This document shows positions 1 to 64,000 of a stretch of 64,000 nucleotides of DNA, piece after piece. The stretch lies in the NCBI RefSeq assembly GCF_022700675.1, contig NZ_CP062182.1, positions 2,418,001 through 2,482,000 of the forward strand, written 5' to 3'. A model generated the notes under the pieces. It did no database searches, was not told where the DNA came from, and saw nothing but the letters and a program-made list of their open reading frames with translations. Both the position numbers and the translations under genes were made by a program. Origin of the DNA: Acinetobacter sp. ASP199 (lineage in GTDB: Bacteria > Pseudomonadota > Gammaproteobacteria > Pseudomonadales > Moraxellaceae). How positions within the stretch are numbered: position 1 is the stretch's first letter; the number at the start of each line of letters is the position of its first letter.

Positions 1-477
1 AGCAATGAAACGCGTAAGGCACTTCAAGCAGAAGGTAAAGAACGTCAGGCCTCACCTACCGATGAAGTGATTCAGACCATGATTCACCAGTTTAGCCGTA
101 AAGGCAAAGCAGCTGGTGCAGGTTTTTATGACTATCCTGAAGGTGGGAAAAAACAACTTTGGTCAGGCCTCAGTCATTGGAATAAGAATACCGAAATGTC
201 TGAGCAGGAAATGATTGAACGTTTCCTGTTTGTACAGGCGCTGGATACCGTACGTTGTCTGGAAGAAGGCGTATTGCAATCAACGGTAGAGGGGAATATT
301 GGTTCGATCTTTGGCATTGGCTTCCCTGCCTGGACCGGTGGTGCAGTGCAATATTTAAATCAGTATGGACTGGCGAAGGTCTTGGCACGTGCCAATGTAC
401 TGGAAAAGAAATATGGTGAACGCTTTAAGGCACCGACTCTGCTCAAAAATAAAGTTTCTGCTGCCGAAACTTTTTAA
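1..477 (+). CDS. 3-hydroxyacyl-CoA dehydrogenase (multifunctional beta-oxidation protein), C-terminal fragment
   Basis: The reading frame is open from the first base of the window, so this is the 3' end of a gene that starts upstream; about 158 codons are visible. The sequence (GAGFYDYPEGGKKQLW, then FGIGFPAWTGGAVQYLNQYG) matches the C-terminal 3-hydroxyacyl-CoA dehydrogenase region of roughly 700-residue FadB/FadJ-type enzymes that combine enoyl-CoA hydratase and NAD-dependent hydroxyacyl-CoA dehydrogenase in fatty-acid beta-oxidation. The family assignment comes from these motifs only; the hydratase half lies outside the window, so which paralogue this is cannot be told. A strong terminator follows 19 bases after the stop. 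Confidence 0.85.
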   Translation, partial: SNETRKALQAEGKERQASPTDEVIQTMIHQFSRKGKAAGAGFYDYPEGGKKQLWSGLSHWNKNTEMSEQEMIERFLFVQALDTVRCLEEGVLQSTVEGNIGSIFGIGFPAWTGGAVQYLNQYGLAKVLARANVLEKKYGERFKAPTLLKNKVSAAETF

Positions 478-495
478 TCTACTTTGGTCAGATCG

Positions 496-520
496 AGAGG
501 AGCTTTAAGCTCCTCTTTTT
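496..520 (+). terminator. Rho-independent terminator of the beta-oxidation gene
   Basis: A perfect 10-bp inverted repeat (AGAGGAGCTT / AAGCTCCTCT) is followed by a run of T. It lies just behind the stop codon at 477. Confidence 0.85.
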
Positions 521-630
521 ATAAGCTTACTGAAAAAATAGGCATATTTTACAGTGCAAATCCAGTCTGCTTTTCAGCCAATTTATGTTATAAAGTAACA
601 TAGATACTATCTCATCTTTGGGTTCATGCT

Positions 631-981
631 ATGTCTGATCAAAATACTCCTGAAAATTCACCTTGGGGTTGGAGAGCACTGATTATCTTCTGCATAATTG
701 GTGGTATATTCATGTTCATCTTCTGGTTAGCTGTCAGTAATGAACCAGACTACATGCCAAGCCAGCAGAAGAAACAGGATACCCAGCAACACGCATTTAA
801 AAATGCCCCGACCATGTCAGAAGAAGCCATTGCCAAAGCTCAGGCAGATCGTGAAGCTCGTGCAGCTGCTCAACAAGATCCTGCCTCACAAGCAACTACT
901 GCGGAAGAACATCATATGTCAGCAGACGAACATGCCAATATGGATACTGAACATGCTGCAAATAGCGCACATGGTCATTAA
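631..981 (+). CDS. Small membrane-anchored protein with His-rich tail, function unknown
   Basis: This is a 116-residue protein that I do not recognise by function. A single hydrophobic segment at about residues 14-36 (after PWGWR) would anchor it in the inner membrane with a short cytoplasmic N-terminus. The rest is hydrophilic, Ala/Gln/Glu-rich and probably disordered, ending in a His-rich tail (EEHHMSADEHANMD and finally AHGH) that could bind metal, which is only an inference. It stands alone between two terminators. The ATG at 631 is the first in frame and gives the membrane segment a sensible position, though no strong ribosome-binding site precedes it. Confidence 0.7.
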   Translation: MSDQNTPENSPWGWRALIIFCIIGGIFMFIFWLAVSNEPDYMPSQQKKQDTQQHAFKNAPTMSEEAIAKAQADREARAAAQQDPASQATTAEEHHMSADEHANMDTEHAANSAHGH

Positions 982-992
982 GATGTAAAAAT

Positions 993-1027
993 AAAAAAAA
1001 GCGAGGCATTAACCTCGCTTTTTTTAT
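993..1027. terminator. Bidirectional terminator between convergent genes
   Basis: The hairpin GCGAGG-CATTAA-CCTCGC has an A run on its left and a T run on its right, so it can end transcription from both the membrane-protein gene on the left and the GNAT gene on the right. Confidence 0.85.
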
Positions 1028-1044
1028 ATCTGAAAAATGAATCT

Positions 1045-1476
1045 TTAAAGTTGTAAATACATATCGATATGTGGAATTCCACAGTCCAGATATTCTTCAC
1101 CCTGTAGCCGAAAACCCAGGACTTGATAAAAGCCAATAGCATGTACTTGAGAGGAAAGTTTAACAAACTGCCGACCTTCAGTGCGTGCATAGTCAATCAC
1201 TGCCTGCATTAACTGCTGACCGATCTTGTGACCACGCGCTGATTTCAGTACTGCGACACGACCGATACTGTTACTTGTTAATAGTCGAGCTGTGGCAACC
1301 GGTTGATCATGCAGATAAGCCACGAAATGGGTCGAGACCTCATCTTCTGCATCCCATTCATCTTCTGGGGCAATATGCTGTTCCTGAATAAACACAGCTC
1401 CACGAATCAGTCTGGCTTCGGCAGCCAGCTCCACCCAAGTACCTGCAGCAATTCTTAGCTCAGCATTATTTAGCAT
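1045..1476 (-). CDS. GNAT-family N-acetyltransferase
   Basis: A 143-residue protein with the GNAT fold signature: a conserved early segment (RGAVFIQEQHIAPEDEWD), then the acetyl-CoA-binding loop region GRVAVLKSARGHKIGQQLM, and the closing element (IGFYQVLGFRLQGEEYLDCG) typical of the ElaA/YjcF-like branch. It should transfer an acetyl group from acetyl-CoA to an amine substrate that the sequence does not reveal. Its ATG lies 7 bases inside the end of the upstream methyltransferase gene, so the two are translationally coupled and form an operon ending at the hairpin near 1010. Family confidence is high; the substrate is unknown. Confidence 0.88.
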   Translation of the reverse strand: MLNNAELRIAAGTWVELAAEARLIRGAVFIQEQHIAPEDEWDAEDEVSTHFVAYLHDQPVATARLLTSNSIGRVAVLKSARGHKIGQQLMQAVIDYARTEGRQFVKLSSQVHAIGFYQVLGFRLQGEEYLDCGIPHIDMYLQL

Positions 1477-2690
1477 TTACAGCCAATTCCCTGCTGATTC
1501 CATTCATCCTTGAGCAACAGTTCTAGTGAGTGTTTCTGAATACCATACATCTCTTTCAGGGCCTGAATTTGAGCTAGCACTTCCTGATCCGGTTCCTGAT
1601 CGTCTTTACGCTTTACCGCCAGAATCATTTTGTTCTTGCTGGTATGCTCGAGTGCGACGAATTCAAATACTTTAGTTTCATAACCATAGGCTTTCAGCAA
1701 CAAGGCACGAATGGTATCTGTCAACATTTCTGCCTGCTGACCAGCATGAATCCCGAATTGCAGCATCGGACTCAGCACTTGCGGTGCCTGCAACTGTGGA
1801 CGCAGTTCCTTATGACAACATGGTGCACACATGATGATCTGCGCATTCAGGCGAATCCCGGTATGAATAGCAAAATCCGTTGCCACATCACAAGCATGTA
1901 AGGCAATCATCACATCCAGACGTTCAGGCTCATAGGTACGCACATCGCCCTGGAAGAAATCCAGCTGGTTAAACTGGGACTGGTCTGCCACGTTCTGGCA
2001 AAACTCGACCATTTTGGGATTTAGTTCTACGCCAGTTACCCACGGCGTCTGTCCATGCTTTTGCATATAGTCATACAAGGCACAGGTCAGATAACCCTTA
2101 CCCGAACCAAAGTCCACCACACGCAGTCCTTCCTGAGTAGCTTTAATCTGCGAAAGCGCGTTCGAGAAAATTTCCACAAATTTGTTAATCTGTTTCCACT
2201 TACGCGCCATACTCGGAATGATCTGACTTTGCTGATCAGTAATGCCTAAATGTTGTAAAAATACACTGTCCTGATCTACATAACGCTGCTTGACCCGGTC
2301 ATGGCCCTGTTCAGCAGCTTTTGATTTAATGACGGGTTTGGTTTTGCTGCGGGTCAACATGACTTTTTTCTTGTTCTTTTTCAGCTGCAATTCTTCGGCT
2401 GCGGTGATGAGATTGGCCTGCTTGCAACATGCCAGTAATTCAGTCACCTGAGGCAATGCTTCAGTTAAAGGATAGTTTTTGGTGACATCCTGAGTCTTAT
2501 ATCGATATAGACAACTCAGCACTTTCTGCTCATTCAGCAAAATGACGCGCAAGGTCATTTTCTCCAACTGTTCCAATTCGCCCTTATATTGGCTTAAAAT
2601 CAGACGATCAAACTGATCTGTTTCAATGGCTTGCTGGAAAGTATCCAGAAATTGCTGTTCTTGAACCGAGAGAGAAGCCAAAGTGGACAT
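1470..2690 (-). CDS. Class I SAM-dependent methyltransferase
   Basis: A 406-residue protein whose C-terminal half carries the SAM-binding motif I, VVDFGSGKGYLTCALYDY, near residue 195, followed by an acidic motif (GVELNPKMVEFCQ) and a Cys-rich stretch (MCAPCCHKEL) near residue 290. It resembles the Methyltransf_32 group of uncharacterised methyltransferases; the Lys-rich segment around residues 103-125 might contact nucleic acid, which is an inference. It is the first gene of a two-gene unit, overlapping the acetyltransferase downstream by 7 bases. The ATG at 2690 has an AGG eight bases upstream. The methyl acceptor is not known. Confidence 0.85.
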   Translation of the reverse strand: MSTLASLSVQEQQFLDTFQQAIETDQFDRLILSQYKGELEQLEKMTLRVILLNEQKVLSCLYRYKTQDVTKNYPLTEALPQVTELLACCKQANLITAAEELQLKKNKKKVMLTRSKTKPVIKSKAAEQGHDRVKQRYVDQDSVFLQHLGITDQQSQIIPSMARKWKQINKFVEIFSNALSQIKATQEGLRVVDFGSGKGYLTCALYDYMQKHGQTPWVTGVELNPKMVEFCQNVADQSQFNQLDFFQGDVRTYEPERLDVMIALHACDVATDFAIHTGIRLNAQIIMCAPCCHKELRPQLQAPQVLSPMLQFGIHAGQQAEMLTDTIRALLLKAYGYETKVFEFVALEHTSKNKMILAVKRKDDQEPDQEVLAQIQALKEMYGIQKHSLELLLKDEWNQQGIGCKC

Positions 2691-2791
2691 AAATGAAACC
2701 TAAAATGAATTGCCATTAAAGTGTAAATGTTCTTACCCTAAAAGCAAAATTGAATTACTATACATTTGTATATTTAAGAAGAATGATAATT

Positions 2792-3436
2792 ATGTCAAAT
2801 GCACCACTGCTTCAGGATTATGATGCTGCCGAAGAGCGCATCAACTATATTAGTCACGGTGTAGGTGCTGCCTTATCAGTCATTGCCGGTATTTTACTGG
2901 TGATTAAAGGCTCCTACCTCAGTACGGGCCAATGGCTTGGCTTATGGGTTTATGGACTGAGCATGATTGTGCTTTTTTCTGCTTCCATGCTGTATCACAT
3001 GGCCACGACTGCGGATCGACGTTATTTCTATAAAAAAATTGACCATACTGCCATCTATTATCTGATTGCCGGTACGTATACGCCCTTTTTGGCAATCGCT
3101 ATTCCCACTGCCAAAGCTCAGTATTTATTGATCGCGCTATGGATCATTGCTGTCCTTGGCACACTATTCAAGTTCATTTTCATTCATCGTTTTCAGAAAC
3201 TTTCCCTGTTTGCTTATCTCGCAATGGGCTGGCTTGCACTGTTAGTTATTGATGATATGCAGAAATATTTATCTGTACAATCTTTAACCTTTCTTGTCAT
3301 TGGCGGATTAGCTTATACTGTGGGCGCATTGTTTTACGCTTTAAAAAGAGTAAGATATACCCACGCTATCTGGCACATATTTGTATTGATAGGCGCAGGA
3401 TCACATTTTCTGTCCATCTATCTTTACGTGATTTAA
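2792..3436 (+). CDS. Hemolysin III / TrhA-family membrane protein
   Basis: A 214-residue, seven-helix inner-membrane protein of the HlyIII (PAQR-related) family. Family marks are the early HGVGAALS segment, SMLYHMA, the conserved DHTAIYYLIAGTYTP motif, and the C-terminal HAIWHIFVLIGAGSHF with its paired histidines, which in this superfamily bind metal. Homologues are called TrhA and have been linked to membrane-lipid homeostasis; the old hemolysin name is weakly founded. I placed the start at the ATG at 2792 because AAGAAG lies 9-10 bases ahead; frames open from 2750 would add 14 residues with no ribosome-binding site. It stands alone, transcribed away from the methyltransferase gene. Confidence 0.9.
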   Translation: MSNAPLLQDYDAAEERINYISHGVGAALSVIAGILLVIKGSYLSTGQWLGLWVYGLSMIVLFSASMLYHMATTADRRYFYKKIDHTAIYYLIAGTYTPFLAIAIPTAKAQYLLIALWIIAVLGTLFKFIFIHRFQKLSLFAYLAMGWLALLVIDDMQKYLSVQSLTFLVIGGLAYTVGALFYALKRVRYTHAIWHIFVLIGAGSHFLSIYLYVI

Positions 3437-3578
3437 TCCTCTCATTCTCCATTTCAGTGACCCTGAGCGAGCAGATTCGAGACGATTGCAGTTGTTTTTT
3501 TAAGAAATTACGCCTTTTTTAAAAAGATTACGCTTTTAAAACTAAGTTCTTTTATTTTTAGTAAGTGTAAGGTCATTC

Positions 3579-4886
3579 ATGGCGTCGTCAAATTCTGCTG
3601 CTCAGCCAGCACAAAACTCAAAATTTCGCGTTTTAACAGCAAGTTTAGTAGGCACTACAATCGAGTTCTTCGATTTCTATATTTATGCCACTGCCGCTGT
3701 CATTATTTTCCCTTATTTGTTCTTCCCGGCAAGTACAGACCCAATGACCGCAACAATTCAGTCACTTGCGACTTTCGCAATTGCCTTTATTGCACGTCCG
3801 ATCGGTGCGGCATTATTTGGTCACCTTGGCGATAGAATTGGCCGTAAAGCCACGCTGGTCGCTGCCTTGCTGACCATGGGTCTTTCTACGGTTGCGATTG
3901 GTTTACTGCCAACCTATGCACAAATTGGTATTGTGGCACCTTTGCTCCTGGCATTATGCCGTTTAGGTCAGGGCCTTGGCCTGGGTGGTGAATGGTCAGG
4001 TGCGGTCTTACTTGCAACTGAAAATGCACCTGAAGGTAAACGTGCCTGGTATGGTATGTTCCCGCAATTGGGTGCACCAATTGGCTTTATCCTGGCAACT
4101 GGCTCATTCTTGACGCTCGGTGCATTGATGTCTGAAGCTGACTTCATGGCTTGGGGCTGGCGTATTCCATTCATTTCAAGTGCGCTTCTTGTTATTGTAG
4201 GTCTTTGGATTCGTTTAAAACTGCATGAAACACCTGCATTCCAGAACGTTTTGGACAAGCAAAAAGAAGTAAACGTACCTTTTGTTCAAGTATTTAAAAA
4301 ACATTCTAAAATGTTAGTACTGGGTACAATTGCAGCTATCTGTACCTTCGTTGTGTTCTACTTAACAACTGTATTTGCGCTGCAATGGGGTACTAAGCAG
4401 CTAGGCTATTCACGTGAAGAATTCCTTCAGTTGCAATTAGTTGCAACGCTATGCTTTGCTGCATTCATCCCATTATCTGCTGTATTCGCAGAAAAGTTCG
4501 GTCGTAAAGCGACTTCAATCGGTGTATGTATCGTTTCTGCGATCTTCGGTATCTTCTTTGCCGACATGCTTGAATCAGGCAGTACAGTTATCGTATTCCT
4601 GTTCCTGTGTATCGGTCTTGCGATCATGGGTTTAACTTATGGTCCGATTGGTACTGTATTGTCTGAAATCTTCCCGACTTCAGTACGTTATACAGGTTCC
4701 GCTTTGACCTTCAACTTGGCAGGTATCTTCGGGGCATCTTTTGCGCCATTGATCGCAACCAAGCTGGCAACACAATATGGCTTATCTGCTGTAGGTTATT
4801 ACCTGACAGCAGCATCTGTCCTGTCACTGTTGGCATTCCTGCTGATTCGTGAAACCAAGCATGATGATGTAAATAATCAGATCTAA
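3579..4886 (+). CDS. MFS transporter, metabolite:H+ symporter (MHS) family
   Basis: A 435-residue, twelve-helix major-facilitator permease. It opens with the family motif VGTTIEFFDFYIYATAAVI, carries the loop 2-3 motif GHLGDRIGRKATL near residue 85, and GLGLGGEWSGAVLL near residue 130, all typical of the MHS group (ShiA, ProP, KgtP, CitA relatives) that import organic acids or osmolytes with protons. The substrate cannot be inferred, as no catabolic genes adjoin it. The ATG at 3579 has AAGG at good spacing. The gene stands alone and ends in a terminator. Confidence 0.92.
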   Translation: MASSNSAAQPAQNSKFRVLTASLVGTTIEFFDFYIYATAAVIIFPYLFFPASTDPMTATIQSLATFAIAFIARPIGAALFGHLGDRIGRKATLVAALLTMGLSTVAIGLLPTYAQIGIVAPLLLALCRLGQGLGLGGEWSGAVLLATENAPEGKRAWYGMFPQLGAPIGFILATGSFLTLGALMSEADFMAWGWRIPFISSALLVIVGLWIRLKLHETPAFQNVLDKQKEVNVPFVQVFKKHSKMLVLGTIAAICTFVVFYLTTVFALQWGTKQLGYSREEFLQLQLVATLCFAAFIPLSAVFAEKFGRKATSIGVCIVSAIFGIFFADMLESGSTVIVFLFLCIGLAIMGLTYGPIGTVLSEIFPTSVRYTGSALTFNLAGIFGASFAPLIATKLATQYGLSAVGYYLTAASVLSLLAFLLIRETKHDDVNNQI

Positions 4887-4906
4887 TTCTGGTATTAGCC
4901 TATAAG

Positions 4907-4938
4907 AAAAGCCGGTGCGTTCACACTGGCTTTTTTAT
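4907..4938 (+). terminator. Terminator of the MFS gene
   Basis: The stem AAAAGCCGGTG / CACTGGCTTTT has one G:U pair, and the right arm ends in T6. It begins about 20 bases after the stop codon. Confidence 0.8.
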
Positions 4939-5031
4939 TTCCGAAATTTGGTGTGCAACAAAAAACTGCTATTTCTCCCTCTCTATTTACGGAACAATAC
5001 AGAAACGGATTCATAACGAGAAGGATAAGAT

Positions 5032-5472
5032 ATGCAGGATCCAATCGAATATTTGACCGAAGACCAGCTGGTTCATATTGTGGTTTTACTGGAAGAAGAC
5101 AAGAAAACTGAAGCCATCCAATATATTGTTCAACATACGCCATTAGACCAACAGCAGGCGCTTGAAGTGATTGCCGCGATCGTAATGGAACATGATGCTG
5201 CTTTACAGGTACAGACACAAGGCGCAAGATTTAGTGATGATGTCACCATTAATCCTCAGCTAAAGACAGAAGCGCTAACCGACTCTATTGCAGTCTCCAT
5301 CCCTGCAAGCGCTACACAAGATCATGCTACCCGCCCACCCATTCCAGAGTCGACCCAAGAGTTACAGGAAAAAGTCGCTGAACCGGTCACTGCAAAAAAT
5401 GGACCGCATCTGATCTGGATCATTGCAGGTATTATTATTCTGATTCTGCTAATTATCTGGATGGTTGGCTAG
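5032..5472 (+). CDS. Hypothetical protein with C-terminal membrane anchor
   Basis: A 146-residue protein of unknown function. Residues 1-65 are predicted helical and acidic (LTEDQLVHIVVLLEEDKKTE, then QQALEVIAAIVMEHD), reminiscent of a small UBA- or ribosomal-L12-like helical domain, but I would not assign one. A low-complexity Pro/Thr/Glu linker follows, and residues about 123-145 form a very hydrophobic tail (LIWIIAGIIILILLIIWMV), giving a tail-anchored topology. The ATG at 5032 is preceded by AAGGATAAG, a convincing ribosome-binding site. It converges on the metallophosphoesterase gene with a gap of only 22 bases. Confidence 0.75.
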   Translation: MQDPIEYLTEDQLVHIVVLLEEDKKTEAIQYIVQHTPLDQQQALEVIAAIVMEHDAALQVQTQGARFSDDVTINPQLKTEALTDSIAVSIPASATQDHATRPPIPESTQELQEKVAEPVTAKNGPHLIWIIAGIIILILLIIWMVG

Positions 5473-5494
5473 ATACTGAAATCCGCCAAATCAT

Positions 5495-6505
5495 TTATAT
5501 CAACTCAATGATATCGATGGTGGGTGGTACACGAAAACGGAAAGGTACCCCCACCAGACCTGTTCCGACAGTGACAAATACATCGGCATGTTCATGTCGG
5601 TATAAGCCACGCTTATGTCCAAGGATAGACACCCGTTTCATCACATAGTCCGTCAACCACGGTAATTCCACTTGCCCGCCATGCGTATGCCCAGAGAGCA
5701 TCAATGGCCGGCTTGGCAATTTTGGCACCATGTCTACCGTATCCGGGTTATGTGACAGGATCACCCAGGGCTTATCTTGCGGTAACTCCGGCAAGAAACG
5801 CATATCGGCTTTACCCGCCCAGAGATCACCAATACCCACCAGGCGGAATTCATCAAACTCCACAATTTGCCCTTCAATATCCATGACATTATTGGTGAGT
5901 AGAGCCGTATGTAATAGCTCCTGAATAGGTGGTCCCGGATACTGTTCATCATGATTACCATTTACAGAATACACCGGCGCCTGAATCTCCTGCAGGATGG
6001 CGAGCTCTTGGGCCAGAGTATCTTCCGGTTCATAGGTCCAGTCACCTGCTACCACGACTAAATCTGGCTGCTGTTGATTCAATTTATGCACGATTTGCTT
6101 GAGCTGGCGTTCCTGCCCGGAAAATAAACCAATATGCAAATCTGCAATTAAAGCAATTCGAACAGGTTTCTGCATTTTTTTATCAGAGTTAATCTGATAA
6201 CGAGTAGTTTTGATCTGGATTAAATGCGGTTCGATAAAACGCGCATAACATAGCACTCCACTGAGCAAGCAGATAAATACTGCCTCATGAATGGAATAGT
6301 AACCATTAAAACCGGCATAAATACTAAAGAAAAATAAAGGAATCAGCAGATAAGACAGATAATAAGCGAGCAGATGGGTAAAGGCTTTAAAGGGATGAAT
6401 CGTCTGGGTATGTGATTGACTGATCCACGCCTGCGATATACACCACAGCGCTAAAATCGCCATTCCGATATAGAAATATAAGATCACGGAATCGATATTC
6501 CCCAT
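5495..6505 (-). CDS. Membrane-associated metallophosphoesterase (YaeI-like)
   Basis: A 336-residue protein with three to four hydrophobic N-terminal segments in the first 100 residues and a calcineurin-like phosphoesterase domain behind them. All metal-binding motifs are present in order: ALIADLHIGLFSG near residue 119, VVAGDWTYEPED near 150, VNGNHDEQ near 180, LSHNPDTVD near 247 and SGHTHGGQVELP near 271. The catalytic site should therefore use two metal ions, with the domain on one face of the inner membrane. It resembles YaeI, a phosphodiesterase acting on lipid-like substrates, but the substrate is uncertain. No operon partner is visible. Confidence 0.9.
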   Translation of the reverse strand: MGNIDSVILYFYIGMAILALWCISQAWISQSHTQTIHPFKAFTHLLAYYLSYLLIPLFFFSIYAGFNGYYSIHEAVFICLLSGVLCYARFIEPHLIQIKTTRYQINSDKKMQKPVRIALIADLHIGLFSGQERQLKQIVHKLNQQQPDLVVVAGDWTYEPEDTLAQELAILQEIQAPVYSVNGNHDEQYPGPPIQELLHTALLTNNVMDIEGQIVEFDEFRLVGIGDLWAGKADMRFLPELPQDKPWVILSHNPDTVDMVPKLPSRPLMLSGHTHGGQVELPWLTDYVMKRVSILGHKRGLYRHEHADVFVTVGTGLVGVPFRFRVPPTIDIIELI

Positions 6506-6606
6506 AATTTCGCCTTGTCCAGTTCTTTAGTACATTCTCTGCTCTGTATTTATCTTTTCACAGCTGGCAATTATACTCAAACCTAATTTATCACGCTTAG
6601 ACTCAT

Positions 6607-8241
6607 ATGACGATTGCTCCCCGCTTCAAGGCTGACCTGCCCATGGTCACTACCAAACGTAATACTCCATATAAATCTGCGGTTTTACTGGGTTTTAGCC
6701 TTGTTCTGGGAATTCCTGCATGCAGTACCCTGCCTCCACAGGTAGAGCGACCTTCACATACAGCTTTCGAAACTGATACATCCCAGACTTCTTTATCTAA
6801 AATTGTTCAACCTTTACGTGATCAATATATTGGTTTGACTGGCTATCATGTCCTCTATGATCCGCTTGAAGCGCTTGCAGCCCGTATGCAACTGATTCAT
6901 AAGGCTGAGCAGACTTTAGATCTGCAATATTATATCTGGGACAATGACCGGATTGGCGCTCTAGCCTTAAATGGTATTATTCAGGCTGCTGACCGTGGGG
7001 TAAAGGTCCGTCTCCTGATTGATGATAACAATGCCAAGAAGATGGAAGGTATTTATCTGGCCCTGGATCAACATCAGAACATTGATGTCCGCTTATATAA
7101 CCCCTACCGCTTCCGTCAGCATCGCGCCATGGATATGGTACTGGATTTAAAACGTATCAATCGTCGTATGCATAACAAGAGCTTTATTGCAGATAATCAG
7201 ATTGCATTAATTGGCGGACGTAATATGAGCAATCAGTATTACAACGTGAGTGATGCCTATCAGTTTTCCGATGTGGATGTTTTACTGGTGGGAGCTGCCT
7301 CTGACGAGATTATCCATTCCTTTGATGAATACTGGAATGATGACTACGCCTATCCAGTGCGAAATATTGTTAATCCACGTCACCATAGCCTGCGCTTTGA
7401 AAGCCTAAAACAGCAGCTAAAAGCACATCATGATGATCCACGAGTACAAAATTATCTCGACTTAGCCAACAGGTCTAAGGCTTTCGATAAATGGCTTGAT
7501 CATAATATCCAGCTGGATTGGGTTGAAGCAGAAGTAGTTAAAGACTCACCTACCAAGATCAAGTCCAAGGCAAAAAAAGAAGAACACCTGAATTTCCAGT
7601 TGCTCCAGCATCTAGAAAAGCCTGAACAGAGTGTAGATATTGTCTCGGCGTATTTTGTACCAGAAAAAGAAGGGGCTGAACGGCTCAAAAATCTGGCTCA
7701 AAAAGACATAAAGGTTCGGGTACTCACCAATTCTTATAAAGCCAATGACGTGCCTGTCGTGCATGCTTTTTATTCTAAATACCGTAAAGATTTATTAAAA
7801 CATGATGTACAGTTGTATGAATTCTTGGCAGCACCAGATGCAGCTAACCTAAATGCCAATACCAGGGAAATTGCTGACAAGGCTAAAGTGAGCTTGAAAG
7901 GTCTAAGTCGTTCCAGCTTACATGCCAAATTGATGGCCTTAGATGAGAAACAGGTGTTTATTGGTTCTTTTAACTTTGACCCGCGTTCAGCCTATTTGAA
8001 TACAGAGATTGGTGTATTACTGAATAGCCCAACCTTAGCACAAGCTGTGCATAAGACCATGGATCAGAATTTGAGTAAATATGCCTATAAGCTGGTATTA
8101 GATGCCAATCAGAATATCAACTGGAAGATCAAGCAATCCAATGGCGAGATTAAAACTTTGACCAAAGAACCGAAAATGAAATGGCATCAAAAAGCCATGT
8201 TAAAGTTTGTGTCTTGGCTTCCGCTTGAAGGGTTTATGTAA
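6607..8241 (+). CDS. Phospholipase D-family lipoprotein (cardiolipin synthase-like)
   Basis: A 544-residue PLD-superfamily protein with two intact HKD motifs, HNKSFIADNQIALIGGRN near residue 190 and HAKLMALDEKQVFIGSFN near residue 439, the arrangement of bacterial phosphatidyltransferases and phospholipases. The N-terminus has a hydrophobic stretch ending in IPAC (Cys39), a plausible lipobox, so the mature enzyme would be lipid-anchored on the outer face of the inner membrane or in the outer membrane. An alternative ATG at 6643 gives a shorter, more typical lipoprotein signal and has AAGG 11 bases ahead; both starts are possible. Whether it makes cardiolipin or cuts phospholipids cannot be read from sequence. 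Confidence 0.88.
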   Translation: MTIAPRFKADLPMVTTKRNTPYKSAVLLGFSLVLGIPACSTLPPQVERPSHTAFETDTSQTSLSKIVQPLRDQYIGLTGYHVLYDPLEALAARMQLIHKAEQTLDLQYYIWDNDRIGALALNGIIQAADRGVKVRLLIDDNNAKKMEGIYLALDQHQNIDVRLYNPYRFRQHRAMDMVLDLKRINRRMHNKSFIADNQIALIGGRNMSNQYYNVSDAYQFSDVDVLLVGAASDEIIHSFDEYWNDDYAYPVRNIVNPRHHSLRFESLKQQLKAHHDDPRVQNYLDLANRSKAFDKWLDHNIQLDWVEAEVVKDSPTKIKSKAKKEEHLNFQLLQHLEKPEQSVDIVSAYFVPEKEGAERLKNLAQKDIKVRVLTNSYKANDVPVVHAFYSKYRKDLLKHDVQLYEFLAAPDAANLNANTREIADKAKVSLKGLSRSSLHAKLMALDEKQVFIGSFNFDPRSAYLNTEIGVLLNSPTLAQAVHKTMDQNLSKYAYKLVLDANQNINWKIKQSNGEIKTLTKEPKMKWHQKAMLKFVSWLPLEGFM

Positions 8242-8274
8242 GAACTTGGCCAATCTAGCAAGCAGATGAACCCA

Positions 8275-8308
8275 ATAAAAAAACCAGTCAATCGACTGGT
8301 TTTTTTAT
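8275..8308. terminator. Bidirectional terminator between PLD gene and fil operon
   Basis: A-run, AACCAGTC-AATC-GACTGGTT, T-run. It serves the PLD gene on the plus strand and the end of the fil operon (filF) on the minus strand. Confidence 0.85.
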
Positions 8309-8322
8309 TGAAAAGTCTTTTA

Positions 8323-10365
8323 TTAAGATTTTACTTTTACTTTATAGCAGTCGGCAGCGGCAAGGCTAACAGTCCCTCCTGCAAGTTTAGCCAATTTCTT
8401 AACATCTTCATCAGAAGGATTTTGTTTACCATAAACTTGGCTAAAGCTAGCAAAGCTATTTGCCCATTTCACTGTATTCCCTTCAGAGTCTGTCAAACTG
8501 ATCGTCGGTTTGGGAGTGTTCGTACCGTCACCTGTTACCCTTACATTAAATAAATCAGTCAAATGCACTAATGCCCCCCCTACCACGATTGATTCTGAAG
8601 AACCATCAGTTGAGGTCTTGATGGTGGAGTTCATACCAATGAGTGCACCGTTCAGATCCCCTAAAACTTCATTTGCCAAAACCAGACGAACAGAAAGTGT
8701 ATTGTCTGTTTTCTTTCTGACAGCTGAAGGCACAAAGGCACGTGAAACGGTTCCAATACGATATTGTTGTACTGTTTCTACCGCATCCTCAGGACCCTCG
8801 ACAGAATAGGTGGTTTGCATTGTAGATGGATTGAATTCAGCACTACATTCATCAACTTTTGCTGTAGCAGGTTTAATATTCGTACGAATATCACCATTTT
8901 CATCAATCACAATGCCCAAATTAATTGTTCTGTTTGAATCATTGGTTAAGGTGAATTTCAAATCGCCATATAATGGGAAAAAATAAGTTTCTTGATCTTG
9001 TACATTATTTTGAGTCTTAAAAACCCTTCGGTCTAAATGTGTAATTGGATAGATTTTATAAAGATCCATCGTGCCAGCAAAATTCAGTGAACCACCCGTT
9101 TGCTGCCACAGACCTAAGTCACGTTTTTCATTCTCATTTAAGTTATAACTCACACTCTTACCGGTGAGAACCTTGTAAAAACGCTCCTTACCAGCGATCA
9201 TATAATCATTATATAAGCGACCTTGTTCTATCTTGAGTTTCTCGGAAGTAGAATCGCCAACTTTAAATAAATAACCCGGTGTATTGGCAATTTGTTTTGT
9301 TTCCGGGTCAATCCATGAGTTCTGGGCATCTGCAGTCATTTGTACAGGTTTAATACTACGAATTAAATGAGCATTCAGCCCGCCTATGGTCGTAAAATCA
9401 CCAGGATTCTGTGTTGTGCTTTCTATTTTGCCTTTCCACTGTAAGCCACTGCCAAAAGTCATACCCTGTCGGTCAGTCATCAATATAAAGTGACCCAAGA
9501 TATGTGTCAGCTCGGTATCTTTTAACGAGCATTCTCGGTTAAGATTACTGCATCCTACTAACCCTTCTGAACCAGTAACATAACTACCTATGGATTCAGT
9601 AGAAAACAGGGAAAATTCTGGCTGATAAACAGCAGCATTTGAAATATTTAATAATGCTTGAAGTACCTGTTTGGCCTGTTCTTTAGTAATCGTTGTTGGC
9701 CCCAACCATGTTTTCAGTAAAGCATCAAAATCCTGATCAGATAAAGTCTTAATTTTTTCAACAGTAATATCTTCATCTAATTGATCAAGTCCAGCTCGAA
9801 TATCATCATTTATCGCAACAGGATAGATTTCCGTTGCTGATCGTAATTGATCGCTATTTAAACCCATGGCCTGAATTAACTGGACTAAGCGAATAGCAAT
9901 ATCATATTGAGACAGGTTACCTGCTGAGTTGGTCTTACGAATGCCCTCAGCGATATCCAATAAATTCATACGTGGATAATGAGATTTAGACGTAACATTA
10001 CCAATCTGATTCATTGAGAATGAACCCAAATCTACACGTCTTTCATCTTTACCTAAGATATAGAAAGTAATTGACTGGCCTACTTTACAGGCACCTGTTG
10101 CCACGCCCTTATCTACGTCATAGGTTGTGATAAAAGTTTGCTTTGTATCATCGCCACAGTAAAAATCTAAAGTCTGTAATGGATAATCTAGAGCAAATTC
10201 AATACAACCTGGCCTTGTGCCAATACAAGCTCCATTGATTGTACTACTATCATATTTTTCTGGAATAACATCCGCGCTTTCACCGCCACATCCTTGGAGC
10301 AAGATTGCCATAGCTGAGAATGCAAAAGGTAATATTATTTTATTCTTATTCATCTTTATACTCAT
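8323..10365 (-). CDS. filF: FilF-like outer-surface lipoprotein, last gene of fil operon
   Basis: A 680-residue lipoprotein: the signal peptide ends in LLQGC (Cys26), followed by GGES. No enzymatic motif is visible. The early part has six or more cysteines (GACIGTRPGC, FYCGDD, GACKVG) that may form disulfides, and the C-terminal half is beta-rich. By position as sixth gene of a filA-F set, size and lipoprotein signal it corresponds to Acinetobacter FilF, annotated as a putative pilus assembly or surface protein. The ATG at 10365 has AAGGA formed partly by the filE stop (TAAGGA), so it is coupled to filE. The name rests on my memory of gene order and family; function is unproven. Confidence 0.75.
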   Translation of the reverse strand: MSIKMNKNKIILPFAFSAMAILLQGCGGESADVIPEKYDSSTINGACIGTRPGCIEFALDYPLQTLDFYCGDDTKQTFITTYDVDKGVATGACKVGQSITFYILGKDERRVDLGSFSMNQIGNVTSKSHYPRMNLLDIAEGIRKTNSAGNLSQYDIAIRLVQLIQAMGLNSDQLRSATEIYPVAINDDIRAGLDQLDEDITVEKIKTLSDQDFDALLKTWLGPTTITKEQAKQVLQALLNISNAAVYQPEFSLFSTESIGSYVTGSEGLVGCSNLNRECSLKDTELTHILGHFILMTDRQGMTFGSGLQWKGKIESTTQNPGDFTTIGGLNAHLIRSIKPVQMTADAQNSWIDPETKQIANTPGYLFKVGDSTSEKLKIEQGRLYNDYMIAGKERFYKVLTGKSVSYNLNENEKRDLGLWQQTGGSLNFAGTMDLYKIYPITHLDRRVFKTQNNVQDQETYFFPLYGDLKFTLTNDSNRTINLGIVIDENGDIRTNIKPATAKVDECSAEFNPSTMQTTYSVEGPEDAVETVQQYRIGTVSRAFVPSAVRKKTDNTLSVRLVLANEVLGDLNGALIGMNSTIKTSTDGSSESIVVGGALVHLTDLFNVRVTGDGTNTPKPTISLTDSEGNTVKWANSFASFSQVYGKQNPSDEDVKKLAKLAGGTVSLAAADCYKVKVKS

Positions 10366-10375
10366 CTCGTTATCC

Positions 10376-11569
10376 TTAACGGATACCTATTAATTTTAAT
10401 TGTCCTTGATTACTTAATACCCGCTCCTCAACATCAATTGCCGAGGCCAATGGCGTTAATAATAAATAGTGGCTATCACGTGGTACCTGTATCATGCCTT
10501 CTATATTTTCGTATTTCAGGTAATCCGATGCTGAATCATTATTTTTAAATCCACCGGCCCCTTCCAGAATACAACCTTTTTCATCCAAGAACACTGCAAA
10601 TGGCCAATAAAAAGTGGGATCTTTTTCACGGGATGCATAAGATTGAATCTGAATATTTTGTAAAGGTTGTTTTAATTTCACTACTTCAAAGTCAAATTCA
10701 TCCTTTAAAGGTGCGCGAGGCCAGAGATTTACCTGAGTATCCAGTGCAATATCCTTGGCTTTTTTAATTTTTTTATCCTGAAAACAGGTGCGCCCCATTC
10801 CCTCAGAAGCAGTTTCTGCAGAAATACGGTAATACGTACTCGCTAGAATGAGAGGAGTATCCTGCCCAGTATCCCTATTTTTCTTAAATAAAGCATGCAT
10901 AACCGATTGTCCAACACCTTTTTCACGTTGAACCGTTTGCAGGCGTGTTGCTCCATTTTTAGTATCAATTATACCTTCCGGCATGGTATAGAAGCGTTTA
11001 TTGCCATCCAGATTAAACTCTTTTTCCTCAAGCACTTCATTTTTGACATATTGGTTGCCTTCTATTTCCAAGATATCACCTTGCTCATCAAAGTACTTTT
11101 TTAAATTTTCGGCCGATGCTGGCTGGATATCTTCACTTTCCAGAGCAGACTGCTGGACGACAATAGGTTCAATCGAATGATCAAGATTCTGTTGTGAGCT
11201 ATTGCTTGATAGAGTCTCTGGAATATCTTTCGTATAGATAGCAGGAGATGAAGTACGCGTTTTATTGATACTCTCTGAATGAGGTAAATTCTTTTTATTC
11301 TGAATTAGATCATTCTGTTTAACTTGCTGCTCTGTAACGACTTGACTGCTTTGAAGTTTAGTGGGTGCAGTCATGACCTGCGTTTGAGGATGCAAAATCT
11401 GTTTTTTTGGACTTGACTCTAAGACCGTTCTGGTTTGAGTATTATTTTTTTGTACTACCATTGGTCGGCCATCTGGACCAATAATCGTATGGAATGTACC
11501 GGCATAAACATTCCCTAATTGTGCTGTTATCAACACAACTAACGTCCTTAGCCATAAATGTCCTATCAT
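10376..11569 (-). CDS. filE: FilE-like exported protein of fil operon
   Basis: A 397-residue protein with a signal peptide (cleavage expected near NVYAG, residues 20-24). Right after it comes FHTIIGPDGRPMVVQ, which resembles the short beta-hairpin of DUF4124-type periplasmic proteins. Residues 40-150 are polar, Gln/Ser/Thr-rich and probably disordered; the last 200 residues look folded (TYYRISAETASEGMGRTCF, then FYWPFAVFLDEKGCILEGAG), with two cysteines that could form a disulfide. It is the fifth gene of the operon; its ribosome-binding site GGTAGG overlaps the filD stop TAG. A role in assembling or presenting the fil product is likely from context only. Confidence 0.72.
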   Translation of the reverse strand: MIGHLWLRTLVVLITAQLGNVYAGTFHTIIGPDGRPMVVQKNNTQTRTVLESSPKKQILHPQTQVMTAPTKLQSSQVVTEQQVKQNDLIQNKKNLPHSESINKTRTSSPAIYTKDIPETLSSNSSQQNLDHSIEPIVVQQSALESEDIQPASAENLKKYFDEQGDILEIEGNQYVKNEVLEEKEFNLDGNKRFYTMPEGIIDTKNGATRLQTVQREKGVGQSVMHALFKKNRDTGQDTPLILASTYYRISAETASEGMGRTCFQDKKIKKAKDIALDTQVNLWPRAPLKDEFDFEVVKLKQPLQNIQIQSYASREKDPTFYWPFAVFLDEKGCILEGAGGFKNNDSASDYLKYENIEGMIQVPRDSHYLLLTPLASAIDVEERVLSNQGQLKLIGIR

Positions 11570-11579
11570 CCTGATATGC

Positions 11580-13247
11580 CTACCATCTTGTTCTATAATT
11601 AAGTCCTAAAATTGTAATTTTTGTATCTGTTTTAACATTTAAACCCGCGTATGGATTTAATAATAAGTTATTAACACCTGTCTGGTTTGAAAGACTACTG
11701 CTATTAGCTGGAATACTATCCTTACTCCGTAAGAAACCAATCGATAAATCGAGATCTGTGTCTGCATCAAACTTGTAACCTACGCCCAGGCCAAATAATT
11801 GGGCATTATTGATCGGCACCATCGTGTTACGCTTGTTATCAGGAATAGCACTCGAACGCGGCTCATAACCTGCACGCAGCTTTAGACGGTCTGTTGCTGA
11901 GTATTCAAAACCGATTCCCCAACTCCATGGTGAGGTAAACTCAAGGGGTAAGGCTAATGAAGTATCGGTAACATTTGCAGATAAAAGCTTGGCAATTTTC
12001 AATGCTGAAATTTGACGATCAAATTCGAAACGGAATTTGTCCCAGGCTTTATAATCTGTCCATCCAACATCAAAATTAACCTGCAAATCAGGCAATAATT
12101 TATATTTAATTCCCGCCTGAAAATGTGCTGGAAACTCCAGATCCATGGATACCAAACCAGATTCACTCGCTGGTACAGAATTTGGGAATCCGAGAATAGC
12201 TGCAAGAATCTGCCCTGTCGGAGAAGACATCAAGCCCTTGATCATCTCCTGCGGCGCTCTGGCATTATCAATGTGATATTTACCCTTAAGGCGCATTTTT
12301 GCTGAACTTTGGTAGACCATACCAAAACTGAAATCTTCAGTAGGTTCCCATAGTACACCCAAGTTATAACTCGGGCTCAGGGATTGTTCCAGTCCAAGTT
12401 GCATTTGACCAAATTTGCCAAATGGATTCATTCCTTCTTGAGCATTACACATCCCGAGTAAAAGAATATCGGTGATAATGTCCGAGTTTTCTTTAAATGG
12501 TGTACATACCACTTCATCGATCATTCTCAGCATGCCGATGAGTTCATTCGGAAAACGTAGGTCGGTTTTCATACCCATGGCTTGGTATGACATACCGACA
12601 CCACCTCCAATCGAAAGCGTATCACTGACCTGATAGCCTACCGAAGGTGACAGATAGGTAATCCGCTCAAGTGCAACCTGCTGCCCCATATAGTTTGCAG
12701 GATTGCCACTTTCAGCACCAAAACCCGCCATAAGAGGTGCATATACAGCTGTCGCATAAGTTGCTTTGGAGCCTGGTGGATTATAGGCAATTCCCATCGT
12801 GGGTGCAGCCACTGGCATCCCTTCCCCCAGATCTACCATCTTTTTTAAAATAGGTACATATAAGCTAACGTATTCAACGTCACCTCTGATCGGCCCATCT
12901 TTAAAATCAGTACATAGATCTGAATTGACCTCTGGTCCATCATTACAAACCAAAGGATCATCTGAATAACCGAAAACGTTATAACCAGCAGGGACACTGA
13001 ACTCACGTCCAATATCAAAATTAGCAATAATAATCTGTTGCTCAGTTTGTAAGCCCTGAATTTTAGTCAAACCTGCCGGGTTAAAATGAACAGCATTAAC
13101 TCCTGGCGGATCTGCAGTGACTGCATTACCTAGTGAAAGCGAGCGCAGGTCAACCGATAAATTTGTTCCTAATTGTGCAAATGCTGCACCTGAACAACCC
13201 GTTAAAAGAATGGCACTCACTAACGGGCTGAGTCGAATTTGTCTCAT
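11580..13247 (-). CDS. filD: FilD-like FadL/OmpP1-family outer-membrane channel
   Basis: A 555-residue outer-membrane barrel of the FadL/TodX family. After the signal peptide the mature protein begins with LGTNLSVDLRSLSLGNAV and has the diagnostic AVHFNPAGL (residues 52-60), the NPA kink of FadL plugs. The C-terminus ends in a strand with terminal aromatic residue (GLNYRTRW), as expected for BAM insertion. The signal region has two competing readings: a lipobox-like LLTGC at 14-18 and a normal AFA-Q site at 22-25. FadL proteins move hydrophobic molecules across the outer membrane; within this operon it might instead help export. Its ribosome-binding site, AAGGGG, overlaps the filC stop. Confidence 0.82.
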   Translation of the reverse strand: MRQIRLSPLVSAILLTGCSGAAFAQLGTNLSVDLRSLSLGNAVTADPPGVNAVHFNPAGLTKIQGLQTEQQIIIANFDIGREFSVPAGYNVFGYSDDPLVCNDGPEVNSDLCTDFKDGPIRGDVEYVSLYVPILKKMVDLGEGMPVAAPTMGIAYNPPGSKATYATAVYAPLMAGFGAESGNPANYMGQQVALERITYLSPSVGYQVSDTLSIGGGVGMSYQAMGMKTDLRFPNELIGMLRMIDEVVCTPFKENSDIITDILLLGMCNAQEGMNPFGKFGQMQLGLEQSLSPSYNLGVLWEPTEDFSFGMVYQSSAKMRLKGKYHIDNARAPQEMIKGLMSSPTGQILAAILGFPNSVPASESGLVSMDLEFPAHFQAGIKYKLLPDLQVNFDVGWTDYKAWDKFRFEFDRQISALKIAKLLSANVTDTSLALPLEFTSPWSWGIGFEYSATDRLKLRAGYEPRSSAIPDNKRNTMVPINNAQLFGLGVGYKFDADTDLDLSIGFLRSKDSIPANSSSLSNQTGVNNLLLNPYAGLNVKTDTKITILGLNYRTRW

Positions 13248-13258
13248 AAGACAGCCCC

Positions 13259-14434
13259 TTAGCGAATTTTCTTACCAAAACCTAAAATATCGAGTGGGAA
13301 AGATAGACCGAGCGAGACATCAGGTGCATCTTCCGTTAATCCTAGCCCTACAGTACCATTGACAATTGTTTCAGGAGAGATACGTACCCCGAGGGAAATT
13401 GCAAAGGTTGAACTGGTTTGATCTGCTGGCGAGTAACTTTCACCACTTGAATATCTGAACTCTGAACCAGTATTAAAGCTTTGCTGATAGGACATTGTCA
13501 TTGAGACATCGTAATTAAACGAGTAAGCAAAACCAAAAGCAAAACCACCACTGATTCCGGGTTCAAATTCATCAATTACACGGTAACCCCGACGCTGATT
13601 TAAGTCAGTTACTTTAAATCCATAATTGGCAGAAACAGAAGCAAACAATACGACTGGATCAATATATTTACGGGTACTTGCTCCCACGCCTACAGCGTAA
13701 TAGCCCTTACCTGTGGATAAATCATCAGCCGCATTAATTTCATATGGACTATCACCGGTCTTAGTGGAAAGATTACCAAATAAAATGAGTGGCAGACGTC
13801 CTGCTTTTAATGGAAATGGTTCCCAACGTGCTCCAAGACTTATATCACCTAAACCTGCTGTAGACGTATCTTTCAATAAGTCTGTTTTGGTTACCAGCGG
13901 TAAAGACGCTGTTAGGGTTAAATTGTCCTTTAGACCGTATTGTGCAGTGAATGTGTTAGTCAGCGTATGGGTTGCATTTTCCTGAACACGTAACTGATAC
14001 AGTTGGCCTTGTGCCATTTCCAGATCTAACTGAGTATCTCGATAATAGGTATAGTCAATGTCATAATACGATGAAATTTCACCTTGCTTAATAAGTGAAT
14101 ATTGACGCTCATTCGAAGTAAAGACCTCTTCAAGATTTGTTTCTTGAGATGCATCCCCTTCACGCTGTTGTAATGCAGATGAAGCTTTTACCGGTTCTAC
14201 GACTTGTTGTTCTACCGTAGTTGCTTGTGTTGATTCTGCAGTATTTTCCTCTGTCTCAGTGACTTGCTCATATCCACCTAATTCAGTTTCAGCTACAGAT
14301 TCAGCAACAGCTTCTTCTACTTCTACGACTTCCTCGTATTCCCCTAATGCCGGCTCATCTGCAGCATATGCTGCCCCCATGACCATTTGAACACTAAGTG
14401 CCAAGAGAGTTTTGTTCATCCATTCACGTTTCAT
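13259..14434 (-). CDS. filC: FilC-like outer-membrane beta-barrel protein with acidic N-terminal repeats
   Basis: A 391-residue protein: signal peptide to about residue 25 (AAYAADE), an acidic low-complexity region (26-95), then a beta-barrel resembling the phenol-MetA/FapF-like transporter fold (LKDNLTLTASLPLVTKTD, then AGLGDISLGARWEPFPLK). The acidic region contains a degenerate tandem repeat, LGEYEEVVEVEEAVAES at 30-46 and LGGYEQVTETEENTAES at 52-68. The layout of a long periplasmic N-terminus plus barrel is the one described for FapF, the outer-membrane secretion channel of Pseudomonas functional amyloid; the parallel is an inference. I chose ATG 14434 because GGTGGG lies 7-8 bases upstream. 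Confidence 0.78.
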   Translation of the reverse strand: MKREWMNKTLLALSVQMVMGAAYAADEPALGEYEEVVEVEEAVAESVAETELGGYEQVTETEENTAESTQATTVEQQVVEPVKASSALQQREGDASQETNLEEVFTSNERQYSLIKQGEISSYYDIDYTYYRDTQLDLEMAQGQLYQLRVQENATHTLTNTFTAQYGLKDNLTLTASLPLVTKTDLLKDTSTAGLGDISLGARWEPFPLKAGRLPLILFGNLSTKTGDSPYEINAADDLSTGKGYYAVGVGASTRKYIDPVVLFASVSANYGFKVTDLNQRRGYRVIDEFEPGISGGFAFGFAYSFNYDVSMTMSYQQSFNTGSEFRYSSGESYSPADQTSSTFAISLGVRISPETIVNGTVGLGLTEDAPDVSLGLSFPLDILGFGKKIR

Positions 14435-14483
14435 GTTGCATCCCACCATTTTTATTTTTCTAATTCAGTTTTTTAATTAGTTT

Positions 14484-15317
14484 TTACTTGCTCTTATAAT
14501 AAAGTCTTAAGAAGTTATAGGTTGGCTGTCCAAAGGACTCAGATTCTGGATTCATATTGGTATCCAGACGAATTGTAGATGCCTTATCTGCAATTTTTTC
14601 CATATAGAACTGTGGATACTGAAAATCTACCAATGCATAACGGTTAATCGTGGCATCCTCAACATGGCGCATATCTGAATCTTGGAGTGCCAAGAGGTTT
14701 TTACGATATTGCTCAGGCACATTGATTAAATACAGCGTATTATTTTCCCAGACCTGTTTAAAACGTTGTTCATCAAAACTAATATTACCGAGTGCTGGAT
14801 CTGCGACATAAACACGCCCATCTTTATATGCTTTATAGACAACAAAATGTTTAAATCCTGCATAAGAAATAGGAACAATAGCCGGCTGCCCTTGTTTGAC
14901 CAAGTCTTCAAATTCTCCTCTATAGCCTCCACTTTCCAAGCCCAAAGCGGCTACAAAACGTTTCATATCCAGAAGAGAAAAGCTACGGCGTTCAATAATC
15001 TTATCGGTTTCACCAAATTGCATTAGACCATTCATGATTTGCTGTTCATCCAGCTGCGTACCCACATAACCATTCAATAAGGTCGTGAGAGCTGCTGAAC
15101 CACAGCTATAGTCATAGGCTTGGCGGACAATCCCTCGAAATTGATCCTGTAGCGCTGGTTTAATCCGCACGGGCTCACGATGCATACGCACAAAAGAATC
15201 CTGACGGGAATCTAAGGTTTCAGTATAGCGAACTGTTTCAGCGGGCTGTTCCTTGATATCAAAGGCTTCTTTGGCAGCGTAGTAGATCAATGCCGAGCCC
15301 AACGCGATCTCTAACAT
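14484..15317 (-). CDS. filB: FilB-like stand-alone C39-family cysteine peptidase
   Basis: A 277-residue protein with a peptidase C39 domain: QAYDYSCGSAALTTLL gives the oxyanion Gln66 and nucleophile Cys72, GFKHFVVYK the His157 and YVADPALG the Asp173. C39 domains normally sit at the front of bacteriocin ABC exporters and cut after a GG leader; here there is no ABC or membrane-exporter part, as in FapD of the Fap amyloid operons. The N-terminus (LEIALGSALIYYAA) is a short hydrophobic segment that may act as an uncleaved anchor or poor signal peptide. It follows filA after a terminator and a 160-base gap. Its likely substrate is FilA, as inferred from neighbourhood and motif. Confidence 0.85.
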   Translation of the reverse strand: MLEIALGSALIYYAAKEAFDIKEQPAETVRYTETLDSRQDSFVRMHREPVRIKPALQDQFRGIVRQAYDYSCGSAALTTLLNGYVGTQLDEQQIMNGLMQFGETDKIIERRSFSLLDMKRFVAALGLESGGYRGEFEDLVKQGQPAIVPISYAGFKHFVVYKAYKDGRVYVADPALGNISFDEQRFKQVWENNTLYLINVPEQYRKNLLALQDSDMRHVEDATINRYALVDFQYPQFYMEKIADKASTIRLDTNMNPESESFGQPTYNFLRLYYKSK

Positions 15318-15464
15318 ATTTTTTTACTTTTCTTATCATCGGCATGATGCGCCTGATTATTCTTTTTATAGAGTTTTCACCCTACTTCCTTGTAACTAGA
15401 AAGATACCTTCTTTTTCAAAAAAATACAGTCTTTTTTTATTTTTTTAGATAAATGATACAGTCA

Positions 15465-15491
15465 TAAAAAAAGCGCGTGTAAACACGCACT
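15465..15491 (-). terminator. Terminator between filA and filB
   Basis: Read on the minus strand, GTGCGTGT-TT-ACACGCGC is followed by T7, directly behind the filA stop. It should leave filA mRNA more abundant than filB-F mRNA, which would then depend on read-through or on a promoter in the AT-rich 15318-15464 gap. Confidence 0.85.
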
Positions 15492-15504
15492 TTTTCGATT
15501 GAAC

Positions 15505-16647
15505 TTAGTGACCAGCGATAGTAATAATCGCACCTGGATGGTAAGTACCTTGGGATGGGCTATAGTAAGTTTGCATGCCCTGAACTTCCATATCACCAAT
15601 AGAGGCTGCAGCTCGGCTACCCAATTGAATACCTTGTACATAAGTATCATGCGCGCCACTAGTACTTACAATACGAATGAAACCATTTTTATTAGCATTT
15701 TCAGCTGGTAAACCTGATGCACCGAATACACTGATACTTTGATTCAACGTTAAATCTTTAGAATTAGCATCAGTTACCTTAATACTTCCAATGAAAATTT
15801 CACCTGGACCTGATGTGGTTACACCTGTAGCAACTGTTGCACCAGTCGTTGAATTATCAAGAATACCTAAGTTTTCAATCGTTAAGCCGCCAACCATTTT
15901 AGCACTCAATTGAATCATTGCGCCTTGTGGTGCGGCGCCTAATTGAATATTAGCTGACATTGGACCAGTCTTGATAGACAGTCCACTTAAGATATCATTA
16001 ACCTTGCCAGTACCACCACGACGGATTGAGGTAGCACTATTATTTAAAGCTGCACTAGCCTGAACACCAATTTTACCAATTTTGATATCTAAACCTGAAA
16101 CTTTTGCACCAATATTAATGAATGGATTACCATCACCAGCATCAGAGTCGATTGTTAAATCTGCAAGGTTACGACTAGCCAGCAAATACGCACCGTTATC
16201 GTCATAGTTTGCACCGATCACAAGACCATGTGTTTCGTTTGCATCACCAGCTATACCATTACCATAGATAACAATTGCTGCAGATTCACCTTTACCACCT
16301 AAATTAACAGCTCGAGAGGCTGAATCATATGAAGCTGTATTTGTGTCTATCTCAACTACTGTACCACGTTGAAGAGTTGGTAATTTACCTGGTGTATACT
16401 CAATACCGCTTTGATCTGATTTTAACTTTATACCACCAAACGATTCCATCGTAGCAGTTGTAGATAAACCATCATTGTCATGAATAAACAACTTTTCAAT
16501 TTCAATTTTAGAGATACCAATACCGATACTCAAACCGTCTTGACCTGTAGTTGCGCTTAATGCTGAATCATCCATGGCTTGCATTGCCATCGCATTTGCG
16601 CTAATCGCCATTGAAGAAATTAAAGCTAATTTAGTGAATTTTTTCAT
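15505..16647 (-). CDS. filA: FilA-like secreted structural protein, first gene of fil operon
   Basis: A 380-residue exported protein. The signal peptide covers about residues 1-21 (KKFTKLALISSMAISANAMA), followed by MDDSALSATTGQDG (25-38) and a long repetitive beta-rich body with alternating Gly, Ile and polar residues (GLSIGIGISKIEIEKLFI, then GLTIENLGILD), consistent with a beta-helix or fibre subunit. No cysteines or catalytic motifs are visible. It matches Acinetobacter FilA by leader, size and place as first gene. The ATG at 16647 has GGGAGAG at good spacing; a start at 16689 would put 14 polar residues before the signal. It is divergent from pabB, and its own terminator suggests high expression. 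Confidence 0.8.
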   Translation of the reverse strand: MKKFTKLALISSMAISANAMAMQAMDDSALSATTGQDGLSIGIGISKIEIEKLFIHDNDGLSTTATMESFGGIKLKSDQSGIEYTPGKLPTLQRGTVVEIDTNTASYDSASRAVNLGGKGESAAIVIYGNGIAGDANETHGLVIGANYDDNGAYLLASRNLADLTIDSDAGDGNPFINIGAKVSGLDIKIGKIGVQASAALNNSATSIRRGGTGKVNDILSGLSIKTGPMSANIQLGAAPQGAMIQLSAKMVGGLTIENLGILDNSTTGATVATGVTTSGPGEIFIGSIKVTDANSKDLTLNQSISVFGASGLPAENANKNGFIRIVSTSGAHDTYVQGIQLGSRAAASIGDMEVQGMQTYYSPSQGTYHPGAIITIAGH

Positions 16648-16904
16648 TCGTACTCTCCCAAGAGTATTATTTTTTTGGTTGTGAATCACTCTTTGTCCAT
16701 GATGTATTTTTATTTTAAGACAGCACGGACAATTAATCCTTGAGTGATTTGCTCGCCCAAATAAATTAGCTTCCTGTCAAATTTTGATCAACTGTTGTTG
16801 GTCGCATTCTGCTATTCACCGATAAACGGTATATTCAAGTTTCACCTCATTTTTCTTGATAATTGAGATAGAATCATCTCAGTCTCTTGAATGCTTTAAA
16901 CTGA

Positions 16905-18236
16905 ATGCATAACCCAACTTATCAACATCTCCTGATTGCTTCAAACACCCTTCCACATGTCATCTTAGAAGCATTAAGCCCCCTGGATCATGTTGTATAT
17001 TTGCATGATAGCGGTACACCATTTATTGCCTGCTGCGCTGAACGCTATACAGTTGTACAGGATGATAAAGTACACACTTATCAAGCTGTTTCTTTTAATC
17101 AGTATGAAATGATTGCTCCAGATTTAACTGTCAGTTTCACGTCTAAATCAAATTTCGGAGCTACCGGATTTAATGGCGGCTTTGTTGGATTCATTTCTTA
17201 TGACTTCGCAGCTCAGCAGCAAGTTCATTATGGACAGCGCCATCAGCCAGCCCTTTTTATGGGACAATTCTCTACTTATTTAAAACTGGGTCCAGAAGGA
17301 TGGATTTTTAAAAGTAGTCATCCTGAAGCAGAACAGATTTTTCAGCAGATTCAGGCTTTGCTTGATCAATTCCATAATAAGTCTAAATTTAGTTTAGTTT
17401 CTCCATGTACGGCCCGTTGGAATAAATCGGCTTATCAGGAGGCTTTCAGTCAAGTTCAGGAATATATTAAAGCGGGCGACTGTTATCAGATTAACCTGAC
17501 TCAAGAATTTTCAGCACAAGCTCAAGGCACTGTATTAGCCACAGCAGAACAATTTTGGCAGCTAACCAATGCGCCTTATGCAGGTTATTTACGAGTGGGT
17601 GAGTTTGAACTGTTAAGTTGTTCACCAGAACTGTTTATTGAGTTTCAATCTGAGCGACGGATTATTACCAAACCAATCAAAGGCACGATGCCGCGTTATG
17701 CAGATCCAATATTGGATGAGCAGTCTAAACAGACCTTAAAGAATTCTGAAAAAGATCAAGCTGAAAACGTGATGATCGTAGACTTATTGCGTAATGATTT
17801 GAGTGTTTATGCGGAAACTGGCTCAGTTAAAACACCAAAGTTGTTCAATATTGAAAGTTTTAATCAAGTTCATCATATGGTCAGTGAAGTACAAGCTACG
17901 CTGAAAAAAGATGTAAATCCATTTGATGTTTTAATGTCTGCCCTGCCCGGTGGTTCAATTACTGGTGCACCAAAAATTCGGGCTATGCAAATTATTGAAG
18001 AACTGGAAGGTGCACCACGTGGTGCCTATTGTGGTTCAATGGGCTATTTCAATAATGACGGTACTGGATCGTGGAACATCTTAATTCGTTCAATACAGAA
18101 ATACCAAAATGAGGTGTCACTATGGGCTGGTGGCGGGATCACGATTAGTTCAAATGCTGATGCCGAATACCAGGAATGTTTTGATAAAGTATCTGCGATG
18201 CTAAATTTATTGAATACCTGGTATAAACCTGAATAA
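16905..18236 (+). CDS. pabB: Aminodeoxychorismate synthase component I
   Basis: A 443-residue chorismate-utilising enzyme that aminates chorismate to 4-amino-4-deoxychorismate for p-aminobenzoate and folate synthesis, using ammonia from a PabA/TrpG glutaminase encoded elsewhere. The motif PIKGTMPR near residue 256 has the Lys that separates PabB from anthranilate synthase TrpE (Ala at that place). ALPGGSITGAPKIRAMQII near 345 and the GGGITISSNADAEYQE end segment are the metal and chorismate site. The start at 16905 has no clear ribosome-binding site but gives a normal length. It is a single gene, divergent from filA and followed by a palindromic repeat. Confidence 0.92.
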   Translation: MHNPTYQHLLIASNTLPHVILEALSPLDHVVYLHDSGTPFIACCAERYTVVQDDKVHTYQAVSFNQYEMIAPDLTVSFTSKSNFGATGFNGGFVGFISYDFAAQQQVHYGQRHQPALFMGQFSTYLKLGPEGWIFKSSHPEAEQIFQQIQALLDQFHNKSKFSLVSPCTARWNKSAYQEAFSQVQEYIKAGDCYQINLTQEFSAQAQGTVLATAEQFWQLTNAPYAGYLRVGEFELLSCSPELFIEFQSERRIITKPIKGTMPRYADPILDEQSKQTLKNSEKDQAENVMIVDLLRNDLSVYAETGSVKTPKLFNIESFNQVHHMVSEVQATLKKDVNPFDVLMSALPGGSITGAPKIRAMQIIEELEGAPRGAYCGSMGYFNNDGTGSWNILIRSIQKYQNEVSLWAGGGITISSNADAEYQECFDKVSAMLNLLNTWYKPE

Positions 18237-18268
18237 ATAAAAAAGCGATTCGATGGAATTGTTTTAAA

Positions 18269-18338
18269 TCTCCCCTAACGCCTCTTTTATAAAGAGGGGG
18301 ATTTCCTCCCTTTATCAAAGGGAGGTTAAGAGGGATTA
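18269..18338. repeat. Intergenic palindromic repeat between pabB and hisC
   Basis: Two adjacent hairpins, CCTCTTT-TAT-AAAGAGG (18281-18297) and CCTCCCTTTATCAAAGGGAGG (18305-18325), sit inside a wider imperfect inverted repeat (AATCTCCCCTAACG against CTTAACCTCCC-like sequence). Similar CTCTCC/GGAGAGG palindromes recur at 19.5, 50.5, 62.0 and 63.8 kb. It may also end pabB and hisC transcription. Confidence 0.6.
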
Positions 18339-18340
18339 AA

Positions 18341-19429
18341 TTAAACTAGAATTTCATTTTTCAAGGTATCAACCAAACGTTGATTCTGCTCATCTGTACC
18401 AATGGTAATACGTAAGAACTGGTTGATACGAGGCTTATTAAAATAACGCACAATAATGCCACGTTCACGTAATTCAGTTGCCAACTCACCTGCATCTTTG
18501 GTAGATAAAGAAGCAAAAATAAAGTTGGCACTTGATGGCAATACTTTAAATCCTAAATCCAACAGCTGCGCTACAAGCTTTTCTCGACTGGCAATGACTT
18601 TAGCATTTTGCGCTTCAAAGTATTCCTGATCTTCAAATGAAGCTACTGCGGCTGCAATTGCAAAACGATCTATTGGATAAGAGTTAAAGCTATTTTTTAC
18701 TGCTTCAAGTGCTGCAATTAAATGCGGCTGAGCGATTGCAAAACCAACACGTAATCCAGCCAATGAACGAGACTTCGATGTGGTTTGACAGACTACAAGG
18801 TTGTCATACTTTTGCACCAAACTCACTGCAGATTCAGCACCAAAATCTACATAGGCTTCATCAATTACTACTACTGAATCAGGATTCGCTTGAAGAATCT
18901 CTTCGATTGCAGACAAGCCCAATGCGATACTCGTTGGTGCATTTGGATTGGTAATGATAATTCCGCCATTCGGCTGTTTATAGTCATCAACTACGATTTC
19001 AAAATCATCATTTAACGGCAAAACTTTGGTTTTGACACCAAAGAACTGGCTATAAACCGGGTAGAAGCTATAAGTAATATCTGGATACAGTAGCGGCAAT
19101 TCTTGGATAAAGAAGGCTTTAAAAATATGTGCTAAGACCTCGTCAGAACCATTACCAACAAACACGGTTTCAACAGCAACTTTTTGCTGTTTAGCGATCG
19201 CCTGTTTTAGTTCAGATGCATCTGGATCAGGATACAAACGTAAAACATCTGCATCATTCGCAAGTACTTTTTGTACCGCTTCTACCACTTTTGGAGATGG
19301 CGGATACGGGTTTTCATTGGTATTTAATTTTAAAAGATTTTGGATTTTTGGCTGTTCACCTGGTACATAAGGTTCCAGCTCACGTACTTCAGGACTCCAA
19401 AAACGCATTTGTTCTGTGGTGATATTCAT
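18341..19429 (-). CDS. hisC: Histidinol-phosphate aminotransferase
   Basis: A 361-residue fold-type I PLP aminotransferase that converts imidazole-acetol phosphate plus glutamate to histidinol phosphate. Visible motifs: [18 protein letters not shown] near residue 32, TNPNAPTS near 160, [10 protein letters not shown] near 190 and the PLP-lysine motif [15 protein letters not shown] near 218, then a C-terminal [10 protein letters not shown] with the substrate-phosphate Arg. I chose the ATG at 19429 ([15 protein letters not shown]); a start at 19462 would add residues without similarity to the family. It is downstream of hisD, separated by about 160 bases of palindromic repeat, so it is either distal in the his operon or independently expressed. 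Confidence 0.95.
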
Positions 19430-19442
19430 TTTTAAATTCTCT

Positions 19443-19600
19443 AAATCCCCTCTCCTGAGCAAGTTTTAAAGCACTGCTTTAAAACGAAGCGCAAGTGATG
19501 AGTAGCACTGCTACGCAAGGAAAGTTATTTTCTTTACTCCCTCATCCCAGCCTTTTCCCCAAAGGAGAAGGAGCTTAAAGCTTATAGGAAAGGGCAAAAT
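19443..19600. repeat. REP-like palindromic region between hisD and hisC
   Basis: This spacer contains a perfect 11-bp stem GTTTTAAAGCA-C-TGCTTTAAAAC (19463-19485), a smaller GTAGCACTGCTAC hairpin near 19515, and a CCTTTTCC/AGGAGAAGG pair near 19555-19575. The first resembles the stem at 40113-40139. No ORF is credible here. Confidence 0.6.
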
Positions 19601-19603
19601 CAA

Positions 19604-20893
19604 TTACTGATAACGGTAACGTGCAGAGCGTGCATGGGCATCCAAGTTTTCTTGCTGTGCAAGAATATCTGCCGTTTTCGCTAAAGTTTTCACACCCTGT
19701 TCAGAGCACATGATCAAGCTCGAACGCTTTTGGAAATCATATACACCGAGTGGTGATGAGAAACGTGCTGTACCTGAGGTTGGTAGTACGTGGTTCGGAC
19801 CGGCACAATAATCACCAATCGCTTCAGGCGTATAACGCCCCATAAAGATCGCACCAGCATGGCGAATATCTTCAGCCATTGCTTGAGCTTCGTCTAGACA
19901 CAACATTAAATGTTCTGGTGCAACTTGGTTAATTAGCTCCACACCTTCAGCACGGTCTTTGACTAAAACCAATGCACCACGGTTTTCAATTGAAGTACGT
20001 GCAATCTCTGCTTTTGGTAATGCTTCTAAATGCTTTTCAATCCACGTATCCACTGCATTCAGTAAATCTTCATCCGGTGTAATGAATACCGCTTGTGCCA
20101 CAGTGTCATGTTCAGCCTGAGACAATAAGTCCATTGCCAGCCATTCTGCGTTATTTTCACCTTCAGCATAGACTAAAATTTCAGAAGGACCTGCAATCAT
20201 GTCGATACCAACTTGACCGAATACCGCACGTTTAGCCGCAGCGACGAAACGGTTACCCGGACCCGTGATTTTATCAACTGAAGGAATGGTTTCTGTACCA
20301 TAAGCTAAGGCTGCCACCGCTTGCGCACCACCAATGGTGAAGACACGTGTCACACCTGCTAAATAGGCAGCGGCCAATACCAATGGATTCAATTCACCAT
20401 TCGGTGCAGGCACTACCATAATGATTTCAGGCACTCCCGCTACATGAGCAGGCACCGCATTCATCAACACAGATGATGGATATGATGCCAAACCACCTGG
20501 CACATAAATACCTACGCGATCAAGCGGTGTAACTTTTTGACCTAAGGTATTGCCCAAAGCATCAACATAGGTCCAACCATCTTGCTTTTGTGCCTGGTGA
20601 AATTCACGTACGCGGTTAGCGGCTAATTCCAAAGCTTCACGCACTTCAACAGTCAAACCGTCAAAAGCTGCTTTTAATTGTTCTTGAGTCAGTTCCAGAT
20701 CTGAAAATTGATGCGCTGGATGTCGATCGAACTGTTGTGTAAGTTTAAGAACATGAGCATCACCATGTTGACGAACATCGGCAATGATTTGATCTACAGT
20801 TTTTAATAGTTCTGGGTCACTCACAGTTTCAAAAGCCAACAAATCTGCAAAAACTTGTTTGAAATTTTGATCTTGAGTCGATAAACGTCGCAT
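19604..20893 (-). CDS. hisD: Histidinol dehydrogenase
   Basis: A 429-residue, zinc-dependent NAD enzyme catalysing the last two steps of histidine synthesis, L-histidinol to L-histidinal to L-histidine. Family signatures are present: [20 protein letters not shown] near residue 125, [14 protein letters not shown] near 210, [13 protein letters not shown] near 231, LSQAEHDT near 258 with the metal-site His, and [10 protein letters not shown] near the end. The start at 20893 ([15 protein letters not shown]) gives the usual length; an upstream in-frame start would add 22 residues of unrelated sequence. It lies in the murA-hisG-hisD-hisC direction but is separated from hisG by a convergent small gene, so it needs its own promoter. 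Confidence 0.96.
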
Positions 20894-21072
20894 CAATTTA
20901 TCCACAATGAAAATAATGGGAGGCTTTAGTTTACCTTGTTTCCTGATTATTGTGGACAAGATTCAACTTGGAATGACACAACTTTCATGAATAATTACTT
21001 TTGATTTTATTGCTAAACTCGTTCAATCTAGACTCAAGATCAAAACATCATCCGAAAAATAAGAGTATAAAT

Positions 21073-21420
21073 ATGGATGCGATACAGATTGCCCAGCAGT
21101 TTTCTCTCGGACACTTTAATCAATTGCATCCGTATATTTCTGATGACATTGTTTGGGAGATCATCGGTGAACACAACTCAATAGGAAAAGAAACTGTACT
21201 CAATCACATCACAACAATTGAGAGCTTTTTTCGAAACACACCTCATCTATTTACGTTAAAACATACCCATATTTGTCAAAATTTTATTATTCAAGGTCAA
21301 GCAACTTTACATTCAGATGGTCTTGATCATATTATTGCTGCTTGTGATATTTATGAATTCAATCTCGACTCACAGATTGTTAAAATTCAATCTTATTGTA
21401 TTCCTATAAATCAGTCATAA
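21073..21420 (+). CDS. NTF2/SnoaL-like small protein
   Basis: A 115-residue protein with the layout of the NTF2-like/SnoaL family: an N-terminal helix (MDAIQIAQQFSLGHFNQL), the strand YISDDIVWEIIGEHN, GKETVLNHITTIESFF, and a C-terminal sheet (IIAACDIYEFNLDSQIVKIQ). Such folds serve as small isomerases, hydrolases or binding proteins; no catalytic residues can be assigned. The ATG at 21073 has AAGAG ahead of it. It is a lone plus-strand gene inserted between hisD and hisG, which are otherwise neighbours on the minus strand in relatives, and shares a bidirectional terminator with hisG. Confidence 0.75.
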   Translation: MDAIQIAQQFSLGHFNQLHPYISDDIVWEIIGEHNSIGKETVLNHITTIESFFRNTPHLFTLKHTHICQNFIIQGQATLHSDGLDHIIAACDIYEFNLDSQIVKIQSYCIPINQS

Positions 21421-21452
21421 AAAAACCGCCCTGAGAGGACGGTTTTTTTACG
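21419..21452. terminator. Bidirectional terminator between NTF2-like gene and hisG
   Basis: AAAAAACCGCC-CTGAGA-GGACGGTTTTTTT forms a strong stem with A run and T run on either side, serving both convergent genes. Confidence 0.85.
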
Positions 21453-21460
21453 CAAAAAAT

Positions 21461-23677
<2,217 letters not shown>

Positions 23678-23767
23678 CACAAGACCTCTTATAGGACTAA
23701 CGGTGTAAAACGGATCATTTTACTATAAATAAAAAAAATAATTCATTAGTCACATACATTATATATA

Positions 23768-23802
23768 TAAAAAAAAGAGGCTTTCAAAACCTCTTTTTTC
23801 CA
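23768..23802 (-). terminator. Terminator of hpf
   Basis: AAAAAAGAGG-CTTTCAAAA-CCTCTTTTTT forms a short GC stem with long A and T tracts, just behind the hpf stop on the minus strand. Confidence 0.75.
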
Positions 23803-23812
23803 TTCTGCCCGA

Positions 23813-24145
23813 TTATAAAGCCAATGGCTGATAATTCATGTTCATTTTTCGATACCGATCGATCTGTTTTTTTAATTTTTCCGTCAAAATCTTGATCGAG
23901 GTATACATATCATCAGCATTGGCATGCGCAAAAAATTCGATTCCCGGTAATCTGATAATCGCTTCCGCAATGTGATTACTACTTCCTTTTTTAGAGCGCT
24001 TATCAACCTGATGATCTTTTGAAAGCTTAACCTGCATACTGTTCACTTGATCCAGATGTTTAGTCATCTGCTGGAACTTTGTTTTTATAGTATCTTCAAT
24101 TGCTGGCGTAATAGATAAATGATGTCCACGAATTGTTATTTGCAT
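23813..24145 (-). CDS. hpf: Ribosome hibernation promoting factor, short form
   Basis: A 110-residue protein of the HPF/YfiA family. MQITIRGHHLSITPAIEDTI at the N-terminus, followed by basic residues in VKLSKDHQVDKRSKKG and the C-terminal RYRKMN, are typical. It binds the small ribosomal subunit in stationary phase and blocks the mRNA/tRNA channel, favouring 100S dimers. The length is that of the short gammaproteobacterial form. The ATG at 24145 was preferred over upstream codons because homologues begin MQI/MQL. It lies directly after rpoN, the common rpoN-hpf order, but an rpoN terminator hairpin stands between them. Confidence 0.93.
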   Translation of the reverse strand: MQITIRGHHLSITPAIEDTIKTKFQQMTKHLDQVNSMQVKLSKDHQVDKRSKKGSSNHIAEAIIRLPGIEFFAHANADDMYTSIKILTEKLKKQIDRYRKMNMNYQPLAL

Positions 24146-24263
24146 AGTTCTATTCCTCAACTTCGTTAGGATTAGACGAGTCACAGTCAAATGATTCGAT
24201 GACAATAACCAATGCAAGGTTACCGTTCGGAAATTGGATCAAATCATTTTACGGTTCCTCAAA

Positions 24264-24300
24264 AGAAAAAGAGATTCATCATATCGTCATGATGAATCTC
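24264..24300 (-). terminator. Terminator between rpoN and hpf
   Basis: A perfect 12-bp stem GAGATTCATCAT / ATGATGAATCTC with a 6-base loop is followed on the minus strand by a T-rich run. It separates rpoN from hpf transcripts. Confidence 0.75.
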
Positions 24301-24322
24301 TAGAATAGTCAGATTTTAAAAC

Positions 24323-25774
24323 TTAGATCAAGACCTTTCGTTCAGAAGATGAAGGAATATGTAACGATTCACGATATTTAGCGACTGTACGTCTTGCCAC
24401 ATCAATGCCTTCTTCTTTTAAAATATTGGCAATTGCGTTATCCGACAATGGCTTACGTACATTCTCCTCAGAAACCAGTTTTTTGATCTTGGCACGAATC
24501 GCAGTTGAAGATGCCTCCCCCCCCGAAGTCGTACCCACATGACTAGAAAAGAAATATTTCAATTCAAATAATCCACGTGGAGTCAGCATGTATTTATTGG
24601 TAGTAACACGAGAAACTGTTGATTCATGAAGTTCCACTTCTTCAGCAATATCACGTAGCACTAGCGGCTTCATCCCTTCAGCACCAATTTCCAAGAAGGC
24701 TTTCTGATGCTCCACAATACAAGTGGCTACTTTCAACAAAGTCTTATGTCGCTCGTCGATGCTTTTAATGAAATTCTTGGCTTCCAGCATCTGGTTTCTT
24801 AAATACTGGTTGTCATCACTTTGATCAGCACGACGGATCATATTGGCATAAAAAGAATTTACACGTAGCTTAGGCATGACATCCGGGTTCAGCATCACCT
24901 GCCAGCAATCATTTTTCTTTAGCACAACAACATCTGGTACCTGATAGTCGGATTCACGGTCTTCAAACTCCAGACCAGGATGTGGTTTCAATGTTTTCAG
25001 CAAATCTATCGCACAGCGTAATTGATCGGGATTCAAACCGGTTTGTTTAATCAGCCGAGGTAATTCATTGGAAATAAGTAATTCATAGTGCTGTAGAAGC
25101 TTGATCGCATCATCGCGACAAGGTGTCGAAGCCGGCAAATTATCTAACTGTACCATCAGGCATTCAGCCAAGTTGCGAGAACCCACCCCAATAGGCTCTA
25201 ATCGTTGTATATGCTTGAGTACAACAAGTACTTCGTCATCTTCTATCTCCTCCTCATATTCCATGCTTTGTAACAAGTGTTGAACTGAGGCGGTGATTTC
25301 TGAAATCTCGACTTCAAGGAAGCCTTTGTCATCTAATGAATCAATAATGCAATGCGCAATCAGCTTATCTATTTTAGAAAAATGCAGAAGATTCACCTGT
25401 TCAATCAGATGCTGCTGTAAGCTTAAATGCCCCTGACGATTATCTTCACGTTCTTCATATTCAGCTGCACCTAAGCTAGTAGGTTGATGGGTATACACAT
25501 CATCCCAATCGGTATCTACCGGCAAATCATCAGGTAGATGATCAGCATTCAACTCATTAGTTAAGTCTTTTTGTTCATTCTCAATTTCAGAAGTAGACAA
25601 ACTTTCTAAATTTGATTGTTCTTCAACTTTTTCTAGCAAAGGATTACTATCTAGCTGTAATTGAATTTCCTGTTCAAGTTCCAGACTAGACAGTTGCAAT
25701 AATCGAATTGCTTGCTGTAATTGTGGAGTTAATGACAGCGAGTTCGCAACTTTTAAGCTCACTGATAATTTCAT
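24323..25774 (-). CDS. rpoN: RNA polymerase sigma-54 factor
   Basis: A 483-residue sigma-54. Region I (LSLTPQLQQAIRLLQLSSLE, residues 14-33) interacts with enhancer-binding ATPases. A Glu/Asp-rich region II (about 55-120) follows, then the core-binding region, the HTH (RDIAEEVELHESTVSR near 375) and the RpoN box ARRTVAKYRE near residue 460, which reads the -24 promoter element. The protein is complete. GAGGAG lies six bases before the ATG, a strong ribosome-binding site. The usual upstream neighbour lptB is not here; instead the rrn operon end lies about 220 bases upstream. Confidence 0.97.
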   Translation of the reverse strand: MKLSVSLKVANSLSLTPQLQQAIRLLQLSSLELEQEIQLQLDSNPLLEKVEEQSNLESLSTSEIENEQKDLTNELNADHLPDDLPVDTDWDDVYTHQPTSLGAAEYEEREDNRQGHLSLQQHLIEQVNLLHFSKIDKLIAHCIIDSLDDKGFLEVEISEITASVQHLLQSMEYEEEIEDDEVLVVLKHIQRLEPIGVGSRNLAECLMVQLDNLPASTPCRDDAIKLLQHYELLISNELPRLIKQTGLNPDQLRCAIDLLKTLKPHPGLEFEDRESDYQVPDVVVLKKNDCWQVMLNPDVMPKLRVNSFYANMIRRADQSDDNQYLRNQMLEAKNFIKSIDERHKTLLKVATCIVEHQKAFLEIGAEGMKPLVLRDIAEEVELHESTVSRVTTNKYMLTPRGLFELKYFFSSHVGTTSGGEASSTAIRAKIKKLVSEENVRKPLSDNAIANILKEEGIDVARRTVAKYRESLHIPSSSERKVLI

Positions 25775-25991
25775 TGTTACTCCTCATTATTCAAACCGCG
25801 CTTTATAAGCAATTTTTATGCCGCTTTATTTTTTTATAGCACAGATTTCCTAAATCACATACAATTCTTTGCTTTTTTCATGCAATATTAAAGCTATTCC
25901 TCTTAAATATTAATATTAATTAGCGTCTTATTTTTATCAAATGATCTTATCTTCTTGTGTAAATTTAAGATAAATTAAAAAATCCACACAT

Positions 25992-26025
25992 AAAAAAACA
26001 CCCCCTGTTGTCAGGGGGTGTTTTG
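25992..26025 (-). terminator. Terminator of the rrn operon
   Basis: Read on the minus strand, AACACCCCCTGACAACAGGGGGTG is followed by T7, about 10 bases after the 5S gene. The stem is long and GC-rich. Confidence 0.9.
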
Positions 26026-26033
26026 GAATAATG

Positions 26034-26148
26034 AGCTGGCGATGACTTACTCTCACATGGGTAACCCCACACTACCATCAGCGCTAAGAGGTTTCACTTC
26101 TGAGTTCGGGAAGGGATCAGGTGGTTCACTCTTGCTATTGTCGCCAGC
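26034..26148 (-). rRNA. rrf: 5S ribosomal RNA
   Basis: A 115-base gene whose ends pair as GCTGGCGA / TCGCCAGC, with the conserved internal CCGAACTCAGAAGTGAAAC segment. It is last in the rrn operon. Ends were placed from the terminal helix and may be off by one or two bases. Confidence 0.95.
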
Positions 26149-26413
26149 ACAACTGTTTATGGATACTCGCCAGGTCTTATGGTTGCCTTGCTTTCTACCA
26201 AATAGAGTACATTAACAGGTATATCTGAGTTGAATTGTAACATAAAGCAGAGCTTTATGTCTTGCACTCAGGCAAACGCTGTTGCGTTTGCTTAATCTTC
26301 GTTCATCTAGCGTATTCTGAATCAAGATCAGTCAGTGTTGACTGTTTGGTCTTTAATGAATCAATCTCTGCTCACTGCTTACGCAGTTCGTACAACAACT
26401 GTTTGGGTGTTGT
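26149..26413 (-). other. 23S-5S spacer
   Basis: Transcribed spacer of about 265 bases. The part next to 23S holds one arm of the 23S processing stalk (GTTGTATAGTCAAG, 26409-26422), complementary to the sequence at the other end of 23S. I see no tRNA in it. Confidence 0.75.
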
Positions 26414-29307
<2,894 letters not shown>

Positions 29308-29666
29308 ATACAACCCCAAACAGTCGTTTGTTCCTACAAGTAGAACAACCAACATAACAGTTTAGTGTCTTGTGAACTTAATCACTGTACAGCTTCAATT
29401 AGATTCATATACCAAAACGCTTGATTCAGTTTAATCGCTAGAACTCATTTCATTCAACTTTCACAATTGCTTGTTAGGTTGTTTAAAACGAGTTTGAACA
29501 AATTATTTCAACTCAAATATATTCTGTTAATGATTTCTCTAGCCTTCGTCAGGTCTAGATGCTGTGATAAATCACAGAATTTAATAAGATGCGCATATTA
29601 CGCCAACTTCTTACTAAATTCTATAATCTAACAAACCGTTTGCTTATTACGTATCCGAAGGATACG
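29308..29666 (-). other. tRNA-Ala to 23S internal transcribed spacer
   Basis: About 360 bases of AT-rich transcribed spacer, containing the 23S 5' processing arm next to 29307. No open reading frame or further RNA gene is recognisable. Confidence 0.7.
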
Positions 29667-29742
29667 TGGTGGAGACTAGGAGAGTCGAACTCCTGACCTC
29701 CTGCGTGCAAAGCAGGCGCTCTACCAACTAAGCTAAGTCCCC
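29667..29742 (-). tRNA. tRNA-Ala(UGC)
   Basis: A 76-base cloverleaf beginning GGGGACTTAGCTTAG and ending with encoded CCA. The anticodon loop within CTGCTTTGCACGCAG reads TGC. It is the second of the two spacer tRNAs in the rrn operon. Confidence 0.97.
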
Positions 29743-29803
29743 AGCTTATCAATAAGTCAATGTTTCTGATTTCTTCACTCTGCAATTGCTTGCTTGTCGT
29801 TAG

Positions 29804-29880
<77 letters not shown>

Positions 29881-29941
29881 TCAGATACATCGTCATGAAG
29901 AACAACTTGTTGTGGATTCTTACCAATCGTCAATCTTTCGT

Positions 29942-31481
<1,540 letters not shown>

Positions 31482-31683
31482 AAAATCAATAGCACCTATA
31501 GGGTGCCAATCTTGGCTCATCAATTACTGACAAAAAATTTGCTCAAATAAACTTCGAGAAATTTCTACCAATTATCAATGAAAATAGTTTCGATTGATCA
31601 ACCAGTAAAAATCCACACAAGTTGTTCTTCATAATCTCTTAATGATCTTCTTGTTGGTTCGTCACCAGCAAGCTAGGTCGGCT

Positions 31684-31711
31684 ATATTACCCCCTATCTC
31701 TAGAAAGTCAA
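31684..31711 (-). promoter_or_regulatory. rrn promoter, proximal
   Basis: On the minus strand TTGACT, a 16-base spacer, TAATAT: a close match to the sigma-70 consensus. AT-rich sequence lies upstream (candidate UP element). Transcription would start near 31676, about 195 bases before 16S. Confidence 0.75.
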
Positions 31712-31822
31712 TCAGTAATTCAAATTATTTTAAACTTCCCTTCTAAAACCTAACTTAATCAACTTTAACTAAGTTACTGTTTTATCAGAAGTTTTAATCT
31801 TCATCACCGCCGATGGATGTGC

Positions 31823-31850
31823 ATTCTACAGTATTTCAGATCCCTTGCAA
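31823..31850 (-). promoter_or_regulatory. rrn promoter, distal
   Basis: On the minus strand TTGCAA, a 16-base spacer, TAGAAT, followed by GCACA, lying about 140 bases upstream of the proximal promoter. The TAGAATGCAC block is repeated at the tRNA-operon promoter near 33175. Confidence 0.65.
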
Positions 31851-32429
31851 CCCCCTTTTTCAACAAAAATCATCGCCTGTTTATTTATTCTACAGAAATC
31901 AGCGTTTTTTCTACTCTTTGATTAAAAAGGGCACAGAATTAAGTATTTTATTTAATAATTTCTTTGTCTTTCTTATAAAAAAACCTCATTGCCTCTCTAA
32001 AGCTGCCTATAAATCAATTATTCTTTATGTGATTTTTTATTTAAATATTGATTCCCCCTCTTTTACCAGCACCTCCCTCTCATCATCTTTATCTTTGTAA
32101 ATACTTTCTATGCATTTATAAAAGCACCTATATCAAGAACAACTCTGATAAATATCTTTTAGCGAAATATGTACAGTTACCTGGAGCCTCTTATTTTCAA
32201 CCAACAGTGTCGCAATGATGGGTTTAGATTAGTATTATTTAGTGATGTTATAGAATTATTATTCTGGATGAGTGATCACATCAGTTAGATCTAGCCATAT
32301 ACAAAGCAAAGCCATCCCAATAATGTCGAACAATAGACAATGCTGAATATTTCAAAAAACAAGTGATTTAATTGAGAAGATATTTAAAAGCACGTTCTAA
32401 TTTTATTTGGGTTATTAAATTTCAGGCAT

Positions 32430-32455
32430 AAAAAAACCGCTTAAGCGGTATTTAC
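32430..32455 (-). terminator. End terminator of the tRNA operon
   Basis: Minus-strand ACCGC-TTAA-GCGGT followed by a run of T. It lies about 30 bases after the last tRNA-Pro. A near copy lies inside the operon at 32681-32703. Confidence 0.8.
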
Positions 32456-32482
32456 TTATATCATCAACCATCTTTCGATAGA

Positions 32483-32559
32483 TGGTCGGAGCAGTAGGAT
32501 TCGAACCTACGACCCCCTGGTCCCAAACCAGGTGCACTACCAGGCTGTGCTATGCTCCG
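32483..32559 (-). tRNA. tRNA-Pro(UGG), copy 3 in transcript order
   Basis: A 77-base cloverleaf, 5' CGGAGCATAGCACAGCCTGG, anticodon TGG in CTGGTTTGGGACCAG, encoded CCA. Apparently identical to the copies at 32731 and 33050. It belongs to the duplicated His-Pro unit. Confidence 0.97.
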
Positions 32560-32577
32560 ATGTTCAACTCAAAGAGT

Positions 32578-32654
32578 TGGGGTGAATGATGGGATTCGAA
32601 CCCACGACAACCGGAATCACAATCCGGGGCTCTACCAACTGAGCTACATCCACC
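32578..32654 (-). tRNA. tRNA-His(GUG), copy 2 in transcript order
   Basis: A 77-base cloverleaf with the extra G at position -1 typical of tRNA-His (GGTGGATGTAGCTC), anticodon GTG in GGATTGTGATTCC, discriminator C and encoded CCA. Apparently identical to the copy at 32826. Confidence 0.97.
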
Positions 32655-32680
32655 ATCAAGGTGTCTTCATTATTTAGGCA

Positions 32681-32703
32681 TAAAAAAACCGCTTGCGCGG
32701 TAT
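32681..32703 (-). terminator. Internal terminator copy within the tRNA operon
   Basis: Minus-strand ACCGC-GCAA-GCGGT followed by T7, between the upstream His-Pro pair and the downstream His-Pro pair. It looks functional and should reduce expression of the last two tRNAs. Confidence 0.7.
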
Positions 32704-32730
32704 CATATATCTTGACCACCATGAAGAAGA

Positions 32731-32807
32731 TGGTCGGAGCAGTAGGATTCGAACCTACGACCCCCTGGTCCCAAACCAGGTGCACTACCAGGCTGTGCTA
32801 TGCTCCG
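32731..32807 (-). tRNA. tRNA-Pro(UGG), copy 2 in transcript order
   Basis: Same 77-base sequence as the other two Pro genes, anticodon TGG. It is followed in transcript order by a terminator hairpin. Confidence 0.97.
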
Positions 32808-32825
32808 ATGTTCAACTCAAAGAGT

Positions 32826-32902
32826 TGGGGTGAATGATGGGATTCGAACCCACGACAACCGGAATCACAATCCGGGGCTCTACCAACTGAGCTACATCCA
32901 CC
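32826..32902 (-). tRNA. tRNA-His(GUG), copy 1 in transcript order
   Basis: Same 77-base sequence as the other His gene, with the extra 5' G, anticodon GTG. It lies 18 bases upstream of tRNA-Pro copy 2; that 18-base spacer is repeated between the second His-Pro pair. Confidence 0.97.
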
Positions 32903-32937
32903 ATTGCCTTGGTTCTTAAATATCAAGCGACCAAAAA

Positions 32938-33014
32938 TGGCGCGCCTGACAGGATTCGAACCTGTGACCATCCGCTTAGAAGGCGGATGCTCTATCCAAC
33001 TGAGCTACAAGCGC
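32938..33014 (-). tRNA. tRNA-Arg(UCU)
   Basis: A 77-base cloverleaf, 5' GCGCTTGTAGCTCAG, anticodon TCT in CCGCCTTCTAAGCGG, encoded CCA. It is the only single-copy tRNA in this operon. Confidence 0.96.
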
Positions 33015-33049
33015 TTTACTGATGATTCTCACCATCCGCCTTGAAGAAT

Positions 33050-33126
33050 TGGTCGGAGCAGTAGGATTCGAACCTACGACCCCCTGGTCCCAAACCAGGT
33101 GCACTACCAGGCTGTGCTATGCTCCG
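33050..33126 (-). tRNA. tRNA-Pro(UGG), copy 1 in transcript order
   Basis: The first gene of the tRNA operon, same sequence as the two other Pro genes, about 45 bases after the promoter. Confidence 0.97.
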
Positions 33127-33172
33127 ATTCATCTCAGCTTTCGTATCAAGCTTATCGCTTGGTACGGTGTGC

Positions 33173-33201
33173 ATTCTAGGCGCGACGCCCTAAGACGTCA
33201 A
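33173..33201 (-). promoter_or_regulatory. Promoter of the tRNA operon
   Basis: Minus strand TTGACG, a 17-base spacer containing the GC-rich GGGCGTCGCGCC discriminator-like block, then TAGAAT. AT-rich sequence with A/T tracts lies just upstream, a candidate UP element. The start of transcription would be near 33166. Confidence 0.75.
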
Positions 33202-33279
33202 CACCTATATTTAAAAAAAATCAAAAAATCACTTCAAGCGTATATTTATCAAGCATTTCAGACATTTTTTATACAAATC

Positions 33280-34347
33280 CTAACGCTTTAGACCTGCACT
33301 AAAGTCCAGCATTCGATCAAGTGGTAATTTTGCCCGTTCTGCCAATGTAGGATCGACATGAATTTCCTGATCTCCATGTTGCAACACATGCAAAATGCCA
33401 TCAAGTTCATTCATCGCCATCCAAGGACAATGCGCACATGAACGGCATGTCGCGCCTTCCCCAGCAGTTGGTGCTTCAATCAGGATCTTGTTCGGTACAG
33501 CCTGCTGCATTTTGTAGAAAATGCCGCGGTCTGTTGCCACAATCAGTCGCTCATTCGGTAAAGTCTGAGCAGCTTTAATGAGTTGTGAAGTACTGCCGAC
33601 TGCATCTGCAATGGCAACTACCGATTCTGGCGATTCTGGGTGTACCAATACTGCTGCATCAGGATACAGTGCTTTCATGTTTTCAATGCCGCGCGCACGG
33701 AATTCTTCATGCACAATACACGCACCATCCCATAACAACATATCTGCACCGGTTTTCTTCTGAATATAACGACCAAGATGCTGATCCGGTGCCCAAATGA
33801 TTTTTTCACCTAAGCTATCTAGATGCTCGATAATTTCTACTGCACAGCTTGAAGTTACTACCCAATCCGCACGTGCTTTTACAGCTGCCGAAGTATTGGC
33901 ATAAACCACCACGGTATGATCAGGATGGGCATCACAGAACTTGGTAAATTCATCGACAGGACAGCCAAGATCCAGTGAACACGTTGCTTCTAGCGTTGGC
34001 ATGAGCACAGTTTTATTCGGTGATAAAATTTTTGAAGTTTCCCCCATAAATTTTACACCAGCAACGACCAGAGTAGATGCTGGATGATCACGACCAAAAC
34101 GTGCCATTTCCAAGGAATCAGACACACAACCACCGCTAAGTTCTGCCAGCTCCTGAACTTCAGGATCACAGTAATAATGTGCGACCAGTACAGCATCACG
34201 CTTTTTAAGTTCTGCCTGGATCTGAGCAAACTTTTCCTGCTTGGCCTGTTTACTCAACTGATGCTCTTTTGTCTCGCCCAAGCGATCTAAATGTGCCTGC
34301 ACAATTGATTTGGCTTCATTGGCTATCAGTTTGGTTGCATCATTCAT
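33280..34347 (-). CDS. nadA: Quinolinate synthase
   Basis: A 355-residue enzyme that condenses iminoaspartate (from NadB) with dihydroxyacetone phosphate to quinolinate for NAD synthesis, using an oxygen-sensitive [4Fe-4S] cluster. Marks are [14 protein letters not shown] near residue 50, [12 protein letters not shown] near 100, [10 protein letters not shown] near 125, and the C-terminal [15 protein letters not shown] near 296 with cluster-region cysteines. The start is the ATG at 34347 ([13 protein letters not shown]) with AGAGAAG ahead; the longer frame from 34392 adds 15 unlikely residues. No operon partner; argJ lies upstream with its own terminator. Confidence 0.96.
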
Positions 34348-34465
34348 AACAACGTCTTCTCTTTTCCTATATGCCTGACTTCCGCCAGACATCCATCCTA
34401 CATCACATACCGGTCAGTTTTTGCAATCTGCCTTTTTGACCATTTAGTAAAAAATTAAAAAGTAT

Positions 34466-34492
34466 AAAAAAGCCTCCAGACGGAGGCTTTTG
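34466..34492 (-). terminator. Terminator of argJ
   Basis: Minus-strand AAAAGCCTCCGTCTGGAGGCTTTTTT, a few bases behind the argJ stop. Confidence 0.85.
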
Positions 34493-34505
34493 AATTAAAT
34501 CAGCA

Positions 34506-35726
34506 TTATGAGCGATAGTCCGCATTAATTCGGACATAGTCATAAGACAGGTCACAAGTATAAACCGTATCTTTCGCTGTCCCTCGTCCAAGGTCAACAC
34601 GAATGGTCATCTCTGCCTGAGCCATTACTCGTGCACCAGCTTCTTCAGTATAGTCTGCTGCTGCACCACCATCTTTACAGATTTGTACATCATCTAACCA
34701 AACCTGAATTTTTGCAACGTCTAAGTTTGGCACACCTGCATAACCAATCGCAGCCAGGATACGCCCCCAGTTTGGATCAGAAGCAAAGATTGCTGTTTTC
34801 ACCAGCGGAGAATGCGCAATACTATATGCAATATCACAACATTCTTGTGTATTAGCCCCACCTTCAACTGCCACAGTGATGAACTTGGTCGCGCCTTCAC
34901 CATCACGTACGATCAATTGAGCCAAACGTTTCATGATACGTGTCAATACTTCAAGTAATACTGCATAACGTGGATCTTCGCTAGTGCTAATTTCAGTACC
35001 ACCCGCTTGACCCGTTGCAATAAAGATACAAGAGTCATTGGTTGAGGTGTCACCATCAATCGTAATACGGTTGAATGACACGTTGACTGTGGTAGAAAGC
35101 AGTTGTTGAACCAGTTCACGGCTAATCGGTGCATCAGTCGCTACATAACCCAACATGGTCGCCATGTTCGGACGGATCATACCTGCACCTTTAGAAATAC
35201 CAGTCATGGTATAAGTGATGCCATCCATTTCGAACTGTTCAGAAGCACCTTTGGGTGTGGTATCTGTAGTCATGATCCCAGTCGCTGCATCTCCCCATGC
35301 ATCATCACGCAATGAGTCTAGTGCTGGCTGTAAACCGCTTAATAGGCGCTCCATTGGTAGTTGCTCACCAATAACACCAGTTGAAAATGGCAGAATTTCA
35401 GCAGCATTTACCCCTGCGAGTTCTGCCAGTTTGGCACAAGTCGCTTCAGCATTTGCCATGCCTGTAGGCCCCGTACCCGCATTGGCATTCCCGGTATTGA
35501 TGACTAAATAACGTGGATTACCTACGGCTAAATGTGCCTTAGACACATGAACAGGTGCTGCACAGAAAGCATTCTGGGTAAATACGCCCGCAACATTGGA
35601 GCCTTCAGCCAGTTCAAATATCACCAGGTCACGTCGGTTCTGATAGCGCACATACGCTTCTGCCGAACCAATTTTCACCCCTTTCACCACATGCATCTGT
35701 GGCATAGATACGTCACCAACTGCCAT
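34506..35726 (-). CDS. argJ: Bifunctional glutamate N-acetyltransferase / amino-acid N-acetyltransferase
   Basis: A 406-residue ArgJ that recycles the acetyl group from N-acetylornithine to glutamate in arginine synthesis. The precursor self-cleaves before the nucleophilic Thr in [14 protein letters not shown] near residue 187, which is intact. Other family blocks are [15 protein letters not shown] near 45, [19 protein letters not shown] near 75 and [19 protein letters not shown] near 215. The length matches the family. Whether it also makes acetylglutamate from acetyl-CoA cannot be decided from sequence. It is monocistronic. Confidence 0.96.
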
Positions 35727-35825
35727 TTTAAAATGTCCAATATTGAAGTTTTAGAAAAATACAGCTTAGTTGATCTGAAACAAAAAATCGAGCCAAAGCC
35801 TGACAGACACTCTCTTTTCTTATGG

Positions 35826-35868
35826 TTTTTCACAATAAAAAACCAGTCATAGCGACTGGTTTTATTCA
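35826..35868. terminator. Terminator behind the small exported-protein gene
   Basis: AAAAAACCAGTCATAGCGACTGGTTTTATT, an 8-bp stem with A and T tracts; it lies just downstream of the gene ending at 35881 on the minus strand. Confidence 0.75.
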
Positions 35869-35880
35869 GCTCAGCAAAAC

Positions 35881-36234
35881 TTAGTTTTTTACCAGCTGGG
35901 TTGCTTGATCAAGCAGTGCTTTTTTCGCTTGTTGCTGACTGGTTGCAGATAAGGCCGGATTAGATGCCACAATACGGTCTGCATTGGCTGCATTGGCCGC
36001 AGTAATTGCAGCAGTTTGCAATACAATCGGACGATTCGGATTGGCAAAGGTATAACGGATACCTGTACGAGGACTTTCTACAGTCACCTGACCATTTGCA
36101 TCTACCTGAGCAGGTGCAGTTGTTGGGCCAATAGCTTGTTTTACTTTATCTACAGTTGTGGTTTCTGAAGCTGCAAAACTCAATGTAGGGATTGCCAATG
36201 CAGCAATCATCAACGGTTTTAATACTTTTTTCAT
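35881..36234 (-). CDS. Small exported protein, function unknown
   Basis: A 117-residue protein with a clear signal peptide (KKVLKPLMIAALAIPTLSFA, residues 2-21). The mature part is Ala/Thr/Gln-rich with a segment TVESPRTGIRYTFANPNRP near 51-69 and a helical, Ala-rich C-terminus. There are no cysteines in the mature part and no domain I recognise. I chose ATG 36234 since it begins the signal peptide directly; upstream in-frame codons would bury it. It sits between secA and argJ with its own terminator. Periplasmic location is likely, function not assignable. Confidence 0.75.
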   Translation of the reverse strand: MKKVLKPLMIAALAIPTLSFAASETTTVDKVKQAIGPTTAPAQVDANGQVTVESPRTGIRYTFANPNRPIVLQTAAITAANAANADRIVASNPALSATSQQQAKKALLDQATQLVKN

Positions 36235-36328
36235 TGTCTGTCCGCAATTTGATGTCCAATGAGCAACTAAATAACACTTAATGTTGTGAACTGCAATTCC
36301 AAATGTGCTTTTGAAAAACTTTTTCACA

Positions 36329-36364
36329 TAAAAAATCAGAGCTCTGAGGCTCTGATTTTTTTAT
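36329..36364 (-). terminator. Terminator of secA
   Basis: AAAAATCAGAGCTCTGAGGCTCTGATTTTTTT, with stem AATCAGAG / CTCTGATT, just after the secA stop on the minus strand. Confidence 0.8.
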
Positions 36365-36369
36365 ATCAC

Positions 36370-39096
36370 TTAAATTTTACCGTGACACTGTTTGTATTTC
36401 AGGCCTGAACCACATGGACATGGTGCATTACGGCTTGCAGGTGGTTCAAATACTGGTGCAACTGAAGTGGTATTAGCATTTTGAAGGGTATGATCTTCTT
36501 CCCCATCTTCCAGCAGGCTATCGAATTCCTGATGGGATAACTGGATACGCATTGCTTCAGCCTGAGCCTGTTGCTGTGCTTCCATCTCAGCCAGTTCTTC
36601 TGCCGTTGGCACATGGATACGGGATAGATCCATCACCACATCAGACTTGATTACACCCAGCATATTCACGAACAGGTTATACGCTTCTTTTTTGTATTCC
36701 TGTTCCGGATTTTTCTGTGCATAACCACGTAAATGAATACCTTGGCGAAGATAATCCATTGCCGCCAGATGCTCTTTCCAGTGACGGTCCAGAGAATTTA
36801 ACAGGAAGTGACGTTCCAAAGTTGCTGCCGATTCAGCACCCATCTGTTCACGACGTTCGCGGTAGCGATTGATCACTTCATCCGTAATACGTTCAACCAA
36901 ACCTTCTTCATCCAGACGGCGGTCCTGTTCCAACCATTGACCGACTGGTAATTCGAAGTTCAAGTCTTCCTTCAGTGCCTGTTCTAAACCTTCAATATCC
37001 CACTGGTCATGAATAGATTCTGGTGGAACATAGTTAGCAATCATGCCCTTCATGACATCGCGGATCATTTCTTCGATGTAATCTTGCAGAGAATTTTCTG
37101 CCAGAATGTCATCACGTTGAGAATAGATAATCTTACGTTGTTCGTTATTTACGTCATCGTATTTCAACAGGTTTTTACGAATATCAAAGTTACGTGCTTC
37201 AACTTTACGCTGCGCATTTTCAATTGAGCGCGATACCATCTTGTGCTCAATCGCTTCATCTTCTTGCAGACCCATGGCACGCATCATGGCAATGATACGG
37301 TCGCCTGCGAAGATACGCATCAAGTCATCTTCAAGAGACAGATAGAAACGCGATACACCTGGGTCACCTTGACGACCGGCACGACCACGGAGCTGGTTAT
37401 CAATACGACGTGATTCATGACGCTCAGAACCAATAATGTGCAAGCCACCTGATGCCAATACCGCTTCATGGTTTTCTTCCCATTCAGCTTTCAGTTGCGC
37501 TTCATCTTCAGGTGTTGGATTCTCAATTTTGGCGAGTTTGGCTTTCCAGTTACCGCCCAGCAAAATATCGGTACCACGACCTGCCATGTTGGTCGCAATC
37601 GTTACTGCACGTGGTGCACCCGCTTGAGCAATAATATCTGCTTCACGTTCGTGCTGCTTCGCATTTAGAACTTCATGCTGAATACCCGCCTCTCGCAATT
37701 TTTCAGAAAGAATTTCAGACGCTTCAATCGTTGCCGTACCAATGAGAATCGGTGCGACACCTGCTTCGTGGACACGTTGAATTTCCTGAATAATCGCGTT
37801 GTATTTACCTTCACGATTCAGGTAAATCAAGTCATTCTGGTCATTACGAATCATTGGACGGTGGGTTGGAATAAGTACCACATCCAGACCGTAAATTTCT
37901 TTCATTTCCGCAGCTTCAGTATCCGCTGTACCGGTCATACCAGACAATTTTTTGTAAAGACGGAAATAGTTCTGGAAAGTTGTCGTTGCAAGGGTCTGGT
38001 TTTCAGGCTGGATTTCCAGACCTTCTTTGGCTTCTACCGCTTGATGCAGACCTTCAGACCAACGACGACCCGGCATGGTACGACCTGTGTTCTCATCGAC
38101 AATGATCACTTCACCTTCATGGATGATGTAATGCACGTTGCGTTGGTACAGGTAGTGTGCACGAATTGCCGCAGTCACATGATGCACCAGATTCAGGTTA
38201 GAAGCCGAATACAGGCTCTCACCCTCAGCCAGCAAGCCCATTGCAATCAGTTCATTCTCCACGAATTCAAAACCAACTTCAGTAATTTCTACAGAACGCT
38301 GTTTTTCATCAATCCAGAAATGACCGCCATCCGGCACTTTCTCTTCTTTTTGTGGATGTAATTTTGGTGGAATGCTATTGATTGCAGAATAAAGCTGAGA
38401 AGAGTCTTCACTTTGACCAGAGATGATCAATGGTGTACGTGCTTCATCGATCAGGATCGAGTCGACCTCATCGATAATGGCATAAGTCAGACCACGCTGC
38501 TTTTTCTCTGCCAGCGAGAACACCATGTTGTCACGCAGATAGTCAAAACCGAATTCGTTATTGGTACCGTAAGTGATATCGGCTTTATAGGCTTCAGCTT
38601 TTTCTGCCGGGTTTTGCATAGAGTAAATAATACCAATGCTCAAACCCAAAAATTCGAATAATGGACGGTTTAACTCGGCATCACGCTGTGCCAGGTAGTC
38701 ATTCACAGTAATGACATGCACACCCTGACCACTCAAGGCATTCAGATAACAGGCCAAGGTACCCATCAGGGTTTTACCTTCACCCGTACGCATCTCGGCA
38801 ATTTTGCCTTCATGCAGGGTGATACCACCAATCAGCTGTACGTCGTAATGACGCATTCCCATGATACGTTTACCTGCTTCACGGCAGACTGCAAACGCTT
38901 CAGGAAGTAATTTATCTAGACTTTCGCCGTTATTATATCGTTGTTTGAATTCTTCAGTTTTTGCAGATAAGTCTGCATCGCTTAGGGCAGATATCGTCGG
39001 CTCGAGCGCATTAATCTTGTCTACGATTTTACGCATGCGTTTGAGTTCGCGCTCATTTTTGGTACCGAAGATTCCTCCGATCAGACTTGCCAACAT
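36370..39096 (-). CDS. secA: Preprotein translocase ATPase SecA
   Basis: A 908-residue motor of the Sec pathway that drives unfolded preproteins through SecYEG with ATP. Visible are the Walker A block [13 protein letters not shown] near residue 100, Walker B and [20 protein letters not shown] near 205, the second helicase domain [18 protein letters not shown] near 505 and [30 protein letters not shown] in pieces near 545-575. The C-terminus ends with the zinc-binding SEC-C motif [14 protein letters not shown], which binds SecB. Full length and apparently intact. Transcribed alone, divergent from the peroxiredoxin gene across a 320-base gap. Confidence 0.98.
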
Positions 39097-39418
39097 GAAT
39101 AGACTCTCTAAATCTTGCTTGTCAAATGAATATGTTCTTAGTCGTTTATTATGGTGCTAGAAATTTGAACTACAAGGGTTTTAATAAAAAAACCTTATTC
39201 CAGCTTCCAGCCCGGAGATCTAAGGCAAGCTAATGTAGCAAATTTTGAACATGCAATATAGTAAAATGCATGGCTGTTTAATTCAAAAGCAGATAGATGG
39301 ATTTCATCTTTATGCACTTTTATTCATAAGAAAAGCTAAAAACACTATTTTTAATTATAAAAAAACTGGTTCATATTAGATTTATCCAAATCAATAACAG
39401 AATTTAGAGGCACACATC
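39097..39418. other. Divergent intergenic region secA / peroxiredoxin
   Basis: About 320 bases, AT-rich, holding the promoters for secA (minus) and the peroxiredoxin gene (plus). I could not pick a confident -35/-10 pair or an OxyR-like site by eye. Confidence 0.5.
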
Positions 39419-40060
39419 ATGGCTTTACGTTTAGGCGATACCGCACCAAACTTTGAACAACAATCAAGCGAAGGTCTCATTAATTTCTATGACTTTCTAG
39501 GGGATAGCTGGGGTATCCTGTTCTCGCATCCAGCAGATTATACGCCGGTATGTACCACTGAACTTGGCTTTACTGCAAAGCTTAAAGATGAATTTGAAAA
39601 GCGTAGTGTAAAAGCGATTGCATTATCCGTAGATGATGTGGATTCGCATCATGGCTGGATCAAAGATATTAATGAAACTCAAAATACCAGCGTGAATTTC
39701 CCAATTCTTGCAGATCAGGATCGCAAGGTGTCCACCTTATATGATTTCATTCACCCAAATGCGAGTGAAACTTTAACTGTACGCTCTTTGGTTATCATTG
39801 ACCCAAATAAAAAAGTTCGCCTGATCATTACTTACCCTGCATCGACTGGTCGTAACTTCCACGAAATTCTACGTGTGGTTGATTCACTTCAGTTGACTGA
39901 TCACCATAAAGTGGCAACGCCTGCCAACTGGCAACAAGGTGAAGACGTAGTGATTGTGCCTTCCCTGAAAGATGAGGAAGAAATCAAACAACGCTTCCCT
40001 AAAGGTTATAAGGCAGTGACTCCTTATCTGCGTTTAACGCCCCAGCCTGAGCAAGGATAA
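39419..40060 (+). CDS. 1-Cys peroxiredoxin (Prx6 type)
   Basis: A 213-residue peroxiredoxin. The peroxidatic cysteine is Cys45 in SHPADYTPVCTTELG, and no second cysteine is visible, so this is the 1-Cys Prx6 class; the longer C-terminal arm (PANWQQGEDVVIVPSL, then KGYKAVTPYLRLTP) is typical. It reduces hydrogen peroxide and organic hydroperoxides, with glutathione or another thiol resolving the sulfenate. AGAGG lies eight bases before the ATG. Single gene. Confidence 0.95.
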   Translation: MALRLGDTAPNFEQQSSEGLINFYDFLGDSWGILFSHPADYTPVCTTELGFTAKLKDEFEKRSVKAIALSVDDVDSHHGWIKDINETQNTSVNFPILADQDRKVSTLYDFIHPNASETLTVRSLVIIDPNKKVRLIITYPASTGRNFHEILRVVDSLQLTDHHKVATPANWQQGEDVVIVPSLKDEEEIKQRFPKGYKAVTPYLRLTPQPEQG

Positions 40061-40330
40061 GCAGAGCGTTGCTCTGTCCTTGCGCAAGACGAGAAGCTAT
40101 GCTTCGAGTAATAATAATTAAAGCGCTGCTTTAATTATTCGCAAGACAAGCGGAGCGCGTAGTTTTGGATAAGTGAAACACCTAGTACTTATTGATTCAC
40201 CGAAGTATGAATATTTTAAATGCTGTAAGTTACTCTCCACCATGGAAATGAAGATGGTCAAAATCCTAAACATTCATTTCCATGTTTTGGTCGAAACCCA
40301 TTGACGAGCCGGGTTCTCGAACTTCTTCTA
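40061..40330. repeat. REP-like palindromic intergenic region
   Basis: About 270 bases without a gene, rich in hairpins: CAGAGCGTTGCTCTG near 40062, AAGCTATGCTT near 40094, a 12-bp stem AATAATTAAAGC-GCT-GCTTTAATTATT at 40113-40139, and CATGGAAATGAA / TTCATTTCCATG at 40241-40252 and 40273-40284. The 40113 stem resembles the one between hisD and hisC. Confidence 0.6.
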
Positions 40331-40358
40331 AAGCCTGTCTTCAGACAGGCTTTTTCTT
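40331..40358 (+). terminator. Intrinsic terminator downstream of the peroxiredoxin gene
   Basis: AAAGCCTGTC-TTCA-GACAGGCTTTTTC, upstream of the phosphatase gene. It probably ends the peroxiredoxin transcript or a small transcript from the repeat region. Confidence 0.7.
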
Positions 40359-40412
40359 GTGAAAAGTTCTATTCTGTTTAAGATAGTGATTAAAACTACA
40401 ATACAGATCGCC

Positions 40413-40991
40413 ATGAAAAATTATTATTCGTTTCTTATCGTTTCTATCTTTGCCTTACCTGGCTGTATGACTACACCCGCCTTTCCAGAGCACCAGCGTC
40501 CTGCACATTGGGGACAGGAACTACATACACAGCATAATTTTTATCAGATCAATAATGAAGTCTACCGAAGTGAACAGCCAAGCCATGAACTGAAACCGTT
40601 GTTGAAACAGTATGATATTGATGTAGTGATTAATCTGCGTTCACGCGACAAAGATTCAGCAATACTCGACAATGAAAATCTCAAGCTAAGACATGTACCT
40701 ATTCATACTTGGGCGATGCAACGTGAAGATTTACTGAAAGTGATGCAGTTAATTCAGCAGGCACGGCAAAACAATGAAAAGGTTTTATTACACTGCTATC
40801 ACGGTTCTGATCGTACTGGTGCCAGCGTAGCCATGTACCGGATTATTTTTCAGAACTGGAGTATTGAAGATGCGGTAAAAGAAATGAAACATGGCGGTTA
40901 TGGCTTTCACAGTATCTGGCGCAATATTGACAAATTATTCACTCCTGAAAATGTAAAATGGATCCGAGAACAACTCACGGATCCATTTTAA
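40413..40991 (+). CDS. Dual-specificity-type protein tyrosine phosphatase lipoprotein
   Basis: A 192-residue lipoprotein: the signal peptide ends in LPGC (about residue 18). The domain is a cysteine-dependent phosphatase with VINLRSRDKDSA near residue 75 and the P-loop HCYHGSDRTGAS (CX5R) near 128. The general-acid loop may be PIHTWAMQ, with no Asp visible at the usual place, so catalysis is uncertain. It is lipid-anchored outside the cytoplasm, where inositol phosphates, lipids or surface polymers could be substrates; this is an inference. The ATG at 40413 starts the signal peptide; the ribosome-binding site is weak. Confidence 0.85.
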   Translation: MKNYYSFLIVSIFALPGCMTTPAFPEHQRPAHWGQELHTQHNFYQINNEVYRSEQPSHELKPLLKQYDIDVVINLRSRDKDSAILDNENLKLRHVPIHTWAMQREDLLKVMQLIQQARQNNEKVLLHCYHGSDRTGASVAMYRIIFQNWSIEDAVKEMKHGGYGFHSIWRNIDKLFTPENVKWIREQLTDPF

Positions 40992-41010
40992 AGTTTAAAG
41001 CAGAGTTAGA

Positions 41011-42060
41011 TTAACGTTTATCTAAAGGCACCCAATCGTTAACCCAGGCTGATTTCATGTTCAGACTGGCATCAGAAGCGATTTTCTTACGTAGTGCATC
41101 CGCAGTTTCACGGTCTTTCGATGGACCAACCATAATTCGCACCCCTTTTGAGGTTGGGCTCTTGGTCACCTTATAGCCTTTAGCACGAAGTTTTGCCGCA
41201 ATCGCATCAGCATTGGCTTCATTGGCAGCCAGTGCCACCTGAACCATCCATTGCTTGTCATCTTCGCCTTCCAGCAATTTACGTGCTTTTTCAGCTTCAG
41301 CCTTTTTCTTGGCTTCTTCAGCTTTACGTTTTTCCTCAGCTTTACGTTTTTCCTCTGCCTTACGTTTCTCTTCGGCAGCTTTTTGTTCAGCCTCTTTCTT
41401 TGCAGCAGCTTTACGCTGTTCTTCTGCTTTCTGCTGTTCGGCTTTACGCTTTACTTCGGCCTGACGTTTTTCTTCAGCAGCCTTGCGTTCAGCTTCTTTC
41501 TTCTCAGCCGCTTTACGTTCTTCTGCTTTGCGCTTTTCCTCTGCAGCTTTACGCTCAGCTTCTTTCTTCACAGCGTCAGAAGAATTTTGCTGCTGGGTTA
41601 AGTTCTGCTGCTCAAGCTTTTTTTGCGCAGCCGCTTTGTCCTCGGCTAAACGCTTCTGTTTGGCCTGTTCATCTTCTACCAGTTCTGGCGGAATATTGTC
41701 TGAGCTTTGCTGGCCCATACGATGTGCATTGAGTGCAGCATATTCTTCAGCCGCTTTACGTGCTGCATCCGCTTCAGCCTGCTGTTGCATCGCCAGGAAT
41801 TCTGCTGCACGTGCTTCCTGCTCAGCCACGGCCTTTTCACGGTCACGGCGCTGCTGTTCCAGAAGACGTTTTTCAGTTTCAACATCCACCGTCAGTGAAC
41901 CCGGGCCACCGATATCGCGGCTTTCTACCTGAGCCGGCTGTTCCGGCACATTCACACTATGATGATCAATTTCTGCTTTGCCTTTCAGGAGTAATGCTGC
42001 CAATAAAACACCACCACCTAATAAAACAACGCCTCCCATCCAGCGTTGTTTGTTATTCAT
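41011..42060 (-). CDS. SPOR-domain inner-membrane protein (DedD-like)
   Basis: A 349-residue protein with a short cytoplasmic N-terminus, one membrane helix (MGGVVLLGGGVLLAALLLKG, residues 8-27), a long highly charged Lys/Glu/Ala-rich coiled coil (about 60-270) built from imperfect EEKRKAEE / ERKAAEKKE repeats, and a C-terminal SPOR domain (QWMVQVALAANEANAD to the end). SPOR domains bind denuded septal peptidoglycan, so it should act at the division site, like DedD. The start at 42060 overlaps the folC stop as ATGA. It is the last gene of trpA-accD-folC, where dedD sits in E. coli. Confidence 0.88.
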   Translation of the reverse strand: MNNKQRWMGGVVLLGGGVLLAALLLKGKAEIDHHSVNVPEQPAQVESRDIGGPGSLTVDVETEKRLLEQQRRDREKAVAEQEARAAEFLAMQQQAEADAARKAAEEYAALNAHRMGQQSSDNIPPELVEDEQAKQKRLAEDKAAAQKKLEQQNLTQQQNSSDAVKKEAERKAAEEKRKAEERKAAEKKEAERKAAEEKRQAEVKRKAEQQKAEEQRKAAAKKEAEQKAAEEKRKAEEKRKAEEKRKAEEAKKKAEAEKARKLLEGEDDKQWMVQVALAANEANADAIAAKLRAKGYKVTKSPTSKGVRIMVGPSKDRETADALRKKIASDASLNMKSAWVNDWVPLDKR

Positions 42061-43343
42061 TGACATTCTTCCAAATACTCCCATACCGCTTCTAACGTAT
42101 GAAATGAACCACACACCAAGATCAGCTGATTATTATTCGTTTCATCCAGCGCTGATTGAAAAGCTAATTTAACATTGTTATAGGTTTCCACCGCTTGCCC
42201 AGCTAAAGCATCAGTCAATACCGACAGCTCTGCTGCACGTGGAACATTTAACGGTGCAATTTTCCATAATCGGATACTGTCTTTCAATAACCCAACCACA
42301 GAATTTATATCTTTATCGCCTAACATCGAAAAGACACAGACCACTTCAGAAATCTGTGAATGATGTTTTAAATAGTGACCCAACTGTCTTAACAGAAATT
42401 CGACCCCATGCGGATTATGCCCGGCATCAAATATCACCGTTTTATTTGCAATTTCACGAATCTCAAAACGACCTGGCAATTTTGCCGTTTGGATTCCTTG
42501 TGCAATGGCTTCCTGACTGACTTCCAGACCACTCACCAGAATTGCGGCAACAGCTGTCGAGATATTATCCAGTGCCAGTGAACCTGTCGGAAGTTTCAAG
42601 GTTGTTCCAGAAGATGCAAAGCCCCAAGATTGACCATCTTCAAAGGCTTCATAAAAATAATCACGATTGATGGCATATAACGGCGCTATACATTCAGCCG
42701 CCTTGTCTAAAATCGCTTGAGGAATGTCCTGTTGTCCGCCAAAAACCACCGGAATATTTGGACGGATAATACCGGCTTTTTCAAAGGCAATTTTTTCAAT
42801 GGTATCGCCGAGCCAATCGGTATGGTCCAGACCAATATTGCTAATCACTGCAACATCTGGATTGACGACATTGACTACGTCCAGACGACCGCCCAAACCC
42901 ACTTCCAGCACCCAGACATCACACGCTTCATTTTTAAAAATAACAAAGGCAGCGAGTGTGGTTGCTTCAAAGAAAGACAGGCTCAAACCACATTCGCGGC
43001 GAGCCTGATCGACTTCAACAAAAGCAGCTATCAGCAACTGATCTTCAACTTCAATACCGCGCAGTTTGACACGTTCATTAAAGCGATACACATGCGGGGA
43101 TTGATATAAGCCAACTTTCAAACCTTGCGCATTTAGAATGGCGGCCAAGGTGGTCGTGGTCGAACCTTTACCATTGGTTCCAGCAACGGTCAGCACTTTG
43201 GCTTCAGGCTGTGTAACGCCCAGCTTTTCAGCGACTGGAATGACGCGCTCCAGACCTAAATCAATACCCGTAACGTGAACATGGCTCCAATAATCGAGCC
43301 ATGTATCTAAAGAATCTGTTGCTAAAGGTGCTGCTGTGTTCAA
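42057..43343 (-). CDS. folC: Bifunctional folylpolyglutamate synthase / dihydrofolate synthase
   Basis: A 428-residue Mur-ligase-type enzyme that adds glutamate to dihydropteroate and then further glutamates to folates. The P-loop is VAGTNGKGSTTTT at residues 53-65; ISNIGLDHTDWLGDTIEKIAFEKAGI lies near 165-190 and FDAGHNPHGVEF near 308. The only plausible start is TTG at 43343, which overlaps the accD stop as TTGA; no ATG exists in frame before the conserved sequence. It is therefore coupled to accD translation. The TTG start is unusual and may keep expression low. Confidence 0.95.
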   Translation of the reverse strand: MNTAAPLATDSLDTWLDYWSHVHVTGIDLGLERVIPVAEKLGVTQPEAKVLTVAGTNGKGSTTTTLAAILNAQGLKVGLYQSPHVYRFNERVKLRGIEVEDQLLIAAFVEVDQARRECGLSLSFFEATTLAAFVIFKNEACDVWVLEVGLGGRLDVVNVVNPDVAVISNIGLDHTDWLGDTIEKIAFEKAGIIRPNIPVVFGGQQDIPQAILDKAAECIAPLYAINRDYFYEAFEDGQSWGFASSGTTLKLPTGSLALDNISTAVAAILVSGLEVSQEAIAQGIQTAKLPGRFEIREIANKTVIFDAGHNPHGVEFLLRQLGHYLKHHSQISEVVCVFSMLGDKDINSVVGLLKDSIRLWKIAPLNVPRAAELSVLTDALAGQAVETYNNVKLAFQSALDETNNNQLILVCGSFHTLEAVWEYLEECQ

Positions 43344-44236
43344 GGCAAATTCATCAATTTCGTGACAATACGATAGACTGTATCACGTAATGCATGACGG
43401 TGAACAATCTGGTCGATCACGCCATGATCAAGCAAATATTCTGCACGTTGGAACGGTTCTTCCAGCTTTTCACGTACTGTTTGTTCGATGACACGTTTAC
43501 CCGCAAAACCGATCATTGCTTTCGGTTCAGCAATATGCACATCACCTAACATAGCCAGAGATGCAGTTACACCACCATAAACCGGGTGGGTAAGCACAAC
43601 TACGTATGGCAGACCTGCTTCTTTCAGACGCTGGATTGCAGCTGATGTACGAGCCATCTGCATCAAAGACAACATGCCTTCCTGCATACGTGCTCCACCT
43701 GAAGCAGCAAAACAGATCAATGGCTGTTGCTGTTCAATTGCACGTTCCGCAGCTTGCACAAAACGGTCACCGACCACTGTACCCATTGAACCACCCATGA
43801 AATCGAATTCAAAGGCACAGGCTATCATTGTTACGCCTTTCAGCTGCCCTTGCATCACAACTAAGGCTTCAGTTTCGCCAGTTTTTTTCTGTGCTTCTGA
43901 CATACGGTCTGGATAGGCTTTGCTGTCGACAAATTTTAGTGGATCTTTCGCCTTAAATTCCTGACCCATTTCTGTCTGTACCTGGTCAAAGAACCAGTTC
44001 AGACGATCACGTGCCTTCATTCTCAGATGTTCATCACATTGTGGACAAACATAGGCATTAAATGACATCGCGGTACGTGTCACCAAAGCATGACATTCTG
44101 GGCACTCAATCGTTGGCTCAGTAAACGTCGCCTTGAGTGCGGTTTGCTCATCAGGAACATCAATACCTGGAACTGTACGCTCCGTCCATGGGGTCGATGG
44201 GCTCAGAATTTTGCCTGATTTGACTGGTTGACTCAT
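43340..44236 (-). CDS. accD: Acetyl-CoA carboxylase carboxyltransferase subunit beta
   Basis: A 298-residue subunit that with AccA transfers the carboxyl group from biotin to acetyl-CoA, making malonyl-CoA for fatty-acid synthesis. The N-terminal zinc ribbon has four cysteines at 45, 48, 64 and 67 (CPEC, CPQC). The crotonase-like core shows FDFMGGSMGTVVGDRF and ASGGARMQEGMLSLMQMAR. The ATG overlaps the trpA stop as ATGA. It is second in the trpA-accD-folC-SPOR operon, a conserved arrangement. Confidence 0.97.
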   Translation of the reverse strand: MSQPVKSGKILSPSTPWTERTVPGIDVPDEQTALKATFTEPTIECPECHALVTRTAMSFNAYVCPQCDEHLRMKARDRLNWFFDQVQTEMGQEFKAKDPLKFVDSKAYPDRMSEAQKKTGETEALVVMQGQLKGVTMIACAFEFDFMGGSMGTVVGDRFVQAAERAIEQQQPLICFAASGGARMQEGMLSLMQMARTSAAIQRLKEAGLPYVVVLTHPVYGGVTASLAMLGDVHIAEPKAMIGFAGKRVIEQTVREKLEEPFQRAEYLLDHGVIDQIVHRHALRDTVYRIVTKLMNLP

Positions 44237-45036
44237 ACTAACTCATCGAGCGCTGCTCGAAGCTCCTTGACTTTATTCATCGTTTCGACAACGGCTTGTT
44301 CTGGCGCGAGCGTTGCAAACTGCTTCACGAACGCACTTCCTACAATCACTGCATCGGCAGCAACACCCATCGCTTTCGCAGATGCAGCATCACTGATACC
44401 AAAACCAACGCCAACAGGAACATCTGTCTCGGTCTTAATTTTCTGAATGCGGGCTGCAGCTTCAGACACGTCTAAAGTTGCTGCACCAGTCACCCCTTTC
44501 AGTGAAACATAGTAAATAAAGCCGCTGGCCTGTTTTACCACGTGCTGAATACGGGCATCGGTTGAAGTCGGTGCCAGCAGGAAAATTTGATCCATGTCAT
44601 ATTTTTGCAATACGATTTTCAAATCATCTGCTTCTTCAGGTGGCAGATCCACCAGAAGTACACCATCGACTCCACATTCATGAGCATAAGCCACGAACTT
44701 TTCATAGCCAATCACTTCAACAGGGTTTAAATAACCCATCAGAACCACTGGAGTTTCGTTATCTTTCTGACGAAACTCTTTCACCATTTCCAGAGCATTC
44801 AGGGTATTGGTTCCGCCTGCAAGTGCGCGTTCAGCAGCAAGTGCAATCACGGGACCATCCGCCATCGGATCCGAAAATGGAAGACCCAGTTCAATCACAT
44901 CGACACCGGCATCTACCATTTGATGGAGCAGAGGTACAGTCACCTCAGGATGCGGGTCACCAGCCATAACATAAGAAACTAAAGCTTTACGCTGTTGAGA
45001 TTTAAGTTGTCCAAATCGTGTGGCTAAACGTGACAT
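44233..45036 (-). CDS. trpA: Tryptophan synthase alpha subunit
   Basis: A 267-residue TIM barrel that cleaves indole-3-glycerol phosphate and passes indole to TrpB. YVMAGDPHPE near residue 23, the catalytic-Glu segment VIELGLPFSDPMADGPVI near 47-64 and the loop GVTGAATLD near 180 are present. It is first in the operon with accD, folC and the SPOR gene, overlapping accD by four bases. Its partner trpB lies about 5.5 kb upstream on the same strand beyond four unrelated genes, whereas trpBA are adjacent in most relatives. Confidence 0.97.
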   Translation of the reverse strand: MSRLATRFGQLKSQQRKALVSYVMAGDPHPEVTVPLLHQMVDAGVDVIELGLPFSDPMADGPVIALAAERALAGGTNTLNALEMVKEFRQKDNETPVVLMGYLNPVEVIGYEKFVAYAHECGVDGVLLVDLPPEEADDLKIVLQKYDMDQIFLLAPTSTDARIQHVVKQASGFIYYVSLKGVTGAATLDVSEAAARIQKIKTETDVPVGVGFGISDAASAKAMGVAADAVIVGSAFVKQFATLAPEQAVVETMNKVKELRAALDELV

Positions 45037-45403
45037 AGGGTTGTGCGTTCCTTAACGTGTTTTCAAACTTGAAGCGTTGACTATTGTAGAAATACAAGAC
45101 ACCGCATTGTAACGCTATTTTTTGTTCATTGAACAGTACACAGCGAAGCGGTATTGTATTTCATTTCCTGCGCGAAGATTTCAGAACAACCCGAAAGACA
45201 GTATTTACGAATATTTTGATTTTTTTCTCAATGATCAAAGATGACTAATTTCGCTATTCTGTAAAATATTGAATGTTTAGATAAACTTATTTTTATCACC
45301 AAAAACTGAATAAAAACACAGGTGTTAGCGCATATATTTAAAGTTTTCTGAAATTGCAAAACCTGCTTTATACTACGCGCACTTTTTTACTTTTCTATCT
45401 CCT
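45037..45403. other. Divergent intergenic region trpA / nhaC-type gene
   Basis: About 365 bases with no gene. It must hold the trpA operon promoter and the antiporter promoter; a good -10 (TATACT at 45369-45374) precedes the plus-strand gene, with only a weak -35. No trp leader peptide or attenuator hairpin is evident. Confidence 0.5.
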
Positions 45404-46738
45404 ATGCAGACTGATTCAGAAGCTACAGTGCAGGCACGGGCCATTGCACTGTTGCCGCTTATTGTATTTTTAACAATCTTTTTAGGCAGCGGGATTTATC
45501 ACACCATGATCGGAACCGAGTTCGCGTTCTATCAGGTGAAAGCGCCTGTTGCTGCCCTGCCTGCGATTATCTTGGCTGCATTAGTATATCGCGGCAAACT
45601 CAACCAGGGCATTGAAGAATTTCTTAAGGGTGCCAGCCATCCTAACCTGATTCTGATGTTCATGGTGTTTATGCTGGCGGGGGCATTTGCCAGTGTCAGC
45701 GGTGCTATTGGCAGTGTCGATGCCACCGTGCAAATGGGCCTGTCAGTGATTCCACCAGAATTTGTCTTGCCGATGCTATTTATTATTTCAGCATTCATTG
45801 CAACTGCAATGGGTACCTCAATGGGAACAATTGCTGCCTGTGCACCGATTGCCTTTGGCTTTACTCAAGCCACAGATATTACCGTGATTCATGCCATTGG
45901 TGCTGTTGTCGGTGGTGCGATGTTTGGTGATAACCTGTCGATGATCTCGGATACTACGATTGCGGCGACCAGCAGCCAGAAAGTCCAGCTACGGGACAAG
46001 TTCCGGGTCAATGTCTGGATTGCGGTGCCGGCATCAATTGTCACTATTGCGATTTATTTCTTTCATACCAGCACAACAAGCGGCGTGGAATATAAGGAGT
46101 TTAACTGGCTGTTAGTGCTGCCTTATATTGCGGTTTTTGTCTTGGCCTTTAGTCGTCTGCATGTACTTGCGGTCTTGGCAATTGGCGTATTGCTATCGGG
46201 CTTATTTGGTCTGTTCGCGACATCAGAGTTTGACCTGCTCAAATTGAATACTTCAATCTATGATGGTTTTGTGGGAATGTTCGAAGTCGCTTTGCTGTCG
46301 ATGTTCCTCGGTGGTTTGTCCGCCATTATGCAACGTGAAGGTGGCCTGCGCTGGCTGATCGAACGGATCTATGCGCTAACCCGTTTATTTAAAGTTGGCC
46401 GTCAACGTGCCGGTGAAATTGGTATCAGTTTTCTTGTAATTTTCTCGAATCTGTTTGTGGCCAATAATACCGTGGCGATCATCTTGTCTGGTGATATGGC
46501 ACGTGAAGTGGCAAAAGAATATGGCGTTGATCCAAAACGATCTGCTGCCTTGATGGATATTTTCTCTTGTGTAGTTCAAGGCCTGATTCCTTATGGCGCA
46601 CAGCTATTGCTGGCCTGTTCGATTGCCAAACTGTCTCCGGTAGAATTGATTGGTGGTGTTTATTATTGCTGGATTCTGGCGATCTTTGCAGTACTGGCAA
46701 TTGCGTTTAGGTTTCCCCGACTCAAAGCAAATGCTTAA
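45404..46738 (+). CDS. NhaC-family Na+/H+ antiporter-like transporter
   Basis: A 444-residue inner-membrane protein with about eleven to twelve hydrophobic segments. It resembles the NhaC/ArsB-like superfamily: IIAACA-type segment GTSMGTIAACAPIAFGF near residue 140, GAVVGGAMFGDNLSMISDTT near 170, and the C-terminal FSNLFVANNTVAIILSGDMA with QGLIPYGAQLLLACSIA. The DNLSMISDTT motif is shared with Na+/H+ and malate-lactate antiporters. The ion or solute carried cannot be fixed. No operon partner; it lies in the block that separates trpA from trpB. Confidence 0.85.
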   Translation: MQTDSEATVQARAIALLPLIVFLTIFLGSGIYHTMIGTEFAFYQVKAPVAALPAIILAALVYRGKLNQGIEEFLKGASHPNLILMFMVFMLAGAFASVSGAIGSVDATVQMGLSVIPPEFVLPMLFIISAFIATAMGTSMGTIAACAPIAFGFTQATDITVIHAIGAVVGGAMFGDNLSMISDTTIAATSSQKVQLRDKFRVNVWIAVPASIVTIAIYFFHTSTTSGVEYKEFNWLLVLPYIAVFVLAFSRLHVLAVLAIGVLLSGLFGLFATSEFDLLKLNTSIYDGFVGMFEVALLSMFLGGLSAIMQREGGLRWLIERIYALTRLFKVGRQRAGEIGISFLVIFSNLFVANNTVAIILSGDMAREVAKEYGVDPKRSAALMDIFSCVVQGLIPYGAQLLLACSIAKLSPVELIGGVYYCWILAIFAVLAIAFRFPRLKANA

Positions 46739-46751
46739 GCAGTAAAAGTAA

Positions 46752-46784
46752 AAATCAGCGATCCTTATGGGTCGCTTTTTTATT
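46752..46784. terminator. Terminator between the antiporter and AraC-type genes
   Basis: AAAATCAGCGATCCTTATGGGTCGCTTTTTTA, with stem AGCGATCC / GGGTCGCT; it ends the antiporter gene and may also serve the convergent regulator. Confidence 0.7.
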
Positions 46785-46785
46785 G

Positions 46786-47826
46786 CTATTTTTCTTCCTT
46801 TGTTTTGAAGAGTTTTCGTGCCTGTAAAAGTGTTTGCCCTGTTGCTGCTTTATAGGCACGTGCCAATGCGGATTGATCGGAATAATCCAGTTGCTGGGCA
46901 ATTTCAGTCAGGCTAAGTCCCTGCTGTAATAACGTCTCACAGCGTTTCATTCGCTCCTGTTCCAGCAACTTTTTAAAGGAGCTGCCCTGCTCGCTTAAAT
47001 AACGCTGTAAGCTGCGTGATGACATCCATAGCTGCTGTGCCAGTTGTTCAATTTTGATTGCCTGATATTCAGTACGTAGCTGATCAGCAATAATTTTTCG
47101 TGCCTGCTGTAATATTGATTCATTTGAAGACCTGGTAGCAATGGCTTCTTCAGCTTGGCGGACGAGCAGTTGTAACAGCATCGGATCAGCCTGTTCTGAC
47201 CTGAATTGTAAATCTTGTAAGTCCAGCTCAAAACCATAATAGGCCTGAGAAAAATGCACGTCCACGCCAAAGAATTTCTGATAATGCCGTTGTGCCATCA
47301 AGGGTGCATGCGCAAATCGAACACAACGCAGTACTAGCGGATGATCCTGCAAAATATAACGGCCCAGCTGTACCATCGCCGCAATGGTGAGTTCATTCAG
47401 TAACTGGTATTTCTCATGCAGAAAAGCCCAGTAGAGTTCAATACTTTGTTCATGCTGTTTTATTTGCAGAGGGACAAATTCACTGCCATCCACCACTAGG
47501 CGCTGAAAACGCATGATATAACCGATCATCTCAGAGATACTGCTGCTTTTCGAGGCCATATAACCCAATACCCCAAAATGCTCCGGACGAATGGATTGCA
47601 CAATTTCAAAAATTAATTGTGGACAATGCAAATGCGTTTGGGTTCTTTCAATCACCGTATTTAATAACTCAAGAGGAACTTCAGTATCAAAAGGCTGATC
47701 AATTAAATGGCGCAGTGGTGTATTTAGATCTTCAAGAAAACCAGCCTGCAGAGGTTCTATATTCAGGCTGCGCAGATGCGTAGCCCACAGCTGAATATAA
47801 CCATTTGATATTCTTATGTCCTGCAT
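46786..47826 (-). CDS. AraC-family transcriptional regulator
   Basis: A 346-residue regulator with an N-terminal ligand-sensing domain of the Arabinose_bd type (LRHLIDQPFDTEVPLELLN, then GVLGYMASKSSSISEMIGYI) and a C-terminal AraC DNA-binding domain with two HTHs: IEQLAQQLWMSSRSLQRYLS near 262 and LTEIAQQLDYSDQSALARAY near 308. This layout is that of OruR/ArgR-type activators. It is divergent from the metal-dependent hydrolase gene, with 143 bases between, and probably controls it. The ATG at 47826 was preferred over 47859, as AGAGAA precedes it. Confidence 0.9.
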   Translation of the reverse strand: MQDIRISNGYIQLWATHLRSLNIEPLQAGFLEDLNTPLRHLIDQPFDTEVPLELLNTVIERTQTHLHCPQLIFEIVQSIRPEHFGVLGYMASKSSSISEMIGYIMRFQRLVVDGSEFVPLQIKQHEQSIELYWAFLHEKYQLLNELTIAAMVQLGRYILQDHPLVLRCVRFAHAPLMAQRHYQKFFGVDVHFSQAYYGFELDLQDLQFRSEQADPMLLQLLVRQAEEAIATRSSNESILQQARKIIADQLRTEYQAIKIEQLAQQLWMSSRSLQRYLSEQGSSFKKLLEQERMKRCETLLQQGLSLTEIAQQLDYSDQSALARAYKAATGQTLLQARKLFKTKEEK

Positions 47827-47969
47827 GTGTAATTCTCTATGAGTGCAGCAATTTGACAAGTTTTATTTTCATTTGGCGTAAAATGTATAAAAATTGGCAA
47901 TAACTGTCAAAACAATTTGTGTAATGGTCGACATACTGTCAGCATCGACATCAACAAGAATGACAAAAG

Positions 47970-48848
47970 ATGAATGCACCATTAAAAACAACTGTACAGC
48001 CGGTGGTTCGCACCAATCTTGACTTTAAACTTGATGAAATTCCTCGCTTCTGGTTTGGCGGTGATCCTTTCCTGACTCGTATGTTTGATGCCTTGAGCCT
48101 GACTTTCCCGGATGGTGAACGCTACTTCATTCAAAGCGTACGCCTGTTTCGCGATAAAATTACCGATCCAGAGCTGCAAAAACGGGTAGCAGATTTTATT
48201 CGTCAGGAAGCACAACACGGCATCGCACACGATAAAATGAATGACATGATGCGCAAGCAAAATATGCCCGTGGATCAGTTCATTACCCGCCTAAATAAAA
48301 TGATGGGCTATGACCTGAAACACCGTTCAGCTCAGTTCAATATTGCAGTCACTGCCGCCGCCGAGCATCTGACCGCTCTAATGGCCGAAACCTTCTATGC
48401 CTATAAAGACACCTTAAGAGAAGCACATCCTTATGTACGTGCCCTGTTTGCCTGGCATGCCATTGAGGAAATGGAACACCGTGATGTGGCTTTTGATGTG
48501 ATGAAAGGTGTTGCGAAAACGCCAGAATTTACCCGTCGTGCTACCTTGGTTACTACAACCATTCTGATGTTTGGTTTTACCATTTACCGTGCCAATGTCA
48601 TGCTCAAACATGACGGCTTTAACCCACGCCAACGCCTGCAAATGAATATTCGTGGCCTGCCATGGTTCTTCGGTAAAAAAGGTAAGCTGACCCGTATGGG
48701 CAGACAGTATCGAGACTGGTTTAAAAAGGATTTTCACCCCAGTCAGCATCCGGTGATTGCCCAATATGATGTCTGGCTAAAAACTTTGGCTGAAACCGGT
48801 GATCCAATTCAGGCGGGAGAAGCGTTTTGGCAGGCAGCGAAAGACTAA
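47970..48848 (+). CDS. Metal-dependent hydrolase family protein (PF10118-like)
   Basis: A 292-residue protein of the family annotated as predicted metal-dependent hydrolases, mostly known by sequence. Possible metal ligands are in FIRQEAQHGIAHDKMNDMM near residue 75, AAEHLTALMAETFYAYKD near 131, and WHAIEEMEHRDVAFDVMKG near 160; the Glu/His pattern resembles a ferritin-like di-iron centre rather than a hydrolase site. The substrate is unknown. It is divergent from the AraC regulator, which is often its neighbour. Confidence 0.85.
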   Translation: MNAPLKTTVQPVVRTNLDFKLDEIPRFWFGGDPFLTRMFDALSLTFPDGERYFIQSVRLFRDKITDPELQKRVADFIRQEAQHGIAHDKMNDMMRKQNMPVDQFITRLNKMMGYDLKHRSAQFNIAVTAAAEHLTALMAETFYAYKDTLREAHPYVRALFAWHAIEEMEHRDVAFDVMKGVAKTPEFTRRATLVTTTILMFGFTIYRANVMLKHDGFNPRQRLQMNIRGLPWFFGKKGKLTRMGRQYRDWFKKDFHPSQHPVIAQYDVWLKTLAETGDPIQAGEAFWQAAKD

Positions 48849-48867
48849 AAATTGAAACTAAGAAAAG

Positions 48868-48898
48868 AAAAAGCCTTCAGATGAAGGCTTTTTTTCAT
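48868..48898. terminator. Bidirectional terminator
   Basis: AAAAAGCCTTC-AGAT-GAAGGCTTTTTTT between the converging hydrolase and DUF2804 genes. Confidence 0.85.
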
Positions 48899-48903
48899 GA
48901 TGT

Positions 48904-49905
48904 TTACCACTTGGCGTAATGCTGCTCAAGCAAGGCATATTCATCTAGCAATATATATTCCTGATCGTCCTGCTGAATAGTACCGGATACTCTTGCCTGC
49001 CATTGGCTAAACTGGCTACCCACCAGACGTAAATTCAGGTTTTCATAACGGCGCCAGCCCGTAGTTACACGCAAATTTAGCTTCTCATCCAATGAGCGTA
49101 TACTCCACTGGTTTTCTGATTCCTGCTGAAACAGCACGTCGGTCAAGGCATAAATCTTACCGTTGACCCATAGACAGTTTTCATTACCAAAGCTTTCATT
49201 CACGCCTGATGCAAGATTAATTCCGATCCGGTTCTGCTTACTATCCCAAAAATTACAGGATAACCAGAACCATGCCGTTTCAGGACGCAGAAAACCACAG
49301 GTATCATCCAGTGAAGCAAAGGTACGTTCATTAAACTGGATGGTCTGTCCTTGTCTTGTGACAAAATGACCTTCACAACCCAAAGTCGTCAACTTTTGGG
49401 TATACGTCCAGCCATTAATACCGGTTGGACTACACATACTCAGTGGATCTGTTCCAGCACAGAAAATCCGGGCACTAAGCTTAATATCCCCATGTTTGGT
49501 CACGGTGATATAACGCACACCATTGGCATGCTGAATTTCAATCTGGTACGGAGATTTATGAAAATAGCTATGATTGAACAGTGGCTGTTCATCTAAAACA
49601 GTATGCCGTGACAGAAAATTGATCGCATTCCATTCGCGCACTTCATTGGTCTGATGATCATAGATATAGAAAAAACCATGCCCTGCCCAGGCAATATCGG
49701 CGATCGCTACGCCAATGCTGTAGTGTTCATGCTGAATGCTACAGAATTTGAATTTTTTATATTTGAGATGCTTACGCCAGCCGGCAACAACCTGGCCATA
49801 AGGAGTTTTGTACTGGTAAGCATTGTAATCGATACTTTTGGGAATTTCTTTGAAACGTCCGTAACGGGGTTGTCCATTTGCCTGAATTAAATCCATGTAA
49901 GGCAT
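48904..49905 (-). CDS. DUF2804 family protein
   Basis: A 333-residue protein of the DUF2804 family, beta-rich, without signal peptide or membrane segments. Recognisable stretches are QHEHYSIGVAIADIAWAGHG near residue 57 and the WFWLSCNFWDSKQNRIGINL region near 207 with GVNESFGNENCLWVNGK following, which recall a lipocalin- or CrtC-like beta-barrel. Function is unknown. The start could be the ATG at 49905 or at 49896 (GGA nine bases ahead of the latter). Upstream lies a hairpin-rich stretch with no gene. Confidence 0.8.
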   Translation of the reverse strand: MPYMDLIQANGQPRYGRFKEIPKSIDYNAYQYKTPYGQVVAGWRKHLKYKKFKFCSIQHEHYSIGVAIADIAWAGHGFFYIYDHQTNEVREWNAINFLSRHTVLDEQPLFNHSYFHKSPYQIEIQHANGVRYITVTKHGDIKLSARIFCAGTDPLSMCSPTGINGWTYTQKLTTLGCEGHFVTRQGQTIQFNERTFASLDDTCGFLRPETAWFWLSCNFWDSKQNRIGINLASGVNESFGNENCLWVNGKIYALTDVLFQQESENQWSIRSLDEKLNLRVTTGWRRYENLNLRLVGSQFSQWQARVSGTIQQDDQEYILLDEYALLEQHYAKW

Positions 49906-50498
49906 TCCATGTAAGTCGGAGAGTTTATACAGCCGGGTTCAATATTATGCTAATTCCTTAGTCTTGATAAGGAACTTTTTCTACCGTTTATCGCCAAGTT
50001 ATAAACAAGCTTTTGATTTCATTTGAATCTTATTCTTTTTATGAGGATCCAAAATTTTAGCTATCTGTATAGGAAACGTTTTTTGCGACATGGATGTCGT
50101 CCGTTGAGCAGTATTACAAGGATGTAATGTCTGCTCAATAAAAAAGCCTTTGGTTACTTTGGGCTTTTCCAAAATAATATCTACTTGAAGAAAAGTTTTT
50201 GAAGCATGTTTCTCGCACACCCATTTTCATTATAAGTTTGCATATTGATTCTTTAGTAAATCCTTACTTTTGTTTCGGCAAAAGTAACAAAACCATTTTG
50301 TAAGGCTGAAGGTATATCCTTATACCTCAGCCTTACGGCAACATCCATGTTGCCTAACCGATCGCTCATACGTAAGTATTAAAAAGAAGGCTGTAACTCT
50401 CAATCCATTCCTACCTCCTCCTTTTGCAAAGAAAGAGGATTTTTATTAAATACAACCTCACCCAAACCCTCTCCTATAAGGAGAGGGTTTCAAGAAAG
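49906..50498. repeat. Hairpin-rich intergenic region upstream of DUF2804 gene
   Basis: About 590 bases with several inverted repeats: CGACATGGATGTCG (50086-50099), TTGAGCAG / CTGCTCAA (50104-50138), TTACTTTTG / CAAAAGTAA (50264-50287), GTAAGGCTGAAGGTATA against TATACCTCAGCCTTAC (about 50300-50336), GGCAACATCCATGTTGCC (about 50337-50354) and CCTCTCCTATAAGGAGAGG near 50469. The 73-codon frame at 49999-50220 is probably not a gene. This looks like an array of the small repeats common in Acinetobacter spacers. Confidence 0.55.
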
Positions 50499-51728
50499 TT
50501 ACATCTCAACCATTTCCACACCATCAATACGTGCCACAGTCATCAAGTCCTTATCACCACGACCTGAAACTGTCGCAATAATGATTTGATCTTTATCCAT
50601 AGTAGGTGCAAGTTTAGTCACGTATGCCATCGCGTGAGAGCTCTCTAACGCAGGGATAATGCCTTCAATTTTGGTCAAATCACGAAAGCCTTGTAGTGCT
50701 TCCTGGTCATTGATTGGTACATATTCAACACGGTTCATATCTTTTAAGAAACTGTGCTCAGGACCCACACCCGGATAATCTAGACCCGCAGAAATTGAGT
50801 GAGTTTCAATGATCTGACCTTGCTCATCTGACATCAGGTAAGTACGGTTCCCGTGAAGCACACCAACATGACCAGCATTCAAAGGTGCAGAGTGCTTGCC
50901 TGACTCAATGCCATAACCTGCTGCTTCCACGCCGTACATTTTCACGTCTTGATCATTCAGGAATGGGTAGAACAAGCCCATCGCATTTGAACCACCACCC
51001 ACACATGCCACAAGTGCATCCGGAAGGCGACCAGCCTGTTCCTGAATCTGACGACGTGCTTCACGACCAATAATCGATTGGAAATCACGTACCAATTGTG
51101 GATACGGATGTGGACCTGCCACTGTACCAATCACGTAATAGGTTGAATCTACGTTGGTGACCCAGTCACGCATTGCTTCATTCATGGCATCTTTTAAAGT
51201 CTTAGAGCCACTTTCTACGGGTACAACCGTTGCTCCAAGCAAACGCATACGATACACGTTCATCGCTTGACGTTTTACGTCTTCAGCACCCATGAACACC
51301 ACGCATTCAAGGCCCAAACGTGCAGCAATCGTTGCTGTTGCCACACCATGCTGACCTGCACCGGTTTCGGCAATAATACGCTTTTTACCTGACAGTTTCG
51401 CAAGCAGCGCCTGACCAATGGTGTTGTTTACTTTATGGGAGCCAGTATGGTTTAAGTCTTCACGTTTTAAGTAAATCTGCGCACCACCCAACTCCTTCGA
51501 CCATCGTTCAGCATGATAAAGCGGACTAGGACGACCTACATAAAAAGCGAGGTCACGGTCGAATTCTGCCAAAAACTGTTCGTCATTTTTCATACGGAAA
51601 TACAGCTTCTCTAGATCTTCTAGAGCTGCCATTAAAGTTTCTGACACAAAACGCCCGCCATGAATACCGAAATGCCCGCGTTCATCCGGGTATTGGGTAT
51701 AGTCAATCACATTATTTTGCTGATCCAC
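50499..51728 (-). CDS. trpB: Tryptophan synthase beta subunit
   Basis: A 409-residue PLP enzyme that joins indole and serine. The PLP lysine is in [17 protein letters not shown] near residue 99, with the glycine-rich phosphate site VGGGSNAMG near 242 and GRGDKD near the end. The start is a GTG at 51728, read [10 protein letters not shown] and placed six bases after AAGGAG; an ATG 66 bases further upstream would add residues encoded by the trpF overlap. The GTG lies 17 bases inside trpF, so trpF and trpB are translationally coupled. trpA is not adjacent. Confidence 0.97.
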
Positions 51729-52353
51729 GAAGGACTCCTTGCATAAAGCGTTCGATGAGTTGTTGGTCTTTAATACCTTTTGCGGACTCGACACCGCCGC
51801 TCACGTCCACAGCATACGCATGTGTGGTGAGAATTGCCTGTTCGACATTGTCAGGGTTTAAACCACCTGCCAAGATCAAAGGAATATTAAGTTTAGGGAA
51901 AGTAGTCCAGTCGAAGCTATGCCCTGTTCCACCTTTTAAGTCCGGATGCCATGCGTCTAACAGCACTGCACTTGCGCCTGCATCCTGATATTTTTGAATT
52001 TCAGCCACGATCTCTAGACCAGGTTTGACCTGAATAGCTTTATACCAACGCCGTCCGACCTGTTTGGCAATTGCCAGGCACTGTTGTGGTGTTTCATCAC
52101 CATGAAATTGCAGGATATCCAGCGGTACCGTTTTTAAAATGGTCTGGATTTCATCGGCACTACTATTTACGAATAATCCCACAGCCTGCACATAGGCGGG
52201 AACGGTCTGAATCAGTGTTGCAGCCTGCTCTAAAGTCACACTGCGCGGACTCGGCGGATAAAATACAAATCCAATCGCATCACAGCCGGCATTGACTACG
52301 GCATGTACATCTTCAATTCGGGTAATTCCACAAATTTTGGCACGGGTTCGCAT
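51712..52353 (-). CDS. trpF: Phosphoribosylanthranilate isomerase
   Basis: A 213-residue TIM-barrel enzyme of tryptophan synthesis. [16 protein letters not shown] at the start holds the catalytic Cys; [16 protein letters not shown] near 35 and [19 protein letters not shown] near 133 with [10 protein letters not shown] and DVSGGVES near 165-185 complete the family motifs. I took the ATG at 52353; one at 52386 would add 11 residues. It is first in trpF-trpB; the divergent riboswitch and btuB begin about 160 bases away. Confidence 0.95.
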
Positions 52354-52510
52354 ATTGATTTGGCTCGAAAATTTTCCCAAGGTCATAGCCGATCTATGAA
52401 ATTGAACAAATCATTGTAAAACAATTTTTATAGCTTGCGTAAAGTTCGATCTGATATTTATTTATTCAGATTGTTTAAATGACATGCTCGACTTATACTG
52501 CGCTCAACTT

Positions 52511-52706
52511 GCAACAAGTCAAAGCTTTCTGCTTTAGGGAAGCTGGTGTAAATCCAGCACTGCCCCCGCAACGGTAAAAAATGAAACGTCAATCAGTTTA
52601 AACCTCAGGTTTACACCACTGCATATAATGATATAGAGATGTGGGAAGGTGGATTGGCAGCATGGCAACGGCCCTGCACATTTAAGTCCGGATACCTGCT
52701 TGTTGT
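52511..52706 (+). promoter_or_regulatory. Cobalamin riboswitch
   Basis: Conserved blocks of the AdoCbl aptamer are present in order: AGGGAAGCTGGTGTAAATCC, CCAGCACTGCCCCCGCAACG with GTAA, and near the end AAGTCCGGATACCTGC. The closing stem pairs GCAACAAG (52511-52518) with CTTGTTGT (52699-52706). It lies just upstream of the BtuB-like receptor and should lower its expression when cobalamin is plentiful. Confidence 0.95.
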
Positions 52707-52721
52707 GTTCTTTAACTCAAT

Positions 52722-52740
52722 CATTCACGGGGAGTGAATG
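52722..52740 (+). promoter_or_regulatory. Ribosome-binding-site hairpin behind the riboswitch
   Basis: CATTCAC-GGGGA-GTGAATG: a 7-bp stem with a GGGGA loop containing the Shine-Dalgarno-like sequence, with an ATG at its 3' end (52738). It has no T run, so the switch probably acts on translation. The better start, ATG 52756, has a second GGAG at 52744-52747. Confidence 0.65.
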
Positions 52741-52755
52741 TATGGAGCACATATC

Positions 52756-54627
52756 ATGACTATTAAATTTCAGCCTGCTGCTTTAGCGGGTTCGATCGCA
52801 CTTGCGTTGGGTTTCGCATCTTCTGTTCATGCTGCCGAGCAAAAAGTTGCGAAAGCCTCTTTAGATACCATTGTGGTGACTGCCACACGCTCTGAAGCAA
52901 AGATAGAAAATGTGCCTGCGCGGATTTCAGTGATTGATGAAAAAACCATTCAACAATCTCCTATTGCAGATTTAGGTTCTCTACTTAATAGAGAAGCATC
53001 TATTAACATTGTGCAATCAGGTGGTATTGGTCAAACGACATCTGCGTTCCTTCGTGGTACAGATTCAAAGCACCTTCTATTTTTAAAAGATGGCGTCAGT
53101 TTAAATACCGCTCTAGATGGTGGCTCTAATATTCCTTATATAGATTTAAGCGATATTGAACGTATTGAAGTCTTAAGAGGTCCTGCATCCGTTCAGTATG
53201 GTACAGATGCGATTGGTGGTGTCATCAATGTGATTTCGGCTACACCTAAGAAAACAGGTATCTCATTGACCAATGAGATAGGTGAAAATCATACCTATAA
53301 ATCTATTGTTGGCGCAGATTTTGTAGATCAGTCAGGTTTATACGCTCAAATTAAAGCTCAGCGCCTTGAAAGCGGTGGAACTCCCGTTACAAATAAAGCA
53401 AAAGAAGATGCAGGATACGATCAAAAAGGTTACAGCGCAAAATTGGGTCTCGACCAAGAGAAATACAGCGCCAGCCTAAGTTTTAGTAAAAATGAGGGAA
53501 CAAATGTCTATTATGGTGGTTCTCAAGACTTTCTTAACCAAGTTTTTATCACAAAAGCAAGTACAACGCTTACAGAAAACCTTGCACTAAATGCGCAATA
53601 TGCAAATTTCAAAGATGAATTACTTGGATCTAGAAGCAGCTATATGTTCAATACTGAACGTGATGAAGCTGATCTTAACCTTAATTTGAAGATTTCAGAA
53701 AGTCAAAAAGTCATCTTAGGTGCAGCATTAAATCAAGCCAATATCGAGAGCTATGCTATTCAAGGACAAAAGCAAGATTTAGATAGTATCGGATACTATG
53801 TTCAACATAATTACGATTCCAATCAGCTACATACCCAAGCAGGTTTACGCTTAGAAGATCATGACCAATTTGGTAGCCATGTAGTCGGTCAAATTGCAGG
53901 TCGATATAACCTTACTGATACAACGAGTATTTACAGCAATATCGGTACAGGCTTTAAAGCACCAACTGGGAATCAATTATTCTATTCTGATAGTAGTGAG
54001 TGGAAAGGAACTACGTACATCACTAATGGTAATCCCAATTTAAAACCCGAAGAAAGTATTTCTTACGAAATCGGGATAGATCAAATATTAACGGATCATT
54101 TCAGTACATCTTTATCCTTATATCAAACTAAAGTTAAAAACCTAATTTCGCCTGATTATAGTTGGGACGATCTGACAAATACGTCAACAACAGACTTCAT
54201 TAACACAGCCAAAGCAAAAATGACTGGTGGTGAATTCGGTCTAAAATGGCAAAAAGATGATTTATTTATGAGTACTGAATACGCTTATGTCAAAACTCAA
54301 GATGAACAAACAGGTTTAGAACTTATTCGTCGTCCCCGCCAATCGCTTTCAACAACGATTGGATTAGAAAATAATGTATATGGTTTGAGTGCGACATTAA
54401 CTGCGAAATCCACATCTAAAATTTCTGCTTCAAAAAACTCGAAAGAACTGCCTGGCTATGCCACGGTTGATCTGAATGCGTATTGGAATCTCAATCCGCA
54501 TCTTAAAGTCTTTACAAATATTCAGAACATCGGTGACAACAAGTTTAAGACTGCATCTTATGGTGGTGATGAATTCTATATCAACGGTGGCCGTCTCGCT
54601 TCTGCAGGCATCACCTTTAAATACTAA
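52756..54627 (+). CDS. btuB: TonB-dependent vitamin B12 receptor BtuB-like
   Basis: A 623-residue TonB-dependent outer-membrane receptor. A signal peptide (to about residue 27, SSVHAAE) precedes a TonB box DTIVVTATRSEA near 37-48, a plug domain (ISVIDEKTIQQSPIADLGSL, then IERIEVLRGPASVQYGTDAI) and a 22-strand barrel ending in GRLASAGITFKY with terminal aromatic. The cobalamin riboswitch just upstream makes vitamin B12 the likely ligand. I start it at 52756, since GGAG lies eight bases ahead and the signal peptide begins there; the ATG at 52738 is an alternative. A terminator follows. Confidence 0.92.
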   Translation: MTIKFQPAALAGSIALALGFASSVHAAEQKVAKASLDTIVVTATRSEAKIENVPARISVIDEKTIQQSPIADLGSLLNREASINIVQSGGIGQTTSAFLRGTDSKHLLFLKDGVSLNTALDGGSNIPYIDLSDIERIEVLRGPASVQYGTDAIGGVINVISATPKKTGISLTNEIGENHTYKSIVGADFVDQSGLYAQIKAQRLESGGTPVTNKAKEDAGYDQKGYSAKLGLDQEKYSASLSFSKNEGTNVYYGGSQDFLNQVFITKASTTLTENLALNAQYANFKDELLGSRSSYMFNTERDEADLNLNLKISESQKVILGAALNQANIESYAIQGQKQDLDSIGYYVQHNYDSNQLHTQAGLRLEDHDQFGSHVVGQIAGRYNLTDTTSIYSNIGTGFKAPTGNQLFYSDSSEWKGTTYITNGNPNLKPEESISYEIGIDQILTDHFSTSLSLYQTKVKNLISPDYSWDDLTNTSTTDFINTAKAKMTGGEFGLKWQKDDLFMSTEYAYVKTQDEQTGLELIRRPRQSLSTTIGLENNVYGLSATLTAKSTSKISASKNSKELPGYATVDLNAYWNLNPHLKVFTNIQNIGDNKFKTASYGGDEFYINGGRLASAGITFKY

Positions 54628-54664
54628 GCCCTAAACAGCAAAAAACTTTAAAACAGCGCAGTTT

Positions 54665-54699
54665 ATGGATAATGTTATGACCGACATTATCCTTTTTTA
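54665..54699 (+). terminator. Terminator between btuB and the adenosyltransferase gene
   Basis: GGATAATGT-TATGACCG-ACATTATCC followed by T6. It leaves only about 30 bases before the next start codon, so the adenosyltransferase gene probably depends on read-through. Confidence 0.8.
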
Positions 54700-54729
54700 T
54701 TATCTTCATTAAAAATTCAAGGAACACAT

Positions 54730-55314
54730 ATGGGCCACCGTTTAAGTAAAATCTACACGCGCACAGGCGATTCAGGGACTACTGGTCTCGGTGATGGCTC
54801 ACGTGTTGCCAAAGATGACTTGCGTATCACAGCGCTTGGCGATGTCGATGAACTCAACGCATCGATTGGTGTATTACGCTCACAGATCGCAGTAAGTTCA
54901 ATTGAAGATAAAGCAACTTGGGACAAGTCACTTAGCCTGATCCAGCACTGGTTATTTGATCTGGGTGGTGAAGTCTGCATTCCTGGCTTTAATCTGGTTC
55001 AACCGGTCTCGATTGATTTTTTAGAAAATGATATTGATCGCATGAATGAAGCTTTGCCAATGCTGAAAGACTTTATTCTGCCGGCTGGTTCATTGTCTTG
55101 TAGCTATGCTCATCAGGCGCGTGCTGTGTGCCGTCGAGCTGAGCGCAGTGTCATGTCTGTACACAGCCGTGACCAGAATATTCAGGCAACCTCACTTCAG
55201 CTGTTGAACCGTTTATCAGACTGGTTATTTGTAGCTTCACGTACTTTACAACGTGCCGAAGGTGGCTCTGAAGTGTTGTGGCAAAAAAATATCAATGAAA
55301 CCATTGATCAATAA
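54730..55314 (+). CDS. Cob(I)yrinic acid a,c-diamide / cobalamin adenosyltransferase (PduO type)
   Basis: A 194-residue PduO-type ATP:cob(I)alamin adenosyltransferase that converts cob(I)alamin to the coenzyme adenosylcobalamin. Signatures: IYTRTGDSGTTGLGDGSRV near residue 8 with the ATP-binding loop, LGDVDELNASIGVLRSQI near 36, and the C-terminal QARAVCRRAERSVMS and LNRLSDWLFVASR. AAGGAACA precedes the ATG. It follows btuB, so uptake and activation of B12 are linked; a terminator stands between them. Confidence 0.95.
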   Translation: MGHRLSKIYTRTGDSGTTGLGDGSRVAKDDLRITALGDVDELNASIGVLRSQIAVSSIEDKATWDKSLSLIQHWLFDLGGEVCIPGFNLVQPVSIDFLENDIDRMNEALPMLKDFILPAGSLSCSYAHQARAVCRRAERSVMSVHSRDQNIQATSLQLLNRLSDWLFVASRTLQRAEGGSEVLWQKNINETIDQ

Positions 55315-55460
55315 AACCGCTAAAACTTCGTAAATTTCACAGAAAAATCTGCGTCATTGGGACTTTGCAACAAAGTGTTAAAGGCGCAGAATATCGTCAT
55401 TCCATTGTCATCTTCATTCGACATCATGTATTCACCTTTTCTTTTTCAGGTTATCGCACC

Positions 55461-56174
55461 ATGCGTATAATCGGCCATCGTGGTGCTCGTGGGGAAGCAC
55501 CAGAAAATACCCTCGGTGGATTTCAATATATTCAAGAAATTGGAATTCGCGCGGTAGAGTTTGACGTGCGCCAACTAAAAGACAATGCCTTGATCATTAT
55601 GCATGATGATGATTTTGTCCGTACCACAGGCCAGCAAAAGCATCTTTATGAATGCAGCCGTGAAGAACTGTCCCCATATAATCATGCCGTACAATGGTCT
55701 GAATGGAATCAGGTTGAACCAACTCCCCTTTTAAACCAGACTTTAAATGTCATTCAGAACTTTGATCATATCGAAGTCGAAATCAAAGAAGTGGCTTCCG
55801 AAGCTGCCGCGGAACAAATCACCCTGGAATTACAGCAACAACTCCAGGGCTTTGAACATTCAGCTATTATTACCAGTTTTGATGCCAAAATTCATGCTGC
55901 ACTGCAACAACAAAAATCACAGTTTAAGCGTGGGCTGTTGATTGAAACTGATGTAAAACATAAAGCCATTGATCAGGCACTTAAACTGGGTTGTTGCCAG
56001 ATCGGCTGGATGAATGAATTAGCCAATAAAGAAATGATTAAGGCGACTCAAGCAGCCAAGCTGAATATCAGTGTATGGACAGTCAACGATATTGAGCGTG
56101 CCAAAGAATTGCGTGATTTAGGTGTACAAGGTTTAATCACTGATTATCCTAAACTTATGTTACAGCAACTTTAA
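55461..56174 (+). CDS. Glycerophosphodiester phosphodiesterase
   Basis: A 237-residue GDPD-type TIM barrel that hydrolyses glycerophosphodiesters to glycerol-3-phosphate and an alcohol. The catalytic segments are IGHRGARGEAPENTLGGF (residues 4-21), VEFDVRQLKDN near 34 and IMHDDDFVRTTG near 48, with VEIKEVAS near 100 and ISVWTVND near 200. No signal peptide with the start at 55461, so it is probably cytosolic (UgpQ-like); the longer frame from 55365 adds 32 unlikely residues. Monocistronic, ending at the hairpin near 56200. Confidence 0.92.
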   Translation: MRIIGHRGARGEAPENTLGGFQYIQEIGIRAVEFDVRQLKDNALIIMHDDDFVRTTGQQKHLYECSREELSPYNHAVQWSEWNQVEPTPLLNQTLNVIQNFDHIEVEIKEVASEAAAEQITLELQQQLQGFEHSAIITSFDAKIHAALQQQKSQFKRGLLIETDVKHKAIDQALKLGCCQIGWMNELANKEMIKATQAAKLNISVWTVNDIERAKELRDLGVQGLITDYPKLMLQQL

Positions 56175-56684
56175 AAATAATCATGTTTATGTTTGCTCAG
56201 CCTCTTAAATTGAAGAGGCTTTATTTTAATTATCAGATAGTGAAAAGCTGAGTAAACGCATTGCTATACAACTGTATCTAATCTTATTAACAGTGTACTT
56301 ATTATGGAGGCATTCCATAAAAGCACTGACCTGCTGTCAGGTCTGATGATGAATTTTTAGAACTACTTATTGCGACTTTATTTTTATATGAATAATACTG
56401 ATACAAGTATGAACTAAATAGAAATTTTCTGCTTTGTAACAGGTTAAATTCCTCATTTTGACCAGTAAAAACTATACCTTGTCACAGCTTAAAAATGTCA
56501 CATTTCGTTTTAATTATTCTGTTACTCATAAGTACAATACACCTGTGCAATAAAGCTAGTGCCACCCTATTGCCCATGTTAATATGCATAAGTTCAATCC
56601 CCTATAAATCGTAGAGGATTTGGCCTTTTAGATATACCTTCCTAGGTCGAAACATTTTCCTAGGTTCCAGGAGTGCTGTTGGAG
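56175..56684 (+). other. Intergenic region upstream of desaturase gene
   Basis: About 510 bases without a gene. It begins with the terminator AGCCTCTTAAATTGAAGAGGCT (about 56199-56220). A small palindrome, GACCTGCTGTCAGGTC, lies near 56330. Two direct copies of TTCCTAGG, 18 bases apart (56639-56646, 56657-56664), lie just before the desaturase ribosome-binding site and might be an operator or leader element. Confidence 0.5.
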
Positions 56685-57851
56685 ATGAATGCTCCCCTAC
56701 CTAAAGCCCCAATTAACTGGGTCGCTGTATTTGCTTTGGTTTTTCTGCCCATTGCAGCTGTGATAGCGATCCCGTTGTATGTGTATCACCATGATTTCAG
56801 TGTTGCTGCCTGGATCAGTATGTTTGTTTTACTGGGCGTCAGTAGCCTTGGTATTACAGCGGGTTACCATCGTCTTTGGGCACATCGTGCTTATGAAGCG
56901 ACTTTACCACTAAAAATCATTCTGATGATCATGGGTACATTTGCTGTACAAAACAGTATTTTGTACTGGGGTTCAGGTCACCGTACCCATCACCGCCATG
57001 TCGATGATGTCGAAAAAGATCCATACTCGATCAATAATGGTTTCTGGTATGCGCATCTGGGCTGGATGCTTCGTGATTATCCTGCAGCAGAACCGAACTA
57101 CAAAAATGCACCTGACTTACTCAATGACAAAGTTGTCATGTTCCAGCATAAGTATTATGTACCGCTGGTAATTGCCGTGCATGCAGCGATCTTACTTCCG
57201 ATTGGCTGGGCAGTTGGCGATGTTTGGGGTGTATTGTTACTCGGTGGTCTGGTTCGTCTGATCCTCAGCCATCACGTGACTTTCTTTATTAACTCCTTGT
57301 GTCACATGTGGGGCTCACGTCCGTATACCGATGAAAATACTGCACGTGATAACTTCTGGTTAGCAATTGCAACTTGGGGTGAGGGTTATCATAACTACCA
57401 TCACATTTTCCAATACGATTACCGTAATGGTGTGAAATGGTGGCAGTATGATCCAACCAAATGGTTGATCTGGACCTGCTCTAAACTGGGTCTGGCAAAG
57501 AATTTACGCCGTATTCCAAGCTTCAATATCAAGAAAGCTGAGCTGGCAATGAAGTTTAAATATGCCGAGCAAGATCTTGCGGTATATGGTCATGATGTTA
57601 ATGAAGACATTGCCAATGTTAAAAACAAGATCGCCCTTGAATATGATGCTTTCACACAGACTTTGAATGACTGGGCCAAACTGAAAGAAAAAGAAATTCA
57701 AGTGAAAAAGGCAGCAGTTGCTGAAAAAATCCATCAGATGGATGATAAGCTTAAGATGGAATTCCAGTTGGTGGAACAACGCCTGTCTCATCACCGTGAA
57801 ACCTTAAATTTACTGGTACGTAACCTGAAAAAAACACCAGTATCTGAATAA
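56685..57851 (+). CDS. Acyl-CoA / fatty-acid delta-9-type desaturase
   Basis: A 388-residue integral-membrane desaturase with the three histidine boxes that hold its di-iron centre: HRLWAHR near residue 62, HRTHHRH near 99 and HNYHH near 235, plus hydrophobic pairs before and after. It inserts double bonds into acyl chains with O2, controlling membrane fluidity. The C-terminal 100 residues are an extra helical, charged, coiled-coil-like tail (KEKEIQVKKAAVAEKIHQMD region). I chose ATG 56685, with AGGAG 11 bases ahead; a GTG at 56673 overlaps that site. No reductase partner gene is adjacent. Confidence 0.93.
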   Translation: MNAPLPKAPINWVAVFALVFLPIAAVIAIPLYVYHHDFSVAAWISMFVLLGVSSLGITAGYHRLWAHRAYEATLPLKIILMIMGTFAVQNSILYWGSGHRTHHRHVDDVEKDPYSINNGFWYAHLGWMLRDYPAAEPNYKNAPDLLNDKVVMFQHKYYVPLVIAVHAAILLPIGWAVGDVWGVLLLGGLVRLILSHHVTFFINSLCHMWGSRPYTDENTARDNFWLAIATWGEGYHNYHHIFQYDYRNGVKWWQYDPTKWLIWTCSKLGLAKNLRRIPSFNIKKAELAMKFKYAEQDLAVYGHDVNEDIANVKNKIALEYDAFTQTLNDWAKLKEKEIQVKKAAVAEKIHQMDDKLKMEFQLVEQRLSHHRETLNLLVRNLKKTPVSE

Positions 57852-57861
57852 TTTAAATACT

Positions 57862-57895
57862 GTAAAACGCTCCAGATTCGGGGCGTTTTTTTATT
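57862..57895 (+). terminator. Terminator of the desaturase gene
   Basis: AAAACGCTCC-AGATTC-GGGGCGTTTTTTTA, just after the desaturase stop codon. Confidence 0.8.
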
Positions 57896-57976
57896 TCTGG
57901 CTGGTCAAAAATGATCAACAGTTTTCGTTATCATTCTTTGTTATAGTGAACTAAATACACGTTAAATCTGATTGCT

Positions 57977-59422
57977 ATGCACTTTAATGCCCGCTATAAC
58001 ACGCTCCCTTCCCGCCTCTATCATCATCAGCAACCGAGTCCTTTAAAAAGTCCTAAAGCCGGTCATTTCAATGAGGCTTTGGCTGATCAGCTGCAATGGT
58101 CGGAACAGGACAAAGCGGAATGGGTAGAAATTTGCAGTGGTCAGAAAACTTTTGCTGAATTTGAACCACTCGCAATGGTATATGCCGGGCATCAGTTTGG
58201 CCAATGGGCGGGACAGCTCGGTGATGGACGCGGTCTGTTGATTGCACAAATTCTAGATAAAAATAACCAGACCATTGATCTACATTTAAAAGGTGCTGGA
58301 TCTACACCATATTCCCGAATGGGCGATGGTCGAGCCGTATTACGTTCAGTCATTCGTGAATATCTTGCAGGCCATGCCTTAAACTGTTTAGGTATTGCTT
58401 CCAGTAATGCTGTTGGTTTTACCTCCTCTGCTCAAGGGATTCAGCGTGAAAAACTTGAACCTGGCGCGATGATGCTACGGACCTCCGACTGTCATATTCG
58501 TTTTGGTCATTTTGAATGGATCAATCAGTATCAGCCTGATCTTTTAAGTGAATTTACCAAAAAATGTATCGAGTGGCATTATCCTGAATGCCTTGACTCA
58601 GAGCAGCCGATTCTGGCTTTTGCAACACAAGTCATTCAACGTACGGCTGTGATGATTTCGAAGTGGCAACTGGTCGGCTTTGCCCACGGCGTCATGAATA
58701 CCGACAACCTGAATATTACTGGTTCAACACTGGACTTTGGTCCTTATGGATTTATGGAGCGTTTCCGTCCGAACTGGATCAATAACCACTCGGATTATCA
58801 AGGACGTTATACCTATCAACAGCAACCGAGTATTGCCCACTGGAATCTATGGCAATGGCTGAATAATCTTGTACCTCTCTGCCCTATTCACTATGACAAG
58901 GAACAATGGAAGCAGGATTTAGCAGCATGTTTAGAGCATTATGAGCCAACTTTCCTGGAGCATTACAAACTCGGTTTAAATCAGAAAATGGGCTTGCCAG
59001 GTTTTCATAAAGACAGTTTTGATTGTGCCATGGCTTTTCTGCGTATCTTACAATCTGAGCAATTGGACTACACGCAAAGCTTTATTCGTTTGCAGAATAA
59101 AGAGTATGACGCCATTAAAGATGATTGCTTAGACCGTCGTGCTTTTGAAAGTTTCTTGAGCCAGTATGAAACTATTCGCGAGTTTCAAGATACCGCTGAG
59201 CTGGATACGCAAATGGCCAAAGCCAATCCTCATTATATATTGCGGAATCACATGGCTCAGAAAGCCATTGAGCTTGCTGAAGCAGATGACTTTTCAGAAG
59301 TGGATCGCCTATTCCAGTTACTTGGCCAGCCATTTACCAAGCAACCTGAACTCGAGCAACCTGAAGATTTAGGTCCTTTACCAAATGATGTACCGGAAGT
59401 GATGGTGAGTTGTTCGTCTTAA
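57977..59422 (+). CDS. selO: Protein adenylyltransferase SelO (YdiU)
   Basis: A 481-residue SelO pseudokinase. Rather than phosphorylating, members transfer AMP to Ser/Thr/Tyr of target proteins, often in redox stress. Recognisable blocks are MVYAGHQFGQWAGQLGDGRG near residue 66, LHLKGAGSTPYSRMGDGRA near 100, GFAHGVMNTDNLNITGSTLD near 237 and DFGPYGFMERF near 254 with the metal-site DFG-like motif. The C-terminus ends VMVSCSS, the conserved tail of the family; in eukaryotic members a selenocysteine sits at the same place, here an ordinary Cys. Single gene with its own terminator. Confidence 0.95.
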   Translation: MHFNARYNTLPSRLYHHQQPSPLKSPKAGHFNEALADQLQWSEQDKAEWVEICSGQKTFAEFEPLAMVYAGHQFGQWAGQLGDGRGLLIAQILDKNNQTIDLHLKGAGSTPYSRMGDGRAVLRSVIREYLAGHALNCLGIASSNAVGFTSSAQGIQREKLEPGAMMLRTSDCHIRFGHFEWINQYQPDLLSEFTKKCIEWHYPECLDSEQPILAFATQVIQRTAVMISKWQLVGFAHGVMNTDNLNITGSTLDFGPYGFMERFRPNWINNHSDYQGRYTYQQQPSIAHWNLWQWLNNLVPLCPIHYDKEQWKQDLAACLEHYEPTFLEHYKLGLNQKMGLPGFHKDSFDCAMAFLRILQSEQLDYTQSFIRLQNKEYDAIKDDCLDRRAFESFLSQYETIREFQDTAELDTQMAKANPHYILRNHMAQKAIELAEADDFSEVDRLFQLLGQPFTKQPELEQPEDLGPLPNDVPEVMVSCSS

Positions 59423-59440
59423 TTTATTCATAACTTGCCC

Positions 59441-59480
59441 CTAAACTGTGGATAATGTTTAAATTATCCACAGTTTTTCT
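59441..59480 (+). terminator. Terminator of selO
   Basis: AAACTGTGGATAAT / ATTATCCACAGTTT with a 6-base loop, followed by TTTTC. The stem contains the DnaA-box-like TGTGGATAA, probably by chance. Confidence 0.75.
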
Positions 59481-59498
59481 TTGAAATCTTTATTTCTT

Positions 59499-59870
59499 AT
59501 GTCTTTACATGCAATTGCTGCACAGACTGTACTCTCTCTTGCTGAAGTGAGCTGCACCCAGCCTTTTGGTGAGGGCTGTGATGTATATAAGGTAATGGAT
59601 AAAGTGTTTATGTTACGGTTTCATCTGCAAGGCAAAGCAGCAATTAACCTGAAAGTTGAACCTGAACATGGAGAAATGCTGCGGGATATTTATCCTTATA
59701 TTCGTAGCGGTTGGCATATGAATAAAAAACATTGGATTACAGTGTTTGAAGAGGCTGACTTAGATAAGTCTTTGCTACAGGAACTGATTTTAAATTCTTA
59801 TGAGCTGGTGGTTGCCAGATTACACAAGGCTGAACAGCAGCGAATTGAAATGCTTAAAAATATCCAATAA
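59499..59870 (+). CDS. MmcQ/YjbR-family protein
   Basis: A 123-residue protein of the MmcQ/YjbR family, which has a double-stranded-DNA-binding-like fold but no established function. Segments typical of the family are EVSCTQPFGEGCDVYKV near residue 16, MLRFHLQGKAAINLKVEP near 38, and GWHMNKKHWITV near 73, ending with a helix (NSYELVVARL). The ATG at 59499 is preferred over a TTG at 59481, although the ribosome-binding site is weak. It follows selO after a terminator; a further terminator follows it. Confidence 0.85.
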   Translation: MSLHAIAAQTVLSLAEVSCTQPFGEGCDVYKVMDKVFMLRFHLQGKAAINLKVEPEHGEMLRDIYPYIRSGWHMNKKHWITVFEEADLDKSLLQELILNSYELVVARLHKAEQQRIEMLKNIQ

Positions 59871-59904
59871 AAAAGCGAGCAGTGCTGTTACTCCTCGCTT
59901 TTAA
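59869..59904. terminator. Bidirectional terminator
   Basis: AAAAAAGCGAG-CAGTGCTGTTACTC-CTCGCTTTT between the convergent YjbR and lipoprotein genes. Confidence 0.75.
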
Positions 59905-59909
59905 TAAGA

Positions 59910-61613
59910 TTAATGCCAAATTACACTATTTATTGTGTACGTTTTGGTGGGTTCTCTATCCATCGGGATAGTTGACGCCGATTTCATTAAAGTTTTCGCT
60001 GCTTTTGCCACAAACATAGAAGCCTCTGCCTCCACTTCCTCATCATCGCTATACAGTGGGAAAGTACCCGGCTGATTTTGGATCACAATATCATCAATGA
60101 TCCAGCCACGGAATGCATTGTAATACTGATCGACAGTATCGAATTTAAACCGGATTTTGACATTAGATTGACCTGCATAGTCATCTAAAGAAATAGCTTC
60201 TTGCTGGGCAAATTGAGGCGCAAGGTTAAAGCCAAAGTTTGAGAATGGAATCGACCAACGCTTATAATCTGTTTGTGGATCAGATAATGGATTTAATCGC
60301 GCCAATTTTGTGAATTCTCCTCCATTGATTGAAACTTCCACATCCATGGCATCATAACCTCTGCTACTTGGATTGACTGATTCAATTTCCCACCAGGTTT
60401 TAAAACTTAAGCTAAGTGGTTTTTGTGTAGCACTCAGGTCAATTACTGGTGAAGTCAGTGTTCCATAATATGCCTGTTCTGAGGTTCCACCATCCAGTCT
60501 TGTTTCTACTGGCTGCCCCTCCTCGATTAAAATATCGGCTTTTTTATTCAAGAAATTACCTGCAACACTATTGCCATACCAATATGCATAATTGCCTTGA
60601 GCGGGATCTGGCAGTTTGCCATTACTGCTATCATCTGGTGCCAAGTTCACTAAACGATTCACATCTTTATTGATGATATTGTGATTTTTTTGCAGTAAAG
60701 ACCATTTTGTTTCTTCAACTGTAGAGGCCTTTTCCCATTCATCTCGGGTAGCTGAGTCGTCTTCAAAAGTTTCCTGCCAAATGCTGGTCGTAGCTTCAGT
60801 ATTTGGGATCAAGGTAAATTGACTACCTGTTGAAATAGAGGAAGTCACTGCAACCTGTTTTGTTAAACTTATATATCCCGGTGCACTGATCATGAGCATT
60901 GCATTTTTCAATGTATCGCCAAGCTCGTCAGATACATTAAAAGCTAAACTAAAATATCCTTTCGCATCAGTTAATGCTGTAACAAATGCACCATTGGTCG
61001 CTGTACCACCGGATAAAGAAACCTGCGCATTTGCCAAAGGTTGACCTTGTACCAGAACCTGCCCGGATAGTGTCCCAATAATTGCGCCGTCTACCGGATG
61101 AATCGTTTCACATTCAGCATTATTACAACTTAATGGTACATTGATCGACAATTCCTTATTGGTATTTGTCGGATGAATAATAAATGGCACGATTGCAGTT
61201 TCAGCCTGCTTTCTGACCAAAATATAATAAATACCGGGTGCTAAATTAACTGCGCCAGAAGCACCCAAATGGTCTGTTGTATATTCTCGTGCCGAGGAAA
61301 AATCATTAATTGCTGGAAGACGGTCATACTGAACAAAGAGATTGTGATCAACCGTATCATGATCAGAAATATTAGTGCCGTTATTATTCCATTGTGCGGC
61401 TGATAAAATTCGAATATTAGCATCTGTAAGCGCAAGGTGACTTGCATCGGTAATGATTAATCTTTCTACTCCATTTGCTGGCGTGACGGTTTCTTCCGGG
61501 GTCGTTTGAGATGGTGGTGTAGAGCGACTCGAACTACCTGAATCTGAACCACAGCCAGTCATTATCATTCCCGTAGAGGCAAGCAGCATTGTTGCTATAA
61601 TATTGAGTTTCAT
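59910..61613 (-). CDS. Large lipoprotein with carboxypeptidase-regulatory-like and MAM-like (choice-of-anchor) domains
   Basis: A 567-residue lipoprotein: signal peptide ending MTGC (Cys21), then a Ser/Thr/Pro-rich linker. Residues about 185-275 form a carboxypeptidase-regulatory-like Ig fold (SGQVLVQGQPLANAQVSLSG, then DAKGYFSLAFNV). Residues 275-535 resemble the jelly-roll part of choice-of-anchor J or immune-inhibitor-A (M6) proteins (SIWQETFEDDSATRDEW, then FRGWIIDDIVIQNQPG); no HExxH peptidase motif is present, so it is unlikely to be a peptidase. It is probably a surface or periplasmic binding or structural protein. AAGGA precedes the ATG. Standing alone, with AT-rich DNA upstream. Confidence 0.82.
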   Translation of the reverse strand: MKLNIIATMLLASTGMIMTGCGSDSGSSSRSTPPSQTTPEETVTPANGVERLIITDASHLALTDANIRILSAAQWNNNGTNISDHDTVDHNLFVQYDRLPAINDFSSAREYTTDHLGASGAVNLAPGIYYILVRKQAETAIVPFIIHPTNTNKELSINVPLSCNNAECETIHPVDGAIIGTLSGQVLVQGQPLANAQVSLSGGTATNGAFVTALTDAKGYFSLAFNVSDELGDTLKNAMLMISAPGYISLTKQVAVTSSISTGSQFTLIPNTEATTSIWQETFEDDSATRDEWEKASTVEETKWSLLQKNHNIINKDVNRLVNLAPDDSSNGKLPDPAQGNYAYWYGNSVAGNFLNKKADILIEEGQPVETRLDGGTSEQAYYGTLTSPVIDLSATQKPLSLSFKTWWEIESVNPSSRGYDAMDVEVSINGGEFTKLARLNPLSDPQTDYKRWSIPFSNFGFNLAPQFAQQEAISLDDYAGQSNVKIRFKFDTVDQYYNAFRGWIIDDIVIQNQPGTFPLYSDDEEVEAEASMFVAKAAKTLMKSASTIPMDREPTKTYTINSVIWH

Positions 61614-61920
61614 GATTAAAATTCCTTATTAAAACAATACATTAATTTTTATAATTCGCCTTTTAATAGGTATTTATTTTTATTATTAAGAAGCCTAAAA
61701 AATATATAACAAATCCAGAGAAAATCAAACCATTAAAAATATAAATTATTTTAAATTCAATAATTTAAAAAATATTTATTAATATAAATTTCTATTTCAT
61801 TTATTTAAATAATTGGTCAATTAAATTAGAATTTAATACTTAATTTTTTTATAAAAATATTTATAATTATTTGCAATATTTTCCTTACTAAAAATTGCAT
61901 TACATTGTTTTAAATAGAAT
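61614..61920. other. AT-rich intergenic region
   Basis: About 300 bases of very AT-rich DNA upstream of the lipoprotein gene, presumably with its promoter. No gene or RNA can be recognised. Confidence 0.5.
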
Positions 61921-62125
61921 AGGGTTCTTGCATAAATCATTTTTTAATCACTACAAAGGAAATCCCCTCTCCTTGTAGGAGACTTGCGGAGCACATGCTC
62001 CTCAGGGAGAGGTTTTTTAGAAGAAATCCCCTCATCCTAACCTTCTCCCAGAGGGAGAAGGAACTTTCAATATCCATTTAAACATGAATATAACGATCAT
62101 TTTTTGATTTATGAAAGAGATCTAA
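61921..62125 (-). repeat. MITE-like repeat, left copy (inverted relative to right copy)
   Basis: A 205-bp element whose reverse complement matches 63743-63947 with about ten differences counted by eye. It contains the palindromes TTCTCCCTCTGGGAGAA and GGAGCATGTGCTCC. Its own ends are imperfect inverted repeats around CATAAATCATTTTTT / AAAAAATGATTTATG. No open frame, no clear target duplication. Confidence 0.75.
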
Positions 62126-62258
62126 TATAGACAAAGAACTTTAGTCCGATTTCAATTAATCAAGCGCATATAAAGTTCATTGTTATTTTTCACTAAAGAA
62201 TGAAAAAAGGCACATAAAAATGGGTTCTAATGAACCCACTTTTTAGAGGATAAAAAAT

Positions 62259-63614
62259 TTAGGCTTTCTTGGCATGCAATATTTTGAAAAGAATAAATAA
62301 CATTACAATCCACACTGGCAGCATCAGCACTGACAACATAAAACCTTGATCCCACATGATATAGAGCACCGTCAGCATAAAGGCTAAAACCAGATAGTTA
62401 CTTAAAGGTGAAAACAACGCAGGAAATTTAGTTTGTACAGCTTGCAACCGAATAGCTTGCTTAAATTTAAGATGAATCAGTGTGATCATGATCCAGTTCA
62501 GCACCGCGGCTGCCACCACAATATAAATCAGATAACTGAGGGCTTTTTCAGGTACAAAATAGTTTAATAAAACACAGCCAAAAATCAGCAATGCTGAAAA
62601 TAGCACCGCTGGCACTGGAATTCCTCGTGCATTCACCTTCTTAAAAGCTTTTGGTGCATTGCCCTGCGCTGCAAGGCCTAACAGCATTCTGCTATTGGCA
62701 TACATCCCGCTATTACACACTGACAGCGAGGCTGTCAAAATAATGAAATTCAGTAAATGGGCGGCCCAATCAATCCCCATCAAATTAAAGATCATCACGA
62801 ATGGACTATGCTCTAAATCACCTAAGTTCAGCTGATTCCACGGCACAAGTGATAATAGAATTGCAAGTGAACAGATATAAAATAGAAATACGCGAATAAC
62901 GGTTTGATTTACAGCTTTTGGAATATTCTGATCCGGATTTTCTGTTTCCGCAGCCGCCATACTGATGAGTTCAATCCCACCAAATGCAAACATCATAAAG
63001 GCCAGCATATAAAACAGTCCTTCAAAGCCATTCGGGAAGAAACCGCCATGTGCCCATAAATTCGTTATTGAAGCAGTAGAATTAACATCAGCAGTGACCA
63101 GCAGATAAATCCCGAATAAAATCATCGCGACAATCGCAAGGACTTTAATCATTGATAACCAGAATTCAGATTCGCCATAAATCTTTACATTGGTCAAATT
63201 CATGCCAGTGACCAAAATGAAGAAGAATAAAACCGAAACCCATGCCGGAATCTCTGACCACCAGTAATTGACATATTTACCAATCGCAGTCAGCTCAGTC
63301 ATCGCTACCAGAATATACAGAATCCAGTAATTCCATCCCGTTAAAAACCCAGGAAACTTGCCCCAATATTTAAAGGCAAAATAACTAAATGAACCGGTTA
63401 CAGGTTCATGTACAATCATTTCACCGAGTTGGCGCATAATCAGGAAGGCAATCAAACCGCCAATCAGATAACCTAAAATAATAGATGGACCAGCAGATTG
63501 AATGATATGAGCTGAACCTAGAAATAGACCAGTACCAATCGCACCGCCCATGGCAATCAGCTGGATATGCCGATTCTTCAAACGGCGTTGAAGCTGCGGT
63601 GTTTCACTCTCCAA
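62259..63614 (-). CDS. Amino-acid permease, AAT (APC) family
   Basis: A 451-residue permease with about 12 transmembrane segments, of the AAT group of APC transporters (AroP, PheP, ProY, CycA relatives). LIAMGGAIGTGLFLGSAH near residue 19 and EPVTGSFSYFAFKYWGKF near 71 are diagnostic; FAFGGIELISMAAAETENP near 215 and NSRMLLGLAAQGNAPKAFKK near 300 are also conserved. It imports an amino acid with protons; the substrate is not decided by sequence. The start is TTG at 63614, with AGGA seven bases ahead; the nearest ATG is out of frame. The gene sits between two inverted 205-bp repeats. Confidence 0.92.
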   Translation of the reverse strand: MESETPQLQRRLKNRHIQLIAMGGAIGTGLFLGSAHIIQSAGPSIILGYLIGGLIAFLIMRQLGEMIVHEPVTGSFSYFAFKYWGKFPGFLTGWNYWILYILVAMTELTAIGKYVNYWWSEIPAWVSVLFFFILVTGMNLTNVKIYGESEFWLSMIKVLAIVAMILFGIYLLVTADVNSTASITNLWAHGGFFPNGFEGLFYMLAFMMFAFGGIELISMAAAETENPDQNIPKAVNQTVIRVFLFYICSLAILLSLVPWNQLNLGDLEHSPFVMIFNLMGIDWAAHLLNFIILTASLSVCNSGMYANSRMLLGLAAQGNAPKAFKKVNARGIPVPAVLFSALLIFGCVLLNYFVPEKALSYLIYIVVAAAVLNWIMITLIHLKFKQAIRLQAVQTKFPALFSPLSNYLVLAFMLTVLYIMWDQGFMLSVLMLPVWIVMLFILFKILHAKKA

Positions 63615-63742
63615 AACATATTCCTATAATGAATAAAAAAATAGGATTGTATCGGGTCTATTGGAGATCGGCTAACTCATAAATTTAAGTGATTAGTTAT
63701 TAAACTTTTATTTTTGTATTTATTAAATGGAGCTGAAGAAAT

Positions 63743-63947
63743 TTAGATCTCTTTCATAAATCAAAAAATGATCGTTATATTCATATTTAAATGGATATTG
63801 AAAGTTCCTTCTCCCTCTGGGAGAAGGTTAGGATGAGGGTATTTCTTAGAAAAAACCTCTCCCTGAGGAGCATGTGCTCCGCAAGTCTCCTACAAAGAGA
63901 GGGAATTTCCTTTGCAGTGATTCAAAAATGATTTATGAAAGAACTCT
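63743..63947 (+). repeat. MITE-like repeat, right copy
   Basis: The 205-bp partner of 61921-62125, inverted. Sequence starts TTAGATCTCTTTCATAAATC and includes the same two palindromes. It lies 128 bases upstream of the permease start and may contribute to or insulate its promoter. Confidence 0.75.
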
Positions 63948-64000
63948 ACTACTCATTTTTTATATTGAATGCAGCATGATAAACCACTTGTCCTTGCGGA

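Follow-up and report, generated by a model that had tools for sequence, protein, structure and literature searches.

The fil operon of Acinetobacter as a candidate leader-addressed surface-export system related to Fap

The fil locus

The window, a stretch of 64,000 nucleotides of the Acinetobacter sp. ASP199 genome, contains six consecutive genes on the minus strand, filA-F, which occupy positions 8323-16647 as the preliminary description had placed them. The features of the locus are as follows.

15505-16647, minus strand: filA, 380 aa, exported subunit with a DUF6160 N-terminus (NF050077, 4.3e-86; PF19657, 2e-10)
16585..16647, minus strand: predicted Sec signal peptide of FilA, residues 1-21 (...ANAMA), read from the sequence; A-x-A in the family
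16540..16584, minus strand: leader of FilA, MQAMDDSALSATTGQ, residues 22-36, found with the leader profile; proposed FilB recognition sequence with a predicted cut at or just after GQ
15473..15488, minus strand: terminator-like hairpin after filA and before filB (z -4.08 for the 187-nt gap)
14484-15317, minus strand: filB, stand-alone C39 cysteine peptidase, FapD-related (PF03412, 7.5e-16)
13259-14449, minus strand: filC, outer-membrane barrel, FapF-related (profile, PDB sequence and Foldseek matches)
11580-13247, minus strand: filD, barrel of the FadL/OmpP1 family (PF03349, 9.7e-61; NF050080)
10376-11569, minus strand: filE, exported protein with a FilE_C domain (PF22881, 1.1e-66)
8323-10365, minus strand: filF, large putative lipoprotein (NF050081; a lipobox-like LLQGC near the start, seen by eye)

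The gap between filA and filB is 187 nt, and the remaining genes are separated by 34 (B-C), 11 (C-D), 10 (D-E) and 10 nt (E-F). The order FilB-FilC-FilD, with a FilC-FilD gap of at most 115 nt, is kept in 80 of 80 distant loci. An Rfam search over positions 8000-17000 gave no match.

All six genes exceed the curated NCBIfam cut-offs for the FilA-F "putative pilus" proteins. These family names, together with the label "type III pili" in excerpts of two reports (PMC3203104, PMC5376624), would make fil a conventional pilus. This is very improbable and is largely refuted by gene content, since Pfam and NCBIfam searches of filA-F matched no usher, chaperone, pilin, ATPase or sortase family; the absence of chaperone-usher, type IV pilus and sortase components remarked upon earlier was thus borne out. 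Judged by name alone, the operon is the one described as Fil fimbriae in Acinetobacter sp. Tol 5 and as "type III pili" (A1S_0690-0695) in A. baumannii. The accessible parts of the published work on both describe fimbriae or pili, and give no mechanism, leader or link to Fap.

Expression and structure of FilA

FilA had been described as abundant-looking, which agrees with its codon adaptation relative to rpoB: filA ranks 6th among the 40 ORFs of the window, while filB-F rank 24-36. A terminator was observed in the filA-filB gap in 67 of 115 loci, against 2.3 expected from shuffled sequences (12 of the gaps were unscored). The description of FilA as a beta-repeat protein found weak backing, and for its beta part, in an AlphaFold model (48 sequences) that is all-beta and of low confidence (pLDDT 56). 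This model matched no PDB structure (best E 0.2) and was set aside.

Relationship of FilB and FilC to the Fap system

The stand-alone C39 peptidase of the preliminary description was recovered in FilB. Its Q66, C72, H157 and D173, the Q, C, H and D of the C39 superfamily to which FapD and FilB belong, are invariant across the 17 sequences aligned, two of which are of FapD type. The NCBIfam equivalog model of FapD matches FilB alone in this genome, at 5e-32 and 111 bits, a level far below its cut-off of 330. FilC matches the corresponding FapF model at 2.5e-19 and 69 bits, again far below the cut-off (700). For comparison, the scores in a relative were 385 bits for FapD and 681 for FapF, the latter itself slightly below 700.

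Among PDB sequences, FilC matched only FapF at E<=1 (4.6e-11). The 18 best Foldseek matches of the FilC model are likewise FapF (best E 6e-21, TM 0.77-0.87 on the target), so the predicted fold is FapF-like. In the model, residues 15-88 are of low confidence and probably disordered, and a short helix (102-113) lies ahead of the barrel. Judging by sequence, FilB is homologous to FapD; FilC is homologous to FapF by both sequence and predicted fold. Of the two options first put forward for fil, related to Fap or convergent with it, the former therefore held; the refuting outcome named at that point, FilB and FilC unrelated to FapD and FapF, did not arise. Both proposed outer-membrane barrels were also recovered, FilC through its FapF matches and FilD through the FadL/OmpP1 family.

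The likeness to Fap, the FapA-F system of Pseudomonas, is confined to part of the operon. Both systems have a stand-alone C39 peptidase whose catalytic residues agree, a FapF-like barrel and Sec-exported substrates. However, no amyloid repeat subunit of the FapB/FapC kind was found, as FilA matched no NCBIfam model of a Fap subunit at E<=1. The Fap model set, which includes FapE but possibly no FapA model, matched only FilB and FilC among filA-F; no homologue of FapA, FapB, FapC or FapE was found, and FilD, FilE and FilF are additional. One genome (G013) carries both fap and fil loci. Because FilA is unmatched, no Fap counterpart was found for FilD, FilE and FilF, and the two loci coexist, fil is a sister family related to Fap and separate from the Fap operons. 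A published link between Fil and Fap, or between DUF6160 and a peptidase, was not found in the titles and beginnings of abstracts of an open-access collection, nor in the excerpts of the reports cited here.

It is quite unlikely that fil is a genuine functional amyloid system of the Fap type, in which FilA would be the amyloid. The homology of FilB to FapD and of FilC to FapF would fit, as would the long curved fibres ascribed to Fil in the accessible part of a report on Tol 5 (PMC3498257). The unmatched FilA, scores far below the Fap cut-offs for the only two matching proteins and the presence of both loci in one genome argue against it.

Another proposal concerns the barrels. FilD belongs to the FadL family, and the next structural match of FilC after FapF is a COG4313 channel. 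The carriers of fil include Alcanivorax, Thalassolituus and Oleispira, which are oil degraders. According to an excerpt of the Tol 5 report, the fibres ascribed to Fil coat cells grown on triacylglycerol (PMC3498257). On this view, fil would be mainly a device for the uptake of, or contact with, hydrophobic substrates, with FilD and FilC as channels and FilA as a surface receptor for lipid or oil. We consider this unlikely as the main function: FilC is closer to FapF (6e-21) than to COG4313 (9e-12), and a C39 peptidase and the leader on unrelated proteins (see below) would be left unexplained. As a downstream role, uptake is compatible with export.

A leader sequence on FilA and unrelated proteins

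Directly behind the Sec signal peptide, FilA and its paralogues carry a leader with the consensus …MDDxxLSxxTGQ-DG…, which has the spacing of double-glycine leaders and is new in this analysis. The leader profile gave 178 matches in 128 of 136 scanned loci, with strongly conserved positions: M/L 0.98 at -12, L/M 1.00 at -7, G 0.95 at -2 and Q 0.98 at -1. It is preceded by A-x-A (A 0.83, A 0.96; 177-178 matches). The leader is also found on otherwise unrelated proteins encoded elsewhere in the genome. There are five profile matches in this genome, and these proteins have no significant similarity to one another past the leader (best E 0.077); two other genomes have 17 and 21. Counts of leaders within loci were taken from the profile scan, since a regex scan misses leaders behind overlong ORF starts; three regex matches (L165:2035, L178:11973, L105:4082) were discarded as clearly false.

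Double-glycine leaders, which direct export by C39 ABC transporters, have a hydrophobic residue at each of positions -12 and -7 and GG (or GA/GS) at -2/-1. The Fil leader agrees at -12, -7 and -2, but has GQ for GG. It also differs from C39 ABC export in that the peptidase is not fused to a transporter, the leader lies behind a Sec signal peptide, and exit is presumably via an outer-membrane barrel. NCBIfam double-glycine leader models matched none of ten leader proteins; in NCBIfam and Pfam searches of these ten, only the DUF6160 and FilA models were meaningful, weak stray matches being disregarded.

GQ is a non-canonical C39 site and counts against FilB cutting the leader. An alternative is that the leader is an uncut targeting or anchoring signal for FilC or another outer-membrane part, and that FilB acts elsewhere, for example on the FilC linker. 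Conservation fits a cut and a bound signal equally well, and cleavage of the FapF linker was raised as a possibility in the accessible part of a study of Fap (PMC5557850). The agreement with the spacing of C39 leaders and the occurrence of leader-like motifs beside non-Fil C39 genes, described below, make the uncut signal improbable.

Co-occurrence of the leader with FilB and FilC

Among 249 Moraxellaceae genomes, the Pfam leader domain occurs together with FilB/FilC in 101, alone in five, and is absent from one with FilB/FilC; 142 have neither. FilB/FilC are thus present in 101 of the 106 leader-bearing genomes. The five exceptions weigh against the mechanism proposed below. Two of them (G151 and G207, both Acinetobacter) keep four leader proteins each. 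G151 is sister to the genome of the window, and in it an IS5-family transposase gene lies at the expected place of filA-E and the front of filF; in G207, pabB, the gene beside fil, has no close match. The absence of fil in both looks like recent loss. The other three are G037 (95% complete, 300 contigs), G041 (74%) and G072 (59%).

In 274 genomes of the class, the Pfam leader domain was found in six, each with a stand-alone C39 gene, and all four leader-bearing genomes outside Moraxellaceae have adjoining FilB and FilC genes. Our own leader profile matched nothing in 46 genomes lacking a stand-alone C39 gene, and gave no match in 28 of 34 genomes having one. Its strong matches in the four outside genomes are no independent test, because their peptides were part of the profile. 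A leader protein is encoded in 79 of the 80 distant FilB-FilC-FilD loci, none of which was used to build the profile, and the leader gene is missing from the examined stretch in two of 38 Moraxellaceae fil loci.

Kinship alone could produce this co-occurrence. When fil state is mapped by parsimony onto an rpoB tree covering 79 Acinetobacter, eight changes are needed, against a mean of 16.3 and a minimum of 11 in 500 label shuffles. The fil-minus genomes are thus clustered, yet lie in several lineages.

Leader-like motifs beside other stand-alone C39 genes

Leader-like motifs are enriched next to non-Fil stand-alone C39 genes. A matrix trained solely on Fil leaders, with the test loci absent from the training set, scored at least 6 for 19 of 83 exported-looking ORFs beside such genes, compared with 0 of 150 distant or opposite-strand ORFs; one locus (L272), whose C39 frame is split, was excluded. 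The background gave six matches at the same threshold and is overstated, because at least five of these are genuine Fil leaders, from loci with short upstream flanks.

FapE carries a leader-like motif, …ELxxLRG…; by comparison, the fil leader lies on the mature N-terminus of the subunit and ends in GQ. The NCBIfam FapE model did not match the proteins at the FapE position in L275, L284, L286, L287 and L288. In its accessible part, the Fap study reports that secretion of FapC needs FapD with its catalytic Cys, and in 2017 called the target of FapD unclear, with FapE suspected on account of a missing N-terminus and GG motifs (PMC5557850).

Proposed mechanism

Taken together, fil is probably a Sec-dependent, leader-addressed surface-export system and a sister of Fap. 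FilA would pass the inner membrane via Sec, and removal of the signal peptide by signal peptidase would leave the 15-residue leader at its N-terminus. FilB is assumed to be periplasmic by analogy with FapD, since its own N-terminus, although hydrophobic, does not begin with basic residues. Acting in the same compartment as FapD, it would read the leader by its spacing (hydrophobic -12/-7, G at -2) and cleave at or just past GQ. The suggestion that FilB processes FilA has thus gained specific support from the leader, with the cleavage itself a prediction. The FapF-like barrel FilC would then export the released FilA, which may assemble into the Fil fibre, and the terminator behind filA would yield more subunit than machinery. 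The vaguest step concerns FilD, FilE and FilF, which may have an outer-membrane role in assembly, in anchoring or in contact with the substrate. Leader-bearing proteins encoded elsewhere would probably also be served by FilB and FilC.

The original Fil paper is Hori 2011 (J Biosci Bioeng), and may already hold the N-terminus of FilA. An excerpt of the later Tol 5 report mentions this N-terminus by Edman degradation, and there an extracellular fibre, the "Fil fimbriae", was deduced with FilA as its subunit (PMC3498257).

The chances appear about even that FilB-FilC represents a general leader-addressed export route of Gammaproteobacteria, serving many unlinked proteins with a Sec signal peptide and GQ leader, with FapE, FilA and small exported proteins beside other stand-alone C39 genes sharing the grammar L-x4-[LM]-x4-G. 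If so, FapE would be a substrate of FapD, with the position of the cut given. In two sister systems, the motif connects C39 peptidases of the periplasm with specific candidate substrates and exact sites, and predicts where a family of proteases with an unsettled target would cut. For a surface operon that is widespread in Acinetobacter and labelled just "putative pilus", it also offers a working model, which homology extends to Pseudomonas, Alcanivorax and marine genera. Excerpts of two reports describe tests of FilF as a vaccine antigen (PMC5343991, PMC11834437).

The fil leader and its carriers

The six fil genes of Acinetobacter sp. ASP199 (genome G000, 3.05 Mb) encode, among others, the exported subunit FilA, the stand-alone C39 peptidase FilB, and the FapF-like barrel FilC. 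The genes concerned are as follows:

8323-16647, minus strand: filA-F, six genes (NCBIfam FilA-F models, all above cut-off)
6607-8241: phospholipase-D-like gene, flanking fil on one side
16905-18236: pabB (TIGR00553), divergent from fil and flanking the other side
L054:5430-12119, about G000:C1:2302360-2309049, outside the window: four consecutive leader genes (leader profile)

FilA-like proteins carry a signal peptide ending in A-x-A, followed by a short conserved leader. A profile of this leader, built from 34 FilA-like proteins, gave 178 matches in 128 of 136 loci: 82 in 80 genome_contigs loci, which were absent from its training; the remaining matches, 73 from Moraxellaceae and 23 from other loci, come from sets partly included in it. 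Counted from the proposed FilB cut, the leader has M or L at -12 (0.98), D or E at -10 (0.97), L or M at -7 (1.00), G at -2 (0.95), and Q at -1 (0.98).

There are five leader matches in G000, four of them among the matches listed, which we read as FilA and the four genes of locus L054. The L054 proteins (467, 753, 241, and 720 aa) are exported and have the leader alone in common with FilA; past the leader, comparison of the five gave no significant similarity (best E 0.077). The FapD model matches FilB alone in this genome, and the L054 proteins are candidates for further cargo of FilB and FilC.

Co-occurrence of the leader with FilB and FilC

FilC is present in 101 of 249 Moraxellaceae genomes, as is FilB at 300 bits or more (101 of 249), while 12 further genomes have solely a weak, different C39. 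The Pfam domain covering the leader, DUF6160, occurs in 106 of the 249. Leader and FilB/FilC are found together in 101 genomes and neither in 142; five have the leader without FilB/FilC (G151, G207, G037, G041, and G072), and one has FilB/FilC without the leader domain (G053). Our own profile was run on 80 of 91 sampled Acinetobacter genomes: every one of the 61 genomes with fil has four matches or more. The 19 genomes without fil divide into 16 with no match, one with a lone weak match (E 0.0068), and G151 and G207, with four matches each.

An rpoB tree of 79 of the genomes (G197, with no rpoB match, was left out) shows eight changes of fil state. G151 and G207 each stand alone among fil-bearing relatives, and their lack of fil looks like recent loss. 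In the sister genome G151 (L192:7743-9767), an IS5-family transposase gene occupies the place expected for filA-E and the front half of filF, and a FilF C-terminal ORF is the sole fil remnant at the locus.

DUF6160 was also found in 6 of 274 class genomes, two of them Moraxellaceae; in all four others, the FilB and FilC genes adjoin each other. In three of these (L092, L098, and L102), the fetched FilB-FilC stretch contains no leader gene and the leader genes lie elsewhere, a pattern that fits service in trans and differs from an operon. Our profile was run on 80 class genomes. Among the 34 with a stand-alone C39, it strongly matched these same four genomes, whose peptides the profile included, and two more weakly (0.005 and 0.008); it matched none of the 46 without, three of which carry an ABC-transporter-type C39. 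G385 and G498, which belong to one family, have 17 and 21 leader matches, mostly in short scattered ORFs (L092-L095, L099-L101, and L107), and each yielded a single FilB-FilC pair.

Scanning genome_contigs for FilC gave 346 loci. Carriers among the best 80 of the 346, which were kept, include Pseudomonas (with P. aeruginosa PA7), Alcanivorax, Thalassolituus, Oleispira, Parendozoicomonas, Kistimonas, and others. The order FilB, FilC, FilD is kept in all of these best 80, the genes being no more than 192 and 115 nt apart, and a leader protein lies within the locus in 79.

Relation to Fap

FilB and FilC score under the cut-offs of the models for Fap, the Pseudomonas functional-amyloid system: FilB reaches 111 bits against the FapD model (cut-off 330), and FilC 69 bits against that of FapF (cut-off 700). 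At E<=1, a PDB sequence search with FilC found FapF alone. For the AlphaFold model of FilC (pLDDT 71), FapF likewise came first in structural matches (18 chains, E 6e-21 to 5e-17), followed by a COG4313 channel (9e-12) and then autotransporters (about 1e-6). A fil locus (L045) and a fap locus (L053) occur side by side in the genome set of one Moraxellaceae relative, G013, the latter locus with FapD (385 bits), FapC (334), and FapE (334) each above cut-off, and FapF at 681 bits (cut-off 700). Because G013 holds both, and FilB and FilC resemble FapD and FapF under the cut-offs, fil and fap are sister systems. By four tested features, fil falls outside Fap; there is good support for its peptidase and channel working as those of Fap do. 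Excerpts of Dueholm 2013 note that FapD and FapF likely belong to larger protein families (PMC3792158).

In two distant FilC proteins (L102:9358-10860 and L096:3253-4719), a longer N-terminal part replaces the low-complexity linker; that of L102 is OmpA/peptidoglycan-binding-like.

Leader-like motifs beside other C39 genes

Nineteen of 20 further C39 loci, drawn from 18 genomes, were scored together with L053, L103, L109, L110, and L111, five loci that are fap or fap-like, using a matrix of Fil leaders without position -1, with no test locus in its training. Among exported-looking ORFs that share the strand of the C39 gene and lie no more than 2.5 kb from it, 19 of 83 reached scores of at least 6 (13 of 24 loci), against 0 of 150 far or opposite-strand ORFs and 6 of 350 for another background set; near scores were higher than far ones (Mann-Whitney 5.9e-14). 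The variants beside non-Fil C39 genes end in AG, GG, GA, or RG.

FapE-model matches were above cut-off in L053 and below it, at 67-114 bits, in the other four fap or fap-like loci. In five C39 loci (L275, L284, L286, L287, and L288), the protein encoded directly after the C39 gene has no FapE match. All ten proteins contain hydrophobic-x4-L/M-x2-hydrophobic-R-G, with the G at residue 46-78, and three of the ten score at least 6; beside the C39 genes of L283, L285, and L289, no such protein was found. The place of the motif agrees with excerpts of PMC5557850, according to which peptides from roughly the first 70 residues of FapE are missing. The conserved, leader-like LxxxELxxLRG motif of these ten proteins is a candidate FapD site.

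In the simplest account, leaders of this sort are cut by periplasmic C39 peptidases like FapD and FilB, and the products are exported through FapF/FilC barrels. The leader would then be carried by FapE in Fap, and by the subunit plus further cargo in fil.

Expression and possible function

Downstream of filA lies a hairpin with a T-run. Of 115 loci, 67 have a terminator between filA and filB, where mononucleotide shuffles predict 2.3; a further 12 gaps were of unsuitable length, short or long, for scoring. In codon usage filA comes close to rpoB, ranking 6 of 40 ORFs, and filB-F, in the same ranking, do not. Both features fit a subunit that would be much made, with scarcer machinery.

FilD (window:11580-13247) also matches the PorV/PorQ model at 39 bits, below the cut-off of 90. 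PorV and PorQ are FadL-like proteins that take part in type IX secretion, and FilD may by analogy have a similar cargo-binding role. The fil-like genes of P. aeruginosa PA7 (L168), including a 163-aa FilA relative, are close to ppsR and ppsA, and may correspond to PA1761-PA1764 in PAO1. PA1764 has been listed as a FadL homologue (PMC6137939), and PA1761/PA1762 appear in an expression table (PMC12431658).

"Fil fimbriae" have been reported in Acinetobacter sp. Tol 5, where, according to excerpts of the report, long curved fibres on cells grown on triacylglycerol were deduced to be Fil and the FilA band was identified by Edman degradation (PMC3498257). A role in contacting hydrophobic substrates is suggested by the FilD/FadL kinship, this triacylglycerol effect, and the carriers. 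Excerpts of other studies record FilA in proteomics (PMC11784438), FilC and FilF as increased in biofilm, and FilF as increased in pellicle (PMC8792954, PMC3203104).
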